From Armatimonadota bacterium (GTDB lineage: Bacteria > Armatimonadota > Fimbriimonadia > Fimbriimonadales > Fimbriimonadaceae), in NCBI GenBank assembly GCA_027451905.1, contig DAIDHV010000006.1, positions 62,001 through 126,000 on the forward strand: a stretch of 64,000 nt of DNA, in the 5' to 3' direction. Within the stretch, counting starts at the first letter, position 1, and each line of letters opens with the position of its first letter. Shown piece after piece: positions 1-64,000 of the stretch. The notes under the pieces were generated by a model that saw only the letters and a program-made list of their open reading frames with translations, ran no database searches and was not told the origin of the DNA. The translations under genes and the position numbers were made by a program.

Positions 1-1
1 C

Positions 2-79
2 ATTATTGCCAAGCTTTCTGGTTTTGCATCCGTGATTAGCGCTTATCGGGTCTTTAGCAGTATTTCGACGGTGGCATGA
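2..79 (+). CDS. 3' end of a gene, probably rel (RelA/SpoT ACT domain)
   Basis: An open frame enters from the left edge and stops with TGA at 77-79, overlapping the dtd start as ATGA. The roughly 25 visible residues end in an ACT-domain-like strand and helix (IIAKLSGFASVISAYRV), the type of ending seen in the C-terminal ACT domain of RelA/SpoT (p)ppGpp synthetase/hydrolases. A rel gene directly before dtd is a common bacterial order, which supports the guess. Only the tail is visible, so no catalytic residue can be checked. The start lies outside the window. Confidence 0.45.
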   Translation: MIAKLSGFASVISAYRVFSSISTVA

Positions 80-531
80 GAGCTATTATTCAGGTTGTCA
101 GGTCGGCAAAAGTCACCATAAACGGCGCACTTTGCGGGGAGTGCGGCACCGGATTTCTCATCTATTTAGCGATACATAAAGATGACGACGAGCTTGCCTG
201 CCAGATGATGGTTGATCGCATTTCTAAGCTAAGAATTCTGCCAGACCACGCAGGGAAGCTTAATTGGTCTCTCAATGAGGTTGAGCCCTCAGAAAAGGCA
301 AAGATTTTGCTTATTTCTAACTTTACAGTCTATGGAAATCCGTGGAATGGCAGGCGCCCCAGCTACCAAGACTCGGCGTCCTTTGAACTTGGACAAAAGC
401 TGTATTTGTTGGTTGGGAACCAATTGAGAAGTCAAGGTATTACAGTCAGTGAGGGGGAGTTTGGCGCGGACATGGAAATTGAATCGGTTGCCATTGGCCC
501 TGTCAACTTGATAATTGATACGAAAAGGTGA
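76..531 (+). CDS. dtd: D-aminoacyl-tRNA deacylase, divergent motifs
   Basis: Dtd hydrolyses D-amino acids, and glycine on tRNA-Ala, off mischarged tRNA in the cytoplasm. The 151 residues match the family's usual length (about 145-150), starting MRAIIQVVRSAKVTING and carrying the GRRPSY block near residue 95. The two family signatures are present but altered. The SQFTL motif reads SNFTVYGN, keeping the catalytic-site Thr. The C-terminal NxGPxT motif reads AIGPVN, keeping Gly-Pro but losing the flanking Asn and the final Thr. The ATG overlaps the preceding stop as ATGA, so it is translationally coupled to the probable rel gene. Family assignment is secure. Whether specificity is normal is open. 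Confidence 0.88.
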   Translation: MRAIIQVVRSAKVTINGALCGECGTGFLIYLAIHKDDDELACQMMVDRISKLRILPDHAGKLNWSLNEVEPSEKAKILLISNFTVYGNPWNGRRPSYQDSASFELGQKLYLLVGNQLRSQGITVSEGEFGADMEIESVAIGPVNLIIDTKR

Positions 532-589
532 AACTTGAACAGAGGGTAGGCGTCGTATAAGTATTGAATCTGAAGCGGAGACCGCGAAT

Positions 590-1222
590 ATGGCAATCAA
601 TGCAGCAGCGTTAGGTCAAAAGAATCTCGAATCAGTCACCCAGTTGACAGATGAAGACCTCATCTCAAGAGCTCAATCTGGTGATTACAACGCTTTTGAA
701 ACCCTCTTTATGAGACATCGAACCATGGTCTATCGCTACTCTTACCAATTGGTTGGCAGAAGGGACGACGCGGAAGATTTAGTCCAAGAATCCTTTGTTA
801 GAGCCTACGTTAACATTGGCAAATACCGAGATCAAGCAAAATTCACCACTTGGCTTCTGAGAATTGTCACAAATTTAGCGGCTGATCAGGCGAGGATGCA
901 CACACGGCGATCAAGTTTAGAACTGCAGCAATCGAAAAGTGGCCTTGCTTGGATGACGATCGGGAATCAGATTTCTCCGGAGTCTGACGTAGAAAACGCG
1001 GTGAGGAACGAATTATTAAGGCTGGCGCTTAGCCAGTTAAGCCCTAGGCATCGAACCGCAATTATCTTGAGAGACGTGGAAGAAAAAGAGTATGGAGAAA
1101 TTGCTGAGATCATGAAGTGCTCGGTTGGCGGGGCAAAATTGCGTGTTCTTAGGGCAAGACGAGCCTTGCAAACTGTAGTCAGCAAATTCTCGAAGGAAAG
1201 TAAGGAGAGCCTGCATGCTTAA
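590..1222 (+). CDS. ECF (sigma-70 family) RNA polymerase sigma factor
   Basis: A 210-residue alternative sigma factor with the two-domain ECF layout. Region 2 spans about residues 25-95 and includes DAEDLVQESFVRAY, followed by a KFTTWLLRIVTNLAAD block. Region 4 spans about 140-195 with the helix-turn-helix EYGEIAEIMKCSVGGAKLRVLRARRAL. It would direct core polymerase to a stress or envelope regulon. The stop overlaps the start of the next gene by 8 bases (1215-1222). That gene is a single-pass membrane protein and is followed by a PDZ protein, so this is an RpoE-like cassette in which the neighbour probably holds the sigma factor inactive. ECF subgroup is not assignable by eye. Confidence 0.93.
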   Translation: MAINAAALGQKNLESVTQLTDEDLISRAQSGDYNAFETLFMRHRTMVYRYSYQLVGRRDDAEDLVQESFVRAYVNIGKYRDQAKFTTWLLRIVTNLAADQARMHTRRSSLELQQSKSGLAWMTIGNQISPESDVENAVRNELLRLALSQLSPRHRTAIILRDVEEKEYGEIAEIMKCSVGGAKLRVLRARRALQTVVSKFSKESKESLHA

Positions 1223-2081
1223 TAAGTTTCAAAAATTGGCAATTGGGAAATCCTTTGATGACCTGAACGGCAAGCAAGAAGAATCCGCAGAGGGCATGCT
1301 AAAGTCGAATCCTGAATTTGAAGCTGAAGTTCAAAAGTACAGGGAATTACGCGCCGGTTTGAACCTGTTGAAGGACGTCCCTGAGTGCCAGCTAACAGCA
1401 GAGCATTTGCGAACTCGATTATTGTCGGAGTCGCTCAATCCTCGATCGAAAAGAGACTGGTCCATTTATGTAGCAACGGCAACTGCTGCCGTCTCTTGCC
1501 TTGTTTTAGGTTTAGTCTGGGTTCAGCAGGGACGCAGCCAACAAAGCATTGGCTATCAAACCCAAAATGCAGACGTTCAATCCACCTCTAGACCCTTGGC
1601 AGTTAACCCTCCCAAGTCCATACTTAAGCCTCTTGATGCACCAAACCTTGCAGAAAAGCCTGCGTCACCGTCTGTGAGCATAGAGAGCTCTCGGTTGGCA
1701 GTTCAGCACCGAAAAGCAAGCCCATCCTATAGTTCTGAACTGAATCCAAACCTCGTTGCTTTGAATGAAGAAAGAGCGATGAGTGTTTTCTTTCCCAGCA
1801 CTAGGACTTCTAGGATGAGTTCAGAAAGCTTCCGGCATGGGTTTGGCGGACCTTCCAATCCTGCTTCTGAGTTAGCCACTCCCAATAACAGGCAGATCAC
1901 GCCTCCGATGACGATGGAAGCTTTGCAGCAATCTTCTAAGCTGTCGACAACAGGGCAATCTGATCAAACGGAGTCAACGTCAGGAAACTTAATCACCTTC
2001 CAGCCGGTTAGAGATCGCAAAACTGGGCTGATTGAAGCAAAGGAGGAACCAAAATCCAATGATGTTCCTCTTGGCGGCTAG
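1215..2081 (+). CDS. Putative single-pass membrane anti-sigma factor
   Basis: A 288-residue protein with an N-terminal cytoplasmic part of about 83 residues, one hydrophobic span at about 84-104 (IYVATATAAVSCLVLGLVWV) and a roughly 180-residue Ser/Pro/Gln-rich outer part of low complexity. The layout is that of an anti-sigma factor. The N-terminal part lacks the HxxxCxxC zinc motif, so a zinc-type anti-sigma domain is not supported by motif. AAGGAG at 1202-1207 precedes the ATG, and the gene overlaps the sigma gene by 8 bases. Function is inferred from context and topology; the sequence itself resembles no family I can name. Confidence 0.6.
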   Translation: MLNKFQKLAIGKSFDDLNGKQEESAEGMLKSNPEFEAEVQKYRELRAGLNLLKDVPECQLTAEHLRTRLLSESLNPRSKRDWSIYVATATAAVSCLVLGLVWVQQGRSQQSIGYQTQNADVQSTSRPLAVNPPKSILKPLDAPNLAEKPASPSVSIESSRLAVQHRKASPSYSSELNPNLVALNEERAMSVFFPSTRTSRMSSESFRHGFGGPSNPASELATPNNRQITPPMTMEALQQSSKLSTTGQSDQTESTSGNLITFQPVRDRKTGLIEAKEEPKSNDVPLGG

Positions 2082-3105
2082 TGCGTTAACCCTTGCTTCT
2101 GCTCTTCAGTCGCCGCTTTCTCCAACCCTGATCCGCGCCGAAGAAACGGCAAGGGCGTCTTGCGTCATCATTCTAGAAAAAGGCTCTAAGCCCTCGGGGA
2201 TGGCCATTTGTGTTACAAAAAACAAACTGTTTATAGCCCCTCAATCCATTGCCAATCGGAAGCGAGTGGTGGGGCTAACCCAATTAGGAGCCAAACTAGA
2301 GTTTAAAAGACTTTCTACTGACCACGTGTCCGGTCTCACTGTGCTCTCCGTTATCGGCAACAATGCCAAAGGGGTCTTACCGGTTACATTGGCGCCTCAA
2401 GACTTTCATCGAGGTGAACAAGCTCTTTTGGTTTTGCCCAATGAAGCGGTAAGAGCGACGATTAGCGGGGATAACGAAATGGCTTACAACCTTTCGAACA
2501 AATCGGCGATTCCTTTAGACCAGGTTCAGTTGATGACCTCAATCCAGAATTTGCAAAGTGGATTTCTCTTTGACACTCAGGGAAGGTTAGAAGGGCTGCT
2601 GAAAGCCAGTCTTCCTATTCAAGAGACCATTACGGGGCAAATCTCTAACTTCAGCGCGGTTTCAATGCAGCAAGCAAAAGTTCAGGTTTATGGCCCTCAG
2701 AGGCTCATCATAGCCTACAGCCCAACCTCTACTTACTTTTCTAGGATCGTGCAAGGATTGGTATCGCCAAACCACCATGTTCCTCACCCTATGTTGGGGC
2801 TTGAGTGTCGAGCGGTCCCCAATGATCGAGGTGCCCTGGTGGTTAATGTCTACACTGGATCACCGGCTGATAAAGCTGGGTTGGAAGTTGGAGATGTTAT
2901 CACTGAGTTTGGGCATCATCCAGTCCGAAATCCGGTTGACTACTTGCGGGCACTGATTGATCAGCCGATCGGACAGCCGGTAGGCATTACCGTGAATAGG
3001 CAAGGCGAAGTGCTGACCCTTCATGCCGTTTTAATTGATGGTTCCGCTACAAAGCAACCGGCTCAAAAATTTCCGCAACCCACTGGACGCTTCGGTCGCC
3101 ATTGA
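2059..3105 (+). CDS. HtrA-like PDZ protein with missing protease triad
   Basis: About 348 residues: an N-terminal signal-like segment (MMFLLAASALTLASAL), a trypsin-like beta-barrel region, then a clear PDZ domain at about 245-325 (SPADKAGLEVGDVITEFG). The fold resembles DegP/HtrA, but the catalytic signatures are gone. Where the active-site GNSGGP is expected the sequence reads IQNLQSGFLFDTQGR, and the His region reads APQSIANRK. It is probably a periplasmic binding or sensor protein, not an active protease. I chose ATG 2059 because AGGAGG (2041-2046) precedes it; the longer reading frame begins at a TTG that lies before the ribosome site. It overlaps the anti-sigma gene by 23 bases and converges on recJ with a 59-base tail overlap. 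Confidence 0.72.
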   Translation: MMFLLAASALTLASALQSPLSPTLIRAEETARASCVIILEKGSKPSGMAICVTKNKLFIAPQSIANRKRVVGLTQLGAKLEFKRLSTDHVSGLTVLSVIGNNAKGVLPVTLAPQDFHRGEQALLVLPNEAVRATISGDNEMAYNLSNKSAIPLDQVQLMTSIQNLQSGFLFDTQGRLEGLLKASLPIQETITGQISNFSAVSMQQAKVQVYGPQRLIIAYSPTSTYFSRIVQGLVSPNHHVPHPMLGLECRAVPNDRGALVVNVYTGSPADKAGLEVGDVITEFGHHPVRNPVDYLRALIDQPIGQPVGITVNRQGEVLTLHAVLIDGSATKQPAQKFPQPTGRFGRH

Positions 3106-4777
3106 ACTCGTTGATTGAGGGTCTTGCCAAGATATTGACTTTATCTCCGGTGCGCGGCACCACGCGGTTGGCAACCCCCCAGGCAAGGACAGTCGCCGTT
3201 TTACCGCTTGGAGTCTGGACCATGAATTTGGCATGCTCTTGATTTTTACCTAGGGGAATGACGGCGGTCACCGTGGCTTGCTTGATCAGGGCTAGAACCG
3301 AGGGATTATGGGCGCCGGTCGGCTCTAACAACTGCAGTTCTTCTGCATCCTTTATTGTAAAGCTGCCAGGGTCCACTTCAAAGTCTGCCGTGTAGGTTCG
3401 AATTAATTGATCGGGCTGCAGGGACTGGGCGGCGAAGGCAACAAAGTTTTCTCGAAGCTCTTCTAAGCTACCATGCATTAGGGTGCCACCGGCGGCAGCG
3501 GCGTGCCCCCCGCCACTAATGAGGGTTTTTGCATTTTCGATTACCTTTTGGGCGTGAATAAGTCCCAACGTTCTCATAGAGCCCTTGTAATGCTGGGAAG
3601 TTTCATCCCAGCCGAAAATCATTGCTGGCCGATTGTGCTTTTCTGCAATGCGACTCGCGGCAATCCCTACAACACCAGGATTCCAGCTTTTACTGCCTTC
3701 CACAATAAATAATCCTGGCTTCTGAACCCTTTCATCTAGTTCGGTGACAATGGCATCAACCAGCCCTTTTCTTTGCGCGTTGAGCTTCTCTAATTCCAAA
3801 GAGATGGCAGAGGATTCTTCCCAGTCGGCAGATAAAAACAACTTGAGAGGTTTGTAAGCATCTGCAATGCGTCCTCCCGAGTTAATTCGTGGCGCAATCC
3901 GGAAGGAAACCAGAGAGTCCCAACCTGTTCTTCGGTGAGGGGTGATGGTTCCTTTGGGGTCTGCTTGCTGAAGAAGGGCTTTGATCCCCAGCTTGTTAGA
4001 AGTTAGGATTTTAGGAATGCCTAATGCGGAGATGATTCGATTTTCGTCCACCAAGGGCACAACATCGGCGATGGTTCCGATCGCGGCGAGATCAAGATAG
4101 TGGTCTGCAAATCTTTCTTGCAGGCCCTTTTCTGCCATCAATCCATAGAGAAATTTGAAAACAACGCCAGCGCCCGAAAGCTCGCGGAATGGATAAGTAG
4201 CCGAATCAAGATGAGGGTTGATGATTGCGTCGGAGGGGGGTAAAACGGGGCCCGGCAAATGGTGGTCCGTGACGACGGTTTTCATACCCATTTCTTTAGC
4301 AATCGACACGCTCTCGACGCTGCTGCTGCCACAGTCACAAGAAAGCAGGACACGGGCCCCTCTTTTGTAGGCATCAATGACTGCATCCTTTGAAATTCCG
4401 AATCCGGTGGCTCGTTGGGGAATGTAGGGTTCAATTACCGCCCCCATTTTGCTAAGGCAACGGGCGAAAATCGAGGTGCTGGTAATGCCATCTGCGTCGT
4501 AGTCTCCGTTTAAGAAGATCGGCTGCTTGCCTTCAATTGCCCCAAAGATAATCTGTTTTGCGGTGCTAAAATCGGGCAGGAGTGCAGAATCGTGGAAATG
4601 AGATAGCTTGGGGTTGAGGAACTTATCTGCCAGATCTGGATCAGACAAGCCCCTTCGAATGAGGCACTTAGCGAGATAGGGACCAATTCCGAGCTGGGAC
4701 TTGAGATGATCAACATCAGCTTGGGGCGCAGCGGCAACCTCAATTTTGATGGGGGATGATATTTTAGAGGCTGCCAC
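3047..4777 (-). CDS. recJ: Single-stranded-DNA 5'-3' exonuclease RecJ
   Basis: RecJ degrades single-stranded DNA 5' to 3' in recombination and mismatch or base-excision repair. The 576 residues match the family. DHH-phosphoesterase motifs are intact: GDYDADGITS at 91-100, SCDCGSSS near 146, TDHH at 170-173, then SGAGVVFK and AIGTIADVVPL. The DHHA1 part has VGIAASRIAEK and the glycine-rich SGGGHAAAAGG, followed by an OB-type C-terminus. The start is GTG at 4777. It lies 10 bases behind nusG on the same strand, so it is probably co-transcribed with secE-nusG, an unusual partner. Its 3' end overlaps the HtrA-like gene. Confidence 0.95.
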   Translation of the reverse strand: MAASKISSPIKIEVAAAPQADVDHLKSQLGIGPYLAKCLIRRGLSDPDLADKFLNPKLSHFHDSALLPDFSTAKQIIFGAIEGKQPIFLNGDYDADGITSTSIFARCLSKMGAVIEPYIPQRATGFGISKDAVIDAYKRGARVLLSCDCGSSSVESVSIAKEMGMKTVVTDHHLPGPVLPPSDAIINPHLDSATYPFRELSGAGVVFKFLYGLMAEKGLQERFADHYLDLAAIGTIADVVPLVDENRIISALGIPKILTSNKLGIKALLQQADPKGTITPHRRTGWDSLVSFRIAPRINSGGRIADAYKPLKLFLSADWEESSAISLELEKLNAQRKGLVDAIVTELDERVQKPGLFIVEGSKSWNPGVVGIAASRIAEKHNRPAMIFGWDETSQHYKGSMRTLGLIHAQKVIENAKTLISGGGHAAAAGGTLMHGSLEELRENFVAFAAQSLQPDQLIRTYTADFEVDPGSFTIKDAEELQLLEPTGAHNPSVLALIKQATVTAVIPLGKNQEHAKFMVQTPSGKTATVLAWGVANRVVPRTGDKVNILARPSINEFNGDRSVQWVAEIFEPVAL

Positions 4778-4787
4778 TTGAAGTCAC

Positions 4788-5315
4788 TCAGTTCTTTTCA
4801 ACTTGAGTAAATTCTAGTTCAACTGGCGTATCGCGGCCAAAGATATTGATGAGCACCTTGAGGCGCTCTCGATCTGTATTGACTTCTTCGATTTTTCCTT
4901 CAAACTCCGAGAACGGACCCTCGACAACGCGAATGGAGTCTCCTTTTGTCCAAGCGACTTTTGGAGCTTCCTTGCTTGTTTCGATATTATTGAGGATTCT
5001 TCGAACTTCGCGATCTTCCAGAGGAAGCGGCTTGTTGCCAGAAGACACAAATCCTGTGACGCCGGTGGTTCCTTTGACAAGTTTATAGGTGTCATCGGTG
5101 AGCGACATCAAAACCAGAACGTATCCGGGAAAAACTTTCTTTTCAACTTCAACCCGTTTGCCGTTCCTAGTTTTCAGTTCCATCTCGGTAGGGATCAGGA
5201 CTTCGTAGATGTCTCTTTCCCAAAACCGGCTGTCTCTTGCCCTTTTTTCTAGGCTGACTTTAACCTTCTTTTCGTGCCCAGAAAGGGTGTGGACGGCGTA
5301 CCAAGAACGTGGCAT
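4788..5315 (-). CDS. nusG: Transcription termination/antitermination factor NusG
   Basis: NusG binds RNA polymerase to raise processivity and links it to Rho or the ribosome. The 175 residues hold an N-terminal NGN domain (SWYAVHTLSGHEKKV at about 4-18; FPGYVLVLM and TTGVTGFVSSGNKPLPL further on) and a C-terminal KOW domain at about 125-160 (KGDSIRVVEGPFSEFEGKIEEV). The ATG shares one base with the secE stop (TAATG). The usual downstream genes rplK-rplA-rplJ-rplL are absent; recJ follows instead. Confidence 0.97.
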   Translation of the reverse strand: MPRSWYAVHTLSGHEKKVKVSLEKRARDSRFWERDIYEVLIPTEMELKTRNGKRVEVEKKVFPGYVLVLMSLTDDTYKLVKGTTGVTGFVSSGNKPLPLEDREVRRILNNIETSKEAPKVAWTKGDSIRVVEGPFSEFEGKIEEVNTDRERLKVLINIFGRDTPVELEFTQVEKN

Positions 5316-5554
5316 TAACCCGGCCTCCCCGTTGTAATAATGTTAACGAAGACGCTAAAAAAGGAGCTTAGTATAAGAAGCGTGGCAGTTACAAAGGCGC
5401 AGACAATGAGTACAACTCCGGTGAGCCGAGTTGCTTCGTGAGTGGTTGGCCAATTGACCTTCCTAAGCTCTCTGCCTGTTTCGGCAAAAAACCCTTTTAC
5501 GCCTCTTTTTGAACTTGGTATTGCAACTTTCGCTTGCTGAGTTGGCTTTTCCAT
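5315..5554 (-). CDS. secE: Protein translocase subunit SecE
   Basis: SecE clamps SecY in the inner-membrane Sec translocon. The 79-residue short form has the conserved amphipathic motif ETGRELRKVNWPTTHEA at about 25-41 followed by one membrane span (LTGVVLIVCAFVTATLLILSSFF). It is the first gene of secE-nusG-recJ, one base overlapping nusG. No tRNA-Trp or rpmG precedes it, unlike many bacteria. A PadR-type gene diverges 70 bases upstream. Confidence 0.95.
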   Translation of the reverse strand: MEKPTQQAKVAIPSSKRGVKGFFAETGRELRKVNWPTTHEATRLTGVVLIVCAFVTATLLILSSFFSVFVNIITTGRPG

Positions 5555-5623
5555 GGGATCATTTCGGGCCGAAACTGAATCACAATTGGCCCTCTGAACA
5601 AAAAATGAGTATACCTAATATAA

Positions 5624-6211
5624 ATGCGATCTGAACCCAGAAAATTTGATAAATTAGATCGCAATTTCTCGGAGCTAGAGAACATGGTTCTTGCCATGAT
5701 CTGCTTCGGTTTCAACACGGGTTATAGCCTTATCAAAGAGATGAAGCGGGCCAGGGGTGGCCGTTGGAGTACTCAAAGTGGTGCGGTTTACAGGATTTTT
5801 CGAAAACTAGAAGCTCTGGAACTTGTCACCACAAACCAAGGATATCAGCAGGGAAGAAAGACGCATATTGTTCACGCGACCGATCTTGGATTAGAGCAAG
5901 TCAAACTGTGGGTGACGTCTCCGATGCCGTTTGGTGAAATTGCCTTGCTTACCGATCCGATGCGATCAAGGGCCTATTATCTTTCGATGCTAGAGTTGCA
6001 GCAAAGGTTATCCACCGTGGAAATGTGGATCAAGGCAAACAATAAGCTCATCACCCAGTTAAAAGGTGATGTTGACGAAACTTTTTGGCTAGGCAGAAAA
6101 GACGATCCCTTTAAGCCCCTTGCCTATTCCGAAATTATCCGATTGGCAGAAGCAAGGGGCCAGTGGCTTCTAGAAGTCAAGGCCCTCTGCGAAAAAAATC
6201 AAGTTACTTAG
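5624..6211 (+). CDS. PadR-family transcriptional regulator
   Basis: A 195-residue protein with an N-terminal winged helix of PadR type at about 15-95 (LENMVLAMICFGFNTGYSLIKEM, then SGAVYRIFRKLEALELVTT). The C-terminal helical part (MRSRAYYLSMLELQQRLSTVEMW) resembles the Vir_act_alpha_C dimerisation region of long PadR proteins. It would repress genes in response to an unidentified ligand. No good ribosome site precedes ATG 5624; a later ATG at 5684 follows GGAG but would cut into the first DNA-binding helix, so the longer form is kept. It diverges from secE and overlaps the greA end by 8 bases. Confidence 0.8.
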   Translation: MRSEPRKFDKLDRNFSELENMVLAMICFGFNTGYSLIKEMKRARGGRWSTQSGAVYRIFRKLEALELVTTNQGYQQGRKTHIVHATDLGLEQVKLWVTSPMPFGEIALLTDPMRSRAYYLSMLELQQRLSTVEMWIKANNKLITQLKGDVDETFWLGRKDDPFKPLAYSEIIRLAEARGQWLLEVKALCEKNQVT

Positions 6212-6707
6212 CGATGTCTAAGATTTTGTACTTCTTTCTGCCGCTCGGGGTCTCAAAAGTAACATCATCGCCTTTCTTTTGGTCTAGAAGTGCGCGTCCG
6301 ACAGGGCTTTCCGTGCTGACCATGTAATTTTCTGGATCGGCTTCAATTGAACTAACGATCCTCATGCTGAAGGTGTCATCAAATTCTTGGTCCGATACGG
6401 TCACCAAGGAGCCGATTCCAACATAGTCAGTGGGCACAGATTCATCATCAATCACAAAGTAATCGCTAAAGACTGCCCTCAGCTCACCAATTCTTGATTC
6501 GACGATGGCCTGTTCAAACTTCACTTCATCAAGTTCGTTGTTGTCTTCACTGAACTCACCGTGTTGCTGACTCTCCCGGATTCTTTCTGCAATCTCGGGT
6601 CGTTTTTCCAGCATTAGGAAGTCTAGTTCTGCCTGTAATTTTTCTTTCCCCTTTTGTGTCAACGGGATTGGCCCATTACTTTCGTGGATTACATTGGGTT
6701 CGCTCAT
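6204..6707 (-). CDS. greA: Transcript cleavage/elongation factor GreA
   Basis: GreA enters the secondary channel of RNA polymerase and stimulates cleavage of backtracked RNA. From ATG 6707 the protein has 167 residues. The N-terminal coiled coil (LTQKGKEKLQAELDFLM) carries the acidic tip in GEFSEDNNELDEVK, and the C-terminal globular domain includes SPVGRALLDQKKGDDVTFETPSGRKKYKIL. A six-residue upstream extension would begin at TTG 6725 and is less likely. The 3' end overlaps the convergent PadR gene by 8 bases. Confidence 0.95.
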   Translation of the reverse strand: MSEPNVIHESNGPIPLTQKGKEKLQAELDFLMLEKRPEIAERIRESQQHGEFSEDNNELDEVKFEQAIVESRIGELRAVFSDYFVIDDESVPTDYVGIGSLVTVSDQEFDDTFSMRIVSSIEADPENYMVSTESPVGRALLDQKKGDDVTFETPSGRKKYKILDIAK

Positions 6708-6801
6708 GGTTTGATTTTCTCGCAATAGTGTTTTGGTATCGTGAAGCGGCTAACGATTATGGCAGAAGCGCTGGTTGTGGCGCACAATATAGGTACGCCT
6801 A

Positions 6802-7725
6802 ATGATCAAATTTCGTTCAACTGTTGAGTGCAAATTATGGCAAAAGATTCTCAGAACCTTAGGGATGAATAAGCCTAGGAAAGCCAAACGAGGAAATGCT
6901 GTGTACTGCCAATCAAGGTTTTCATGCCGATTGCCACTTCGTCCGTCAACCGGTTGGGCAGTTGTAGCCACGTTTTTGCTGGCTTCTTCGGCGGTATTTG
7001 CCCAAAATAAGCCGCCAAGCGTTCCCAAAAACAATACGCCAAAGGCATTTCTACAAAGTCGTCCAGACATTCTTGTTGTTGTTACTCAACACCCTTTGGG
7101 CCCTGACATGTTCCTGATCAGCGCTTTAGATCCAAATTATTCTGCAAAAGCCCTTCAATCCGCAATCTCCGAGTTTGGAACTTTGCTGGGATCAAGTCCT
7201 CGAGGCGTTGTTCTGCAAGAGACACCAATTCAGACTGATTCGGGAGAAACAGAGACCTTTTTAAGGGCTAGTTTTGCAGTGGATGGTTTTGCAAGCCCCA
7301 AGTTTGTGAAGCTGCAGCCTCTGGTTCAGGCGTTTGCGGGTATGCCAGCGGGGGCAGGTCAGGTCAAGGCCCTCGATGTCTCTCTTGCTGGATTCACTGC
7401 GAACCAGCACTATATTCAAAGTTACACCGGTCCTAACCCAAAGAATCCGGCGGTTGAAATCTCTGCCCAATCTTATCAAAATCCGGCTGGAGTTGAGTTC
7501 CGCATTGACCTACAGAGCCAAGATCCCAACGCCATTAAAATTCCCGATTCGGTTGAAGATCAACAATTGATGCAAAGCGCCAAGCCCACAAATAACAATG
7601 GAAGTTTGGTTTTTGAGGTCATCGTCTTGACGGCTGCCGCAATTGGAGGAGGCATCTTAGTCTATAATTTCTTACTAAGAGGGGGATCGCGAGCAAAAAA
7701 CAGTGCTCGTGCCGTCAATAAATAG
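6802..7725 (+). CDS. Unknown exported protein with C-terminal membrane anchor, beside pilT genes
   Basis: I do not recognise the family. The 307 residues begin with a long basic stretch, a signal-like hydrophobic segment at about 52-68 (WAVVATFLLASSAVFAQ), a soluble middle rich in Asn, Gln and Pro, and a C-terminal membrane span at about 272-292 (FEVIVLTAAAIGGGILVYNF) followed by a basic tail. Topology would put the middle outside the inner membrane with the tail in the cytoplasm. A second ATG at 6865 gives a shorter leader. The stop lies 4 bases before the first PilT-like gene, so it is probably part of the same transcription unit and a candidate pilus-machinery or motor partner. Confidence 0.55.
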   Translation: MIKFRSTVECKLWQKILRTLGMNKPRKAKRGNAVYCQSRFSCRLPLRPSTGWAVVATFLLASSAVFAQNKPPSVPKNNTPKAFLQSRPDILVVVTQHPLGPDMFLISALDPNYSAKALQSAISEFGTLLGSSPRGVVLQETPIQTDSGETETFLRASFAVDGFASPKFVKLQPLVQAFAGMPAGAGQVKALDVSLAGFTANQHYIQSYTGPNPKNPAVEISAQSYQNPAGVEFRIDLQSQDPNAIKIPDSVEDQQLMQSAKPTNNNGSLVFEVIVLTAAAIGGGILVYNFLLRGGSRAKNSARAVNK

Positions 7726-7729
7726 TTTT

Positions 7730-8809
7730 ATGGCCTTAGCACCTTCCGTTACAATCAACGATCTCGTCAATATTGGATTTGATATCAGAGCTTCCGACGT
7801 CTTTTTGAAAGTTGGTGCCGTCCCAACCTGTCGCCTCCACAGCGTGATTGAGCCGCTTCCTGGAGATTTTCCGGTTCTAACCCAGGCCGACATCGAGAGA
7901 CTGCTGAGCCCGTTAATGACGGAAAAACAAAAGCACGTTTTTGAAGAGACGCTAGAAATGGACCTCGGTTTTACTCTGGAAGGCAAGTGCAGGGTCAGAA
8001 CCAATATGTACCATCAGCGGGGAACTTGGGCTTCGGTCATGCGTATCATTCCACTCGAGATTCTTTCCTTAGAAGATTTGGGTCTGCCACCGGTTCTTGC
8101 AGAATTAACCAAGCATCGGTTAGGGCTGATTTTGGTGACGGGGCCAACCGGTTCTGGAAAAACAACGACCTTGGGTGCCATGCTCGACATCATCAATCGA
8201 AATCGAAAGTGCCACATGGTGACGATTGAAGACCCGCTTGAAATTGTTCACACCGATAAATTGGCATACGTCAGCCAACGAGAAGTGCATATCGATACCT
8301 TGGACTTCCAACCTGCATTGCGTGCAGTTGTTCGAGAAGCTCCCGACGTCATCCTTATTGGTGAAATGCGTGACCCTGCTACAATGCACGTTGCGATGCA
8401 GGCCGGTGAAACCGGTCACCTTGTTTTCTCGACAGTTCACACCGCCAGCGCCTACGAAACGATGGACAGAATCATCAATATGTTTCCGCCCCACGAAAAG
8501 AACCACCTTTGCAAAAGATTGGCTGGCTCTCTAAGGGCAATTATTGCCCAAAAGCTGGTGCCTAGGGCCGATGGCAATGGTCGAGTTGCGGCTCTTGAAA
8601 TCTTAATTTGCACACCCACCGTAAGCCAAAAAATAGAAGATGGCCACTTTAGCGATCTTTACCAGTTGATGAATGAAGGTTCTTTCTGGGGCATGCAAAC
8701 AATGAACCAGAGCTTGCTGAAGTATGTGAAAGCAGGGATCATAACCGATACGACTGCCCTCAACTATTCTGGGCTTGCCTCTGAACTCAAGCAAATGCTG
8801 AGACGTTGA
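7730..8809 (+). CDS. PilT/PilU-type retraction ATPase, first of three
   Basis: Hexameric type IV pilus retraction ATPases use ATP to disassemble the pilus at the inner membrane. This copy, about 359 residues, has Walker A GPTGSGKTTT at about 141, Asp box TIEDPLEIVH, Walker B APDVILIGEMRD and His box GHLVFSTVHT. Walker B with Ala before Pro-Asp, plus CTPTV...GMQTMN near the C-terminus, looks closer to PilU than PilT. I start at ATG 7730, 4 bases after the upstream stop; a GTG at 7703 would overlap that gene. It is the most divergent of the three paralogues. Confidence 0.9.
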   Translation: MALAPSVTINDLVNIGFDIRASDVFLKVGAVPTCRLHSVIEPLPGDFPVLTQADIERLLSPLMTEKQKHVFEETLEMDLGFTLEGKCRVRTNMYHQRGTWASVMRIIPLEILSLEDLGLPPVLAELTKHRLGLILVTGPTGSGKTTTLGAMLDIINRNRKCHMVTIEDPLEIVHTDKLAYVSQREVHIDTLDFQPALRAVVREAPDVILIGEMRDPATMHVAMQAGETGHLVFSTVHTASAYETMDRIINMFPPHEKNHLCKRLAGSLRAIIAQKLVPRADGNGRVAALEILICTPTVSQKIEDGHFSDLYQLMNEGSFWGMQTMNQSLLKYVKAGIITDTTALNYSGLASELKQMLRR

Positions 8810-8849
8810 TGTCTCGTTAAGATTTTTATCCGTTGGAATCAGTTACACG

Positions 8850-9941
8850 ATGCCGGCAAAAATAGACGAACTCTTACGCGAACTTGTGCGAAAAGGGGCT
8901 AGCGACCTTCATTTGAAGGCTGGTCAGCCTCCAATTATGCGTATACGAGGCGATTTGGTGCGGATGAATGTTGTTCCATTTACAAGGGAAGAACATGAAG
9001 AGATTTTGTATGAAATGCTCAATGCGGACCGAAGAAAAAAGCTGGATACTTTTAAAGAAGTTGACCTAAGCTACAACGTGCCTAGCCTATCGCGTTTCCG
9101 AGTTAATTTATTTTGGCAGCGGGGAAATATCGGCGCGGTCATGAGGGTGATTCCTTATGAGATTAAGACCATTGATGAGTTAGGGCTACCCCCGGTTTGC
9201 AAAGAATTGAGCCTGCTGCCAAGGGGCCTGATCCTTGTCACAGGGCCGACAGGCTCAGGTAAATCAACGTCATTGGCGGCGATGATTGACCACATCAACA
9301 TCAACAAAAAGCAGCACGTCATGACGGTTGAAGACCCGATTGAGTACGTTCATACGGATAAGGTCAGCATCATCAACCAGCGTGAACTTGCCACAGATAC
9401 CCACTCTTTTTCCGATGCCTTAAAGCACGTCATGAGGCAGAATCCAGACGTCATTTTAGTTGGCGAAATGAGGGATTTGGAGACCATTCAGCTTGCGATT
9501 ACCGCTGCCGAAACTGGCCACTTGGTTTTCTCGACCCTTCATACGGTTGATGCAGCCCAAACGATTGATCGGATTGTAGACGTCTTTAACCCTGAACAAC
9601 AGTCTCAGATCAGAACCCAACTTTCGGTGACACTTCAAGGGGTTATTAGTCAAACCTTGCTTCCAACCAAGGATGGAAAAGGTAGGATCGCGGCCTTTGA
9701 AGTTATGACCGCAACCCATGCGATTCGGTCCATGATTCGAGACGGCAAGACCCATGCCCTGTATCACGACATTCAAACCGGACACGAAAAAGGAATGCAG
9801 ACTCTGGATGGGTCGCTTCTTAAGCTTCTCCAGCAAAACAAAGTGGATTGGGAACACGCGATTGCCAAATGCTCTAATCCATTAGATTTTCGGCGGCGAG
9901 CCGAGACGCTTGGGGTTATCGAGGTGAGTGCCGGTGCATAG
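8850..9941 (+). CDS. pilT: PilT-type retraction ATPase, second of three
   Basis: 363 residues and the most canonical of the three. The N-terminal PAS-like part has ASDLHLKAGQPP and FRVNLFWQRG. The ATPase core has Walker A GPTGSGKSTS at about 131, TVEDPIEYVHTDK, Walker B NPDVILVGEMRDLET and His box GHLVFSTLHTVDA. The C-terminus has IRDGKTHALYHDIQTG and GMQTLD, the region where PilT proteins carry the AIRNLIRE-like retraction motif (here AIRSMIRD). It should power pilus retraction. The end overlaps the third copy by 14 bases. Confidence 0.92.
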   Translation: MPAKIDELLRELVRKGASDLHLKAGQPPIMRIRGDLVRMNVVPFTREEHEEILYEMLNADRRKKLDTFKEVDLSYNVPSLSRFRVNLFWQRGNIGAVMRVIPYEIKTIDELGLPPVCKELSLLPRGLILVTGPTGSGKSTSLAAMIDHININKKQHVMTVEDPIEYVHTDKVSIINQRELATDTHSFSDALKHVMRQNPDVILVGEMRDLETIQLAITAAETGHLVFSTLHTVDAAQTIDRIVDVFNPEQQSQIRTQLSVTLQGVISQTLLPTKDGKGRIAAFEVMTATHAIRSMIRDGKTHALYHDIQTGHEKGMQTLDGSLLKLLQQNKVDWEHAIAKCSNPLDFRRRAETLGVIEVSAGA

Positions 9942-11187
9942 GGTCAGCGCGCTATTAAAGCGGTGCGTAAGCATGGGCGGTTCGGATCTTCACTTTAAAA
10001 CCGATACGGGTGCAGTTTACGTTCGGGTCAATGGAGAACTAATCCAACTGGAAGATGAGGATCGATTTACGGACGAGAATTTTCGAAAAGAGATATCCGA
10101 AATCCTGCGTCCCGATCAGCTCAAGAAATTTGATAAAGATTTAGAACTTGATTTTGCTCTTGAGATCGAAGGCGTCTCAAGGTTTCGCGGCAATGCCTAT
10201 CAGCAGCGCGGCCACATGCAAGCTGCATTCAGGGTCATCCCTTACAGGATTCAGTCCATGGAAGAGATTGGACTTCCTGTTGCTTGCTATGACTGGGTTC
10301 AGCGTCCAAGAGGGCTAGTTTTAGTAACTGGTCCTGCGGGTTCTGGCAAATCGACCTCGTTGGCTTCGATGATCAACAAGATCAATCTTAATGAACCTCT
10401 GCATATCATGACGGTCGAAGACCCCGTGGAATTTGTTCACGATGATGCGGTTGCGATTGTGAATCAAAGAGAGCTTGATGTTGATACCCTCAGTTTTGCC
10501 AACGCATTGAAATATGTGCTTCGGCAAGATCCGGATGTCATTTTGGTGGGAGAAATGAGAGACTTGGAGACGATTCATTTGGCAATTACAGCCGCCGAAA
10601 CCGGCCATCTTGTGTTTGCAACCCTCCACACTGTGGATTCTGTACAAACCGTCGATAGAATTGTTGACGTTTTTCCGGTTTACCAGCAGCAGCAAATCCG
10701 GATGCAGCTTTCGGTCAATCTCATCGGCGTACTCAGTCAAGCCCTTGTCGTCCGCAAAGACGGCAGAGGCAGAATCCCTGCGTTTGAGGTTCTCGTAGCA
10801 AACAGCGCGGTGCGTAACCACATCCGTGAAAATAAGACCTACCAAATTAGCTCGATTTTGCAAACGGGAGCCAAAAGCAAGATGAATACGTTGGATCAGT
10901 ATTTGTCGAAACTAGTCGAAAAAGACCTGGTGACATACGAAGCTGCGCGGAGCAAAGCAAAAGATCCAAATGAATTTGACCGGCTGGTGGAGCTAGCAAC
11001 CGGCGTTTCTGTTATCAAGCTTAGAGAAAGCCTCAACGGAACCACCCAGCTAGAAAAACCTTCTACTCCTCCTACCGCTCCCCCTTTGCCCCCAGAGGTC
11101 AACACCGATGCTCAGACCAAGCCTCCAATTCAAAGCCAACCGGGAGTGAAAGGGCAGCCAAACCGTCCAAGCTTTCGGCGTGAGTAA
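9928..11187 (+). CDS. PilT-type ATPase, third of three, with proline-rich tail
   Basis: A 419-residue paralogue of the preceding gene. It has SDLHFKTDTG, Walker A with Ala in place of Thr (GPAGSGKSTS at about 136), TVEDPVEFVHDD, Walker B DPDVILVGEMRDLET and GHLVFATLHTVDS. In the C-terminal retraction-motif position it reads AVRNHIREN. After about residue 365 it adds a roughly 55-residue Pro/Thr/Gln-rich tail absent from the other two, ending in basic residues. The start is GTG 9928 inside the previous gene. The tail could recruit a partner; this is inference. Confidence 0.88.
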   Translation: MPVHRVSALLKRCVSMGGSDLHFKTDTGAVYVRVNGELIQLEDEDRFTDENFRKEISEILRPDQLKKFDKDLELDFALEIEGVSRFRGNAYQQRGHMQAAFRVIPYRIQSMEEIGLPVACYDWVQRPRGLVLVTGPAGSGKSTSLASMINKINLNEPLHIMTVEDPVEFVHDDAVAIVNQRELDVDTLSFANALKYVLRQDPDVILVGEMRDLETIHLAITAAETGHLVFATLHTVDSVQTVDRIVDVFPVYQQQQIRMQLSVNLIGVLSQALVVRKDGRGRIPAFEVLVANSAVRNHIRENKTYQISSILQTGAKSKMNTLDQYLSKLVEKDLVTYEAARSKAKDPNEFDRLVELATGVSVIKLRESLNGTTQLEKPSTPPTAPPLPPEVNTDAQTKPPIQSQPGVKGQPNRPSFRRE

Positions 11188-11196
11188 GCTTTCATT

Positions 11197-12297
11197 GTGA
11201 GTCAGTCTGAGTTGGACTTCGGGAAACTTTTCCAAGAAAACGAAAATGCCAAGCCAAAACCGGAATCTAGATTGACGGCTAGGCTTGGTAGGCAAGATTT
11301 GGAATGCGGCCAATCCCTCGAGGAAGTTGAAGTTGCCTACGAGACTTGGGGCGAGCTCAACCAACACAAATCAAACGCTATTTTGGTGTGCCATGCCTTA
11401 ACTGGGGACTCTCATTGTACGGGCTGGTGGGCGAATATGGTTGGACCTGGACGCCCCATCGACACAGATCGATATTTCGTCATTTGCAGCAATTCGTTGG
11501 GTGGCTGCCAAGGATCAACCGGACCTGCCAGCCTAGCACAAGATGGTAAGAAATATGGCACAAGATTCCCTCACATAACGGTTGGAGACATGGTGAACGT
11601 CCAAGCGAGGCTTCTGGACCATCTAGGAATTGAGAGGCTACTTTGCGTGGCAGGAGGCAGCATGGGCGGAATGCAGGCGATTGAATGGTCGGTCCGATTT
11701 CCGAGCCGAGTTCAGGTTTGCTTTGCAACCGCCGCCTGCGCCCGCCATAATGCGATGCAAATTGGCTTTAACGAGACCGCTCGCCAAGCGATCATGCGAG
11801 ATCCCGATTGGCAAGCTGGCAATTATCAAGGAGAGGGCCCGATCAATGGATTGGCGGTTTCGAGGATGATAGGTCACCTAACCTTTCTAAGCGAAGAAAG
11901 CTTTGCCCTGAAATTTGGAAGAAGACTGCAAGACCGCGCCACTTTATCCTTTCAATTTGAGACTGACTTTCAGGTAGAAAGCTATTTAAACTACCAAGGA
12001 GACAAATTTTCCACTAGGTTTGATGCCAATTCCATGCTCTATATCACAAAGGCGATTGACTACTTTGATAGGCAAGACCTGTTGGGAGCCAGTTGTGAGT
12101 TTCTTTTTGTGAGTTACAGCAGTGACTGGATCTATCCCAGTTCGCAGTCAGAAGAACTTCATCAAATGGCCCAGCAAGCACGGTGCGCATCTCGCCATCT
12201 TTGCATTGACTTGCCCTTTGGTCACGACTCCTTTCTACTTGATGGAGAGTTTCAGGGCTCGGCACTAACCCAGGTGCTTTCTCGGAACTCGGGATAG
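11197..12297 (+). CDS. metX: Homoserine O-acetyltransferase (MetX family)
   Basis: MetX acylates homoserine, the first committed step of methionine synthesis, by an alpha/beta-hydrolase mechanism. The 366 residues carry HALTGDSH at 66-73, PIDTDRYFVICSNSLGGCQGSTGP at about 87-110 (here split as two motifs), the nucleophile elbow GGSMGGMQ with Ser155, SSDWIYPSSQ holding the likely Asp, and FGHDSFLLD holding His. Acetyl versus succinyl specificity cannot be settled by eye. GTG start 11197, 9 bases after the third PilT gene, so possibly read through from the pilus operon. Confidence 0.9.
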   Translation: MSQSELDFGKLFQENENAKPKPESRLTARLGRQDLECGQSLEEVEVAYETWGELNQHKSNAILVCHALTGDSHCTGWWANMVGPGRPIDTDRYFVICSNSLGGCQGSTGPASLAQDGKKYGTRFPHITVGDMVNVQARLLDHLGIERLLCVAGGSMGGMQAIEWSVRFPSRVQVCFATAACARHNAMQIGFNETARQAIMRDPDWQAGNYQGEGPINGLAVSRMIGHLTFLSEESFALKFGRRLQDRATLSFQFETDFQVESYLNYQGDKFSTRFDANSMLYITKAIDYFDRQDLLGASCEFLFVSYSSDWIYPSSQSEELHQMAQQARCASRHLCIDLPFGHDSFLLDGEFQGSALTQVLSRNSG

Positions 12298-12609
12298 TTT
12301 GGCACTGCTTCTAACGCTCTGAAATGGGCCCACAGCACTAAACTTAGGTGGTCGAAAGTGGAGACCAGTTAGACTCCTTACTTTTAATTATTTGCAGGTG
12401 TCAACTTGCTACCTCAGAAGTGGTTCTCTAGCCAATCGTGAGTAGAGCCTTGGACGCCACCTTGATTTCGAACTGACCAATGAGTAGATGATTGGACTCA
12501 TCTCAAGCCCCGAGTAAAAACACACGAGACATGCAGACCTAATCCGCCAGCCATTCTTGACAGTTTCGAGGCTGGTCACCCGGATTTATCAATCAGGAGC
12601 CTTTCTTGT
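12298..12609. other. 312-base gap between metX and the GH4 gene
   Basis: The two genes converge on this stretch and no convincing reading frame occupies it. At 12355-12384 a weak hairpin (AAAGT-GGAG with CTCC-TT-ACTTT, bulged) followed by TT could end metX transcription. At about 12553-12581 a 6-base stem (CCAGCC/GGCTGG) is visible. No promoter, tRNA or repeat is recognised. Confidence 0.4.
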
Positions 12610-13998
12610 TCAGGCAAATCCTGGCAAGAAAGCCGACTCGGCATCAAACATCTTAAGGCATAGTTCCTTAATCTCAGCAGGGCTGCACACAGCCGAAGTG
12701 AGTGGATCAAGCATCAAGGCATGGATTGCTGCCTCTTTGCTTCGATGGATGGCCGCATCGGCGGCTAAGTCAAACATCCTCATGTTAGAATCGCATATAG
12801 CCGCCATTTGCTTTGGTAACCGCCCATAAACGGTTGGCTGAATTCCATTGCGGTCCACAAGGCATGCCACTTCAACGCAGCCGTCCAAAGGAAGATTTTG
12901 GATGAGTCCGCTATTCATGACATTTCCATGGATCACATAGGGCGAATTTTTTTCGATTGCTTCTACAATCCAAGATCCATATTCAAATGTGCGGTCAAAA
13001 GTAAGACCTTTGGTGCCATCAAGCAGGGCTTGGCGATTTTCATCTTGGCCCTTGCGCCAAGTGGGCCAATTGTTGGCATAAAAGCTTTCTTCGCCTCTAT
13101 AACCTGTGTCGGTGTATTTGGCAAGCAGTTCTTTGCGCTTGCGGTAGTAGGGAAGGTATTCGCTTAGATGGCCGCTAGATTCGGTGATAAAGGCACCAAA
13201 GTGCAGCATCATATCCGTTCTGACCGGTTCGTTGACCGCGAATTTGCTTGATCGGTCCGAGGCTTGGGCCATGAGGTTAGGGTAAACGCTTTGCCCAGAG
13301 CTATCTTCCAATTTGGTGAACCAGGCCAAGTGATTGATTCCCGCGCACTCCCACTTCATGGAATCATAGGGCAGTGAAGCGTAGTCGGCTAGCATTCTTG
13401 AGGACCCTTGCACCGAGTGGCACAGTCCAACATGCTGAATTCTGGTGGTTCGACCGGCGGCTAGGCACATCATATTCATTGGATTTGTGTAGTTGAGAGC
13501 CACCACATGAGGGCACAGCTCTTCTGCATCCTTTAAAATCTGAAGCCAAATGGGGATAGTTCTTAGCCCTTTGAACAATCCACCAGGGCCGATTGTGTCA
13601 CCGATATTTTGACTAATTCCGTACTCAAGAGGCAAGTCATTGTCAATCCTCACACATTCTGTGCCGCTAACTTCAATGGCGTTGACAATGTAATCAGCCC
13701 CCGGCAGTAATTCTCGCCGGTTTGTTGACGCCAAGACCTTCCATTTTCCCTCGGTTGGCAGATTATCAACAATTTTCTGCATCAGTTTTCGGCTTAGCTC
13801 TAGCCGCGTTGGATCAAGGTCTACCAACCTCAGTTCGCCACTAGCCGAGCCTGGAATTAGGGTGATGTCTTTCAGCACAGAATTCGTAAAAAAGCTGCCT
13901 GCCCCCATCATAACAACATTGATGGGCCGAGGCATCATGCCGGTAAGTCCGACGGATTCAGAAGGTTTGGAATGCTTGTCGTGAGATTCAGTTGACAC
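12610..13998 (-). CDS. GH4 family NAD+/Mn2+-dependent glycosidase, alpha-galactosidase-like
   Basis: GH4 enzymes hydrolyse glycosides by an NAD+-assisted redox-elimination mechanism with Mn2+. The 462 residues have the Rossmann start VVMMGAGSFFTNSVLKDI, IEVSG.., GISQNIGDTIGPGGLFKGLRTIP, NYTNPMNMMC, the metal-binding Cys in GLCHSVQGS and the His in GINHLAWF. CHSV and GINHLAWF resemble MelA/alpha-galactosidase members more than 6-phospho-glucosidases. Cytoplasmic, no signal. The frame starts GTG at 13998; ATG 13938 just before the Rossmann strand is an alternative. It suggests uptake and intracellular cleavage of a galactoside. Confidence 0.85.
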   Translation of the reverse strand: MSTESHDKHSKPSESVGLTGMMPRPINVVMMGAGSFFTNSVLKDITLIPGSASGELRLVDLDPTRLELSRKLMQKIVDNLPTEGKWKVLASTNRRELLPGADYIVNAIEVSGTECVRIDNDLPLEYGISQNIGDTIGPGGLFKGLRTIPIWLQILKDAEELCPHVVALNYTNPMNMMCLAAGRTTRIQHVGLCHSVQGSSRMLADYASLPYDSMKWECAGINHLAWFTKLEDSSGQSVYPNLMAQASDRSSKFAVNEPVRTDMMLHFGAFITESSGHLSEYLPYYRKRKELLAKYTDTGYRGEESFYANNWPTWRKGQDENRQALLDGTKGLTFDRTFEYGSWIVEAIEKNSPYVIHGNVMNSGLIQNLPLDGCVEVACLVDRNGIQPTVYGRLPKQMAAICDSNMRMFDLAADAAIHRSKEAAIHALMLDPLTSAVCSPAEIKELCLKMFDAESAFLPGFA

Positions 13999-14089
13999 AG
14001 TTTTTATTTTGACAGCAAGAAAAGATTAAGTAGCTTAAGGGGAAGTAGTTGCAAGTTCAGCCCCAATGTGCCATACTTTTGGACTGTAC

Positions 14090-14165
<76 letters not shown>

Positions 14166-14171
14166 CCGAGT

Positions 14172-14246
14172 GCCGCTGTAGCTCAGGGGTAGAGCAAAGC
14201 ACTGAAAATGCTTGGGTCGGCGGTTCAAATCCGCCTGGCGGCACCA
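14172..14246 (+). tRNA. tRNA-Phe (GAA)
   Basis: Cloverleaf with acceptor GCCGCTG/TGGCGGC (two G-T wobbles at the inner end), anticodon stem AAGCA/TGCTT, loop CTGAAAA giving anticodon GAA, T-loop GGTTCAAATCC and an encoded CCA. It directly follows tRNA-Asp and precedes the VanX-like gene by 30 bases. Confidence 0.97.
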
Positions 14247-14276
14247 TTTAGACCCGTTTCTTTTAAGATTCATTAT

Positions 14277-15029
14277 ATGAGCAGGGCAATCCAATGGGAT
14301 AAAAGCAAGGGCCGACCGGAGCCTATCGCTGCCTTGAACAAAATTCCAGAATTCGAGAGCGGCGAGCCCTTGGTGTCGATGCAAGAGGCTGCTCCCACTG
14401 TGCGCTATTTTCGGCCGCAAGCCATTATGTACTGTCGGAAATCGGTGGCTGAGATGATTGAGTTAGCGGCAAGAAGTCTTCCCAAAGGCTATTATTTAGG
14501 GCTCATTGAAGCCTGGCGACCGATCGAACGGCAAGAAAGGATTTATAGTTTTTGGCACGATTCTGCTGCCGAAGCCTTTCCCCAATACTCAAAGGCTCAG
14601 CTCCGGCGGGTAGCTTGTCGCTGGGCAGCCCCGACTGACCAAAAGGCGCCGCCTGGCCACTGTACGGGAGCTGCAGTCGATGTAAGCCTGTTGGATGAGA
14701 ACAATGAGCCGTACGACGTTACCTCGCCCTACGTGCGGTTTCAGGGGGCAAGAACATACACTCTGGGGCTGACAGAGCAAGCTCATCGCAATCGGATGAT
14801 CCTTGTTGAGGCAATGCTTACCCAAGGCTTTTCAAATTGTCGGGACGAATATTGGCATTACAGCTATGGCGATGCTGGGTGGGCGGTGCGATTGGATAAG
14901 CCTAGCTGCATTTATGGGTTGGTTCGGTTGGAACCGGAGCTTTATGCAGAAAATGAGCGTCAGTGGCTAGAAATGTTTAAGGATCGCACCAACCCCTTTA
15001 TGGAGCAGCCGAAACCGACTGGTTCCTAA
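14277..15029 (+). CDS. VanX/DdpX-like D-alanyl-D-alanine dipeptidase
   Basis: Zinc dipeptidase of the M15D type, which cleaves D-Ala-D-Ala and is used for cell-wall turnover or recycling. About 250 residues from ATG 14277. Visible zinc motif GHCTGAAVDVSLLD matches the family's SxHxxGxAxD, and DEYWHYSYGD matches the E-x-x-H catalytic and zinc part. EAWRP near residue 80 fits the family's conserved Arg segment. No signal peptide, so cytoplasmic. In VanX the first His is preceded by Ser; here it is Gly. No van genes flank it, so a resistance role is not implied. Its tail overlaps the convergent neighbour by 32 bases. Confidence 0.85.
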   Translation: MSRAIQWDKSKGRPEPIAALNKIPEFESGEPLVSMQEAAPTVRYFRPQAIMYCRKSVAEMIELAARSLPKGYYLGLIEAWRPIERQERIYSFWHDSAAEAFPQYSKAQLRRVACRWAAPTDQKAPPGHCTGAAVDVSLLDENNEPYDVTSPYVRFQGARTYTLGLTEQAHRNRMILVEAMLTQGFSNCRDEYWHYSYGDAGWAVRLDKPSCIYGLVRLEPELYAENERQWLEMFKDRTNPFMEQPKPTGS

Positions 15030-17361
15030 TTTCAAAGCTGGGCCCGATCGGAATATCTCCTTGGGGAGCAATCAGGATTGAATCGAACTTGAGGTGCACG
15101 GGATTTTTGTTGCCTATGTTGACCGTAATTCTGGGGTGCCCGTACTGCATCTGGGTGACGCCAAAGTCATACCAACGATAGCCATAGCCATAAGGAATGA
15201 CCCCTGGCAATTTGGGTTTAAGAACGGCTCCGTTATAGACTAAGGTCACCTTGGAGACCGAATCTTGGGTGCCAGAAATGGCTATCCAAATATGAACTGG
15301 ATTGGACAGCATATAGGGAAGGTCGTACTTCAGTTGAAAGGGGCCAACTGGCTGCTGCAGTAAAGATTTGACTTGCCAGACCTCACCGGAAATTGAAGAT
15401 TGATCGGGCTGAGAGCGCCCATAATTTTGTTTAGAAGGAGAAGCAGCCCCCATAAAGTAGTAGGATCCTAAGCGGGACTGAAGCTGATTCATCGCCCGCT
15501 GCATTTTATCAAATGCAGGCCCGGGAGTTCGGTTTAGGCTTCGCAAGGCTTCTCTGTAAGCAAAATCGGGTGATTCAATATCGGCGTGAGAGTAAGCGGG
15601 TAGTTTCCTAAACGCTTCGAACCGCTTTGCGATTTCTGCAACTGCACTCTCGGGGGCGGGGGTTTGGGATGTGCCTCGGATCACAATGGGAAGGCTTCCA
15701 ATATTGAGCTTAATCCCTCCTTTGACATACTTCGCAGTCGAGAAGTCACTGGCCAGAGATTGAATGGTGACCTTTTTAGGATTCGCAAACAAAAGCACTT
15801 CGTTAGCTTCCGGTTGGTTGGCCCAAATGACTTCCGCTGGCCCATTATTATCAATCATCCTGTAGCCATTTAAGTTGGATCCCAAAGTTAGACGAGAACC
15901 GGTAATCGGAGCAGGAAGCCACCACCTGCCTCCACCAACCATTTGCGGAAAAGCAGGGTTCTCAACTGAATCTGGGTAGTAAATGGCGTTGATCTGGGCC
16001 GGCTGACCCATATTGGACTGGCTGCACCATTTGCAAAACGTCTGAAACTGAGCATCGTTTTGCGGTTTCAGATACAAAGATTGAACATTGAGCGATTGAA
16101 GATCTTGAACTGCACTCTGAAAATGAGAAGGATCAACCGACTTCATCTTGAGGTTATCCACCACCAGCCAACCTGGTTTTGACCATCTAGAAATGCTGGA
16201 TTGAGCCTTAGAGGCCGATTCAATGACACTGAGGTGGCCAGTGCCATCAATGCTTGTGGCAAGGCCGTCAACTTCGGTGTTCCCTCCTTCATAGGGAACA
16301 CCCCAACCGTTCCAAGTTTGGAGAACAGGCACGTTGAGTACTTTATGAATCACGCTGGTGATGTTGTGAAACCGTTGTTGAGCAATTTGGTTTATCGCAG
16401 AGTGTAAATCTCTCCAAAACAGGGAGTTTTCTGCTTGAACAGGAATAAGGATTCCTGATTTGGGATCATAAAGGTCTTTGGGTCCACTTGATCCTTGCCA
16501 TAGGGGTACTAATCTGGCATATTGCTCAAACTTTGTTTGGTCCGACATCAACATCCCCCATGCGCTTGCTACAAACTTGGGATCTTTGTAGAAGTCTCGA
16601 AGGTATTGGGCAAACTGTGCCTGGAATAGCTTTCCTGTAGGTACAAAGTGGCTGTCGGGACTAATTCCCGCCGGCATCTCTCCAAGCGGGTCGATAATGC
16701 CAGCGAGCCCGCTCGCGTTCTTGAGTGAAAAGATCTGGCTGAGGAGGTGATCTCTCGTTTCATCCATGCCCCGCCAAAGATCCGGCAGCTGCATGGTTTG
16801 CTCCAACGGGTAAATCAGCAAAACATGGTTTAAATCATTGCGAGGATTCAAGGCGATATGAAGCAGCCCATTAGGAGTCTCAACAACTCTGTGAAATTTT
16901 AGATCGCCGTCTCTTAATGTTGCAAAGATGACGAGCGCCGATTTTGCACCTGGCATATTAAAATCGAGAGTCGTGGGGGTTCTGATTCCCGCAATTCTAT
17001 ATCCAGACGGGTCAATGTCATACCCAAACGCAGGCGCGGCCGCAGATTGAATTTTGATCAAAAATTTGGCGCGAGACTTTTGCAGTTTGGTAACCACCGA
17101 GTTCCAATCCTCGCCCTGCAGGGAAAGATGAACGCAAAAGTTCTTAACCCCCAGAGCTTCGGCTTGGTCAATTTTGGCTAATTTGCTGCCTACCGAGAGT
17201 CCGATAGGATTGAACAAGGCTCCGTCTCTGACCAGTCCACCTTGGTTGTTAATTTGCCACGAAACTGTGCTTGGAACGGGCCTTGCAGCCACAGTTAAGA
17301 GACAGGCCAAGAAGTTGAGCATATAAGATGCAAGACGCTTATCCAGAATCCACCGGTTCAA
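14998..17361 (-). CDS. Large secreted protein, possible glycoside-hydrolase-like TIM barrel
   Basis: 787 residues with a signal-like N-terminus (basic stretch, then LNFLACLLTVAARPVP). I do not recognise the family with confidence. Residues about 40-480 look like an alternation of beta strands and helices with Trp/Gly/Asp-rich loops (GLAGIIDPLGEMPAG, TWNGWGVPYEGG, EVDGLATSIDGTG) typical of TIM-barrel glycosidases such as GH42-like proteins. The C-terminus (SNPVHIWIAISG, YGYGYRWYDFG) looks like a beta-sandwich. The start is TTG at 17361; ATG 17322 is an alternative that removes the basic residues. It diverges from the S9 peptidase. Confidence 0.5.
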   Translation of the reverse strand: MNRWILDKRLASYMLNFLACLLTVAARPVPSTVSWQINNQGGLVRDGALFNPIGLSVGSKLAKIDQAEALGVKNFCVHLSLQGEDWNSVVTKLQKSRAKFLIKIQSAAAPAFGYDIDPSGYRIAGIRTPTTLDFNMPGAKSALVIFATLRDGDLKFHRVVETPNGLLHIALNPRNDLNHVLLIYPLEQTMQLPDLWRGMDETRDHLLSQIFSLKNASGLAGIIDPLGEMPAGISPDSHFVPTGKLFQAQFAQYLRDFYKDPKFVASAWGMLMSDQTKFEQYARLVPLWQGSSGPKDLYDPKSGILIPVQAENSLFWRDLHSAINQIAQQRFHNITSVIHKVLNVPVLQTWNGWGVPYEGGNTEVDGLATSIDGTGHLSVIESASKAQSSISRWSKPGWLVVDNLKMKSVDPSHFQSAVQDLQSLNVQSLYLKPQNDAQFQTFCKWCSQSNMGQPAQINAIYYPDSVENPAFPQMVGGGRWWLPAPITGSRLTLGSNLNGYRMIDNNGPAEVIWANQPEANEVLLFANPKKVTIQSLASDFSTAKYVKGGIKLNIGSLPIVIRGTSQTPAPESAVAEIAKRFEAFRKLPAYSHADIESPDFAYREALRSLNRTPGPAFDKMQRAMNQLQSRLGSYYFMGAASPSKQNYGRSQPDQSSISGEVWQVKSLLQQPVGPFQLKYDLPYMLSNPVHIWIAISGTQDSVSKVTLVYNGAVLKPKLPGVIPYGYGYRWYDFGVTQMQYGHPRITVNIGNKNPVHLKFDSILIAPQGDIPIGPSFEIRNQSVSAAP

Positions 17362-17469
17362 ACGATGGCTGGCTGTTCTTGTCTTTGAAGGTACCCGGAA
17401 TTGGCCATCTTTCTGCTGTTGGGGCGTAGGGAACTAATTGCGCTGACTCATCCGTGTACCATTGTTATC

Positions 17470-19674
17470 ATGCAAAAAGCATCTGCAAGGTCGGTGATAC
17501 CTGCTTTTCTTTTAGGAGTCTTAAGCCTGCTTTCTTCTCAGTGGGCCAGGGCCGACAGCAAGGTTCCGTTTTCAATCGAGAGATTAAATGAATTTCCTTT
17601 GATTCAAGGCAGGTCGCCAGCGGGCGCCCAGATCAGCCCAGATGGGTCCAAAGTTGTGTTTGGATGGAACCATACAGGGGGCAAAATTCTGAATGTTTAC
17701 ATCTGCGATCTTCCATCCGGCAACATTCACAAAATCCTAGAATCTTCAACCATTCATTGGCTGCCCCAACAGGATACGCCTCCAAAGTCGGAGAAGAAAA
17801 TGCTTTTGGAAAGGCACAAGCGAGACATGGGGATATCACAGTTTTCTTGGTCACCGCATGGGAATCAAATTGCCTTCCCGTATAAGGGCAGAATCTGGCT
17901 GATGGATTCTGACGGGTCGAACTTGCATTCAATGATTGATTCTAATTTAGGCATTTTTCGCCCAGTTTATTCGCCGGATGGCAAATGGATTGCCTTCGAA
18001 ATGAATAGTAACGTCTTTCGATACAACCGCAAGACGGGAGAGATCAAGCAGCTGACATTTGTATCTAAACCCAAGACTAGAGTCAATCAATTTACCTGGG
18101 CTCCCGATTCTAAGAATCTTTTGATCGGCTGGTCTGACTCTTCCAAAGTCGGCACCGCAACTATGATTGACTTCACAAAGGGGAGAGGAACTGCAGTGAC
18201 TATTCAGCGAGATTGGAACGGTGATCTGAGCGAGGATGTCAAATTTGGAGTTGTCCCCGTGCAAGGAGGGTTGATCCAATTCATTAAGGGCATTCCAACT
18301 TCATGTTGGCCTAGCAACGCGGCATGGGCGCCCAATTCTGATTCCATTGCAATTGGGTGGTTCTCTGCCAATTTCCAAGAGTTTTCAATTACGACTGCCG
18401 CTTGGCCAACACTGAAATCCGAAGTGATTTATCACGAGAAGGCGCCCGAAAACTATGAATCGGACTGGCGCCCTGTCTTATGGTCAAAAGACTCCAAAAA
18501 TGTCATTTTTGGTACCGACATTAGCCATGGCAAGTTTATCTTTCGATCTATCTTTGAAGTCAACACCGAGTCTCATCATTTAAGCCCTCTCTTTGTGAAG
18601 GGTTATGATGTGGGGGCTGTTCTTCGACCCAAGGATTCCAACCACCTAGTATTGGTGACGGCAGGCAGGAGTCCTCTTTCAACTGAAGTTCGAATTTTGG
18701 ACGGCGATCACGACAAGGTCATCACGCCTCTGCAGAGCGGCTACGCGACCGCGTCTGAATTTGATTCGGCGGCTCCGCCTCTTGTCAGCAATAATGGCAA
18801 GGTCATTGTGTCGATGGTTGGCAATCGAACCATGCCGTCTGAACTTTACTCATTGGCGCCACAGGTCAAAAGGCTTACCTTTAGCCCCACTCCCGCGTTT
18901 AAGACCATTCCGTGGGCTAAGGTCTCAGAAGTGACTTTTCCTGGCCCAGAAGGGGCAACGATGCATGGGCTGCTGTTTGTGCCACCCAATTTGGATCAAG
19001 CCAAACTTCACCCCGCCGTTGTTAGCGATATCTATGCGGACTCTGCCAAAGATCATTGGGGCGGATTTATGGAAAATCAGCTTGCCATGAACCACCATAT
19101 GGTAGTGCTGGCAGTAGATTTTCGCGCAAGCTGGGGTTACGGAGGAGCCTTCGACACCGGATATTACCGAAAAATGGGTTTGATTGATGCCGATGAAACC
19201 GCGGATGCTGCCAAGTACCTGTCGAGTTTGCCCTACGTCAATAAGAAGCGGCTCGGAATTTGGGGCTGGAGCTATGGAGGATATCTAACCTTGATGACAA
19301 TGTTAACGAAGCCTGGTTCTTACGATACGGGAGTAGCGGTAGCCCCCGTTACCGATTGGACAACTTACAACGAATGGTACACAAGGCGTCGACTGGGGCT
19401 TGCCAAGAACCATCCCAAAATCTATAAAAAAACGTCACCCATTACCTACGCGAAGGGTCTTCAGGGCAACCTGCTCATTTGCCATGGAATCGTTGATAAC
19501 AATGTGCTGTTCGAAAACACTGCCATCATGATGGAGCGATTCATCAGAGCCAACAAATTTGTTGACCTTATGGTCTTTCCGAAGGATGATCACTCGATCA
19601 GCCGAGATTCCAGCCGACCCTATGTGATGGGAAGGATTCTTAACTACCTTGTGACAAACCTAGAGCGTCCATAA
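17470..19674 (+). CDS. Secreted S9-family prolyl oligopeptidase-like peptidase
   Basis: 734 residues from ATG 17470: a signal peptide (MQKASARSVIPAFLLGVLSLLSSQWARA), then a WD40/TolB-like beta-propeller (SPDGKWIAF, APDSKNLLIG, SPHGNQIAFPY), then an alpha/beta-hydrolase domain. The triad is visible: Ser601 in GWSYGGY, Asp676 in GIVDNNV and His708 in KDDHSIS. It would hydrolyse short peptides outside the cytoplasm. A longer reading frame starts at TTG 17401 but would bury the signal peptide. It diverges from the 787-residue secreted protein, 108 bases apart. Confidence 0.9.
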   Translation: MQKASARSVIPAFLLGVLSLLSSQWARADSKVPFSIERLNEFPLIQGRSPAGAQISPDGSKVVFGWNHTGGKILNVYICDLPSGNIHKILESSTIHWLPQQDTPPKSEKKMLLERHKRDMGISQFSWSPHGNQIAFPYKGRIWLMDSDGSNLHSMIDSNLGIFRPVYSPDGKWIAFEMNSNVFRYNRKTGEIKQLTFVSKPKTRVNQFTWAPDSKNLLIGWSDSSKVGTATMIDFTKGRGTAVTIQRDWNGDLSEDVKFGVVPVQGGLIQFIKGIPTSCWPSNAAWAPNSDSIAIGWFSANFQEFSITTAAWPTLKSEVIYHEKAPENYESDWRPVLWSKDSKNVIFGTDISHGKFIFRSIFEVNTESHHLSPLFVKGYDVGAVLRPKDSNHLVLVTAGRSPLSTEVRILDGDHDKVITPLQSGYATASEFDSAAPPLVSNNGKVIVSMVGNRTMPSELYSLAPQVKRLTFSPTPAFKTIPWAKVSEVTFPGPEGATMHGLLFVPPNLDQAKLHPAVVSDIYADSAKDHWGGFMENQLAMNHHMVVLAVDFRASWGYGGAFDTGYYRKMGLIDADETADAAKYLSSLPYVNKKRLGIWGWSYGGYLTLMTMLTKPGSYDTGVAVAPVTDWTTYNEWYTRRRLGLAKNHPKIYKKTSPITYAKGLQGNLLICHGIVDNNVLFENTAIMMERFIRANKFVDLMVFPKDDHSISRDSSRPYVMGRILNYLVTNLERP

Positions 19675-19712
19675 AAAGGAGGCCGATCACAATCCGTGGC
19701 AGTTGAAGAAGA

Positions 19713-20300
19713 TTATTCAACTGCCGCAGGTTCGTCTTTCGCGCTTGATTTACCACGGCCTCGCTTCTTTACGGTTGCTCCGATTTCGCTGCCGGTTGCT
19801 CCTTCTGTGAACTCGGTGTGGATCTTAACCTTGCGCTTAATTTGATCTTTGCTGACTGTTTTCCAATTGACTCGATCGAGCGCCCATTGCCAACCCAAGT
19901 CATGGGGCTGATAGGTGAACTCAACTCCTTTTTCCAAAATATCGGAATAAAGGACTTTCAAGTCATCGCGGGACCCAAGAAATTCTTCGCCTGCCGCATG
20001 GTTAGAAGCAAGGCCAATAATGACGGTAATCGGTTCTTCTTCGGGGGAATTCTTGGTCACCTTTTTCATAGGTTCCATGGCACCCTCAATGGAGAGAATC
20101 CTAGACAGCATGGCGTCAGCTAGTTTTTCGGTATCTTTGGGCCATTCGTAATGGTTGTCATCAAAGCTAGCCAGCGCATGGCGCCCTGCGACGGACAGAG
20201 CAGTGGAAATGAGACTGACATCTGTGGCTTTGAGCTTTGGATAGGTTTTTTTAACTTGGTCTATTGTGCTTTCAAGTTTAGTGAGTTGAACCGTTAACAT
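19713..20300 (-). CDS. Unknown protein with Lys/Arg-rich C-terminus
   Basis: A 195-residue protein of no family I recognise. It has a helical N-terminus (LESTIDQVKKTYPKL), a central mixed region with TVIIGLASNHAAGEEFLGSR, and a basic, low-complexity tail (KKRGRGKSSAKDE) that could bind nucleic acid. No signal peptide or membrane span. It diverges from the BMP lipoprotein gene with only 28 bases between starts. The ATG at 20300 has no strong ribosome site. Confidence 0.6.
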   Translation of the reverse strand: MLTVQLTKLESTIDQVKKTYPKLKATDVSLISTALSVAGRHALASFDDNHYEWPKDTEKLADAMLSRILSIEGAMEPMKKVTKNSPEEEPITVIIGLASNHAAGEEFLGSRDDLKVLYSDILEKGVEFTYQPHDLGWQWALDRVNWKTVSKDQIKRKVKIHTEFTEGATGSEIGATVKKRGRGKSSAKDEPAAVE

Positions 20301-20328
20301 GGAGAGAAATTCTTGCTAGAATTGTAGA

Positions 20329-21432
20329 GTGTACCTTTTCCGTCCCTTTCGATTCAACTTTCCTCGGAATCCTTGGTCTTGGCTTGTATTAAGTAATTGT
20401 GTTCTGCTAGTTGCATTAGCCTGCGGCTGTCACTCTCCGCAAGGCAGTGCCTCGGGGTCTGGAGGCTCTAAAAAGAGCCTGACGGTTGGGGTTGTTTTTG
20501 ATTCTGGTGGGCTTGGAGATAAGTCCTTTAATGACAGCGCTAATGAAGGGTTAAAGAAGGCAGAGAAAGATTTTGGCATCAAAGCCAAATATGTGCAAAG
20601 TGCAAGCGCCAAAGATTATAAGCAAAACATAACCGCGATGGCTCAGGCAGGATGCAACTTGGTTTTTGCAGTTGGCTTAAATCAAGCCGATGCCCTGAAA
20701 GAAGTAGCGCCTCAGTTTCCAAACGTCAAATTTGCGATTGTGGATGGAGATGTAGACGCTCCCAACGTGAGGAGCCTTAATTTTGACGAAGAGCAGGGAA
20801 GCTTTTTGGCGGGCTATCTAGCGGCAAATGTCACTAAAACCAAAAAGCTTGGGTTTGTTGGTGGAGAAGAACTTGACCTCATCAAGAAATTCCTAGTGGG
20901 TTATACGGCTGGTGCCTACTATGCAAATCCAACGGTGACCGTTTTACCTGCAAAGTATGTTGGTGATTGGGATAATGTGGGAATTGCCCACGCCGAAGCC
21001 CTCCAGCTGTTTGGGAGCGGCGCAGACATCGTTTATCACGCTGCGGGCCGGGCCGGACTTGGCGTCCTGACGGCTGCCAAGGAACAAGGGAAATACGCAA
21101 TTGGAGTGGATAGTGACCAAGATGATATTGATCCAGGTTATGTGTTGACAAGCATGATCAAGCGGGTTGATCAGGCGGTCTATCAAACCATTGAAGATAC
21201 CATTCAAGGCAAATTTACCCCCGGGATTAAGGTTTATGACTTAAAATCCAACGGTGTAGGGCTTTCCGATATGAAGTACACAAAGTCCAAAATCGATCCT
21301 AAGGTTCTTGCGGGGCTAAGTCAAGTTAAGCAGGATATTATTAGTGGCAAAATTAAGGTTCCATCTACAGAAGCTGAGTTGGCAGCCTTTGAAAGCAGTC
21401 TCGGGCAGGCAAAGCCTAAAACCGGATCGTGA
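20329..21432 (+). CDS. BMP/PnrA-family substrate-binding lipoprotein (nucleoside-type)
   Basis: Basic membrane protein (BMP) family lipoproteins bind nucleosides for ABC import. 367 residues with a lipobox (LALACGC, cleaved before Cys34), a GSASGSGGS linker, then the family core: VVFDSGGLGDKSFNDSANEG, NLVFAVGLNQADALKEVA, FAIVDGD, SLNFDEEQGSFLAGYLA and IGVDSDQDDIDPGYVLTSMIKR. Start GTG 20329. No permease or ATPase genes for the transporter are adjacent. Its stop abuts the birA stop exactly, tail to tail. Confidence 0.9.
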   Translation: MYLFRPFRFNFPRNPWSWLVLSNCVLLVALACGCHSPQGSASGSGGSKKSLTVGVVFDSGGLGDKSFNDSANEGLKKAEKDFGIKAKYVQSASAKDYKQNITAMAQAGCNLVFAVGLNQADALKEVAPQFPNVKFAIVDGDVDAPNVRSLNFDEEQGSFLAGYLAANVTKTKKLGFVGGEELDLIKKFLVGYTAGAYYANPTVTVLPAKYVGDWDNVGIAHAEALQLFGSGADIVYHAAGRAGLGVLTAAKEQGKYAIGVDSDQDDIDPGYVLTSMIKRVDQAVYQTIEDTIQGKFTPGIKVYDLKSNGVGLSDMKYTKSKIDPKVLAGLSQVKQDIISGKIKVPSTEAELAAFESSLGQAKPKTGS

Positions 21433-22137
21433 CTAAGCGCCTAGAATAGAGTCTGCTGCGTAGATAGCCACCGTTTCGTTGTTGTTTTCCGCAATCAGTT
21501 GTCCATCGCTGCCAATGCCAATCGCACGCACCGGATGGCCAGTTGGAGGCTGATAAATGGTTCCAGGTGTGTCATCAAAGACTGCCCAAGCGTCTGCTAG
21601 CTGTTGCCACGATTCTGGATTTGGCAACAGTTCTAGCCGAGTTCCGATGAGCTCTAGCACGCTTAACGGGTCAAAAACTTGGCCGTGAGCTTGGTACAAA
21701 CTGATGGCGCGATCCTGGATTTCTTCAGGAAATGTTCGCTGGTTGAGATTGATTCCAACCCCAACAACCGTGATCTTATCGCCTTGGGGAGTGGACATCA
21801 CTTCGGTTAAGATTCCGCCAACTTTCTTCTTTGCGATGACAAGGTCGTTGGGCCATTTCAACTGGCAGTGAATGGCACCAGCTGCGGCGATGGCAGTTGC
21901 CATTCCAAGCAAGTGGGGTTTGGGATGGTTGATTTCATCCCAAAATAGGATAGAGCAAGTCAGGGAATCGTCCAAAGAAGAAATCCAAGTGCGCTGAAAT
22001 CTGCCCCTTCCTGCCGTTTGCATTCTTGCTAAAATCGCGCCCAGTTTTCGATATGTTCTTAAAGCTTCTTGGGCGAGGTCTTGAGTTGAAGGCGTTTCTT
22101 CTACCCGTTCTAACCCATAACCCAAGGGATTTTTCAT
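21433..22137 (-). CDS. birA: Biotin-[acetyl-CoA-carboxylase] ligase, no DNA-binding domain
   Basis: Attaches biotin to carboxylase carrier domains via biotinyl-AMP. 234 residues, the short class without the N-terminal repressor helix-turn-helix. Motifs: STQDLA, TAGRGRFQR (the GRGR adenylate loop) and KWPNDLVIAKKKVGGILTE (Lys-Trp-Pro-Asn-Asp). The C-terminal SH3-like part carries VRAIGIGSDGQLIA. Its start overlaps the nadC stop (ATGA), so the two are coupled. Confidence 0.93.
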   Translation of the reverse strand: MKNPLGYGLERVEETPSTQDLAQEALRTYRKLGAILARMQTAGRGRFQRTWISSLDDSLTCSILFWDEINHPKPHLLGMATAIAAAGAIHCQLKWPNDLVIAKKKVGGILTEVMSTPQGDKITVVGVGINLNQRTFPEEIQDRAISLYQAHGQVFDPLSVLELIGTRLELLPNPESWQQLADAWAVFDDTPGTIYQPPTGHPVRAIGIGSDGQLIAENNNETVAIYAADSILGA

Positions 22138-23009
22138 GGGATAAGTTCAACTTCCATGTGGATGGCAAGAGAAGGAGCCGAGTGGGTGATTGATCCCACC
22201 GAAATAAAATCAACTCCGGTCTTGGCATACTCCTCTACGGTTGTGAGATTCATACTTCCACTGGCTTCAAACAGGGTCTTTCCTTTATGTTTTTCGACAA
22301 TCTTGGCGGTTGTGTTGGGGCTCATGTTGTCAAGGAGCACGATGTCGGCTCCGGCTTGAATGGCTTCTTCTACCTGCTCTTCCGTTTCGCATTCAACTTC
22401 AAGTTTTAGCAAATAGTTGCCGCTGAGCCGGGCGGATTGTACGGCACTTGTAATGGATCCGACCGCAGCGATATGATTATCTTTGATTAAAATTCCATCA
22501 AAAAGTCCGATACGATGGTTGCTTCCCCCACCGCACCTCACCGCATATTTTTCTAAGAGTCGAAGCCCCGGTGTTGTCTTTCTGGTGTCTATGATTTTGC
22601 AGCCATGGGCCCCAACCTGATGAACAAATTTGCTGGTGAGGGTCGATACTCCGCTGAGTCTCATTAGATAGTTCAGACAAGTCCGCTCGCGGGTGAGTAA
22701 GGTTTTCGCGTTTAGCTTGCCATAAGCCACAATATCGCCTTGTCGGACATGGGTGCCATCTTGGGCGTTCAGATTCAGAAAATCTTCTTCATTTTCGGGT
22801 TCTGGATCAAATAGGTACTGCAAAATCCCCAGCCCGCATAAAACGCCGCTTTGCTGAACCTCCATTCGCCACTCGCAAGTCAGATCGTTCCTCAAAAGTC
22901 TATTGGTGGCATCTCCTGGGCCAATATCTTCTTGCAGAGAAGTTTCAACATGGGACATCCAGCCAATCGGAGGTTCCCCTAACCACGGATTTATTTGGTG
23001 AAGACTCAT
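22134..23009 (-). CDS. nadC: Nicotinate-nucleotide pyrophosphorylase (carboxylating)
   Basis: Converts quinolinate and PRPP to nicotinate mononucleotide in de novo NAD synthesis. 291 residues, usual length. Motifs: EDIGPGDATNRLL, TLLTRERTCLNYLMRLSGVSTLT, KIIDTRKTTPGLRLLEKYAVRCGGGSNHR (read as two adjacent blocks), DGILIKDNHI, LEVECETEEQVEEA and DIVLLDNMSP. Neighbours nadA and nadB are not in the window. Overlaps birA by 4 bases and abuts the preceding unknown gene. Confidence 0.96.
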   Translation of the reverse strand: MSLHQINPWLGEPPIGWMSHVETSLQEDIGPGDATNRLLRNDLTCEWRMEVQQSGVLCGLGILQYLFDPEPENEEDFLNLNAQDGTHVRQGDIVAYGKLNAKTLLTRERTCLNYLMRLSGVSTLTSKFVHQVGAHGCKIIDTRKTTPGLRLLEKYAVRCGGGSNHRIGLFDGILIKDNHIAAVGSITSAVQSARLSGNYLLKLEVECETEEQVEEAIQAGADIVLLDNMSPNTTAKIVEKHKGKTLFEASGSMNLTTVEEYAKTGVDFISVGSITHSAPSLAIHMEVELIP

Positions 23010-23507
23010 TTAGTTCATTTCTAGCCCCGAACGGGCCGCAATTTCTTCAATTAAGAGTTCATAGGGTACTTCATGTCCGTCTCGATTCCACCCAATTGGC
23101 GCTTTAGCAACTCCTGCCACAACAAAAGCATAGGGTTGGATGGTTAGCAATCCCAGCTTGTGTTTGAACTTTGCCTTCAGCCCTTCTATTTCCAACCCAG
23201 AGATATCGGCGTACTTGATTTCTTCGGACTTAGATCCAGAAACAACAATAATCGAACTTTCGTTAAGGACGTATTCATGGGCATCCATTTTTGATTTGGC
23301 CACTTCTGTATAGGCGCTTTTGGCAACCTCAAAAAGGGCTTTGCCCGCTGAATAAAGGCGCTCTTTGGGCGAGCTACCTCCGAACTGCGATTTGGTTCGC
23401 ACTGCTTGTTTAGACAGCCGCTCTGCCTTTTTCAGGCCCGCTTCTGCCGAATCGGTGAGCCAAGTTAAAGATGCTGCCGGTCTGTACCTAATCATAGATT
23501 GAGCCAA
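23010..23507 (-). CDS. Unknown small protein upstream of nadC
   Basis: 165 residues. The N-terminal half is helical and basic (SAEAGLKKAERLSKQAVRTK); the C-terminal half has beta-rich segments (YVLNESSIIVVSGSKSEEIKYADISGLEIEG) that resemble a pleckstrin-like or YcxB-type fold, but I cannot name a family. No signal or membrane span. The stop directly abuts the nadC start, so it is probably co-transcribed with nadC and birA. Confidence 0.6.
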   Translation of the reverse strand: MAQSMIRYRPAASLTWLTDSAEAGLKKAERLSKQAVRTKSQFGGSSPKERLYSAGKALFEVAKSAYTEVAKSKMDAHEYVLNESSIIVVSGSKSEEIKYADISGLEIEGLKAKFKHKLGLLTIQPYAFVVAGVAKAPIGWNRDGHEVPYELLIEEIAARSGLEMN

Positions 23508-23537
23508 TTTCGGCCAACAAATTGCGCTGACCTACGT

Positions 23538-24539
23538 TTATATTGGACGTACGTTCGGCCCAAAGTCTGCCTTGTAGTACTCAATACTGTGGCTTCCTGG
23601 CTCAAAAATATCATCAATCTGCCTTAAGATTTTTTCGGATAATTTCAGCTGGCAGGCTTCTGCCGACTCTTTAAGCTGTTCGATGGATCTGGCGCCGATG
23701 ATCGGGCTAGTGACACCGGGCTGATTGGCAACCCATGCAAGGGAAATAGCAGCCATTGATTTTTCATTACGGTCAGCAAGGGCCTTAAGCCTCATTAACT
23801 TTGGCTTTGGCACCTGTTTGAGCCGGTCTGCAGGGTCGCTGGAACTGTATCTTGCCCCCGTGCCAGAGCCATCTAAATACTTTCCGGAAAGAATTCCGCC
23901 GGCAAGCGGTGACCACGGTATGACACCCCAGTTATAGGTTCTGCAAAACGGAAGCAAATCCCTTTCGATTCTTCGGTCCAACAAATTGTAGGGAGGCTGC
24001 TCCGTGACAAAACTGTTGATTCCAAGTGATTTAGCCACATAGTACGCCTCGCATGCCTGCCAACCGGCAAAAGTAGAGCAACCTGCATACCGGATTTTTC
24101 CTTGGTGGATAAGGTCATCGAGGGCTCTCAAGGTTTCATCAATTGGTATGGAAGGCTGAGGACGGTGGATCTGATAGAGGTCAATCCAATCCGTCTTGAG
24201 TCTCTTTAGCGACGCGTCGCACGCCTCAATAATGTGCTTTCGAGAATTGCCAAACATGTTGGGGTCTGTATCATGCATCTTGCCGTGGCACTTTGTGGCG
24301 AGCACGACTTTTTCTCGACTGCTTTTTAGGGCTTTGCCAAGAATTTTTTCCGAAGTGCCCCTTGCGTAAACATCGGCGGTATCAAAAAAGTTAATACCGA
24401 GGTCAATTGCTGCCGAAACAATATCTTGCGCAGTTTCTTCATCAGAACCCCAATCTTGAGGTTCCCAGCCAAACGTCATTGTGCCAAGACATGCAACCGA
24501 AACTTGCATGCCGGTTCTGCCTAAACTTCGGTAAATCAT
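23538..24539 (-). CDS. Aldo/keto reductase
   Basis: NADPH-dependent oxidoreductase of the AKR superfamily, cytoplasmic. 333 residues with the family opening YRSLGRTGMQVSVACLGTMTFG, FFDTADVYARGTSEKILGKAL (catalytic Asp and Tyr), VVLATKCHGK (Lys), IDLYQIHRPQPSIP (His), and GITSPIIGARSIEQL-like cofactor binding near the C-terminus. Substrate unknown. The start overlaps the YbjQ-family gene stop by 4 bases. Confidence 0.93.
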   Translation of the reverse strand: MIYRSLGRTGMQVSVACLGTMTFGWEPQDWGSDEETAQDIVSAAIDLGINFFDTADVYARGTSEKILGKALKSSREKVVLATKCHGKMHDTDPNMFGNSRKHIIEACDASLKRLKTDWIDLYQIHRPQPSIPIDETLRALDDLIHQGKIRYAGCSTFAGWQACEAYYVAKSLGINSFVTEQPPYNLLDRRIERDLLPFCRTYNWGVIPWSPLAGGILSGKYLDGSGTGARYSSSDPADRLKQVPKPKLMRLKALADRNEKSMAAISLAWVANQPGVTSPIIGARSIEQLKESAEACQLKLSEKILRQIDDIFEPGSHSIEYYKADFGPNVRPI

Positions 24540-24895
24540 TTTAGTTGCTGAGCATTAGGATCGGCGGCAAGGACTACGGCGGTCCCATAGGCCATGACTT
24601 CAGTGACACCTTGTTGGAATTCAGTGGCATCGTATCTCATTCCAATAACCGCGTTGGCTCCGACTTGAGCCGCATGCTGGATCATGAGCTCATAAGCTTC
24701 CATCCTTGATTGTTCGGCAAGATTGGTGTAAACCGAAATATTGCCTCCAAAAATCTGCTGAATAGAACCTGCAAAACTGCCAACTGCAGACGTTGAGCGG
24801 ACCGTGATACCTCTTACAATCCCCAATCCTCGAACAACCTTGTATCCATCGAAACCATTTCCAGTAGTGACCCAAGCATGAATGTCTGAACTCAT
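24536..24895 (-). CDS. YbjQ/UPF0145-family putative heavy-metal-binding protein
   Basis: 119 residues. Visible blocks: VRGLGIVRGITVRSTSAVGSFAGSIQQIFGG and QVGANAVIGMRYDATEF, both characteristic of the UPF0145 (YbjQ) family, which forms small pentamers of unclear role. Adjacent and overlapping with the aldo/keto reductase. No signal peptide. Function not established. Confidence 0.85.
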   Translation of the reverse strand: MSSDIHAWVTTGNGFDGYKVVRGLGIVRGITVRSTSAVGSFAGSIQQIFGGNISVYTNLAEQSRMEAYELMIQHAAQVGANAVIGMRYDATEFQQGVTEVMAYGTAVVLAADPNAQQLK

Positions 24896-24980
24896 ATCTT
24901 GGGACTATAGCCGAAATCACAAAAAATTGCCAACCTACCCTCCTAAAACTGGGGTTGGTTGCCAATCGGAACTTAAAAAA

Positions 24981-25922
24981 TCAGATTGGTCGGTACTGAA
25001 TGCTTCTTGATCGTGGCATGTAAACCGGTACCTGAACCTGAATTGTCCCATCCTGGCTGATCAAAACCTTGACCGGATATTTGGGGTTGTAGCGGTTAAG
25101 AACAGAATATCTATTGCCGCTTATTTGCTTAACCTGGACCAAAAAATCGTAGACGGTTGAAGCAAATGGCGAACCTGCGCCAACCATGAGAGTCTTCTGA
25201 TCGTTTGGACTCTGCAAAAACTCAGAAACGTAGTTTTCGCCAATGTCGTGGTAGATTCCCAACCAAAGTTCACGGTTTAGCGTCCACCTCTTTGGTATCT
25301 TGGTATCTCTCGCGATCATTGCCGTTGCGGTTCTATCAACTCGGCTGTACACTGGCGTCCAATCTGGCTGAATGGAATAGGATTCACCATCGTCTATAAA
25401 ATCACCACCCAAGACCTCGGCAAGGTGGTTTAAGAACTTCTTTTCAGGCTCGTTCGTAACAACCGCGGCCAGTGCCATGGGGCGGAAGAGCCAAAATATG
25501 GTCAGGGGATGTTTCCATTTCACTTTTGTCAAGTCTCCAACCTTAATCGCACCATGCTTTTGGCTATTCCAGGTAATTAAACCGTCTTTGTCCATCTTAT
25601 CAAGACCAGTTGCCGTTGCCCTTGGTGAGGGAACATAAGCGTTTGTCAGTCTCAAAAACCACTCTTCTGGATACACCTTATCGTGCAGAAGATACTTTCC
25701 ACCGCCAATAAACCCAAACGGGGTCTTTTCTGAGATTTCTGAATACGCATCAGAAGTCTTTTGGACGTCAATCGTCATTGGCTTGAGATGGTAGTGCTTT
25801 GAGTACACGATCATCGCATTTGTTTTGGTTGCGTTTGCGATCGCGCTGATAAGGTCAGTAGGTGATCCGCCCTTAAATTGAATAGGTGAAAGGCCAACTG
25901 CAAGGGCCAGTGCAATAAACAT
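24981..25922 (-). CDS. Unknown exported protein with a possible STN-like N-terminus
   Basis: 313 residues with a short hydrophobic N-terminus (MFIALALAVGL) that could be a signal. Residues about 14-55 (FKGGSPTDLISAIANATKTNAMIVY) loosely resemble the STN fold of secretins and TonB receptors. The rest has charged and aromatic repeats and ends in QVQVPVYMPRSRSIQYRPI. I cannot name a family. It diverges from guaB, with 142 bases between their starts. Confidence 0.5.
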   Translation of the reverse strand: MFIALALAVGLSPIQFKGGSPTDLISAIANATKTNAMIVYSKHYHLKPMTIDVQKTSDAYSEISEKTPFGFIGGGKYLLHDKVYPEEWFLRLTNAYVPSPRATATGLDKMDKDGLITWNSQKHGAIKVGDLTKVKWKHPLTIFWLFRPMALAAVVTNEPEKKFLNHLAEVLGGDFIDDGESYSIQPDWTPVYSRVDRTATAMIARDTKIPKRWTLNRELWLGIYHDIGENYVSEFLQSPNDQKTLMVGAGSPFASTVYDFLVQVKQISGNRYSVLNRYNPKYPVKVLISQDGTIQVQVPVYMPRSRSIQYRPI

Positions 25923-26064
25923 CTTTTCAATTGTTTAGACGAATCAAGTTGCAGAATGTGCCACTAGCCGTGATCCAAAATGGTAAGAAATGGAATTTTT
26001 GGCCGGTTTTAGAACTAAGATGCGGCAAGAGATGCCATACTTTATTGAAAACCAAGGAGTTTTC

Positions 26065-27543
26065 ATGACCTCATTTCGCGAGGGACTAAGTTTCGACGAT
26101 GTCCTTCTCATTCCTAAAGAAACCGAAGTCCTACCAAACGAAGTTGACACATCAGCCCTGCTTTTGCCGGGCATAACCCTCAAAGTCCCCATTGTTTCCG
26201 CACCGATGGATACGGTGACAGACGCCCGTCTTGCCATCGCCATGGCCAGAGAAGGCGGAATCGGCGTGATTCACCGCAACATGCCGATAGACGCCCAAGC
26301 TAGCGCAGTCGATCGGGTTAAACGATCTGAAAGCGGGGTGATTACCAAGCCGTTCAGCCTGCAAGGAAGTGAAAGCATTCAAGAAGCTGTTTCCCTGATG
26401 GAGCGGTATCACATCTCTGGAGTGCCGATCATTGATGAGGACGGCCGTTTGGTGGGAATCCTCACGAACCGAGACATTCGGTTTGAGACAAATTATCAAA
26501 AGCAGATTAAAGAGCGCATGACCAGTGAAAAACTTGTCACGGCTCCGGTAGGCACAACTTTGGAACAGGCAGAGAAGACTCTTGCTGAACACAGGATAGA
26601 GAAACTTCCGATTGTTGATGCTGATGGCAAACTAAAGGGCCTCATTACGATTAAAGACATTCTCAAAGTGAAGCAGCATCCCCTTGCCACAAAAGATAAA
26701 AAGGGCAGGCTTGCGGTAGGTGCCGCAATTGGTGCTTTGCGAGAACCTTATGAGCGTGCAAAAGCCCTCATGGAAGCTGGCGCCGACTTTGTTGTTATTG
26801 ACGCGGCTCATGGCCATTCCAAGGGAGTTGTGAACTGCCTGAAGATGCTTAAGTCCAAACTGCCGGATCTCATGGTGATTGCCGGTAACGTAGCCACCAA
26901 GCAAGGGGTCAAGGCACTCTATGACCTCGGTGCAGATGGATTACGGGTAGGGATTGGAGCTGGCTCCATTTGCACCACACGGATCGTGGCTGGGGTTGGG
27001 ATCCCTCAATTTACTGCCGTCCAAGAGTGTGCTGAGGAGGCACTTAAGCTAGGCATTTCGACCATTGCTGATGGTGGCATCCGATCGAGCGGAGATATCG
27101 TGAAGTGCCTAGGGGCAGGAGCCACAACCGTCATGATGGGAAACATGTTTGCGGGTTGTGAAGAAAGTCCCGGAGAAATTGAAATTTTCAGGAATCGGGC
27201 CTACAAAGTCTATCGAGGCATGGGTTCGGTTGGAGCCATGAAGCAGGGAAGCAGCGATAGGTACATGCAAATCAAGGAAGCCGGTGCGGTTATTGTTCCC
27301 GAGGGGGTCGAAGGACGTGTTCCGTTCAAGGGACCACTTAGCGAAACGATGGCCCAATTGTTAGGGGGCCTAAGAAGCGGAATGGGATATGCAGGAGCAG
27401 AATCTTTGGAGGCGCTTAGAGAGAGAGCCGAATTTATTAAAATTACAAATGCGGCTCTACGAGAAAGCCATCCTCACGATATCAGCATTACAAAAGAACC
27501 GCCGAATTACAGTTCACCATACGGCGGCTCTGAGTCTGAGTGA
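26065..27543 (+). CDS. guaB: Inosine-5'-monophosphate dehydrogenase
   Basis: Oxidises IMP to XMP, the rate-limiting step to GMP. 492 residues from ATG 26065, chosen because AAGGAG sits at 26054-26059; a longer frame from 25990 has no such site. Motifs: REGLSFDDVLLIP, a pair of CBS domains (about 95-215), VIDAAHGHSKGVV, GIGAGSICTTRIVAGVG with the catalytic Cys, ADGGIRSSGDI and YRGMGSVGAMKQGS. Ended by a perfect 15-base-stem terminator. Confidence 0.97.
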   Translation: MTSFREGLSFDDVLLIPKETEVLPNEVDTSALLLPGITLKVPIVSAPMDTVTDARLAIAMAREGGIGVIHRNMPIDAQASAVDRVKRSESGVITKPFSLQGSESIQEAVSLMERYHISGVPIIDEDGRLVGILTNRDIRFETNYQKQIKERMTSEKLVTAPVGTTLEQAEKTLAEHRIEKLPIVDADGKLKGLITIKDILKVKQHPLATKDKKGRLAVGAAIGALREPYERAKALMEAGADFVVIDAAHGHSKGVVNCLKMLKSKLPDLMVIAGNVATKQGVKALYDLGADGLRVGIGAGSICTTRIVAGVGIPQFTAVQECAEEALKLGISTIADGGIRSSGDIVKCLGAGATTVMMGNMFAGCEESPGEIEIFRNRAYKVYRGMGSVGAMKQGSSDRYMQIKEAGAVIVPEGVEGRVPFKGPLSETMAQLLGGLRSGMGYAGAESLEALRERAEFIKITNAALRESHPHDISITKEPPNYSSPYGGSESE

Positions 27544-27578
27544 GACAGTTGGGATATATCCCAACTGTCTCACTTTTT
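27540..27578 (+). terminator. Rho-independent terminator of guaB, overlapping both stops
   Basis: A 15-base perfect stem (27540-27554 with 27559-27573), TATA loop and TTTTT at 27574-27578. The guaB TGA lies inside the left arm and the stop of the convergent TlpA-like gene inside the right arm. The reverse strand has no T run after the stem. Confidence 0.95.
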
Positions 27579-28853
27579 CAAGGACAAGAGGTGTTTTGCG
27601 GTCAGCGCATTTTTAATGGTGGGCATGAGGGCTGTCCCTCGGAGCTGATTCTCGGTAGCCAAAATTTTGCCAGTTGACCCATCAACCAAAAGCACGAAAG
27701 GAATTCCTTCCACGCCGTACGTTTTCACCAAAGAGACATCCCAAAACTTGCCTTCGTAAATTTGGGGCCAAGTCATTTTGTGGCTTGCCGTAAAGGACTT
27801 GACAAGATCGGCCTTGTTGGCTTGATCAAGGGAAACGCCAAGAATGTCAAACCCATTCGAGTGGTATTTCTCGTATGCGGCTGTACTGTAGGGAATTTCA
27901 CCTTTGCAAGGTTCACACCACGTAGCCCAAAAATCTAGCATCACGATTTTTCCGGCATAGTCTTGAGGAAAATGAACGACCTTGCCACTCAAGAGCTTTT
28001 CTGTGAAAGGCACCACCTTGCTGCCGACGCTAAAATCGGGAGGTAGAGGAATTTCATCAACCTTCTGCGTGGAGGGCACAAATGTAGCGACTCCCGCGTT
28101 GACATCTGCTCCTGCAAATTGAAGTGTTGTCCCGTTGATGTTGATTGGCTTCGCGCCAAAGTACTCTTCGGCTTGGCCGCTAATCGAGCCGTTTCCACGC
28201 CTGTCGATTCCGATCATGGCTTCGGCTAGACCTTTTTTCTTGTCGGTAAAGGCGGTAAGGCTTGAATCACCAAGATACACCGGATAAGCAGTCGCTCCAA
28301 ATTTAATTTTTGATTTGAATCCAAAGTCGTTGTAAATGATCAAGTCGTTGGCGATCGATTTTCTCTGAGGATCCTTGGGATCAAAGGAATAGAAGCCAAT
28401 CGAAACTGCCTCTCGCTTTCCTTTAAAAGAAATCATCATTTTGGCCCGGCCCGTGTACATGGTTAAGTCAATTGTCTTTGCGTCGGCACCGTTTCCAACT
28501 ACTGTGTGGTAAACATTTGGCATCCAAACCAAGCCAGGATCATTGCCAAATTGGCCGTCCCCATTCGAATCAAACCAAATTTGTGCTTTTCCGCTTGGGT
28601 TTCGACTTAAGACAAACGTGTAATGCTTGTTTTCGTAGTTGATCGTGGCAAATTGAGGGTTGACGGCCTGAGCAGGCAAGGGACCCAATCCCTGAGGGCG
28701 CTGGGTTGATAAAGGCAAAAGGGTGGGTAAGTAGCCGCCGATAATGCTGCTGAACTTGTTTGGAATTAGCGACAAGGGGATTTTTTGCGAAGAACCTTGA
28801 GCGGTGCCAAACTTTGGCATCACGGCAAGGGCGAGGAGTGGAGCAAATACCAT
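27570..28853 (-). CDS. Secreted TlpA-like thioredoxin-fold protein
   Basis: 427 residues from ATG 28853, with a signal-like start (MVFAPLLALAVMPKFGTAQ). The first 280 residues have no family I recognise (beta-rich; DSNGDGQFGNDPGLVW resembles an EF-like or Asp-box loop). The C-terminal 140 residues are TlpA/ResA-type: FWATWCEPCKGEIP (CxxC), FDILGVSLDQAN and VEGIPFVLLVDGSTGKIL with the cis-Pro. Likely a periplasmic thiol-disulfide reductase. A longer frame starts at TTG 28883. The stop sits inside the guaB terminator stem. Confidence 0.8.
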   Translation of the reverse strand: MVFAPLLALAVMPKFGTAQGSSQKIPLSLIPNKFSSIIGGYLPTLLPLSTQRPQGLGPLPAQAVNPQFATINYENKHYTFVLSRNPSGKAQIWFDSNGDGQFGNDPGLVWMPNVYHTVVGNGADAKTIDLTMYTGRAKMMISFKGKREAVSIGFYSFDPKDPQRKSIANDLIIYNDFGFKSKIKFGATAYPVYLGDSSLTAFTDKKKGLAEAMIGIDRRGNGSISGQAEEYFGAKPININGTTLQFAGADVNAGVATFVPSTQKVDEIPLPPDFSVGSKVVPFTEKLLSGKVVHFPQDYAGKIVMLDFWATWCEPCKGEIPYSTAAYEKYHSNGFDILGVSLDQANKADLVKSFTASHKMTWPQIYEGKFWDVSLVKTYGVEGIPFVLLVDGSTGKILATENQLRGTALMPTIKNALTAKHLLSLKK

Positions 28854-29008
28854 TTCTATACTATTGACGATTTTGCTTATCAAATGCTCTCAACAATCAA
28901 TCGTGAAGCAAAAAAGTTCGACGAATTACGTGGGGTTTTGGTCTGGCTTTTTGGGTGCCCTCGTCTCTTGTTATCGAAAACTCATCGGTAACCGTAAAAT
29001 AGATAGGA

Positions 29009-30262
29009 ATGAAGTTCCAAAACCCAAGGGGGACGGCCGATGTATTGCCGATTGACTCTGCGAAATGGCAAGCGCTTGAAAATTCCTTCCGAAAAACAGC
29101 CGGCCTGTACGGCTACAAAGAAATTCGGACCCCTACCTTTGAAGATACCGAGCTTTTCCAAAGAACTTCAGGGGAGACAAGCGACATTGTCTCCAAGCAG
29201 ATGTATTCGTTTGAAGACAAAGGCGGCCGCAACCTCACTCTCAAGCCAGAAGTAACTGCTTCTGCCCTGCGAGCCGTGATTCAGAACAACCTGTGTCCAA
29301 CTGGCTCCCAGCTTCGACTCTACTATTTGTCTCCCATTTTCCGGTATGAGCGACCTCAAAAAGGACGCTTTCGAGAGGCCCACCAATTTGGGTTGGAACT
29401 TTTAGGTGTTGCTTCGGAATTGGCGGACGCAGAGATTATCCAAGCTACGACTCAGTTCTACCGCTCAATTGGCTTAAAAGACTTAACCGTGTTGATCAAT
29501 TCTTTAGGCAGGGAACAGGCCAGAGCTAGCTACCGAACCGCACTTTTAGAGTTTGCTGATTCTTACTTAACAACCTTGGACCTCGAAGCCCGAGCCAAAA
29601 TCGAGAAAAACCCATTAAGGATGCTGGACAGCAAAGACCCTGATGTTATCGAGCTAATGAAGTCGGCTCCTTCCATTTTGAGCTTTTTAGAGTCGGAATC
29701 TCAACTGAGGTTTGGTCGGCTGCAAGAGTATCTGACCGCTGCTCAAATTCAATTTGAAGTTCGGCCAGAAATAGTCCGCGGGCTTGACTACTATACGGAA
29801 ACGGTATTTGAAGTGCAATCTGACCTCCTTGGCGCCCAGGGTGCCCTTTGCGGCGGCGGACGGTACGACGGGCTCATTGAGGAACTTGGTGGCCCTCCAA
29901 CTCCGGCAGTGGGGGTTGGGATGGGGGTTGAAAGGGCCCTAATGGTTCAAGAAGCGGCCGGAATTAATGTGGCCGGCAATGAGCTTAAGGTCTTTGTGGT
30001 GAGTATTGGAGAGGGAATTATGCCAACCGCCCAAACCATCGCATTAAAACTACGCGAAGCAGGGATTTCTACGATGTTGGATCTTAGCTGCAAAAGCTTT
30101 AAATCTCAGCTAAGAATGGCAGACAAAGAAGGAGCACAGTTTGCGGTTTTTGTGGGGGAAGATGAAGTTGCAAAAGGGGAAGTGACGGTCAAAGAGTTTT
30201 CAACCGGAAAGCAAGTTGAAGTCCCCATTGAAAACCTTGCGCAAGCTTTGAAGAGCCAATGA
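29009..30262 (+). CDS. hisS: Histidyl-tRNA synthetase
   Basis: Class II synthetase charging tRNA-His. 417 residues. Visible: RGTADVLP, TPTFEDTELFQRTSGETSD, motif 2 FRYERPQKGRFREAHQFG, the histidine-binding VRGLDYYTETVFEV, motif 3 GVGMGVERALM and the C-terminal anticodon-binding domain (VFVVSIGEGIMPTAQTIA). ATG start. Its stop overlaps the next gene by 4 bases. Confidence 0.97.
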   Translation: MKFQNPRGTADVLPIDSAKWQALENSFRKTAGLYGYKEIRTPTFEDTELFQRTSGETSDIVSKQMYSFEDKGGRNLTLKPEVTASALRAVIQNNLCPTGSQLRLYYLSPIFRYERPQKGRFREAHQFGLELLGVASELADAEIIQATTQFYRSIGLKDLTVLINSLGREQARASYRTALLEFADSYLTTLDLEARAKIEKNPLRMLDSKDPDVIELMKSAPSILSFLESESQLRFGRLQEYLTAAQIQFEVRPEIVRGLDYYTETVFEVQSDLLGAQGALCGGGRYDGLIEELGGPPTPAVGVGMGVERALMVQEAAGINVAGNELKVFVVSIGEGIMPTAQTIALKLREAGISTMLDLSCKSFKSQLRMADKEGAQFAVFVGEDEVAKGEVTVKEFSTGKQVEVPIENLAQALKSQ

Positions 30263-31149
30263 AACTCGGCTTCTTTCTGCGTTGTCTCACCGGACTAGGA
30301 TCGATGGCTCTCGCCTCGGTGGGTCTGGCTCAAATTGCAAGTCTGAAAGCCACTATGGATCTTCACATTTCATTTCAGGAACTGGGAAGTGATGCAAGCG
30401 GGTTTCATACTTACGATCCTTTCGGTCGATTCAGTGTTTTTGAACTCAATGCCCTAACAATTCAAGACTTTCATATCTTCGTGGCTCAACCTTTAGAGCG
30501 GGTGCCTAACGACCCCGACCATGACAGTTTGCAAAGCTATTACATAGAGAATCCCGACGTGTGGAGAGTTGGCAAGCAGTTTGTTCATTTTGGTGCTTCT
30601 CATATCCTTAAAGACAATGTGCTGGCGGTTCGGTCGGACCAAGTCATTGCCAGCTTAGGACTGCCAGTTTCGGTTATAGCCTGTGACGGAGGCAAAAACC
30701 TGCCTCAGGGGATCGTGGTGAATTTTGGAGGCAATTACGGGCTTTCGATTGCGGTCGGAGATAATTTTGGCATTTCAACAACAAGTCTTCTTGCGGTTCG
30801 ATTGCCAAGCCAGTCTCCCGGAAGCGGAAATGGCTATCGGAGAGTTTATGACGCATGGTACCAAGTCAACACCGGCCATTATCACTATTGGGCAGAGGCG
30901 GCAGCCCTAAAGAATGGAAATTCGACAACGGCCCTGGATGACTTCGTTTCATCTTTGGGTGTAACGTACTATCCGATGCCTAGAAAAAGCGTCACTTTTT
31001 CTATTGCTCATGATTCAAATCAAAATGCGGACTTCTATGCCGTCTCGGCAGAAATCGGGCTTGCTAAGAACTTATCTTTAGGGCCCTTTGTGCGGTTTAA
31101 GAACGGAAATTTGTTTGATGCGAGCCTGAGTTTGAACATTAAGATATAA
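30259..31149 (+). CDS. Probable outer-membrane or exported beta-barrel protein
   Basis: 296 residues with a signal peptide (about 1-24, FFLRCLTGLGSMALASVGLAQ) and many short amphipathic beta strands (GIVVNFGGNYGLSIAVGDNFG, VTFSIAHDSNQ, YAVSAEIGLA, LGPFVRFKNGNL) ending SLSLNIKI, as in porin-like barrels with an aromatic or hydrophobic C-terminus. No family recognised. It is coupled by overlap to hisS, an unusual partner. Confidence 0.5.
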   Translation: MKLGFFLRCLTGLGSMALASVGLAQIASLKATMDLHISFQELGSDASGFHTYDPFGRFSVFELNALTIQDFHIFVAQPLERVPNDPDHDSLQSYYIENPDVWRVGKQFVHFGASHILKDNVLAVRSDQVIASLGLPVSVIACDGGKNLPQGIVVNFGGNYGLSIAVGDNFGISTTSLLAVRLPSQSPGSGNGYRRVYDAWYQVNTGHYHYWAEAAALKNGNSTTALDDFVSSLGVTYYPMPRKSVTFSIAHDSNQNADFYAVSAEIGLAKNLSLGPFVRFKNGNLFDASLSLNIKI

Positions 31150-31161
31150 TTTTTGCTATCC

Positions 31162-31584
31162 ATGAGCACTTCACGCCGCGCCTACGATTTGCTTCGCGCG
31201 TTTGTGAATCAAGAAAAAGAAGCCTTCGCATCTCGTCAAAACTCCTTTGATGGATCGGCTGCCAGTGAACTTGAAGAAGCCATCGCTAAGCCTTGGACGA
31301 TTCAAAAGCAAACGCCTGCAAAAGGACCTACGTCCTTGCCGGCGGCTGACCCAAAGGGTCGGGCAAGGATCGTACTGGGGGTTGCAGAAACCGATGATTT
31401 TGGGGCGATCCATCGCAGATATGAAAGCTTGATGAAGCGGAGCGACCCCGAGAATTTTCCAGCAGGAAGCGAAGAGCGGTTTACAGCCGAGCGGATTCGC
31501 AGATTGGTTGTCGATGCATACCGCTTGCTTTCCGATGCTGTTGATGAAACCGAGCGCAGGTTTGGATCCCTAGAGATCGAGTAG
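31162..31584 (+). CDS. Small protein with a J-domain-like C-terminus lacking HPD
   Basis: 140 residues from ATG 31162. The first 65 are low-complexity with basic and Ser/Ala/Lys-rich runs. Residues about 68-135 follow the helix pattern of a DnaJ domain: IVLGVAETDDFGAIHRRYESLMKRSDPENF..., then RIRRLVVDAYRLLSDAVDETERRFG. At the position of the HPD loop it reads RSDP, so Hsp70 ATPase stimulation is unlikely. The start was moved from TTG 31153. Its end overlaps the mutY end by 15 bases. Confidence 0.5.
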   Translation: MSTSRRAYDLLRAFVNQEKEAFASRQNSFDGSAASELEEAIAKPWTIQKQTPAKGPTSLPAADPKGRARIVLGVAETDDFGAIHRRYESLMKRSDPENFPAGSEERFTAERIRRLVVDAYRLLSDAVDETERRFGSLEIE

Positions 31585-32601
31585 CTTTTTGGAGGCAAGT
31601 TTCCAGATTTTTTGGTGAGCAGAAGGCATTGGCAATTCGCTAAGGGCACTGGCCCTCACAAAGTTGACGCCTGACATTTTTCCATGAACTTGTTCCAAGC
31701 AGACAGCAAAGGTGATTTTGTGGTGAGTGACGGTGTGAGTAACCCGTCCAATCGCGTTCGGTTTCTCAGTTTGATCTAAGGATTGGTCCAACTGTTGGGT
31801 TGGGAAGATAGTCATTCCTTCCCACCAATTACTTTGTTCAGCCTGGATCAATCCAATTTCAAGTTCCTCATGATGCACCCTCCAGTAAACGATGGCAGCA
31901 AGATGCAGTTCTACGGCTCGCTTTCGAACTGGCTTTTCTGGGACTTGTTCGACAATTCCCAAGCGATGAGCAAGGCAGCAAGATTTAAGTGGGCAAGCCT
32001 CGCATTTGGGGGCTAATGGTCGGCATAGAGTTGCCCCTAACTCCATGAGGGCCTGATTCCAATCTCCCGCGCGACTGGAAACAAGGTTCTTGGCTGCCCA
32101 CTTCCAAGCCCTTTTATCTAATTGAGAAAATGAGGATTGATCTGCTGTAAGCCGAGCATAAACCCGCTTAATGTTTCCGTCTACTGTTGGAGTTGGCAGT
32201 TTTAAGGCAATGCTGGCTATTGCCCCTGCCGTGTAGTTCCCGATACCCGGCATTGCCTTCCAGCCTTCTAATGAAGGAGGCCAACCTTGGGTATTTATGA
32301 TCTGAGCTGCCTTGTGAAGGTTTCTTGCCCTGCGATAATATCCAAGTCCTTGCCAGGCAACTAAAACCCTTTTCATGTCGGCAAGGGCTAGTGATTCTAC
32401 AGTAGGGAAGGCCTCCATCCATTTTTCGAAATAAGGAATACAAGCTGCTACCGTGGTTTGTTGTAGCATAACCTCGCTGATCCAAACTCGATACGGGGTT
32501 GGATTTGCCCTCCAAGGTAAATTTCGAGACGACCCGTCAAACCACTCTAATAGCCGCTGTTGATCTACCTCAGATAGGGATTCAGGGTTGCCGGTTGTCA
32601 C
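31570..32601 (-). CDS. mutY: A/G-specific adenine DNA glycosylase
   Basis: Removes adenine mispaired with 8-oxoguanine. 343 residues. Catalytic Glu43 in EVMLQQTT and Asp141 in VDGNIKRVY are present, as is PGIGNYTAGAI (HhH) and the iron-sulfur ligands C193-X6-C200-X2-C203-X5-C209. The C-terminal NUDIX-like domain recognises the 8-oxoG (THTVTHHKITF). GTG start overlaps the pyrF stop (GTGA). Confidence 0.97.
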   Translation of the reverse strand: MTTGNPESLSEVDQQRLLEWFDGSSRNLPWRANPTPYRVWISEVMLQQTTVAACIPYFEKWMEAFPTVESLALADMKRVLVAWQGLGYYRRARNLHKAAQIINTQGWPPSLEGWKAMPGIGNYTAGAIASIALKLPTPTVDGNIKRVYARLTADQSSFSQLDKRAWKWAAKNLVSSRAGDWNQALMELGATLCRPLAPKCEACPLKSCCLAHRLGIVEQVPEKPVRKRAVELHLAAIVYWRVHHEELEIGLIQAEQSNWWEGMTIFPTQQLDQSLDQTEKPNAIGRVTHTVTHHKITFAVCLEQVHGKMSGVNFVRASALSELPMPSAHQKIWKLASKKLLDL

Positions 32602-33290
32602 GAAATCCCAAGGCTTTCTAGCGCCTCTCTAGGATTCGGATGTTCAGAAATAGCTCTGCCGATGACCAAATAGTCGGCTCCGTCTTCAAGGACTGTTTTT
32701 GCGTCACTTGTTCTCTTTTGGTCATGCAAATTGGCACCGACGGCCCGGATTCCAGGGGTTACAATCAATTTGTTTGGACCCAAGAGCTTTCTTAAGGACT
32801 TAACTTCCATGGGCGAGCAAATCATGCCATCAAGGTTAGCCTCAACCGCAAGCTGACCTAAAACTTCGAACTGCTCTTCAACGGTCCGAGGGATTCCAAG
32901 GTAGTTTTGCAGCATCGCGTCATCCAGTGAGGTTAGTACTGCGACCCCAACTATAGCTGGGCTAGGATTGATCTTAGCCGCTTCTTCCATGGCTGCTTGG
33001 AGCATATGCAAGCCCCCTGATATGTGAACCGTCATCATCCAAACTTCCCGCCGCGCTGCCTCTTTGACGGCAATTGCAACGGAATTTGGAATATCGTGAA
33101 ACTTCAAGTCAAGAAAAATCCGAGTCGCTCCTGCATCCTGAAGGCGGGGAATAACATCAAGCCCGTGGGCAAGCGTCAGAGCGTGACCTATTTTATAGGC
33201 ACCGACTAAATCCCTTGTTTGATAGACCGCATCTAAAGCAGAATTAAGGTTGGAAGTGTCAAGAGCGCAGATTACTTTTTTGAACGACAT
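32598..33290 (-). CDS. pyrF: Orotidine 5'-phosphate decarboxylase
   Basis: Last step of UMP synthesis. 230 residues, TIM-barrel. Active-site motif LDLKFHDIPN with Asp61, Lys63 and Asp66; other motifs ICALDTS (Asp11), VTPGIRAVG and YLVIGRAI. Coupled to mutY by a 4-base overlap. Other pyr genes are not in the window. Confidence 0.97.
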   Translation of the reverse strand: MSFKKVICALDTSNLNSALDAVYQTRDLVGAYKIGHALTLAHGLDVIPRLQDAGATRIFLDLKFHDIPNSVAIAVKEAARREVWMMTVHISGGLHMLQAAMEEAAKINPSPAIVGVAVLTSLDDAMLQNYLGIPRTVEEQFEVLGQLAVEANLDGMICSPMEVKSLRKLLGPNKLIVTPGIRAVGANLHDQKRTSDAKTVLEDGADYLVIGRAISEHPNPREALESLGIS

Positions 33291-33350
33291 TCAAAATTTC
33301 AGGATACCTGCAACCCAAGTGAGGTTTTCGGTTCAGGGTGTCAGACAGCT

Positions 33351-35552
33351 TTAGATCTTAAACGCCCAATCCCCTGATCTGATAAAGTTGGTTTTTCCTC
33401 TCAAAAACCGGCCCAGATCATCGGTAAGGGCTAGTTTAGCATCGCCGGTTTCAGGAAGAAATGAGACGTTGCCAATCACAATAAGTCCCCTTTCGGCGCC
33501 AGATCCAACAATTGCCATCGCGCAACCTTGATTAAGATCAATGGTTGTGCCTTGCCATGAAGCGGTGTTGTTTTCGATTTTAATGCCTACGCTCTGGAAA
33601 AGCCTTTGGATATTTTTTTGGTCCGACATGTTAGAACCAATAATAAGAGCCTTGCCGGCTAGGTCTTTAGGAACCGAATCTATGGCTTGCAAACTGCCAA
33701 AAGCCTTGGCGAAATTTCCAAGCCCCAATTTTGTAAAGCTTCTCAAAGCCTTTTGAATGGTCATCCGAGGGTCTGCACTGGAAAGCTTGTGGATTAACTG
33801 ATCGTAGGGATCGAAAGTCACATGGTGGAATCCTTGAGGAATGGTTAGTGAGTAATTTTCTGACTTTCCTTTTCCCGTAATTTCAAAGGATTTCAGTTGG
33901 GTTTGATTGGAGTTCCACAGCATAAAATTGGCTTTCATGCGGTATGGCTTGCCGTGAAATTGAATATGAAAGAGAAGTTTATCATCAACTTCTTTGACAT
34001 CGGAGATGGAAAAATCGGGAACCCCTGGTTGATCAATCCACTGGTTAAAAAACCACTTGAAGTGAATGCCTTCAACTTCTTCGACTGCATTTTCAAAGCC
34101 AGACCATTCGCCAGGGTGACTAGAGTCATGATTTTTAATCCACCTCTGGCAGCACGCCATCATCTTTTTGTAGCCAACTTCTTGCTCTAGCTGCATCAAA
34201 ACAAAGGCCCCCTTGCTGTAGCCAAGGTAGCTGGCTATGGGCCCCTTAAACGCGCCTCCGGTGGCAATGGGGACATCGGTGCCGTCTGCGTATTTCCCGT
34301 GACCAAACGAAACACTTGGGTGATCAATAAATGCGGTTTCTCGCTCAGACTGATTGCCGATCCCACCGTGCTGCATGAAGTTATTAACCGAGAAATCGGC
34401 AAAGCTTTCGTTCCAAAGCGAATGTAAATACGTATTGGAGATCAATCCACCCCACCATGTGTGGCTTGGTTCGTGAGGATCTTCTCCGGGCATGGAAGGG
34501 TACGTGGCAAAAGAGTATGCCTCTAAGGCAGATCCTCCAATGATCGGTTGAATCACAGGTCCGTAAGAAGAAAAAGGAAACTTGGCAAAAACTGAAGAAT
34601 AGTATTCGATGACAGGAGGATAAAACTGAAGCTCCTTTTTCATCATTGCCGTAGAATCCACCAGACTCCAAACATGGTAAGTGATTCCATGGACAACTTG
34701 AGAAACTTCTTTAAAGGGGCCTGCCGAGAAAGAGCAAATTGAAACTGGAAGCGGCATTGAATACGTCCAAACTCGATCCTCTCCATCTAGCTTTACCGAC
34801 ACAAGGTTGCCCTGTCCAATGGCCTTCCAACCGGAAGGTATTGTTGCGGCGATGGAGTAGGCGGCGGGGTTGCGGGCAATCATCGGATACCAGTAATCGT
34901 CCGACAATAAAACACCGCCGTTATCAACATCGCCCGCATAATACGGCCAATGAACAACTCCTTTGTAGTGGAGGGCAAGTTTCGATGTTCCAGCGGGAAG
35001 GTTAAATAAGGCAATTCCCCCTGCTTGCGTAAAAGGAACGAATTTGGAGCCTTGTTTGATGGATAGGATCTTATAATCTGTTCCAATCCTTAGAGAGGTA
35101 AGCCCCTCGCTGCGGCGATCTATTGTGGTTAGAGAATGAAAGTCTGCCTCGTGAGTTGGCAAACGAAAGGATACTGCCATTTTGTTGAAGGCAATTCTGG
35201 CTCCTAAATTTTGGTCCTCTGGAATATAGTGAAGCTTGTTTCCTTTGACTTCAAACCATAAAGCCCCGATATCTTCGGCGGTGAGTTCAGACCAAAAAAC
35301 TAGGTACTTCTTATTGCTGTCGTCGGGCGAAAGCAAAGAATCAACATGCCAGGGGAATTGGAGTCCAGCCCCATAACAGCCACCGGTTTTAATACATTCA
35401 AAAGGCTGTTGCTTAGCAGATGAGGGGTCTAAATATTGGTTTAGAGAAGCAACATCACGTTTTTGTACCAGCTCTAAAAGTTGGGATTGTCTGACTGAAG
35501 TGGCCTTGTGGACGGCGGGTGTTGGGTAGAACACACCTCTATTCTGGTACAT
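33351..35552 (-). CDS. M1-family (gluzincin) aminopeptidase-like protein
   Basis: 733 residues. The N-terminal half (about 100-320) looks like the M1 beta-sandwich, then the zinc site H360-EPS-H364 in a HEPSHTWWGG block, followed by the third ligand Glu382 in NESFADFS, and helical segments. The spacing HEXXH-X17-E is one shorter than the classic aminopeptidase N X18 and resembles the variant M1 subgroup with a WCEG-type motif. No signal peptide is visible at the chosen ATG, whose 5' side is closed by a stop inside the adjacent tRNA gene. The last 140 residues are unrecognised. Confidence 0.75.
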   Translation of the reverse strand: MYQNRGVFYPTPAVHKATSVRQSQLLELVQKRDVASLNQYLDPSSAKQQPFECIKTGGCYGAGLQFPWHVDSLLSPDDSNKKYLVFWSELTAEDIGALWFEVKGNKLHYIPEDQNLGARIAFNKMAVSFRLPTHEADFHSLTTIDRRSEGLTSLRIGTDYKILSIKQGSKFVPFTQAGGIALFNLPAGTSKLALHYKGVVHWPYYAGDVDNGGVLLSDDYWYPMIARNPAAYSIAATIPSGWKAIGQGNLVSVKLDGEDRVWTYSMPLPVSICSFSAGPFKEVSQVVHGITYHVWSLVDSTAMMKKELQFYPPVIEYYSSVFAKFPFSSYGPVIQPIIGGSALEAYSFATYPSMPGEDPHEPSHTWWGGLISNTYLHSLWNESFADFSVNNFMQHGGIGNQSERETAFIDHPSVSFGHGKYADGTDVPIATGGAFKGPIASYLGYSKGAFVLMQLEQEVGYKKMMACCQRWIKNHDSSHPGEWSGFENAVEEVEGIHFKWFFNQWIDQPGVPDFSISDVKEVDDKLLFHIQFHGKPYRMKANFMLWNSNQTQLKSFEITGKGKSENYSLTIPQGFHHVTFDPYDQLIHKLSSADPRMTIQKALRSFTKLGLGNFAKAFGSLQAIDSVPKDLAGKALIIGSNMSDQKNIQRLFQSVGIKIENNTASWQGTTIDLNQGCAMAIVGSGAERGLIVIGNVSFLPETGDAKLALTDDLGRFLRGKTNFIRSGDWAFKI

Positions 35553-35560
35553 TCTTCGGT

Positions 35561-35637
35561 GGCGATGTAGCTCAGTTGGTTAGAGCGAACGGTTCATACC
35601 CGTTAGGTCATCAGTTCAAGTCTGATCATCGCCACCA
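35561..35637 (+). tRNA. tRNA-Met (CAT), elongator type
   Basis: Cloverleaf with acceptor GGCGATG/CATCGCC, anticodon stem AACGG/CCGTT, loop TTCATAC and encoded CCA. The loop and stem match elongator Met tRNAs, and the paired first position argues against initiator Met. The other CAT tRNA in the window is at 52129. Confidence 0.9.
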
Positions 35638-35666
35638 AACTTCTGCCCTCTTCAATCCATGGAAGG

Positions 35667-36893
35667 CTATTCGGTGCGCAGGGCAACAATTGGGTCAAGC
35701 TTGCTTGCCGACATTGCCGGATAAAACCCAAAAATCATGCCAATCGCGGCACTGAAGGCGGCGGCCATGATTGCGGCAGTTATTGGGAACGGTGCCGTGA
35801 GTCCACCCGCAACCGGCCATTGCTTGACCATTGTAAAAAGGGTGACAATCTGGCCAAGAAAGTAGGCAATTCCCATTCCAATAAGCCCGCCAACCAGGCT
35901 GAGTGTTGCACTCTCGATAAGGAACTGGATCAAAATACTTCCTCTTCTGGCTCCCACTGCCTTTCTAAGCCCGATCTCACGGGTCCTCTCAGTCACGCTG
36001 ACAAGCATAATGTTCATGATTCCAATGCCACCAACCAACAGCGATAAAGCGGCAATGGCGGCAAGAATGGCGCCGCCAACTCCAATCACACTGTTGAAGA
36101 CCCCTAATATGGATTCACTGGAGTCAATGCGATAAACCTTTCGATTGCCGGATTTAGCCATCAGGGCTTCCCAGACGTCTTGCATCGCCTGTTTGGTCGG
36201 TATTCCTGGTTTGGCGCGCAGCATGATAAAGCTTAATTTATCTCCGCCCTGCCACTTTTTCTGAGCCGTGGAAATTGGCAGCAGCAGGATTTTTGAGGTG
36301 GAATCTCCCAAGAAAGTTTGCGATTTGACAACTCCGACAATTTGCAAAGCGATGCCATTCATCGTCACAAAGTGGCCCATGGGATCTGCGGTGCCAAACA
36401 ATCGAGAGGCTATTCCTTCACCGATCATGCAAACGTTGGCGTAAGTATCAACATCATTTTTTGTGATTTCCCTTCCTTCAAGAAGGTCGAAGTGATTAAG
36501 GGCAATGAAGTTTTGATCGACCGCAGAAATTCTAGGACTATCAACTTCTTGGGCGCCGTAAACCACCTTTTGGGCGGTTGGGTTGACCACTCCAGTAACC
36601 ATCTCGATGCTTCTGACCCTCTTCTTGAGGTACTCAAGGTCCGAAGTGTGAAGTCCATCGATGCTTCCTAGGGTTTGCCCCTGCATTTTGCGGCCCGGGT
36701 CATAAAACAGAAAAATTTGGTCTGATCCAAGCTTTTGAAATTGATAAGTTAGGTAGGCCTGAAATCCATTAGAAACCATGACAATGAGCGTCACGCTCAT
36801 AACGCCAATGATCACGCCTAGCATCGTCAGGAATGCCCGCAGTTTGTGCTGAGAAAGCATCATGAGGGCGGTACGGAAACTGCCCAGAAACAC
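35667..36893 (-). CDS. MacB/FtsX-type ABC transporter permease
   Basis: 408 residues: a membrane span at about 15-40, a periplasmic MacB_PCD-like domain (about 45-270), then three C-terminal spans of the FtsX permease type with SVTERTREIGLRKAVGARRGSILIQFLIE. It lacks any ATP-binding domain. It is coupled to the upstream adaptor gene through TAGTG (GTG start, 1-base overlap). It resembles MacB-like efflux or lipoprotein-type mechanotransmission permeases. The ATPase must be encoded elsewhere. Confidence 0.9.
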   Translation of the reverse strand: MFLGSFRTALMMLSQHKLRAFLTMLGVIIGVMSVTLIVMVSNGFQAYLTYQFQKLGSDQIFLFYDPGRKMQGQTLGSIDGLHTSDLEYLKKRVRSIEMVTGVVNPTAQKVVYGAQEVDSPRISAVDQNFIALNHFDLLEGREITKNDVDTYANVCMIGEGIASRLFGTADPMGHFVTMNGIALQIVGVVKSQTFLGDSTSKILLLPISTAQKKWQGGDKLSFIMLRAKPGIPTKQAMQDVWEALMAKSGNRKVYRIDSSESILGVFNSVIGVGGAILAAIAALSLLVGGIGIMNIMLVSVTERTREIGLRKAVGARRGSILIQFLIESATLSLVGGLIGMGIAYFLGQIVTLFTMVKQWPVAGGLTAPFPITAAIMAAAFSAAIGMIFGFYPAMSASKLDPIVALRTE

Positions 36894-38557
36894 TAATTGC
36901 CTCCGCCAAACTGCATCATGCCCTGCATGGAAGGACCTGTAAATTTGGGCCTTTCAAGCACTTGACCTTCGGTTGCCCCAGACTTCAGTTCTGTAAAAGT
37001 TCCGTTTGTAAGCCCAAGGGTGACTGATTCGCGGACTGCCTGGGCGGGTTTGCCACCCTTTGCTTTGGCGATAGTGGGCAGAACCATTAGGAAACTTCCA
37101 TTGGAGTCATGGCCAATGTCTTCCACGGGGGCGTAGAGAACATTGTCAACTTCCGCGCTAGTAAGGCTGCACTTTGCAGACATTCCCGACCGCAGCATCG
37201 AAACATCGCCGTTGAGTGTTACTTCAACCGCAAACTGAACAACCGCATTGGTGCTTGCAGTTGATGTTGTGGTGCTGCTAGCTGCCGAATTTGTCGAATC
37301 AAGGCTGCTTGGGTCAATTCGTGTTACGGTGCCTGTGAATTTGTCATTGGGAAAAGCGTCAACGCTTACGTCCGCTTTCATTCCCACTCTCATTTTGGCT
37401 ACGTCAATCTCGTTTACGTCCATTTTGACCAGCATTTTGCTGCGGTCTTCGATCAAAACGATGGGGGTGCCGGAGGAAAATGAACTTAAGCTAGAGACCA
37501 ATTCACCAACTTGGATTTCCCTCTTTGTTACAATTCCGCTTACCGGCGCAGTCACTTCGGTATAGCCAAGAAGACGCTGACTATCGGCTAGGCTTGAGGC
37601 AAACTGAGATGCAGTCTGGGCCGACGCGGAGACGTCTTGCTTCATGATCGGTGTGTCTTGAAGCGCGGCCCTTGCTTTTGCCTCGTTGGCAAGAGCTGCT
37701 TTATAGTTTGCTTTTTGAATTTGAATCTGGGCCAAATTAGCATTTGCGGAAGCCAAATTGGCTTTTGCGACCGCAACCGCTTGCGCTGCTTTTGCAGTCT
37801 GAGCCTGAATTTGATCATGGAGACGCTGGCTGTTGACTTTTGCAGTTTGGAGTCTGGCTAAAGAAAGATTATTTTGGAGCTCGTCATCTTCGACCGTCTT
37901 TTTGCTCACAAATCCTTTTGCGTAAAGGTCTTGATCACGCTTCAACTGGGCCGAACTGTTGCTGAGATTGGCTTGGGCTTCTTGGAGCGCACTCTGGGTG
38001 CTTGCCTCTAAAGTTGGAATTGTATTGGTTAGAAGCTGTTGCTGATCGTCTTCAGCAGATTTGAGTTGGGCTTCAGCCTGGTTGACGGCGGCGCGAGAAA
38101 GGGAAGGCTGAACCTTGAGGTTAATTTCTGCCTGCTTGAGTTGGGCTTTTGCACTTTGAAGGTCCTCTTGATCTTGAAGTGTTTTTTGCTTGACTAAGAG
38201 TTTTGCCTTCTCTAAGTTGCTCATTGCACCAAGATATTGAGCCTGATTTTGGGCGACCTGCAACTTGGTTTCTTCGGGATCAATTAAGGCTATAACCTGA
38301 CCCTTCTTTACATAATCTCCTTCCTTGACATAGAGGGCTTTGAGCCGGCCCTGAACTCGGCTCTTGACTTCCACTTGAAGGACCGGAGAAATGGTTCCCG
38401 TATCAATAACTGTTATGGCCACGTTACCCTTTTGAACTGTGGCATCTTTTTTACCGTTCGCGGCGGCGGCCTTTAAAGCGGCGGCACGCATCATGTTCAA
38501 AACAATCATTGCCCCCAAAACCAATACAATGCCAATAATGCATCCTGCTTTTCTCAT
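36893..38557 (-). CDS. HlyD/MacA-type periplasmic adaptor protein
   Basis: 554 residues: N-terminal membrane span (CIIGIVLVLGAMIVLNMM), a biotinyl-lipoyl-like half (VKSRVQGRLKALYVKEGDYVKKGQVIALID at about 64-93, given here as one run of motifs), a long coiled-coil hairpin with Ala/Gln-rich heptads (about 100-310), the second lipoyl half (APVSGIVTKREIQVGELV), then beta-barrel parts. It would link the MacB-type permease to an outer-membrane channel. The hairpin is longer than in E. coli MacA (the protein is 554 versus about 370 residues). It shares one base with the permease. Confidence 0.9.
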   Translation of the reverse strand: MRKAGCIIGIVLVLGAMIVLNMMRAAALKAAAANGKKDATVQKGNVAITVIDTGTISPVLQVEVKSRVQGRLKALYVKEGDYVKKGQVIALIDPEETKLQVAQNQAQYLGAMSNLEKAKLLVKQKTLQDQEDLQSAKAQLKQAEINLKVQPSLSRAAVNQAEAQLKSAEDDQQQLLTNTIPTLEASTQSALQEAQANLSNSSAQLKRDQDLYAKGFVSKKTVEDDELQNNLSLARLQTAKVNSQRLHDQIQAQTAKAAQAVAVAKANLASANANLAQIQIQKANYKAALANEAKARAALQDTPIMKQDVSASAQTASQFASSLADSQRLLGYTEVTAPVSGIVTKREIQVGELVSSLSSFSSGTPIVLIEDRSKMLVKMDVNEIDVAKMRVGMKADVSVDAFPNDKFTGTVTRIDPSSLDSTNSAASSTTTSTASTNAVVQFAVEVTLNGDVSMLRSGMSAKCSLTSAEVDNVLYAPVEDIGHDSNGSFLMVLPTIAKAKGGKPAQAVRESVTLGLTNGTFTELKSGATEGQVLERPKFTGPSMQGMMQFGGGN

Positions 38558-38681
38558 AAAAATTTCAATTTTTTAGGCTTAATACGTTGAATTACAAAGA
38601 TATTGTAACGCCTATTGCACAAAATATGAAAAAAGACCTATGAGGGTGTTGAACGATTGCCGATCCATGGCAATTGTCAAA

Positions 38682-38719
38682 GGAAACCGTCTGATTTGCA
38701 CTGAAATCAGACGGTTTCC
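38682..38719. repeat. 16-base perfect inverted repeat (hairpin)
   Basis: Arms 38682-38697 and 38704-38719 are exactly complementary with a 6-base loop. It lies between the C39-like gene and the adaptor gene, with no run of T on either side, so a terminator is not clear. Confidence 0.85.
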
Positions 38720-38775
38720 GACGATGTTCAGGTTCAAAAAACCTTCACACCGCGTTCCGGCTCCTGCCGAGCTAG

Positions 38776-38802
38776 GTGTGTGTTGAGTTCCTCAACACAC
38801 AC
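38776..38802. repeat. 12-base perfect inverted repeat near the C39-gene stop
   Basis: Arms 38776-38787 and 38791-38802 with a 3-base loop (GTGTGTGTTGAG / CTCAACACACAC). It lies 11 bases downstream of the stop of the minus-strand C39-like gene and may act as its 3' hairpin. Confidence 0.8.
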
Positions 38803-38813
38803 TATTGGAGGAC

Positions 38814-39851
38814 TTAGGGCAAATAAGGCAGCCATTGCCCGTTTCTTGGCGTAGGTGGTTGAACTCCCTCAGGATAGGCAAGGTACACGGTTCGACCAGA
38901 ATCCGACCACGCTTTTAAAAAGTCTTCACGGGGATAAGTGGTTTGCTCTTCTGCTTTTATTGCTGGATCGTTAAAAATAGGGTTGCCAGTTGAATTAAAT
39001 CCAACTAAAACCACCAAGTGACCATCGTTAGCGCCTCGCGGCTTTCCCCGAAGAAGGTTGTAAGACACGGAAGTCGCAACAGGGATCCCTGCATGGATCC
39101 AGGCCTCAAGATCTGATACAGACGCAAACCTAGCTACATAAGCCACCATCTTTGGAAAGGAGCCAACGAAAGCCATATTGAAGGGCCAGTTTCCGGTACC
39201 GTGCCAGGCTTGGTCAAAAATGCCATTTGCAGCATCAACGACGTGGCAATCGAGGTCAGATCGGTTTGCCATCTTTGCCCAGTACTTCAGAATCATGGCT
39301 GAACTTGTTGCAGAGCAAATTACGCCCCCATTGGGATAGTCATTTTGACACCTTTTGGGGACGGGCAGAAACGTATTCCAACTTGAGGGGTTTGAAGCCT
39401 CTTCTTGTGGTGGCATTTCCGTGTTGCTGGTACAGATTGTGATTCGCTTGACACTTTTTAGGTCGGGGCACTGGATTCGCAATTGAATCTTATGAGAGGT
39501 CTCAAAGAGATGAAAAGTATCGGTATTCACCTCGGCTAGGCTATCCTTTTGAGAGTTCACACTGGTTCTTTCTTGATTGTTTGGGCCCGCTGCCCAGGTT
39601 CCAAGTTGAAACCATTGCGTCCATAATCCTGAATCTGTTTTGGCGCGCAGTTCAATCTGAAAGGTGCCGTGAAGATGAGAATCCACGTTCCAAGAGGGAA
39701 TCGCCTCGTTCCAACTATATCGAGTTGCAATTGGCTTGGACTCAAGCCAGGTATGGCCCTTTGCTTCCCAGTGCAGCTCTTCTGGAATTAGCAAATGAAC
39801 CTGGGAGTACTGATAATTGAGCATGGCAATTGTGGCAAAAACTGCAATCAC
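38814..39851 (-). CDS. C39-like cysteine peptidase (exported)
   Basis: 345 residues. The N-terminus has a hydrophobic segment (about 2-20). The C-terminal half fits the C39_2 peptidase fold: Cys179 in GGVICSATSSAMILKYW, His278 in NDGHLVVLVGF and Asp295 in FNDPA. The first 160 residues are an unrecognised beta-rich region. It probably cleaves peptides or wall cross-links outside the cytoplasm. GTG start 39851. No ABC exporter of the peptidase-exporter kind is adjacent. Confidence 0.75.
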   Translation of the reverse strand: MIAVFATIAMLNYQYSQVHLLIPEELHWEAKGHTWLESKPIATRYSWNEAIPSWNVDSHLHGTFQIELRAKTDSGLWTQWFQLGTWAAGPNNQERTSVNSQKDSLAEVNTDTFHLFETSHKIQLRIQCPDLKSVKRITICTSNTEMPPQEEASNPSSWNTFLPVPKRCQNDYPNGGVICSATSSAMILKYWAKMANRSDLDCHVVDAANGIFDQAWHGTGNWPFNMAFVGSFPKMVAYVARFASVSDLEAWIHAGIPVATSVSYNLLRGKPRGANDGHLVVLVGFNSTGNPIFNDPAIKAEEQTTYPREDFLKAWSDSGRTVYLAYPEGVQPPTPRNGQWLPYLP

Positions 39852-39909
39852 TCTTTCATTTTGCCACTTTGCCTAGGTATAGTTTAATGTTCGCATCAGC
39901 GAAATACTT

Positions 39910-40518
39910 ATGGCTACGTATAGAGGAAGAAAATCCGACATTTGCAGAACTGTCGGCTTCAATATCTGGGGACAGGCAAAATGCCCCAGCACGAAGCGTC
40001 CTTATCCCACTGGTCAGCATGGTCCCGAATTAAAAGACAGGCGAATGTCTGAATACGGTGAACAGCTACTGGCAAAGCAGGTGATAAGACGCTACTACAA
40101 CATGCTTGAGAAGCAGTTCGTCAACACTTTTCACAAGGCGCAAAGAATGCCGGGCAATACCAGCCTTAACTTTTTGCGTCTTTTAGAGCTAAGGCTTTCT
40201 ACAGCAGTTTGGCGGCTGGGCTTTGCAAAGACCATTTTCCAAGCAAGGCAGATGGTTTCCCATGGGCACGTTACTGTCAATGGCAAGCCGGTTAACATCC
40301 CAAGCTATCACCTGAAAGTAGGCGATGTGATCTCGGTGCGAGACAAAGATTCCAGCAAGAAAGCGGTGAGGTCTAACAACCCAGAAGGGGCTGCTATTCC
40401 GCCGTACATGGAATGTGATCCAGTTGACTTAGTGGGCAAGGTTGTTGCCTTGCCGGAGCGAGACGACTTTCCGAAATTCTTTAAAGAACAGCAGGTTGTT
40501 GAGTACTACGCTCGATAA
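39910..40518 (+). CDS. rpsD: 30S ribosomal protein S4
   Basis: 202 residues, primary 16S rRNA-binding protein and translation regulator. MATYRGRKSDICRTVGFN, then the S4 domain at about 96-155 (RLLELRLSTAVWRLGFAKTI, ARQMVSHGHVTVNGKPVNIPSY). It stands alone, away from the rpsM-rpsK-rpoA cluster. Followed by a strong terminator. Confidence 0.97.
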   Translation: MATYRGRKSDICRTVGFNIWGQAKCPSTKRPYPTGQHGPELKDRRMSEYGEQLLAKQVIRRYYNMLEKQFVNTFHKAQRMPGNTSLNFLRLLELRLSTAVWRLGFAKTIFQARQMVSHGHVTVNGKPVNIPSYHLKVGDVISVRDKDSSKKAVRSNNPEGAAIPPYMECDPVDLVGKVVALPERDDFPKFFKEQQVVEYYAR

Positions 40519-40543
40519 TCTCAAAGAAAGAAACTCAACGTTC

Positions 40544-40580
40544 AAAAAGATCGCTTGCAAAGGCAAGCGATCTTTTTTTT
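40544..40580 (+). terminator. Rho-independent terminator of rpsD
   Basis: 11-base stem AGATCGCTTGC (40548-40558) with GCAAGCGATCT (40563-40573), AAAG loop, extended by A-T pairs on both sides and followed by T8 (40573-40580). The nearby nitrilase gene converges on it. Confidence 0.97.
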
Positions 40581-40614
40581 AGGTCCTATGAAGTTCAATG
40601 CAGGGCTGATGAAA

Positions 40615-41457
40615 TCACTCAATGACTTCCCAAAAAAGCGGTTCTCTATCGCGCCAATTCCTAACGTCCCCTTGGCTTCTTACTTCTTCGAGGAGATCAA
40701 AATCTAGTTCGGCAACCACCAAAGATTCTTGATTCCATGGGGTCTGGGCAAGAACTCCTTCTGCAGGAAAAGGCTGATGGATTGGGCTCAAAATGGCAGA
40801 ATTGCCAACCGCGGATGGGGCAGGCTCTTTTCCTAAAGACCCGATCAGGGACGCATGTAAAACATAAACTTGATTTTCGATTGCCCTTGCCGCTGCGCAG
40901 TTCCGCACTCGATGAAATCCATGTTCATTTTCGGTGAAGGCAGGAACCGCAATTGCCATGGCCCCAGATTCGGCAAGGGCCCTTGCTGCCTCCGGAAACT
41001 CAATGTCATAACAAATGGTTGCCCCCAGTTTTGGGTCTTGCGACTTTTTTAACCCTCTGCCAACCCCCAGCCTTAAAACCGATCGCTCGTAAGTGGTCAG
41101 GCGGTTTTTTTCTATCAAGGTTAGCTCACCGGTTGGGTAAGCAATCGGGCAGATGTTTCGCGGCCCATCGTCGGTAATTTTCAAATAGGACCCGCCAACC
41201 AAGACGATCCCACTGGATCGGCTGATGCGAGCCAACCATTCTTCGATTTGAACTGCATATTGGTGAAGAAACAGAGGGATGTCTTTTTCTGCCAAGGAGG
41301 GGTCGATTCCTAAGAGCTCAAAGGTTTGGTTTTCTGGAAATACGGCTAGATCAGCCTCATGATCATGAGCTAGGGTTATGAGGTCATGAAAGTGGCCAAA
41401 AAACTCGCCGTCGGTTTTAATCTGGCGAAGTTTCCAGGAGACAACCGCCGCCTTCAT
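40615..41457 (-). CDS. Carbon-nitrogen hydrolase (nitrilase superfamily)
   Basis: 280 residues from ATG 41457. The family triad is visible: Glu42 in FPEN, Lys117 in EKNRLTTYE and Cys149 in TICYDIEFPE. Cleaves a C-N bond in an amide or nitrile; substrate unknown. The longer frame begins 10 residues earlier. The ATG shares one base with the stop of the upstream GNAT gene (TGATG), so the two are coupled. In B. subtilis YhcX-type proteins the same two domains are fused. Confidence 0.92.
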   Translation of the reverse strand: MKAAVVSWKLRQIKTDGEFFGHFHDLITLAHDHEADLAVFPENQTFELLGIDPSLAEKDIPLFLHQYAVQIEEWLARISRSSGIVLVGGSYLKITDDGPRNICPIAYPTGELTLIEKNRLTTYERSVLRLGVGRGLKKSQDPKLGATICYDIEFPEAARALAESGAMAIAVPAFTENEHGFHRVRNCAAARAIENQVYVLHASLIGSLGKEPAPSAVGNSAILSPIHQPFPAEGVLAQTPWNQESLVVAELDFDLLEEVRSQGDVRNWRDREPLFWEVIE

Positions 41458-42065
41458 CAAAGAGGAATCTCCAAAATTGCGCAGCAATGACGTGACTCAG
41501 GATCATTCATGAAGTTTTCTACGACCATTTGCAGATTCAATCCAATCTTCAGAAATGCGCTTAATGGCAAATCAACAATTTCACCAGACGCAACTTTTCT
41601 GCCAAAGTCATGAGGTGACAAGTCTGGGTACCGACTCAGACCGGGCAGTCGACAAGCGGTTGCAAACCTCACTAAGTTCAATTTTCTAGCAAGACCAAGT
41701 CTTGCTTCGTAGATTTTCTTTGCCAGTCCCATCTTGCGATACTTGGGATGAACGCTGATATCAACTCCAAAAAGGGTTGACCCAGACACATTGTGGTTCA
41801 CAATGTGGAGTCCGCCAACTAGATTTTCCCAGGTTGAGAGATTGCTCCACGCGGAATCTGTAATGATCATGTTGGTTGAAGTGGCGGCAAGTTCCTGGTT
41901 TTGAAGGACCATGAATTGACCCTCGGGGAATTGACGAAGGTTAAACAGAAAATCATCTCTACTAAATAAGTCTTCTTTTGGAAAAGGAGGGGGAAAGCAA
42001 AGTCTTTGAAGAAGCTGAGCCTCTTCGCAAAATTCAAGTTCAAAAGGCACCACCTCAATTGACAA
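41457..42065 (-). CDS. GNAT-family N-acetyltransferase
   Basis: 202 residues. Acetyl-CoA-binding motif A is visible as VHPKYRKMGLAKKIYEARLGLAR at about 120-142; the remainder fits the GNAT fold. Substrate unknown. Forms a coupled pair with the carbon-nitrogen hydrolase and directly follows parB on the same strand. Confidence 0.85.
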   Translation of the reverse strand: MSIEVVPFELEFCEEAQLLQRLCFPPPFPKEDLFSRDDFLFNLRQFPEGQFMVLQNQELAATSTNMIITDSAWSNLSTWENLVGGLHIVNHNVSGSTLFGVDISVHPKYRKMGLAKKIYEARLGLARKLNLVRFATACRLPGLSRYPDLSPHDFGRKVASGEIVDLPLSAFLKIGLNLQMVVENFMNDPESRHCCAILEIPL

Positions 42066-42905
42066 CTAGGTGAGATTCTCCAACTTTTCAAGGATGCGCT
42101 CCAGCTCACTTTGAGAGTAAAAGACAATTGTAACTTTGCCGCTGCCAGACTTCCTTAGCTGAATTTGCACTGGCGAGCCGATGAGCTCCGATAAGGTTCC
42201 TTGGATATGATCCAAGTCCGTTGAGACTGGCTGGCCCGAACTCTTTGGCTTCGGCGAAGGTGATTTGGAGGCAATGGCCTCCGTTTCTCTTACCGATAAA
42301 CCCTTGTCTAGAACGATCTGGTATGCAGCAAGCTGCTGTGGCTGAGACTCTAGCATAAGCAACGCCCGCGCGTGCCCCTCCGAGATTGATCCTGATTCTA
42401 GCCCGCTCAGGATTTGGGCAGGCAGTTTAAGCAGTCTTAAATTATTAGTAACGGTGGCTCTGGCCTTTCCAACTCTTTGCGCCACCTGCTCTTGAGTCAT
42501 TTGAAACTGGTTTGCCAGCATCTGATAAGCTCGGGCCGATTCCAAGGGGCCAATGTCTTCTCTTTGCAAGTTTTCGATCAAGGCAAGTTCAAGGGATTTT
42601 TGTTCATCAACAACCAAAATGCGAATGGGTGCGGTTTGAAGCCCCGCGATTTTTGCGGCACGGAGCCTGCGCTCTCCCGCAATCAGTTCATATTTGCCAC
42701 CTTCAACTGCCCGCACCACCAGTGGATTCAAGATGCCATGAATTCGAATAGATTCAGCAAGCTCCTGAAGAGACTCTTCGCCAAAGGTAACTCGGGGCTG
42801 CCTAGGGTTTGGAACAATCGAACGGAGGGGAGCTTCGGTAGGCTCTTCCGCAAACTGCTCGCCAATAAGCTGGGATAATCCTTTGCCGAGGGGTTGGTTC
42901 CTCAC
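42066..42905 (-). CDS. parB: Chromosome partitioning protein ParB/Spo0J
   Basis: Binds parS sites and, with CTP, forms a sliding clamp. 279 residues: an N-terminal GKGLSQLIGE, IVPNPRQPRVTF, GILNPLVVR, the CTP-binding YELIAGERRLRAAK, IENLQREDIGPLESARAY and a helix-turn-helix (MTQEQVAQRVGKARATVTNNLRLL). GTG start overlaps the parA stop (GTGA). No parS match was found in the window. The usual gidA/rnpA neighbours are absent. Confidence 0.96.
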   Translation of the reverse strand: MRNQPLGKGLSQLIGEQFAEEPTEAPLRSIVPNPRQPRVTFGEESLQELAESIRIHGILNPLVVRAVEGGKYELIAGERRLRAAKIAGLQTAPIRILVVDEQKSLELALIENLQREDIGPLESARAYQMLANQFQMTQEQVAQRVGKARATVTNNLRLLKLPAQILSGLESGSISEGHARALLMLESQPQQLAAYQIVLDKGLSVRETEAIASKSPSPKPKSSGQPVSTDLDHIQGTLSELIGSPVQIQLRKSGSGKVTIVFYSQSELERILEKLENLT

Positions 42906-43681
42906 GCCAGCAGCTCCTCTATCAACCTTTCATAGGCTTCGGCACCCTTAGATTGGGGAAACAAAGTCACTGCAGAATGGCCGAAACTTGGCGCTTCACT
43001 TAACCGAATGTTGCGAGGAATAAAGGCATTTGCCATCGAATCACCAAAATAGTCTTGCAGTTCTTTACTCACTTGTTGTGAAGACCGGCTTCGAGGATCA
43101 TGCATTGTCAGCACAATTTTGACGATCTTGAGCCGAGGATTCATTCTTTTTTGGACGGATTGTACGGTCTTTAGGAGCTGGCTAAGGCCCTCCATTGCGT
43201 AGAATTCACTCTGCACTGGCACAATCAAACCTTCGCAAGCGGTGAGGATATTGATGGTTAAAATACCCAAACTTGGAGGGGAATCAAAAATGATCCATTC
43301 AAACTCTTGCTCAATTGCAGCAACCGCCTCTTTCAATAGAAACTCTTTGCCAACCGACTGACTCAAATAGCCATCCAAACCTGCGAGGTCCGAAGAGGCC
43401 GGAATGACAAAAACTCCATCTGCGGATTCTAACATGCAATCTTTTAGGGTTTGATCAAGCGGTTTTTCATCAGCTGCGTCTAGAAGCAGCTTAAGCAAGG
43501 TTGCATTGGGATTGTGCTTCGTGACTCCCAATCCGGTTGATGCATTTCCCTGGGGGTCACAGTCAATAAGCAAAACCTTGAGCCCTCGCCTAGCAAATCC
43601 AGCGGCAAGGTTTATAGCCGTGGTTGTTTTACCAACTCCTCCTTTTTGATTGACGACCCCAACAATTGGCACAGTCCTCAT
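42902..43681 (-). CDS. parA: Chromosome partitioning ATPase ParA/Soj
   Basis: Walker-type ATPase moving ParB-parS complexes over the nucleoid. 259 residues: VVNQKGGVGKTTTAINLAAG (deviant Walker A), LLIDCDPQGNASTGLG, WIIFDSPPSLGILTINIL and PVQSEFYAMEGLSQLL. Overlaps parB by 4 bases. Confidence 0.97.
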   Translation of the reverse strand: MRTVPIVGVVNQKGGVGKTTTAINLAAGFARRGLKVLLIDCDPQGNASTGLGVTKHNPNATLLKLLLDAADEKPLDQTLKDCMLESADGVFVIPASSDLAGLDGYLSQSVGKEFLLKEAVAAIEQEFEWIIFDSPPSLGILTINILTACEGLIVPVQSEFYAMEGLSQLLKTVQSVQKRMNPRLKIVKIVLTMHDPRSRSSQQVSKELQDYFGDSMANAFIPRNIRLSEAPSFGHSAVTLFPQSKGAEAYERLIEELLA

Positions 43682-43741
43682 TATGAAATGTTAGGGGCTA
43701 AAACGTTTGAAGGCGCAGAAAATGGTTGGCCCTAAAAGGGT

Positions 43742-43767
43742 CTGGCGCAACGAGATCGTTACGCCAG
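43742..43767 (-). terminator. Imperfect hairpin behind the flagellin gene
   Basis: CTGGCG-C-AACG / CGTT-A-CGCCAG with one mismatch lies 28 bases after the flagellin stop on the minus strand. No run of T follows, so this may be a Rho-type 3' structure or a stabiliser. Confidence 0.5.
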
Positions 43768-43794
43768 GGGGGTATTTAGCTTTTGGTGAAGTGC

Positions 43795-45249
43795 CTATGC
43801 GTTTTTCAGGAGAGTAAGGATTTGTTGAGGAAGCTGGTTAGCCTGAGACAATACGGTCACGCCGGATTGCTGCAAGATCTGAAGCTGAGTAAAGTTGGAA
43901 ATCTCTTGGGCCATATTTGTATCGGTGATTTGGCTCTTTGAGGCGGTCAAGTTCTCGGTGGCAGTCGCAATCTGACTAACATTGGACTGGAGGAAGTCGG
44001 ACTGGAAGGCTCCCATCTGACCACGCATGACCGCAACCTGATTAATAGCCGAGTCAATAATCTGCATGGCCTGATTGGCGCCTGCCTGAGTCGTCACATT
44101 AATTGTAGATACAGATTGGCCAGAAACCGCTCCCGTGCCGATGTTAGCGGCGAACATGGTTGGCATTGCAAAGGAGACGGCTTGGTTTGAATAAGCGCCT
44201 ATTTGAAACTGAACCTGATTGGCAACCGCGTTGCCAACCGAAGTAGCAGAAGTAAAGGCTGCATTTCCGGCTTGCGTAAGGTCAATCACGTTGCCGGAAC
44301 CGTCTTGGAGTTCTAATCCCGAAGTGCCGGGGCCCTGACCACCAGTAAACAGTGCCGTTTTAATACCCTGGTTGGTTGTCATCGAGACATTAAAAACTGC
44401 ATCGGTACCGGTGCTATTTGCAGTTGAAGCCGTGTTGAGAATGTTGCTTGGATCCACAAAATTAATGCTGAATTGAGATCCGTACTGCCCCTGGTTTAAC
44501 TGTACCGAGTAGGTTCCGCCGGAATTAACAAGGCTTGCGGTGACTCCGGTGGTGTTGCTGGCCGTATTGATTTGGTCCACAATGGATTGAACCGTGCTTG
44601 TGCCACTGGAAGTAAACGTGTAGCCGTTAATTTGAAAAGAACCCGCCGCAACCAAAGCAGAAGGAGACGCAAAAGTGTTTCCTAAGGAGATTGAAGCTTC
44701 GGACGCTGCAGAAACCTTTTGGAGAGTGATCGGCCCGCTGATCACGGAAGCGCCGCCAAAGTTTCCGCTGAGGTACATCGAAGACACATCGGTGATATTT
44801 GTTAGCCCTGCCTGCACGCCAGCAGTTCCATCCAGAAGCTTTTTGGTTCCAAACTGAGTGGTTTCGGCTATGTTATTAATGCTTTGGACGACGCTATCAA
44901 TTTGAGTTTGGTTGGCTTGGAGGGTCGAGGCGTCGACAACCGCTGTGTTCGCAGAGCTGACCGCCAAAGCGCGGAGGCTTTGAAGCAAATTTGCAACCTG
45001 AGACATGGCACCATCGGCAGTTTTCAGCATGTTGATGCCATCTTGGGTGTTTGACGATGCTTGGGCAAGACCCGATAGTTCAGCCTGAATGTTTTGAGAA
45101 CGGATTAATCCGGAGGGATCATCGGCAGCAGAATTGATCTTCAACCCTGTGCTTAAGCGGGTCATACTTGATTGCAGGCCCATGCTGGTTTGATCCAAAG
45201 AATCTAAGGCGTTGACGGCCGACAGGTTTGTATTGATACTGAAGTTCAA
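43795..45249 (-). CDS. fliC: Flagellin
   Basis: Filament subunit, exported by the flagellar type III system. 484 residues with canonical ends: N-terminal SINTNLSAVNALDSLDQTSMGLQSSMTRLSTGLKINSAADDPSG (listed as one block of helices) and C-terminal VMRGQMGAFQSDFLQSNVS and QQSGVTVLSQANQLPQQIL. The central part carries a flagellin-hook IN-like motif (GSFQINGYTF...TVQSIVDQINTAS). The start is TTG 45249, preceded by GAGGA six bases away; an upstream stop at 45259-45261 excludes a longer protein. No other flagellar gene is in the window. Confidence 0.95.
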   Translation of the reverse strand: MNFSINTNLSAVNALDSLDQTSMGLQSSMTRLSTGLKINSAADDPSGLIRSQNIQAELSGLAQASSNTQDGINMLKTADGAMSQVANLLQSLRALAVSSANTAVVDASTLQANQTQIDSVVQSINNIAETTQFGTKKLLDGTAGVQAGLTNITDVSSMYLSGNFGGASVISGPITLQKVSAASEASISLGNTFASPSALVAAGSFQINGYTFTSSGTSTVQSIVDQINTASNTTGVTASLVNSGGTYSVQLNQGQYGSQFSINFVDPSNILNTASTANSTGTDAVFNVSMTTNQGIKTALFTGGQGPGTSGLELQDGSGNVIDLTQAGNAAFTSATSVGNAVANQVQFQIGAYSNQAVSFAMPTMFAANIGTGAVSGQSVSTINVTTQAGANQAMQIIDSAINQVAVMRGQMGAFQSDFLQSNVSQIATATENLTASKSQITDTNMAQEISNFTQLQILQQSGVTVLSQANQLPQQILTLLKNA

Positions 45250-45389
45250 GGAGTGTCCTCACATTTTTTTCGCAAAAACTCGCGAAGTTACATGTTAATT
45301 TTTCGGAAGAACATGGAATAACTTCAGGTTACAATTGAAAAAACTGCCCTAAAAGGTTGGTTTTGAGATGAAATCAAGCTGAAATTGGA

Positions 45390-45707
45390 TCAACTGCTGC
45401 TTGAACTTGAGTCAGTATTGGGGGTCGGAGTTGCCGAATTTGTGGTGTCATTGCTACTAGTTGGTGGGGAAGTGGTTGTGCTTTCCGTGGTTGCAGCTGG
45501 TTTGACCTCAGTTGGAGCCGAAGATTTTGATGAGTAGTCATTGATATGAAAACCGCTGCCTTTGAACATAATCGCAGTTGGTTGAATGACCCGCTTTAGG
45601 GTTGATTTGCCACCACAATCGCAATCGGTAAGGGGAGCTTCGGTTATCCTTTGTTCGACTTCAAATTGCCTTTCGCATTTCTTGCATTCGTAAACGTAAA
45701 TTGGCAT
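45390..45707 (-). CDS. FmdB-type zinc-ribbon protein with a Ser/Thr tail
   Basis: 105 residues. The N-terminal 60 are the FmdB-like putative regulatory zinc ribbon: MPIYVYECKKCERQFEVEQRI, then DCDCGGKSTLKRVIQPTAIMFKGSGFHINDYS, with Cys8, Cys11 and a Cys pair near 29-31. The remaining 45 residues are low-complexity (Ser, Thr, Pro, Asp). Small proteins of this kind have no settled function. It lies 140 bases before the flagellin gene on the same strand. Confidence 0.8.
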   Translation of the reverse strand: MPIYVYECKKCERQFEVEQRITEAPLTDCDCGGKSTLKRVIQPTAIMFKGSGFHINDYSSKSSAPTEVKPAATTESTTTSPPTSSNDTTNSATPTPNTDSSSSSS

Positions 45708-45808
45708 TGGTTTCTAAAAGAGTACAGGAATTTCCGCGATGTTGGCAAGTCGCTCATAGCTTTTAGCAGATTCACGTCAGACTCGGTATGCTTAGATACT
45801 GAATCCTG

Positions 45809-46888
45809 ATGTCTTCACCTAAAAAAGTAAAAGTTGGCATTATTGGCAGCGGCGGCATTGCTCAGAGTTGCCACATGCCGGGCTATGCCTCCATCCCCGA
45901 TCAATGTGAAATTGTCGCCGTTTGCGACGTGAATCCTGAAGTAGCAAAAAAGGCAGCTGATGCTTTTTCAGTTCCTAATGTTTTTTCTGACTACCACCAA
46001 CTGCTTGAATTTGAAGGTCTAGACGCGGTTTCGGTTGCCACGCCAAACAAGTACCATGTCGAGCCCACTGTAGCCGCCCTGAAAGCCGGCAAGCATGTGC
46101 TGTGCGAAAAGCCTCTTGCCATGAATGGTGAAGAAGCAAAATTGATGTGCAAGGCCGCAAAAGAGAGCGGAAAGATTTTACAGGTTGCTCTTCAATCTCG
46201 GTTTGGCGGGGCTGGAATCTTCATGAAAGATTACATTTCAACAGGGGCAATGGGAGATATCTACTATGCCCGCGCTCAGGCTCTGCGCCGCCGCGGTGTA
46301 CCGCATTGGGGTGTTTTTATTGACAAAGAAAAGCAAGGAGGCGGACCGCTCATTGATATCGGGGTTCATATCCTTGATTTCACCCTGTTTTTGATGGGTT
46401 ATCCTAAGCCAGTTGTGGCGAGCGGCAAAACCTGGGATTCGCTCGGAAAAGACCCCGACATTTTTAATGGATTTGGAGAATATGATAGGTCTAAGTTTAC
46501 GGTTGAAGATTTTGCAGTAGGTCAGATCAGGTTTGAGAATGGTGCGGTTGTAACGTTGGAAAGCTCATTTATGGCTAATCTTGAAGGGGATCCATTCCAA
46601 ACTCAGCTGTTTGGGACCAAAGCAGGGGCCCTGGTAAAGCCTTGGGGCGATGATCCAATTAAGATTTACACTGAATCGCATCGCCAGTTATTCGATCTCA
46701 AGCCAGCAAACGTTCCTCATGTCAAATCGGCTCACACCGCCGAGGTACAGGCTTTTGTGGATGCAATCATTCACGGAAAGCCTTCTCCAGTCCCAGGTGA
46801 GAACGGTCTGATTCTTAACGCCATTTTTGACGCGCTGTATAAAAGCAGTGATACCGGCCATGAAGAGCCGGTGAATGTTTCATTTTAG
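45809..46888 (+). CDS. Gfo/Idh/MocA-family NAD(P)-dependent oxidoreductase
   Basis: 359 residues. N-terminal Rossmann fold with GIIGSGGIAQSCHMPGY and VAVCDVNPEVAKKAAD, then KHVLCEKPLAMNGEEAK (the EKPLA motif with catalytic Lys) and QVALQSRFGGAGIFMK; the C-terminal domain is a beta-sheet with DIGVHILDFTLFLMG. Acts on a sugar or related alcohol; substrate unknown. Cytoplasmic. The small lipoprotein gene follows 19 bases after its stop. Confidence 0.93.
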   Translation: MSSPKKVKVGIIGSGGIAQSCHMPGYASIPDQCEIVAVCDVNPEVAKKAADAFSVPNVFSDYHQLLEFEGLDAVSVATPNKYHVEPTVAALKAGKHVLCEKPLAMNGEEAKLMCKAAKESGKILQVALQSRFGGAGIFMKDYISTGAMGDIYYARAQALRRRGVPHWGVFIDKEKQGGGPLIDIGVHILDFTLFLMGYPKPVVASGKTWDSLGKDPDIFNGFGEYDRSKFTVEDFAVGQIRFENGAVVTLESSFMANLEGDPFQTQLFGTKAGALVKPWGDDPIKIYTESHRQLFDLKPANVPHVKSAHTAEVQAFVDAIIHGKPSPVPGENGLILNAIFDALYKSSDTGHEEPVNVSF

Positions 46889-46907
46889 ATCAAAGGAAAA
46901 TAGAAAT

Positions 46908-47267
46908 ATGATGCACAGGAAGTTTCAAAATCAAAGCCTTCTTATCGCCTGCTTTGCAGGTTTAGGTTTCGTGTTGGTTGCAGGTTGCGAGCCGCCCAAC
47001 TTGGCTGGAGTCAATGCTTACAAATCGGCAACGACGCCAAATTTTGAGCAGACCTACGTTATGGACCCAGGAAGTAATGGTGGCATTGCAGACGCTTCTG
47101 GTGGCACAAGGCCAGGCACCAGCTACGGAACCGGCGCTCCGGGCAAGTATGACGGAGACAAGGGGCACTACGAGCGCATGAGTGCGTTGCGTCCCCGCGG
47201 CTATGTCAACTGGAGCACAGCTAGTCCGTCAACGAACCACCCGCTTCCCAACGGAGTTGGCAACTAG
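46908..47267 (+). CDS. Small lipoprotein, Gly/Ser-rich
   Basis: 119 residues from ATG 46908 (AAAGGAAAA upstream). Lipobox LVAGC at about residues 24-28, then a low-complexity hydrophilic part with many Gly, Ser, Thr and Tyr. No family recognised. It is probably co-transcribed with the oxidoreductase and is followed by a good terminator. Confidence 0.7.
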   Translation: MMHRKFQNQSLLIACFAGLGFVLVAGCEPPNLAGVNAYKSATTPNFEQTYVMDPGSNGGIADASGGTRPGTSYGTGAPGKYDGDKGHYERMSALRPRGYVNWSTASPSTNHPLPNGVGN

Positions 47268-47290
47268 GACTCTTGTAAACAGAAAATTGA

Positions 47291-47330
47291 AGGGGCTGCC
47301 TTGCAAGAGGCAGCCCCTTTTTTTATTTTT
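47291..47330 (+). terminator. Rho-independent terminator of the lipoprotein gene
   Basis: 10-base stem AGGGGCTGCC (47291-47300) with GGCAGCCCCT (47309-47318), 8-base loop, then T7 at 47318-47324. Confidence 0.95.
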
Positions 47331-47454
47331 TAACAAGCATGCGCGTTTTCGGTTAGGACCCCGGGTCTCTGCTTTTTCATTTTAGAAGCAGAAATGGGAA
47401 GATTCTAATTTGCTTCGGGGAAATTGGGCTCCCATCCTTTCATCGCGGAGCGTT

Positions 47455-47475
47455 GAGAGGAAGGGTCGGGGATGG
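47455..47475. repeat. Left arm of a purine-rich inverted repeat flanking the IS
   Basis: GAGAGGAAGGGT (47455-47466) reads as the reverse complement of 48719-48730 (ACCCTTCCTCTC) beyond the right IS end. Both copies touch or adjoin the element, so the insertion may lie within a pre-existing dispersed hairpin. Confidence 0.5.
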
Positions 47476-47503
47476 TGCAATGCGGTGAAATTGTTGTACA
47501 CCT

Positions 47504-48337
47504 TCATGACGATTCCTTGGCCTCGAATTCTTCGGGGCTGAGGTATCCGAGTGCGGAGTGCATTCGGGACTGGTTGTAGATGGTATTCCTATAGTTGTCA
47601 ATTGCAGCATCGGCTTCAAGGAATGTCTCGTATCGGTTGCGGTCAACTTCTTCAAGTTTGAGGGTTCTAAAGAAGCTTTCGGCGATAGCGTTGTCTCTCG
47701 GTCGACCAGGTTGGGACAGGCTCACTCTTCCTCCGCAGTCTCGGATTCGGCGGACATATCCTTGGGCTGTGTAGGTGGACCCCTGATCGGAATGATGGAT
47801 CCAGCCTTGCGGGGGCTTGCGGCGATCCAGTGCCTTGTCTAGGCAGGTGCGAACAAGTTCCTCGTCGTTTCGGCGGGAAAGGTGCCAAGAGACAACCTTG
47901 CGGGAATAAGCGTCCAGAAGAGCTGCCAGGTAGATCGCCCCGCTGGCTGTTCTTACTAGGGTCGTATCTCCCACCCAAATCTGGTTGGGACCGTCGACCT
48001 TGAGCCCCTTGAACAGATTAGCGGCGCGGCGGTCACGAAGGGCGGCACGGGTAACGCCCTTGCTTTGAGGGCGGCGAGCCATCAGTCCATTTTCCTTCAT
48101 GAGCTTGCGCGTGCGGTACTCGCTGGTTTCCAATCCTTCTTTGCGCAAGGCGCGGTAGACGCGGCGGTATCCGTACCCGAGGAAGAGCATCACGATCCTT
48201 TCAATGGCAGCTATCTCGGGTATGGGTGAACTGGTTTTCATGGGTCTTCTGTAGAGCATAGAGCGGGAGATGCCGAGCAAATTCACCATTCGGTAAAGAG
48301 AAAGACCAGGAAAATCGAAGGTGAGGCTACGTATCAC
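47504..48337 (-). CDS. IS3 transposase OrfB (DDE integrase core)
   Basis: 277 residues with the HTH_21 segment near the N-terminus (GYRRVYRALRKEGLETS) and the rve core. The catalytic triad is visible: Asp in WVGDTTLV, Asp in HHSDQGSTY and Glu in NAIAESFFRTLK with Lys at +7. GTG start overlaps the OrfA stop by 4 bases, and the frame is -1 relative to OrfA, so OrfAB can be made by frameshifting. Confidence 0.95.
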   Translation of the reverse strand: MIRSLTFDFPGLSLYRMVNLLGISRSMLYRRPMKTSSPIPEIAAIERIVMLFLGYGYRRVYRALRKEGLETSEYRTRKLMKENGLMARRPQSKGVTRAALRDRRAANLFKGLKVDGPNQIWVGDTTLVRTASGAIYLAALLDAYSRKVVSWHLSRRNDEELVRTCLDKALDRRKPPQGWIHHSDQGSTYTAQGYVRRIRDCGGRVSLSQPGRPRDNAIAESFFRTLKLEEVDRNRYETFLEADAAIDNYRNTIYNQSRMHSALGYLSPEEFEAKESS

Positions 48338-48651
48338 GGCAGCTTTTTCTCCCTGAGTTCCGCCCCTTTTTTTAGGGCCGCCTTCAGAAATTCGATCTCC
48401 AGAACTTGCCTTCCTACAAGAGCCTCAAGTTCCTTCGTTCGATCCACATCCGAAAGGCGAGGACCAGTGCCGGAGTTCGGGAAGGCTTCAGAGCCAAGAA
48501 CACGGTACTGGTCCACCCAGCGATCCACCATCCCAGGAGAAAGGCCATGCTCCCGGCAAGCCTGACTCTTCCTCATACTGCCAGACTCAATAGCCGAACA
48601 TAACGACAACTTGAACTCTCTGGAATAGTTGCGACGTGACATCAAGGACAT
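48334..48651 (-). CDS. IS3 transposase OrfA (helix-turn-helix)
   Basis: 105 residues from ATG 48651, chosen because GGAGG lies 4 bases before it; the longer frame starts at TTG 48666. HTH_Tnp_1-like: REFKLSLCSAIESGSMRKSQACREHGLSPGMVDRWVDQY. A leucine-zipper-like stretch (ELEALVGRQVLEIEFLKAAL) follows. Carries a seven-A tract (48367-48373 on the plus strand as T7) where -1 frameshifting would fuse it to OrfB without meeting a stop. Confidence 0.93.
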   Translation of the reverse strand: MSLMSRRNYSREFKLSLCSAIESGSMRKSQACREHGLSPGMVDRWVDQYRVLGSEAFPNSGTGPRLSDVDRTKELEALVGRQVLEIEFLKAALKKGAELREKKLP

Positions 48652-48699
48652 TGTGCCTCCAAACAAACAATAGGTGTGTACTGAATTCGCCGCAGTTCA

Positions 48700-48834
48700 A
48701 ATTCGCTCTCCTCCCCTAACCCTTCCTCTCCAACAAGTAGGAAAGGAGAGGGATCAATTTACAATTCTTGTGCCTATCCTGGCCCAACTTTGAAATCCCC
48801 TATCCTGCCCCATCTCCGAAGCTATGGAGGGCGC
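48700..48834. other. Short intergenic stretch with a CCTCTCC/GGAGAGG hairpin
   Basis: Contains the right arm of the purine/pyrimidine-rich inverted repeat (48719-48730), with CCTCTCC at 48725-48731 and GGAGAGG at 48745-48751. No gene. Similar short hairpins are common dispersed repeats in bacteria; only this pair is seen in the window. Confidence 0.5.
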
Positions 48835-48862
48835 AAAAAAGAGCTACCTCAAAAGAGGTAGC
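48835..48862 (-). terminator. Terminator of glnA
   Basis: On the minus strand GCTACCTC (48862-48855), TTTT loop, GAGGTAGC (48850-48843), then TC and T6 (48840-48835). It lies 31 bases downstream of the glnA stop. Confidence 0.93.
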
Positions 48863-48892
48863 CCTCATAGAATTATCCTGAAGCCTAGTTAC

Positions 48893-50302
48893 TTAAGCGC
48901 CTGAGTAAAGCTCAAACTCGTAAGGATGAGGCCTCAAATCGACCGCATCGCATTCATTAAGTAGCTTGTACTCGATGTAAGTTTCGATGAGGTCCTTTGT
49001 AAACACATCTCCTTTTAGCAAGAACTCGTGATCTTCCTTAAGGGCATGCAACGTTGCACGGAGCGATCCAGGGGTAGTTTGAATTCCTTTTCGTTCGGCG
49101 GCTGGCAATTCGTAAAGGTCTTTGTCTAGCGGCTTTGGCGGCTCAATCCGATTTTGGATGCCATCAATGCCGGCCATCAAACAAGCTGAAAATGCCAAGT
49201 AGGGGTTGGCCTGAGGATCTGGAGCCCTAAACTCAATTCTCTTTGCCCTTGGAGACTTAGAGACCATGGGGATTCTAACGCAAGCCGATCGGTTGCGTTG
49301 CGAGTACATAAGGTTGATTGGCGCCTCATATCCCGGAACCAGTCTTCGATAAGAGTTTGTCGTTGGAGCGCAAAACGCAAGCAGAGCAGGAGCATGCTTT
49401 AAGATTCCACCGATGTAGAATCGAGCCAACTCGCTAAGACCAGCGTAACCAGTCTCGTCGTACATCATGTTTTGGCCGCTCTTCCAGATGGACATGTGAA
49501 TGTGCATTCCGCTTCCGTTATCTCCAAAGAGTGGCTTGGGCATGAAGGTAGCAAAGTAGCCATTCTCGTAGGCAACCTGCCTGACAATGTACTTGTACTT
49601 CATCAATTTGTCGGCCATGGTCAATAGAGTGTCAAAGCGCATGTCAATTTCACATTGACCGGCCGAAGCTACCTCGTGATGGTGCATTTCAACTTCAATT
49701 CCGGCCTCGTCCATGGTTTCAACCATCGAGCTTCTTAGATCTTGCAATTTGTCGACTGGTGGGCAAGGGAAGTAGCCTTGCTTGGTTGCAATTGTAAATC
49801 CGGCTCCGTCTTCCTTGCCTGAATTCCAGTGGGCCTCTTCTGAATCTACTGAGTAGAAGGCGCCCTTTTGAGTATTGGAAAACGCCAAGGAATCAAAGAC
49901 AAAGAATTCTGCCTCTGGGCCAAAGTAGGCGATGTCGCCCAGCCCCGTGCTCTTTAAGAAGCTTTCCGCCTTTTCGGCTACAAAGCGGGGATCTCGGCTG
50001 TACCTCTGTCGGGTAATGGGATCTTCAATGTGACAGATAATGACGGCGGTTGGATGGTCCGTAAATGGATCCATGAAGAGTGATCTTGGATCAGGCACAA
50101 GGAGCATGTCTGACTCGTTAATGGATTGAAAGCCTCGAATGCTTGATCCATCAAAGGCAAGGCCATCTTCAAAGATATCTTCCGTAAAGTGCTTGGCATT
50201 TATTGAAAAATGCTGCCAAGTTCCTAGCAAATCGGTAAACCGAATATCAACGACAAGGGCTTCGTTATCTTGAACGAATTTGACGGCTTCTTTTGGAGTC
50301 AT
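48893..50302 (-). CDS. glnA: Glutamine synthetase, type I
   Basis: Makes glutamine from glutamate and ammonia. 469 residues. Motifs: FDGSSIRGF, PEAEFFVF, NGSGMHIHMS, RLVPGYEAPINL and KPLDKDLYELPAAE, where the Tyr matches the adenylylation site of GSI-beta enzymes. So activity may be controlled by an adenylyltransferase (glnE), not found here. Upstream GAGGAA precedes the ATG. No glnB/ntrBC genes are adjacent. Confidence 0.98.
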   Translation of the reverse strand: MTPKEAVKFVQDNEALVVDIRFTDLLGTWQHFSINAKHFTEDIFEDGLAFDGSSIRGFQSINESDMLLVPDPRSLFMDPFTDHPTAVIICHIEDPITRQRYSRDPRFVAEKAESFLKSTGLGDIAYFGPEAEFFVFDSLAFSNTQKGAFYSVDSEEAHWNSGKEDGAGFTIATKQGYFPCPPVDKLQDLRSSMVETMDEAGIEVEMHHHEVASAGQCEIDMRFDTLLTMADKLMKYKYIVRQVAYENGYFATFMPKPLFGDNGSGMHIHMSIWKSGQNMMYDETGYAGLSELARFYIGGILKHAPALLAFCAPTTNSYRRLVPGYEAPINLMYSQRNRSACVRIPMVSKSPRAKRIEFRAPDPQANPYLAFSACLMAGIDGIQNRIEPPKPLDKDLYELPAAERKGIQTTPGSLRATLHALKEDHEFLLKGDVFTKDLIETYIEYKLLNECDAVDLRPHPYEFELYSGA

Positions 50303-50451
50303 GGTGTTTCGCTTTTCCTCAGGAGGAATGGCAAAAACTCAGATTTGAGTCATCGCTCATCCCAGCCCAAACCCGTCAGCGTCGTTGCAAGACGATTGAA
50401 AAAATTATCCCAAAAATTAGCAATTTCTGCCAGCCTTGGTTCAGAAATCGG

Positions 50452-52041
50452 TTATCCGTGCCACGGACCGTGCGCTTCATGAACAAGTTCAGCCAAATTC
50501 TGTTGGTCAACGTTATGGGGTTTGGGTATCTGAATCGGCTCGCCCGTGACCAACTGATAGGCTTCTAAAGCCCTAATATTGGCGTAATTTTCAAACGACT
50601 TTGCAAGTTCTAAGGCGTGGCTTCCCAAAGCGTTGCCACGAGACCAACAGGATTGGACGCCGTACATCAAAATCAATAAATCCGCCATAGCTCCTTTTTC
50701 AATTTGACCATCTTTGAGTAGCGGCCAGCAAAGTTCTGCCAACTCGCTAACAAAGCTGCCATCTTTCTTAGGTGGGGTTGCACGGTTTAAAAGGATTCTT
50801 TTCCTGATCCTATCCACCAAAAAAATCCGGTTGATCTCATTTGTTCCTTCGTAAATCCGGCTTACGCGGGCATCGCGATAGTGGCGGGCAATGGGAAACT
50901 CTTCGGTAAAGCCGTAACCACCAAAGCACTGCAAGGCATCATCAATGATCATGGATTCCACTTCGGTCGAGAAAACTTTAATCATGCTGCACTCAACCGC
51001 ATACTCTTCAGCGGCTCTCATGTTGTCTTCCACGCTGCCGCTGTAACGTTGAAAGGCTTGATCAATCATCGCCCCCGTTCGATAAACCATCGATTCTGCC
51101 GCAAAAAATAAGGTTGCCATCGAGGCAAATTTCTTTTGGATGAGCCCAAATTCTGAGATCGCTCTGCCAAACTGCTTCCTTTCTTGTGAGTAACTTGAAG
51201 CCAAGCCAATCGCATCGCGTGCCGGGCCTAAGGACATAGAAGAGAGCTTAAACCGGCCAAGGTTTAAGGCATTAAACGCTACATGATGACCAAGTCCCAC
51301 CTCGTGAAGTACGTTTTCAGCAGGTACAACTGCGTTTTCTAGAACAAGCCGCGCGGTTGAGCTGCCTTTCAGCCCCATTTTGTGTTCTTCTCTCGAGATA
51401 GAAACCCCCGGGCAACTGCGATCCACCAAGAAGGCAGTCACCTTGTCTCCATCTACTTTTGCCATCACCAGAAAGGTATCCGCCCATTGGGCATTGGAAA
51501 TCCACATTTTGGTGCCGTTTAAGATGTAGTCCCCCCCGTTTGCTTCAGCTTTTGTTGTAAGGCTAAGTGCGTCGCTGCCAGAGTTTGGCTCGCTCAGGGC
51601 ATAGGCTGCGATTTTTTCGCCGGAAGCCAGATGCGGCAATCGGGCCAGCTTTTGAGCTTCCGTGCCAAACAAAATGAGGCCAAGCTGACCAATTCCACTG
51701 GTGATGCCGATTGTAACGCTGAACGAAGCGTTTAAGCTTAGGAGTTCTAGAATTCTTGCCGCTAAATTCTTGGGCAATCCAAGGCCGCCGTAGGCTTCTG
51801 GGGTATCGATTCCGCAAAAGCCCAGTTCACCTGCCTTTGAAACAAGGTGTTTCATCAAGCCCTCTTCGTGCTCGTCTAACCGCCAAGACATAGGCAGAAC
51901 TTCTTGCCGCGAAAATTGTTCTGCGGCTTGAATCATCAAAGATTCATCGCCTAAGAATTGCTCGGGATAGAACGAATTTTTTGGCGGGTTGCCCTGTAGG
52001 AAATCGCAGCCCTGCGCCGTTGCAGATTGTGTCTGGGACAT
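50452..52041 (-). CDS. Acyl-CoA dehydrogenase
   Basis: FAD enzyme of fatty-acid beta-oxidation. 529 residues. Visible: LSEPNSGSDALSLTTKAEANGG, GTKMWISNAQWADTF, QERKQFGRAISEFGLIQKKFA, QCFGGYGFTEEF and YEGTNEINRIFL, where the catalytic Glu sits in TNE. The extra C-terminal 120 residues (vs about 380 in typical medium-chain enzymes) fit the long FadE/VLCAD type. Substrate length unproven. Confidence 0.93.
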   Translation of the reverse strand: MSQTQSATAQGCDFLQGNPPKNSFYPEQFLGDESLMIQAAEQFSRQEVLPMSWRLDEHEEGLMKHLVSKAGELGFCGIDTPEAYGGLGLPKNLAARILELLSLNASFSVTIGITSGIGQLGLILFGTEAQKLARLPHLASGEKIAAYALSEPNSGSDALSLTTKAEANGGDYILNGTKMWISNAQWADTFLVMAKVDGDKVTAFLVDRSCPGVSISREEHKMGLKGSSTARLVLENAVVPAENVLHEVGLGHHVAFNALNLGRFKLSSMSLGPARDAIGLASSYSQERKQFGRAISEFGLIQKKFASMATLFFAAESMVYRTGAMIDQAFQRYSGSVEDNMRAAEEYAVECSMIKVFSTEVESMIIDDALQCFGGYGFTEEFPIARHYRDARVSRIYEGTNEINRIFLVDRIRKRILLNRATPPKKDGSFVSELAELCWPLLKDGQIEKGAMADLLILMYGVQSCWSRGNALGSHALELAKSFENYANIRALEAYQLVTGEPIQIPKPHNVDQQNLAELVHEAHGPWHG

Positions 52042-52128
52042 ACTTGTAACCTACTCACTTCATTTGTGGGGTTGATATATTATGACTTAGCGGCAAGGCA
52101 TAAGTGGGTAAGCTTAGCATGCTAGGAT

Positions 52129-52204
52129 GGGCCTGTAGCTCAGGGGTCAGAGCGTGCGGCTCATAACCGCTTGGTCGTGGGTTCGATCCCCACCGGGCCC
52201 ACCA
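52129..52204 (+). tRNA. tRNA with CAT anticodon, possibly Ile2 (lysidine-type)
   Basis: Acceptor GGGCCTG/CGGGCCC, anticodon stem TGCGG/CCGCT with a T-T mismatch at the base, loop CTCATAA giving CAT, encoded CCA. Stem and variable loop (CTTGGTCG) resemble the minor tRNA-Ile that is edited by TilS; initiator Met is disfavoured by the paired first position. Anticodon alone cannot separate Ile2 from Met. Confidence 0.85.
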
Positions 52205-52235
52205 ATCCTCTTTAGGCTATGACCGGCTTTTGCTT

Positions 52236-53354
52236 TTACTTGACGAGAGGAATCCCAGGGTTGCCAATTAATCGGTGCATCCTGCTAAACGGCCACCACA
52301 CGTAATCAGCGCGGCCTACTATGCGGTTGCGGGGAACCAAGCCCCAAGCGCGGCCATCAAAGCTATTGTTGCGATCGTCTCCCATCATTAAGTAGTAGCC
52401 AGGAGGGATCGGCGCTGGTGGGAGCGACCTTAAATAGTTCATTCGAGAAATGCTGTTGACTTGGTACTTCGCGGCCGTAAATGTGGAGTCTGCGTTGGCC
52501 CAAGCCCCTTCGATTTGAAGGGGAATGATCTTTCCGTGATCGTTAACCAGCTTGAAATCGGTAGGGCAGCGTTGGTCAGCAGAAAAAGGGATTTTCTCGA
52601 AATTGACGCCCATGGAGTCCTCCAATTTAAAAAAGTGCATGTAGGGCTCTTTGGTGGGCACTCCATTGCGGTAAAGGATATTGTTCTTAAGTTCGATGAC
52701 GTCTCCAGGCACGCCAATGCATCTCTTTACAAAGTCCACACTAACATGGCCGTTAGCGTCCCGTTCCTTGGCAGTTGTAGCGGCACGAGGTGGTATAAAA
52801 ACCACGATGTCTCCATCTTTCGGATTAGAAAAGCGATAGACAAACTTGTTGGCAAGGATGTAGTCGCCAACATGGAGGGTGGAAATCATAGACCCGCTAG
52901 GAACCACAAAAGCTTGAATTAAGTAGGGTCTGATCAGCAAAAAGACAAAGACGCCAGCGTAAACTACCGCGTCCATTGCTTCATTAATGAATGCCAACGT
53001 GGGTCCAAGCAAGGTAACGGCTCGGAGCCTTGCCGTGGTGACCGTTTCTAGGGTCAGTTCCTTCCGTTTGGTAAAAAGCACGAGCCGTAAGAGAGCGATG
53101 CCGGTTGAATTAAGGAAGATACTAAGTTTTGTAGAGAATCTTCCCAAAGCCGTATCGCTCTGAGGTATATCAATTGCCCCTCCGTTTAAGCCCCTTTGAA
53201 GCAAAAAGGCCAAGACGCGAATGGCGGTGAGTACCGCAACGATAATGACGATCGTGCTCTGAGGAGTTCGGGCAATCTTATCAATTAGAGACTGAGTATC
53301 GGTAGTTTGCTCAACTTGCCCGATGAGCGGCGAAAACAAATGCAAGCCCCTCAA
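52236..53354 (-). CDS. lepB: Signal peptidase I, long form
   Basis: Cleaves signal peptides at the membrane outer face. 372 residues. Catalytic Ser in VVPSGSMISTL and Lys in FVKRCIGVPGDVIELK are visible; MGDDRNNSFDGRAWGLV is the box E type signature. The N-terminal 135 residues include one span at about 35-52 and another before the Ser (VVYAGVFVFLLIRPYLI). The start is TTG and abuts the rplS stop. Usual family length is about 200-320, so the N-terminus is long. Confidence 0.95.
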   Translation of the reverse strand: MRGLHLFSPLIGQVEQTTDTQSLIDKIARTPQSTIVIIVAVLTAIRVLAFLLQRGLNGGAIDIPQSDTALGRFSTKLSIFLNSTGIALLRLVLFTKRKELTLETVTTARLRAVTLLGPTLAFINEAMDAVVYAGVFVFLLIRPYLIQAFVVPSGSMISTLHVGDYILANKFVYRFSNPKDGDIVVFIPPRAATTAKERDANGHVSVDFVKRCIGVPGDVIELKNNILYRNGVPTKEPYMHFFKLEDSMGVNFEKIPFSADQRCPTDFKLVNDHGKIIPLQIEGAWANADSTFTAAKYQVNSISRMNYLRSLPPAPIPPGYYLMMGDDRNNSFDGRAWGLVPRNRIVGRADYVWWPFSRMHRLIGNPGIPLVK

Positions 53355-53705
53355 CTAACGCCGTTCTTTAATTCTGGCTTCTTTTCCGACTTTCTCTCGG
53401 ATGTAGTAAAGCTTGGCCCTTCGAACTTTCCCTCGGCGAATCACTTCAAACTTAGCAACGCTCGGGGAATGCAAAGGCAATGTTCTTTCAACCCCCACTC
53501 CGCTTGTGATCTTGCGCAGGGTGATGGTTTCGGCTATGCCGCCATGCTTTTTCGCAATGACAAGGCCTTCGAAGATCTGAATTCTTTCCTTATTTCCTTC
53601 ACGAACCTTGAGGTGGGCGCGAACGGTATCCCCCGGCCAAATTTCAGGAAGATCGGTTTTAAGAACGTCATTAGCGACGCTGGACAAAATTGCGGACTGA
53701 GACAT
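53355..53705 (-). CDS. rplS: 50S ribosomal protein L19
   Basis: 116 residues with [28 protein letters not shown] and [20 protein letters not shown]. Order trmD-rplS-lepB matches the common bacterial operon, although rpsP and rimM are missing upstream. Confidence 0.97.
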
Positions 53706-53799
53706 AGTTTAATACTCTTGGCTGACTTGCGACAAAATAGTATGACAGGTTCAGACTAGATTCTGCAACGCTCTTCGCAAGTTCGTGGTTCCGCTAGCC

Positions 53800-54489
53800 T
53801 CAATCTTCTTCTTGTGATGCGATTCTTGATTGCTCTTTAGCCCACTTATCTACTTGAGCGTGATTGCCAGAAACTAAGACATCTGGAACCATGATTCCCC
53901 TCCAAACTGCCGGTTTCGTGTAGTTGGGAGGCGACTTCCTCCCTGACCACTGCTCGGCAAAGCTATCAAACTCCAAACTTTCTTGGTTTCCCAGCACTCC
54001 AGGCTTCAGTCTTATGATTGAGTCTGCCATCACCAAGGCAGGCAGCTCTCCACCCGTCAAAATATAGGGTCCAATTGTGATTGATCTCGCGTTGAAGTAG
54101 TCAGGCAGTCTTTGATCTATCCCCTCGTAGTGTCCGCAGAAGATTCCAATTTCAGAAAACTCAGAAAGCTGCATCGCCAATGACTGGGTAAAGGGTTCGC
54201 CAGTTGGATCCGTGATGAGCCACACTGCATCAGAGCTAAGGTGAAGTGATTCGGCGGCAAGTGCAACCGGCTCTGCCTTCAGCAGCATTCCAGGAAATCC
54301 TCCGTACGGCGAGTCATCAACTGTCCTATGTCGGTCATAGGCAAAATCTCGTGGAGATGCAACCTGAACTTCAGCCAAACCTGCATCAACTGCCTTGCCA
54401 ATGACGCTGGATTCCATATAGGTCTCAATGACTTCAGGGAACAGAGACACAAATCCAAGTCTTAAGGAGGGAAGGTTGTCTGAATTCAT
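53800..54489 (-). CDS. trmD: tRNA (guanine-N1)-methyltransferase
   Basis: Methylates G37 of tRNAs with SAM. About 229 residues from ATG 54489 (TTG 54495 is the longer frame). Trefoil-knot motifs: GPYILTGGELPALVMAD and DSPYGGFPGMLLKAEP; the C-terminal part carries YTKPAVWRGIMVPDVLVSGNHAQVDKW (here split). First gene of trmD-rplS-lepB; diverges from gcvH. Confidence 0.96.
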   Translation of the reverse strand: MNSDNLPSLRLGFVSLFPEVIETYMESSVIGKAVDAGLAEVQVASPRDFAYDRHRTVDDSPYGGFPGMLLKAEPVALAAESLHLSSDAVWLITDPTGEPFTQSLAMQLSEFSEIGIFCGHYEGIDQRLPDYFNARSITIGPYILTGGELPALVMADSIIRLKPGVLGNQESLEFDSFAEQWSGRKSPPNYTKPAVWRGIMVPDVLVSGNHAQVDKWAKEQSRIASQEED

Positions 54490-54540
54490 CGCCAAATTTG
54501 CCCTCTCAATGGTACGCTTTTATGAAGAAAGCCCACCTTT

Positions 54541-54921
54541 ATGTCTCAACTTCCTTCTGAATTAAAGTACACGGAATCGCACGAATGGGTCCGCCTCGAA
54601 GGTGAAATCGCCTTCGTTGGCATTACAGATTTTGCCCAATCTGAACTAGGAGACATTGTCTATGTCTCCCTTCCCGAGCCAGGAAGAATCTTAAGAAAAG
54701 GCGATTCGTTCGGCGCGGTTGAAAGCGTCAAGACGGCAAGCGACCTATACAGTCCAATCAGCGGAGAAGTGCTTGAGGCCAACGAGCTGGCAACCAATCA
54801 AACCGAGTTGGTTAACACGGATCCCTATGGAAAGGGCTACTTACTGAAGGTGAAGCTGAGTGACCCAAGCGAAGTAGGCAGTTTGATTTCCGCAGAGCAA
54901 TACGCAAAACTGCTCCCCTAA
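54541..54921 (+). CDS. gcvH: Glycine cleavage system H protein
   Basis: Lipoyl carrier of the glycine cleavage complex. 126 residues; the lipoylated residue is Lys64 in GAVESVKTASDLYSP. First gene of gcvH-gcvPA-gcvPB. Only 51 bases separate it from the divergent trmD start, too little for a glycine riboswitch. Confidence 0.97.
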   Translation: MSQLPSELKYTESHEWVRLEGEIAFVGITDFAQSELGDIVYVSLPEPGRILRKGDSFGAVESVKTASDLYSPISGEVLEANELATNQTELVNTDPYGKGYLLKVKLSDPSEVGSLISAEQYAKLLP

Positions 54922-54927
54922 TCCAAT

Positions 54928-56265
54928 ATGCCCTATACGCCCCACACTGAATACGACCGCACTGCAATGCTGTCTGAACTCAATTTAAGTTCAACAGACG
55001 AGTTGTTTCGAGAAATTCCTGAAAACCTGAGGGTTCAAAAAGGAAGCCTTTCTTTACCGAACGCGCTTAGCGAATACGAGATTGAAAAGCACCTTTTTAG
55101 GCTCAGCCGATTAAATCGATCATCCTTTGATTTGATCTCCTTTTTGGGAGCGGGCATGTACGATCGTTACATCCCGTCTACCGTGTCTGCCATGATCAGC
55201 AGGGGTGAGTTTTTAACCGCCTACACTCCCTACCAGCCGGAAGCCTCCCAAGGGTCCCTGCAAACCATTTACGAATTTCAAACCATGATTGCGGAGTTGT
55301 TCGGCACGGACCTAGCAAACGCTTCGATGTATGATGGAGCCACTTCCATGGCAGAGGCGGCTATCGTGGCCCATGGAATCAACGGCCGCAATACCATTGC
55401 GGTTAGTGACCTGATTCATCCCCATCATCGCCAAGTCCTCAATACCTATTGCTGGGCCATTGGACTCAAGACTGAGGTTGTGCCATCCGTGAACGGGGTT
55501 TGCAAACTGCCGGAAGTCGGTGATCAGTTTGCTTGCATTGTGGTTGGCCATCCTAATTTTCTTGGAAACCTTGAGGATTTATCGGCGGTGAGAGAGTGGT
55601 GCAATGCATCTGGGTCTCAGATGATCGTTAGCACCGATCCCATCGCTTGCGCACTGCTTAAACCTCCTGGAGAGTTTGGCGCCGATTTTGTAGTCGGTGA
55701 AGGGCAGTGCCTGGGGGTTGCCATGGGTCTTGGCGGGCCCGCGGTTGGCCTGTTTGGCTGCAAGCAAGAGCATATTAGAAGGATTCCGGGACGAATCGTT
55801 GGAAAAACTAAGGAAGTTCATGGAGACCAGGAAGGGTACGTGATGACTCTGAGAACAAGGGAACAAGACATCAGGCGAGAAAAGGCAACCAGCAATATCT
55901 GCACTAATGAAGCTTTGATGGCACTTGCCAACACGGTCTACCTTTGCGCAGTTGGTAAGAACGGCATTAAGCAAGTTGCAGAAGCCAGCTTAAGGAACTC
56001 CAGATATTTGCAATCAAAATTAGAGGCAATCGGAATGAAGAAAGTGGATTCTAGCCGCTACTTTTGTGAGTTTGCTGTGGACTTAGGAAAGAATGCGGCT
56101 CCGATCGTGGATCGAATGTTAGAGCGTGGATTTCTTGCCGGGTTGGCGCTTGGTGAGTATTATCCGGCGAGGGAAAATCAACTCCTTGTGGCAACAACCG
56201 AAAAGCGTAACAAAGAAGAAATTGATCAGTATGTTTCGGAATTAGCGGCAGAGGTGGGGCGATGA
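54928..56265 (+). CDS. gcvPA: Glycine dehydrogenase (decarboxylating), subunit 1
   Basis: N-terminal half of split P-protein. 445 residues: FLGAGMYDRYIPSTVSAMISRGEFLTAYTPYQPEASQGSLQTIYEFQ (family N-terminal signature, given in pieces), GEGQCLGVAMGLGGPAVGLF and REQDIRREKATSNICTNEALMAL. Overlaps gcvPB by 4 bases. Confidence 0.97.
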   Translation: MPYTPHTEYDRTAMLSELNLSSTDELFREIPENLRVQKGSLSLPNALSEYEIEKHLFRLSRLNRSSFDLISFLGAGMYDRYIPSTVSAMISRGEFLTAYTPYQPEASQGSLQTIYEFQTMIAELFGTDLANASMYDGATSMAEAAIVAHGINGRNTIAVSDLIHPHHRQVLNTYCWAIGLKTEVVPSVNGVCKLPEVGDQFACIVVGHPNFLGNLEDLSAVREWCNASGSQMIVSTDPIACALLKPPGEFGADFVVGEGQCLGVAMGLGGPAVGLFGCKQEHIRRIPGRIVGKTKEVHGDQEGYVMTLRTREQDIRREKATSNICTNEALMALANTVYLCAVGKNGIKQVAEASLRNSRYLQSKLEAIGMKKVDSSRYFCEFAVDLGKNAAPIVDRMLERGFLAGLALGEYYPARENQLLVATTEKRNKEEIDQYVSELAAEVGR

Positions 56266-57758
56266 ATCAAGAATTTGCAGGCATCAAAAAGAGGGTTCCA
56301 AGCCCCAAACTAGTCTTTGAGAAGTCATCGCCGGGGCGTGTTGGATGCAATTTACCGTCAATCACGACTCCTGAGGTGGATTTAAATCAAGAACTCGGCG
56401 AAACGAGGTCTGAGCTCCATTTGCCCGAGCTGAGCGAATTGGAAGTGGTCCGACATTTTACAAATCTTAGCCATATCAATTATGGGATTGAGACCGGATT
56501 CTATCCACTGGGCAGCTGTACCATGAAGTACAACCCCAAGATCAACGAGCGGGTTGCAGGTCTTTCTGGATTTACACAATTACATCCTATGCAGCCGGTG
56601 TCAACTTACCCCGGTGCGATTGAGGTGATGGTTCAGGTTCAAGAGTTTTTAGCGGAACTCACCGGATTTGATGCCATTTCACTCCAGCCGGTTGCTGGCG
56701 CCCATGGTGAGATGACCTGTTTGATGCTGATGAAGGCTTACCATGCAGCAAAGGGCCAAGGCAGCCGACGGATCATTCTTGTGCCAGATAGCGCCCACGG
56801 CACAAATCCCGCAAGCGCGGCAAGATGCGGCTATGAAGTTAAAGCCGTGCCAACTGATGCAAATGGAAACTCAGACGTGGCGGCGCTAAAAGGGATCTTG
56901 GATGGGCTGGGAAGTGAGATCGCAGGCCTCATGCTTACAAATCCTTCAACCTTGGGCCTCTTTGAAACTCAAATTGAAGAAATTTGCCAATTAATCCACA
57001 ACATCGGAGGGTTAGTTTTTTGTGATGGCGCCAACATGAATGCGATGGTTGGAACCACAAGGCCCGGTGATCATGGTTTTGACTGCATGCATCTCAATCT
57101 CCACAAAACATTTAGCACTCCTCACGGTGGCGGCGGACCAGGTTGTGGTGCCATTGGGGTTAAGCAAGAGTTGGTTCCTTTCCTGCCCTCGCCGATAGTA
57201 TGCCGAAATTCAAACGGCATGGCTCAGCTTGATTTTGAGAGACCCGAATCGATTGGAAGGGTCAGCCCCTACTTCGGACAGTTTTTGATGGAAGTTCGTG
57301 CTCTTGCCTACCTACTGAGCTATGGAAAAGAGCACATTCATTTGATTTCTGAATGCGCGGTTCTTAATGCCAACTACGTGCAAGAAAAATTGAAAAAGGT
57401 CTTGCCTCCCGCGTTTGATCGGCCATGTACCCATGAATGTGTTTTGACCGCCGAGAAATATAAGAAAGAGTTTGGCGTCCGAGCTTTAGACATCAGCAAG
57501 CGGTTGATTGATTATGGATTTCACCCTCCCACAAACTACTTTCCTCTCATTGTTCCCGAAGCAATGATGATTGAACCCACCGAAACAGAGTGCAAGGAAA
57601 CCTTGGATAAGTTTTGTGAAGCGCTGATCCTGATCTGTGAAGAAGCTTCTGTTCAGCCTGATTTGCTGCATCAAGCACCCACCTCTCAGATTGTTGGCAG
57701 GCTAGACGAAACCCTGGCCGTCAAGCAGCTCAATGTTAGGTGGAAACCGAGCACGTAA
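56262..57758 (+). CDS. gcvPB: Glycine dehydrogenase (decarboxylating), subunit 2
   Basis: PLP-binding half of split P-protein. 498 residues: GIETGFYPLGSCTMKYNPK, PVAGAHGEMTCLMLMKAYH, PDSAHGTNPASAARCG, and the PLP lysine in LHKTFSTPHGGGGPGCG. With gcvH it forms most of the glycine cleavage complex; gcvT and lpd are not in the window. No terminator hairpin is visible after it. Confidence 0.97.
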   Translation: MNQEFAGIKKRVPSPKLVFEKSSPGRVGCNLPSITTPEVDLNQELGETRSELHLPELSELEVVRHFTNLSHINYGIETGFYPLGSCTMKYNPKINERVAGLSGFTQLHPMQPVSTYPGAIEVMVQVQEFLAELTGFDAISLQPVAGAHGEMTCLMLMKAYHAAKGQGSRRIILVPDSAHGTNPASAARCGYEVKAVPTDANGNSDVAALKGILDGLGSEIAGLMLTNPSTLGLFETQIEEICQLIHNIGGLVFCDGANMNAMVGTTRPGDHGFDCMHLNLHKTFSTPHGGGGPGCGAIGVKQELVPFLPSPIVCRNSNGMAQLDFERPESIGRVSPYFGQFLMEVRALAYLLSYGKEHIHLISECAVLNANYVQEKLKKVLPPAFDRPCTHECVLTAEKYKKEFGVRALDISKRLIDYGFHPPTNYFPLIVPEAMMIEPTETECKETLDKFCEALILICEEASVQPDLLHQAPTSQIVGRLDETLAVKQLNVRWKPST

Positions 57759-57896
57759 ACCTAGGCTCCTTCGAATCGGATGACAGGAGATGTTCCGTTT
57801 TTAGCTGACGGGTCTCTTCAATCTTTGGTGCCCAATTGCCCATGATTGGCTCTCCTCACGCCCTTATCTTCTAAAAGAATATATATCAAGAGAAGC

Positions 57897-57935
57897 TATA
57901 TGTTTGAAATCATGATATAATGCTTTTGAGGAAAT
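57897..57935 (+). promoter_or_regulatory. Possible promoter/operator for the PadR-HAAS pair
   Basis: TATAAT at 57916-57921 lies 15 bases before ATG 57936, with an imperfect dyad TATATG-N8-CAT(G)ATATA over 57897-57919, like PadR operators. The -35 is not clear and the implied start would sit close to the GAGG ribosome site (57928-57931). Confidence 0.3.
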
Positions 57936-58277
57936 ATGGCATTTAAGTCAGACGTCAAAACACTCGTGCTATCGGCCCTGTACCACGGGCCAAAGCATGG
58001 CTACCTAATCGCAAAATATATCAGAGAGCAAAGTCAGCAGGCTCTCAATGTTGGGGAAAGCGCCATCTATCCCGTCTTGCAAGACTTGGTGGAAGCCAAT
58101 TTAGTGACCTTTACCTGCCAATATCAAGACGGGAAGCCAGCACGAAAAGTCTACAGCCTTTCTTATAGCGGACAAGCCGAGTTTGCCGCCCATATATCGG
58201 CATGGGAAAGGTTTGTAAAGGGTGTTCAAGGTGTCGTTTCTGGTTCCAATTCAACCAAGGAGTCTCACAGTGCTTAA
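57936..58277 (+). CDS. PadR-family transcriptional regulator
   Basis: 113 residues, short PadR type. Winged helix: VKTLVLSALYHGPKHGYLIAKYI, then AIYPVLQDLVEANLVTFTCQ. GAGG at 57928-57931 precedes the ATG. It overlaps the next gene, which starts with a HAAS-type helical domain; PadR plus HAAS membrane protein is a recurrent pair that usually autoregulates. Confidence 0.9.
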   Translation: MAFKSDVKTLVLSALYHGPKHGYLIAKYIREQSQQALNVGESAIYPVLQDLVEANLVTFTCQYQDGKPARKVYSLSYSGQAEFAAHISAWERFVKGVQGVVSGSNSTKESHSA

Positions 58278-59391
58278 TCCTATCACTCGGTATGTTGGAT
58301 ATTTAGAACAGGTTTTGTTCAAGTGTTTACCGTTGGAAGAAACCGAGAAAATTAGCCGCGAAACGCAATACCATTTGCAAGATTTAGCCGCAGAATTTGC
58401 CACAAATGGTGTGAGCCAAGATGCGGCTGAGCAAATGGCAATCGAGCGTTTTGGCCCTCCGCTGGCTTATGTGCGAAAAATCCTCAATCGACGGTTTGAC
58501 ACCAATGGGAAGAAGATTTGGCTTTGGCTCAAGCTCTGTGCTTTTATGGTCTTTTTGTGCTTCTTTGTTTTTGACCACAACTACATACAAGTCAATTATG
58601 TTGCTGCCCCATGTGCCGTGGTGGGGATGATACTGTACAAAAAGTTCACCCCAATTTACACCATCCTTGCCGCAATTCCCGCCTTTTTGCTGCTCGTGAT
58701 TTTGTCGGTTACCGCACGCCCTACGTCTTATCAACTAGTATCTGGTTGGACCAATAATCCCATGAATCAGGTCAATTATCAATATGAGACCATTCCAATC
58801 AACAGTGTGGGCCAGGGGCAAACACCCGGAAACTCGGCTTTTTATCAGCCAAGGATTGGGTATGCAAGGGTTTTGGCAAGTGCCAGCGGAGTCATTCGAT
58901 TAAGAATAGATCAGTTGAAGTTGCAAAAACTAGTGGAAGGTCATGTGAAAACAATTTATCACTATGACGGAGCGACTCAATACCGCAGCTCCTTGCGATC
59001 TGTAAAATCAAGCCAAGATGGTGTGACTAGCTGGGAGCCAATATATTACAGCCCACCAACATTGGCCCAATTTACAGCCTATATTAACAAAAAGTCCAGT
59101 TCATCAGAAATGCCATCCGGTCCCCCAACATCCTATGAAATGGCGAGGAAGAAGTGGAATGCCGTGCTGCCGGAAATGTGCAATTTGTTAAGATTTATTC
59201 TTATTAAATATCAATCTCCCGTGCTTCAATCTTCACCTGAAATTGTGAGCCAAGGTCGGCTCTCTTACTTCCTTGACAATGCTCCTGGTTTGGTTGGCGT
59301 GCTCCTGTTCGGTATTTTTCTTGATTTTGTCTTCGCGGTAATAGGAAGGACACTTCGAGAGCAAAAGATTCAGAGACTCCTGCTAACTTGA
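58270..59391 (+). CDS. HAAS-domain membrane protein paired with PadR
   Basis: About 373 residues from GTG 58270, preceded by AAGGAG at 58257-58262. N-terminal 75 residues form a HAAS-like helical domain (YLEQVLFKCLPLEETEKISRETQYHLQDL). Membrane segments at about 92-104 (LKLCAFMVFLCFFVF), 112-128 and 136-156, then a long outer loop and a last span near the C-terminus (VLLFGIFLDFVFAVIG). Overlaps the PadR gene by 8 bases. Function unknown; probably the PadR target. Confidence 0.75.
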   Translation: MLNPITRYVGYLEQVLFKCLPLEETEKISRETQYHLQDLAAEFATNGVSQDAAEQMAIERFGPPLAYVRKILNRRFDTNGKKIWLWLKLCAFMVFLCFFVFDHNYIQVNYVAAPCAVVGMILYKKFTPIYTILAAIPAFLLLVILSVTARPTSYQLVSGWTNNPMNQVNYQYETIPINSVGQGQTPGNSAFYQPRIGYARVLASASGVIRLRIDQLKLQKLVEGHVKTIYHYDGATQYRSSLRSVKSSQDGVTSWEPIYYSPPTLAQFTAYINKKSSSSEMPSGPPTSYEMARKKWNAVLPEMCNLLRFILIKYQSPVLQSSPEIVSQGRLSYFLDNAPGLVGVLLFGIFLDFVFAVIGRTLREQKIQRLLLT

Positions 59392-59411
59392 GCCCCACCG
59401 AAGCCGGATTT

Positions 59412-59456
59412 GGGCGCCGGTTGATGCCAGTTTTAGCCTGTTATCAACCGGTGCCC
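59412..59456. repeat. 14-base stem hairpin between convergent genes
   Basis: Arms 59412-59425 and 59443-59456 pair with one G-T wobble and a 17-base loop. No run of T on either side. It may act as a shared end structure for the two convergent genes. Confidence 0.7.
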
Positions 59457-59491
59457 GCTTGGCAATAAAATTGACATTTGCAGGCAGACTG

Positions 59492-60964
59492 CTAATGAGA
59501 AGCGCCAAGCCCGTGAAGGTGGCCCCGGTTAGCAAGATAGTCTGCTCGTAAATGCCACAAAGTTGCTAGGTTAAGACTCTTCATCTGAGAAGGCTGATCT
59601 GGATAAACCAAGAGTATCAGGCTTCCCATCTCATCTGTGGTCTGCTCACCCCACCACACTTCCTTGGGAGGGTTATTGGGCTGGTGTGGATTTGAGGCTG
59701 AGTTATCGTAAGTAATGAGGGAATGAAGGACTGTTCCTGCTGGCAGATTGACAGCTTGTTGATACTGATATTGCCCTTGCCAGTTAAAATCCCAATTTGG
59801 AATGTTGAGCAAGGTTAAAACTTTGCCGGAGGGCAGAGTTGCCGTCAGCAGCATTTTTTTGCCAAGGTAGTGGGCATGGGCAGTGACACCAAACGCTTTT
59901 ATTGCAACAGGAAGCTTAAAACTATCGTGAATTTCATAATCTTTGTCGCCGGCGGGAATGTCGATTCCACTAACAGCACCAAAAACCGGAGGCAACAAAA
60001 TGGTTGTAAAAGCTTGCCTGGGGGGGCTTTTTGCGAAATACAGTCCAATAACCGACTGCTCATGCTCAACCCTTCCATCGGGATGAAAGTGAGTAGAAAG
60101 AATGAGAACCGAGGATTTTGGTACGTAGTAGGCAAGTCCGTGAGGCAGCATCACTGCATTCGCGCCCACTGCCCATCCTCCCAAGCTTCCAAACTCGGAA
60201 TGATTGGCAGCGGTTCCACTGCCACCAAAAGAAGCAATGGATTGTATGGCCCGAGCATGACCAGAAGAGTGCATTGCGATTTTTCGAATTGCCATCAAGC
60301 CACTAAAGCCTGGCTGACCATCTTGTCCATCCAATTTTTGGGCATATCCAGTTGCATCGTAGTAAAACAAACTGTGGTGCACAACCCTCCTAGCGGATGG
60401 GTGAAATTCAATCGCTTTGATATAGGTTCCTTTGCTCAGGTGCAGTGGCACTACAAAGTTTCGGTAAATGTCGGGTCCAGAAGCGGGAATTGTGAAGGCC
60501 CTTGGCATTTTCACAATCAGATCTGGTTGGCCCAAGTTCCAGTTTCCATCGAAGTGAGGGGCTTGGGGTGGAAGCCCTTTGCCCTTTGGCATTCCATCTT
60601 TGACCCACTCTTGAATCTCATCAATTTGAGAACTGGATAAGATATTTTGGTTCCTAAATTGTACAGAGCACGAAACCAGTTTCCACGGCGGCATATATTT
60701 TTTTCGCACAACCGAAGCAATAAAAGCCCCCCTCTGTGCCACGTCTTTATAGTTTAAAAGCGAAAATGGTGCCGCCGTATGAGGTCGGTGGCAGGAGCTG
60801 CAGTGTTGAAAAATGATCGGCGCGATGTTCTGATTAAAGGTTGGTGGAGAGCTTGGTTTTGGAGCAACGGCAGAACTGGGGGTGGAAATTCGGAAAGGAA
60901 AAACTGCGGCGCCGATTCCTATCGGCACCATGAATAAAGAGAATAGTAAAGGTTTATAAGCCAT
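59492..60964 (-). CDS. Exported cytochrome c plus PHM-like copper monooxygenase protein
   Basis: 490 residues: a signal segment (about 1-24), a planctomycete-type cytochrome c part with C55-X2-C58-H59 and MPPW at 91-94, then a region resembling the copper type II ascorbate-dependent monooxygenase (PHM) fold. Copper-ligand candidates are H196-H197 (VVHHSLFYY), H292/H294 (THFHPDG), H363/H365 (HAHYLG) and Met446 (DEMGSL), matching PHM H107/H108, H172, H242/H244 and M314 in order. It may oxidise a substrate using electrons from the haem. Follows the redoxin gene by 27 bases. Confidence 0.75.
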   Translation of the reverse strand: MAYKPLLFSLFMVPIGIGAAVFPFRISTPSSAVAPKPSSPPTFNQNIAPIIFQHCSSCHRPHTAAPFSLLNYKDVAQRGAFIASVVRKKYMPPWKLVSCSVQFRNQNILSSSQIDEIQEWVKDGMPKGKGLPPQAPHFDGNWNLGQPDLIVKMPRAFTIPASGPDIYRNFVVPLHLSKGTYIKAIEFHPSARRVVHHSLFYYDATGYAQKLDGQDGQPGFSGLMAIRKIAMHSSGHARAIQSIASFGGSGTAANHSEFGSLGGWAVGANAVMLPHGLAYYVPKSSVLILSTHFHPDGRVEHEQSVIGLYFAKSPPRQAFTTILLPPVFGAVSGIDIPAGDKDYEIHDSFKLPVAIKAFGVTAHAHYLGKKMLLTATLPSGKVLTLLNIPNWDFNWQGQYQYQQAVNLPAGTVLHSLITYDNSASNPHQPNNPPKEVWWGEQTTDEMGSLILLVYPDQPSQMKSLNLATLWHLRADYLANRGHLHGLGASH

Positions 60965-60991
60965 AAAGAATCACGGGTGAGTACAAGGTTG

Positions 60992-61537
60992 CTATAGCTG
61001 AAGGATACATCCTATTGGCCTAGCATAGGGCTCAGAAATGGTCGTCCCTTGGATGAACTGCTCAATTGAATCCAAAAGGTCGTGTTGAGTGGCATGGGGT
61101 CTTGGGCTTCCCAATGTTAGGTACCGGTCATCTATTCTGCCATGGTAGACAAGTTGACCTTTCTTACTGACCAGGAACGCCTCTGGCGACGTTGTTGCTT
61201 TCCAAGTGTGCGCGAATTTGTGGTAAGGATCAAGCTTCACTTTGGCATGGCAGCCGTATTTTTTGAGGTGAAAAATCGCCTTTGTTCTTGTGAGGTTTTC
61301 GTCTTCGAAGACGATTTCAAATTGAATTCCTTGATGTTCAAACTGCTTTTTGTACTTTTCTATAACCGGTAGGTATTGGTCTGCAACGGGGCATTGGCGC
61401 AGAACAAATATGTAGGCGGTTGCTAATCGGTGGGTAATACTAGCCGATGGAATCGGCATACTGGCACCGTCAACTGGGCTGTGCAGCCTCGGATAAGCGG
61501 GTGGAGTTAGCATAACAAAGGGAAGCAGAAATCCCAT
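60992..61537 (-). CDS. Redoxin/thioredoxin-fold protein, partner of the haem-copper protein
   Basis: 181 residues with a hydrophobic N-terminus (FLLPFVMLTPP). Thioredoxin-like core: FVLRQCPVADQYLPVI (single Cys in the active position, RQCPVA), TSPEAFLVSKKGQLVYHGRIDDRY and C-terminal CILQL with a second Cys near the end. It looks like the AhpC/TlpA-like redoxins encoded next to haem-copper oxygenase-like genes. No CxxC. Translated 27 bases before the neighbour. Confidence 0.75.
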   Translation of the reverse strand: MGFLLPFVMLTPPAYPRLHSPVDGASMPIPSASITHRLATAYIFVLRQCPVADQYLPVIEKYKKQFEHQGIQFEIVFEDENLTRTKAIFHLKKYGCHAKVKLDPYHKFAHTWKATTSPEAFLVSKKGQLVYHGRIDDRYLTLGSPRPHATQHDLLDSIEQFIQGTTISEPYARPIGCILQL

Positions 61538-61643
61538 GGCTGTTAAGTATGAACGCTCATTTTAGCCATCGTGTTTTGTTCCGGCAAGGATTATTTTTCA
61601 GAAAGTGTCTATGGGCAGCCGGTAAAGGTGTTAAAGTAGATTG

Positions 61644-64000
61644 ATGTTCCTTCTTCACCTCCTCTTTGTGGGATCCATGAACCAACCCTTAAAGTTGAAA
61701 TCTTCTTCGATCATTCACTTTTCCAAAAAGTCGCGTTTTGATCGTGAGCAAGTGAGAAAGATCCAAAATGGAGTCCTTATCCTTTCTCCGTTTGGAGTTC
61801 GGGAAGTTTTGCTCCAGCAAAACAATGCCTTGAGGATTCTGGCAAATCCAAGCCAAAAACCGGTTGCAGATTTACCACTAGATCTCATCTCCACCGATTT
61901 TCGAGGGAAGCTGACGTGGCGCCAATCCAAAGCGTCCATCCATTTTTTGGGTCCAAGAGTGGATGCGGTGTATTACAAGGCCACGGATCGCTTTGTTTTT
62001 TATAGCAAACACAACCAAATGCTGCTGGCAGAAGCGCCTCATAGCCGAACCTTTGATCCTCTCTCAGGCAAAAATCACGGGCCGATGACGATTGATCAAA
62101 CCTTCTTTTGCCAAAGCGGAGAATCTTACTACGGCCTTGGGGGCCATCTCCGATCATGGCTGGACTATAGGGGGGCGGACATCAACCTCGAGCAGTCAAA
62201 TCGTGAGAACGCGATGCCTTTCATGGTTTCAAGCTTAGGCTACGGATTGATGATGAACGAGCCGTGCGGACAGCAAGTCTCGATTGATGGCAATCAAGAA
62301 CCCATTCCCAGCAAAGACTTGATAACGCCGTCGGGAGAACCAGGTTCGCTGTTGGGAACTTACTTTAATGGAATCAATTTCGAAACATCGGTTGCAAAGA
62401 GAAAAGATTCTGCATTCAATTTTAACTGGAATGGATCGCCGATCAAAGGGCTTGGACAATATAACTTTTCTGTGAGGTGGCAAGGGAAGATTTACGCCCC
62501 AAAAACTGGCACCTACCGGTTTATGACTACATCTGATGATGGGTGCCGGCTTTTTATAGACGGCAGCCTCGTTATAAATGACTGGAGTGTTCAGCCTGCC
62601 ACAGAATCAATGGGTGTCATCAACCTGAAGAAAGGGCTTCATAATATTAAGATCGAGTATTTTCAGGCCGGCGGAGGATCGAGCTTTTCCCTGGCATGGT
62701 CTCCTCCCACTTCCAAACATGAAATCAAATGGAAACTCGACTATGCACCAGAGTCTGATTACACCTTTATTTATGGTCCAACCGCGCCTGACATTATTAG
62801 GACATACCGACAGCTGACGGGGATAGCTCCCCTTTTTGGCAAGTGGGCTTACGGATTTTGGCAATGCAAAGAGCATTACAACACTCAGGCTGAACTACTT
62901 GGAATTGCTTCTAAGTTCAGGAGGCTTCATATCCCTATCGATAACATTGTTCAGGATTGGTATTACTGGGTTCCTCATCCTTGGGGATCCCATCAATTTG
63001 ACCTCACCCGATATCCGGATATGAAAGAAGGCATTGCGGACCTGCATAAAATGCATTTTCACTTTATGATCTCGGTTTGGGGCAAATTTGAACAAGGAAG
63101 CTCGAACTATCGAGCCCTTAACAAAAATGGCTTCTTGTACCCGGGCCAAAACGACGGATTTGATGGAGCCACCATTCGGTATTACGATGCGTTTAACCCT
63201 GCCGCGAGGCATTTGTACTGGGCTCAGATCAACCAAGACCTATACCATCTTGGAGTAGACGCTTGGTGGCTAGACGCATCGGAACCAGAAATCTCTACCC
63301 AGGATTTTGAGAAATTTCATACCTATTACGGATCTGCCAAGAAGGTTCTCATTGCCTGGCCCTTGCTTCATACGCAAGGGGTAGATCATGGCCAACTCAG
63401 GCAAAATCCTAACCGAAGGGTCTTCATTTTAACAAGGTCTTGCTATTTAGGGCAGCAGCGCAATAGCGCGGCGGTTTGGTCAGGCGATATTGATGGAGAT
63501 TGGAATACATTTCAGGATTCAGTCAGTAGTGGCCTTAATTTTTGTATGGCAGGGATGCCTTACTGGACGACCGACATCGGCGGCTTTTTCTCGAGGAGCC
63601 CCAGCGATCCAAACTATCGAGAGCTGTTTACGAGGTGGTTTGAATGGGGCGCTTTCTGTCCGCTATTTCGGGTCCACGGAACTGGAGCCAACAAGGAGCC
63701 TTGGAGATTTGGTGCCAAGGTGCAGAAGATTCTTGTGAGCTATGATCGGCTGCGCTATCGGCTATTGCCCTACATTTACTCTTGCGCGTGGAACGTAACT
63801 TCCAAAAATGGCTCCATCATGCTGCCTCTTGTTGCCGAGTTTCCAAGAGACAAAAAGGATCAGAACATAGGGAACGAGTTTATGTTTGGACCCAACATAT
63901 TGGTGGCTCCCGTGGTTAAGAAGGGCGCCGTTTCGCGTTCCGTCTATTTGCCACAGGGGTGCAACTGGTTCAGTTTCTGGTCTGGCAAAGAGATCAAACC
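61644..64000 (+). CDS. GH31 family glycosidase with PA14 insert, 3' end cut (alpha-xylosidase-like)
   Basis: The frame runs from ATG 61644 off the right edge (786 codons visible). Signal-like start (MFLLHLLFVG). An N-terminal GH31 beta domain is interrupted by a PA14 domain at about 235-355 (GTYFNGINFE, TSDDGCRLFIDGSLVINDW). The TIM barrel follows: WWLDASEPE with nucleophile Asp544, and WSGDIDGDW with acid/base Asp615. The DASEPE and PA14 combination is that of alpha-xylosidases acting on xyloglucan. Only the C-terminal beta part is missing. Divergent from the redoxin gene. Confidence 0.9.
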   Translation, partial: MFLLHLLFVGSMNQPLKLKSSSIIHFSKKSRFDREQVRKIQNGVLILSPFGVREVLLQQNNALRILANPSQKPVADLPLDLISTDFRGKLTWRQSKASIHFLGPRVDAVYYKATDRFVFYSKHNQMLLAEAPHSRTFDPLSGKNHGPMTIDQTFFCQSGESYYGLGGHLRSWLDYRGADINLEQSNRENAMPFMVSSLGYGLMMNEPCGQQVSIDGNQEPIPSKDLITPSGEPGSLLGTYFNGINFETSVAKRKDSAFNFNWNGSPIKGLGQYNFSVRWQGKIYAPKTGTYRFMTTSDDGCRLFIDGSLVINDWSVQPATESMGVINLKKGLHNIKIEYFQAGGGSSFSLAWSPPTSKHEIKWKLDYAPESDYTFIYGPTAPDIIRTYRQLTGIAPLFGKWAYGFWQCKEHYNTQAELLGIASKFRRLHIPIDNIVQDWYYWVPHPWGSHQFDLTRYPDMKEGIADLHKMHFHFMISVWGKFEQGSSNYRALNKNGFLYPGQNDGFDGATIRYYDAFNPAARHLYWAQINQDLYHLGVDAWWLDASEPEISTQDFEKFHTYYGSAKKVLIAWPLLHTQGVDHGQLRQNPNRRVFILTRSCYLGQQRNSAAVWSGDIDGDWNTFQDSVSSGLNFCMAGMPYWTTDIGGFFSRSPSDPNYRELFTRWFEWGAFCPLFRVHGTGANKEPWRFGAKVQKILVSYDRLRYRLLPYIYSCAWNVTSKNGSIMLPLVAEFPRDKKDQNIGNEFMFGPNILVAPVVKKGAVSRSVYLPQGCNWFSFWSGKEIK

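Follow-up and report, generated by a model that had tools for sequence, protein, structure and literature searches.

Here we describe a module of three overlapping genes, for an ECF sigma factor, an anti-sigma factor that spans the membrane once, and a protein of HtrA fold that carries a single PDZ domain; this third protein has lost its catalytic site and is called the pseudo-HtrA below. The module occupies positions 590-3105 of the plus strand of the window, that is, the whole stretch of 64,000 nucleotides that was analysed. An earlier note on this DNA had suggested that the trio, with its dead PDZ protein, may be an envelope-stress circuit not described before, and as a description this view is well supported. 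As to its working, we give about an even chance to the reading that it is an envelope-stress module in which the anti-sigma tail is capped by the pseudo-HtrA in an RseB-like manner. The cutting site has been lost, yet the place beside its partners has been kept throughout the phylum, and the pseudo-HtrA therefore probably binds rather than cuts.

Organization of the module

The order sigma factor, anti-sigma factor, PDZ protein, and the overlaps between the genes, are as originally described, with Pfam recognizing Sigma70_r2, Sigma70_r4_2 and PDZ_2 (Table 1). The first two genes overlap by 8 nt and the last two by 20-23 nt. The likeliest start of the PDZ gene is the ATG at 2059 or 2062 and not the TTG at position 2032, in view of the AGGAGG preceding the ATG and of the 20-nt overlap and ATG start that are usual in relatives. 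Most relatives have GAGG(T) at the Shine-Dalgarno place of this gene. The trio is flanked at its 5' side by dtd (76-531) and at its 3' side, on the opposite strand, by recJ, nusG and greA. As a separate observation, the anti-sigma stop codons in loci L040-L079 and L110-L119, as far as read, are all TAA or TAG and never TGA, and the sigma stop codons are mostly TGA; the lack of TGA at the anti-sigma stops is probably explained by the overlapping frame, which codes for the signal peptide of the next protein.

Table 1. Positions of the module's features in the window
Feature	Position	Strand	Basis or remark
ECF-type autoregulatory promoter GAAAC-N16-CGTC (GAAACTTGAACAGAGGGTAGGCGTC)	530..554	+	35 nt before sigma start; overlaps dtd stop codon
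ECF sigma factor, 210 aa	590..1222	+	Pfam Sigma70_r2 1.7e-18, r4_2 2.3e-13; NCBIfam sigma70-ECF superfamily, above cut-off
Anti-sigma factor, 288 aa	1215..2081	+	Helical domain in the cytoplasm, a single TM helix, then a Pro-rich linker and a conserved tail in the periplasm; no zinc motif
Predicted TM helix of anti-sigma factor, aa 82-104	1458..1526	+	Hydrophobic stretch; helix in AlphaFold model
Anti-sigma C-terminal tail (NLITFQPVRDRKTGLIEAKEEPKSNDVPLGG)	1986..2078	+	Column entropies; candidate pseudo-HtrA ligand
Shine-Dalgarno AGGAGG of pseudo-HtrA gene	2041..2046	+	Direct reading; within anti-sigma tail codons
Pseudo-HtrA, 348 aa	2059..3105	+	N-terminus resembles a signal peptide; trypsin-fold domain lacking the triad; single PDZ
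Ser63 codon, catalytic His position	2245..2247	+	Alignment with 8 intact HtrAs of same phylum
Gly93 codon, catalytic Asp position	2335..2337	+	Alignment with 8 intact HtrAs of same phylum
Gln167 codon, catalytic Ser position	2557..2559	+	Alignment with 8 intact HtrAs of same phylum
PDZ domain of pseudo-HtrA	2794..3033	+	PDZ_2 1.7e-12

A protease fold without a catalytic site

The claim that the PDZ protein lacks working catalytic motifs is borne out by alignment with eight intact HtrAs, in which Ser63, Gly93 and Gln167 occupy the positions of the triad; the register of the Ser column is uncertain by one, as S168 adjoins it, and the catalytic His is absent in either register. An AlphaFold model of the pseudo-HtrA made from 52 relatives nevertheless has a complete HtrA protease plus PDZ fold (pLDDT 87.3, pTM 0.82). 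An intact triad is absent from the pseudo-HtrA and from all 60 of its relatives in the clade. Foldseek placed DegS first and Mycobacterium tuberculosis HtrA1 second among its matches, and VIA-align superposed the model on the latter protein (Rv1223) with a Z of 25.7 at 3.3 A over 271 residues with 22% identity. Together, these data show that the fold has been retained and the catalytic site lost: the His-Asp-Ser triad and GNSGG that characterize active HtrA/DegS proteases are missing, while the trypsin-like double barrel and PDZ that characterize the HtrA fold are present. The PDZ is found in 52 out of 52 relatives, with G247 at its start invariant among them. The explanation as a decayed gene was rejected in view of the retained fold and the full-length open frames in relatives. 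The HtrA fold covers the whole model, and no RseB-like entry occurs among the Foldseek and VIA-align matches listed; the likeness to RseB is used here as a working analogy only and not as a family assignment.

Conservation of the trio and history of the loss

When 60 relatives were searched, long homologues turned up in most family members. In 39 of 41 same-order loci, the window included, the sigma gene shares the strand of the PDZ gene and lies 300-1200 nt 5' of it, and the other two loci are at contig ends, so that the trio is kept in 39/39 assessable loci and a chance arrangement is excluded. The earlier expectation that the gene order would be conserved in relatives therefore holds, also for families f2, f3 and f5 of the window's order and, beyond the order, for at least three more families, f8, f12 and f40. 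The flanking dtd and recJ-nusG are often retained as well. Two reduced 1.5-Mb genomes of genus g29 of the same family (G028 and G227) gave no pseudo-HtrA match at the cut-off used; G028 retains a DegS-like active HtrA.

The constancy of this linkage bears on another reading, in which the pseudo-HtrA is an output of the circuit, namely a holding chaperone for unfolded proteins in the envelope, made from the operon when the sigma factor is active. It has in its favor that the gene lies within an autoregulated operon, that the fold and the peptide-binding PDZ have been kept while catalysis was lost, and that DegP-type HtrAs are also chaperones (PMC12735335). However, one would expect a gene that is only an output to have parted from the regulator in some lineages, and there is no separation in the 39 assessable loci. 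In addition, each lineage has a conserved anti-sigma tail of its own next to the pseudo-HtrA, and we consider this reading rather unlikely.

The catalytic His is found in none of the 60 HtrAs of the clade, of which L058, L069, L131 and L143 lie at contig ends or next to an unresolved neighbor so that their linkage is not fully resolvable; it is replaced by Ser, Glu, Asp, Asn, Gly, Arg and other residues. At the Asp position, the clade usually has Gln, Gly or Asn, although f5 and f40 retain Asp. As for the nucleophile Ser, nearly all of the window's order has lost it, and f8, f12 and f40 retain it. The 45 unlinked HtrAs of the phylum that were checked (13 loci, the two HtrAs of the window's own genome, and 30 orthologues of the DegS-like type from the family, among which an own-genome copy recurs) all have the His and Ser, one of the 13 loci having Glu for Asp. 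A maximum-likelihood tree of 75 proteins, several of them on long branches, separates the 60 clade HtrAs from 15 intact unlinked HtrAs by a branch with 100/99 support. This split, combined with the absence of the His from all 60 proteins, indicates an ancient, stable pseudoprotease and fits a single loss of the His with later erosion of the remaining site residues.

It could be argued that the pseudo-HtrA still cleaves peptide bonds by means of an unusual site, as the nucleophile Ser persists in the outgroup families and S168 adjoins its position in the window. However, the general-base His is missing throughout and its replacements are varied, and the nucleophile itself is lost in most of the window's order, which makes residual cleavage very improbable.

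The anti-sigma factor and its conserved tail

The middle gene was expected to fold as an anti-sigma factor, and the structural evidence agrees with this, albeit with weak scores. The first 105 residues were modeled by AlphaFold as a helical bundle plus TM helix (pLDDT 87.5, pTM 0.53). Most of the high-ranking functional matches in Foldseek are anti-sigma domains (RskA, which ranks first, and MucA, RsiW, RslA, ChrR and DdvA), all weak with E values of at least 0.6, and the others are mainly short three-helix proteins. Matches to two NCBIfam anti-sigma models (E values 3e-5 and 2.4e-3) were both below the cut-off. The N-terminal domain thus resembles, in its predicted structure, anti-sigma domains of the type found in RskA, MucA and RsiW, and like other membrane anti-sigma factors the protein combines an N-terminal helical domain with one TM helix and adjoins the sigma gene.

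The HxxxCxxC motif that defines zinc-binding (ZAS) anti-sigma factors is indeed absent, as noted earlier, from the protein in the window and from the family members read. Yet it is present at the expected place in f2, f3, most of f5, f8 and f12, and relatives with the motif match zf-HC2 (7.5e-4). Since sister families retain the motif and the window's lineage lost it, its absence is no argument against anti-sigma function. Within one order, anti-sigma factors with and without an intact motif occur (L075, L063 and L072-L074), a graded loss of the zinc site.

The TM helix is followed by a Pro-rich linker of ~150 residues without clear conservation (about 3.0-3.7 bits per column at positions -33 to -70) and then by a tail of ~30 residues that is conserved in 39 loci. 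The tail has V/I/L at -30 to -27, D at -22, T at -19, G at -18, A at -14 and E at -12, and ends in D/N at -6, V at -5, hydrophobic residues at -4/-3 and G at -2 and -1. Column entropies are 0.6-2.5 at the V/I/L positions, the TG, A-14 and the GG, with third codon positions free at several sites. We regard this tail, from its conservation, as the best candidate ligand of the pseudo-HtrA, and it gives a concrete form to the sensing or holding role suggested in the earlier note, which we infer rather than observe.

It should be noted that the tail is also a stretch of regulatory DNA. Its EV codons form the ribosome-binding site of the pseudo-HtrA gene, and codons -6/-5 contain the ATG of that gene, so that conservation at the protein level is confounded for EV and the last six codons, and the initial idea that the whole tail motif is a protein-level signal had to be trimmed accordingly. 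Could the conservation of the entire tail be a mere by-product of the signals by which translation of the next gene begins, its ribosome-binding site and overlapping start region, without any role for the protein? The match of GAGG(T) in the EV codons to the ribosome-binding site and the embedded ATG speak for such an explanation. However, the overlap begins only downstream of the conserved positions between -30 and -14 (-30 to -27, -19/-18 and -14), whose third codon positions vary, and in f2 the tail ends in SF directly before the stop codon in 8/8 loci despite differing codons and overlaps of 17-29 nt. We therefore judge the by-product explanation improbable.

The ends of the tail differ between lineages: DVxIGG in the window's lineage, SF in f2, VE in f8, and mostly Y, W or L after a YVIG-like strand in f12 and f40. 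Typical PDZ ligands are hydrophobic C-terminal residues, which GG and VE are not, and the binding mode may therefore differ between lineages.

Promoter and putative regulon

The sigma factor is a short protein with sigma-70 regions 2 and 4 only, both above the Pfam cut-off, and, as is characteristic of ECF sigma factors, a promoter with an AAC-type -35 element precedes its own operon. The motif GWAAC-N16-CGTC is found 5' of the sigma gene in 37/48 loci versus 5 of 1999 control tiles of 250 nt, and the spacer is 16 in all 37 loci even though 15-17 was permitted in the search. The stricter form of the motif has only 6-13 sites per genome in nine genomes. A signal-peptide-like gene start lies 8-70 nt downstream of 13 of the 75 motif sites read versus 1.9-2.5% of random positions (p ~1e-8). 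The random positions are blind to any general excess of promoter-like motifs close to the starts of genes, which is covered in part by the reversed motif, with such a gene start just downstream at 0/30 sites. The probable targets of the sigma factor are thus its own operon and a limited number of genes for exported proteins, and a predicted regulon of this kind fits a role in the envelope. Candidate members are exported proteins, alike by eye, with an ECF-type motif just 5' of them at G000:C2:354059 (L163) and G032:C1:2158651 (L256), the former with a weak match to DUF4139. We also observed that eight of the nine genomes have fewer copies of the motif than of its reversed control, which could reflect selection against copies in the wrong place, or codon bias.

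Control of the DegS-like active HtrA by the sigma factor was tested and is not supported: the strict promoter precedes this gene in 0/30 orthologues, and hence the presumed site-1 protease is not evidently part of the regulon. Upstream of the DegS-like HtrA gene in the window's genome (G000:C5:150454, L200/L203), GAAACTTGAACA, a 12-mer identical to that of the sigma promoter, occurs 42 nt before the start; the GAAACTTGAACA element has a spacer of 17 before CGTT and is not kept in the orthologues. Furthermore, an active HtrA of 533 aa in two sister species (L184, at G018:C1:1311379, and L185) is preceded, at a distance of 192 nt from its start, by a perfect match to the ECF promoter, which was not seen at the other HtrAs checked.

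Proposed mechanism

In our proposal, the pseudo-HtrA is exported, and its PDZ and/or dead substrate groove would hold the tail of the anti-sigma factor. In the resting cell, the capped anti-sigma factor would be shielded from site-1 cleavage, as RseA is by RseB. Under envelope stress, misfolded envelope proteins or free C-termini would compete for the groove and thereby free the tail, after which an active genomic HtrA (the DegS-like one of 400 aa or the one of 594 aa) could cut the periplasmic arm and RseP could then cut within the membrane. The freed sigma factor would transcribe its own operon and a few genes for exported proteins. The window's genome encodes RseP and two intact HtrAs, one of them with a DegS-like N-terminal anchor, and the components for the usual two-step cleavage, should it take place, are thus available.

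The presence of intact HtrAs in the same genomes, and the retained HtrA fold, would also agree with a different role, in which the pseudo-HtrA is a non-catalytic partner that joins an active HtrA or switches it on allosterically, and so promotes cleavage of the anti-sigma factor. There is a precedent in MamO, a protein of the same fold, which MamE-dependent proteolysis requires although the site of MamO itself is degenerate (PMC4794232). However, the gene order links the pseudo-HtrA to the anti-sigma gene and not to the genes of active HtrAs, and its fast divergence (21-27% identity versus 39-51% for the DegS-like HtrA within the same family) does not point to close contact with a partner that itself changes slowly. 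We regard such a partnership as unlikely. The capping of the tail is preferred on two grounds: by gene order the pseudo-HtrA belongs with the anti-sigma gene, and no other periplasmic element of the anti-sigma factor is conserved. Against capping stand the Gly-Gly end of the window-lineage tail, which is no classic PDZ ligand, the double use of EV and the last six codons as ribosome-binding site and start of the next gene, and the lack of the strict promoter before the DegS-like orthologues.

A broader and more tentative view, to which we give somewhat less than an even chance, is that these phylum-wide ECF circuits go back to a single, ancient conversion of a protease into a receptor that no longer cuts. 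This receptor would read the tail of its own anti-sigma factor and swap this tail for the ends of misfolded proteins, and the tail codes of the lineages (GG, SF, VE, Y/W) would change together with the receptor.

Comparison with known systems

The module shares with the RpoE-RseA-RseB-DegS-RseP circuit of Escherichia coli an ECF sigma factor, a single-span anti-sigma factor, a periplasmic accessory protein in the operon and autoregulation; the HtrA fold plus one PDZ is shared with DegS, a top structural match. Unlike in E. coli, the accessory protein is an HtrA pseudoprotease rather than the unrelated RseB, and the active HtrAs are encoded elsewhere. In M. tuberculosis, the sigE-rseA-htrA genes (Rv1221-Rv1223) have the same order of sigma factor, anti-sigma factor and HtrA as here, and Rv1223, the best structural match of the pseudo-HtrA, is regarded as an active serine protease. 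Rv1223 has a large N-terminal cytoplasmic part (PMC3062566). The pseudo-HtrA, unlike Rv1223, has no triad and has a plain signal-peptide-like start. The AlgU-MucA-MucB-MucD cluster of Pseudomonas aeruginosa also combines a sigma factor, an anti-sigma factor and periplasmic partners, including an HtrA-fold protein; MucD matches the pseudo-HtrA in fold and the MucA domain is among the neighbors of the anti-sigma domain. There, the RseB-like MucB is a protein of its own and MucD is proteolytically active, unlike the module described here, in which one dead HtrA takes the third place. MamO of magnetotactic bacteria is an HtrA pseudoprotease with non-catalytic roles (PMC4794232). Unlike the pseudo-HtrA, it is a magnetosome protein with a metal-binding site and a transporter domain and has no sigma-factor linkage.

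Hence, ECF/anti-sigma/HtrA neighborhoods were known already from the E. coli RpoE system with DegS and from M. tuberculosis sigE-rseA-htrA, and HtrA pseudoproteases from MamO. In the open-access literature, we found no description of a dead HtrA that accompanies an ECF/anti-sigma pair, with the loss fixed phylum-wide and with conserved tails. The module offers a testable case of the change of an enzyme into a receptor. It also supplies a little-studied group with a stress pathway that has a defined promoter motif, GWAAC-N16-CGTC, by which the targets of the pathway can be listed. Whereas the known HtrA-linked sigma circuits center on a protease that cuts, the fold and the place of the gene have been kept here and the cutting machinery has been lost, which isolates the sensing or binding role of the HtrA-PDZ architecture from proteolysis.
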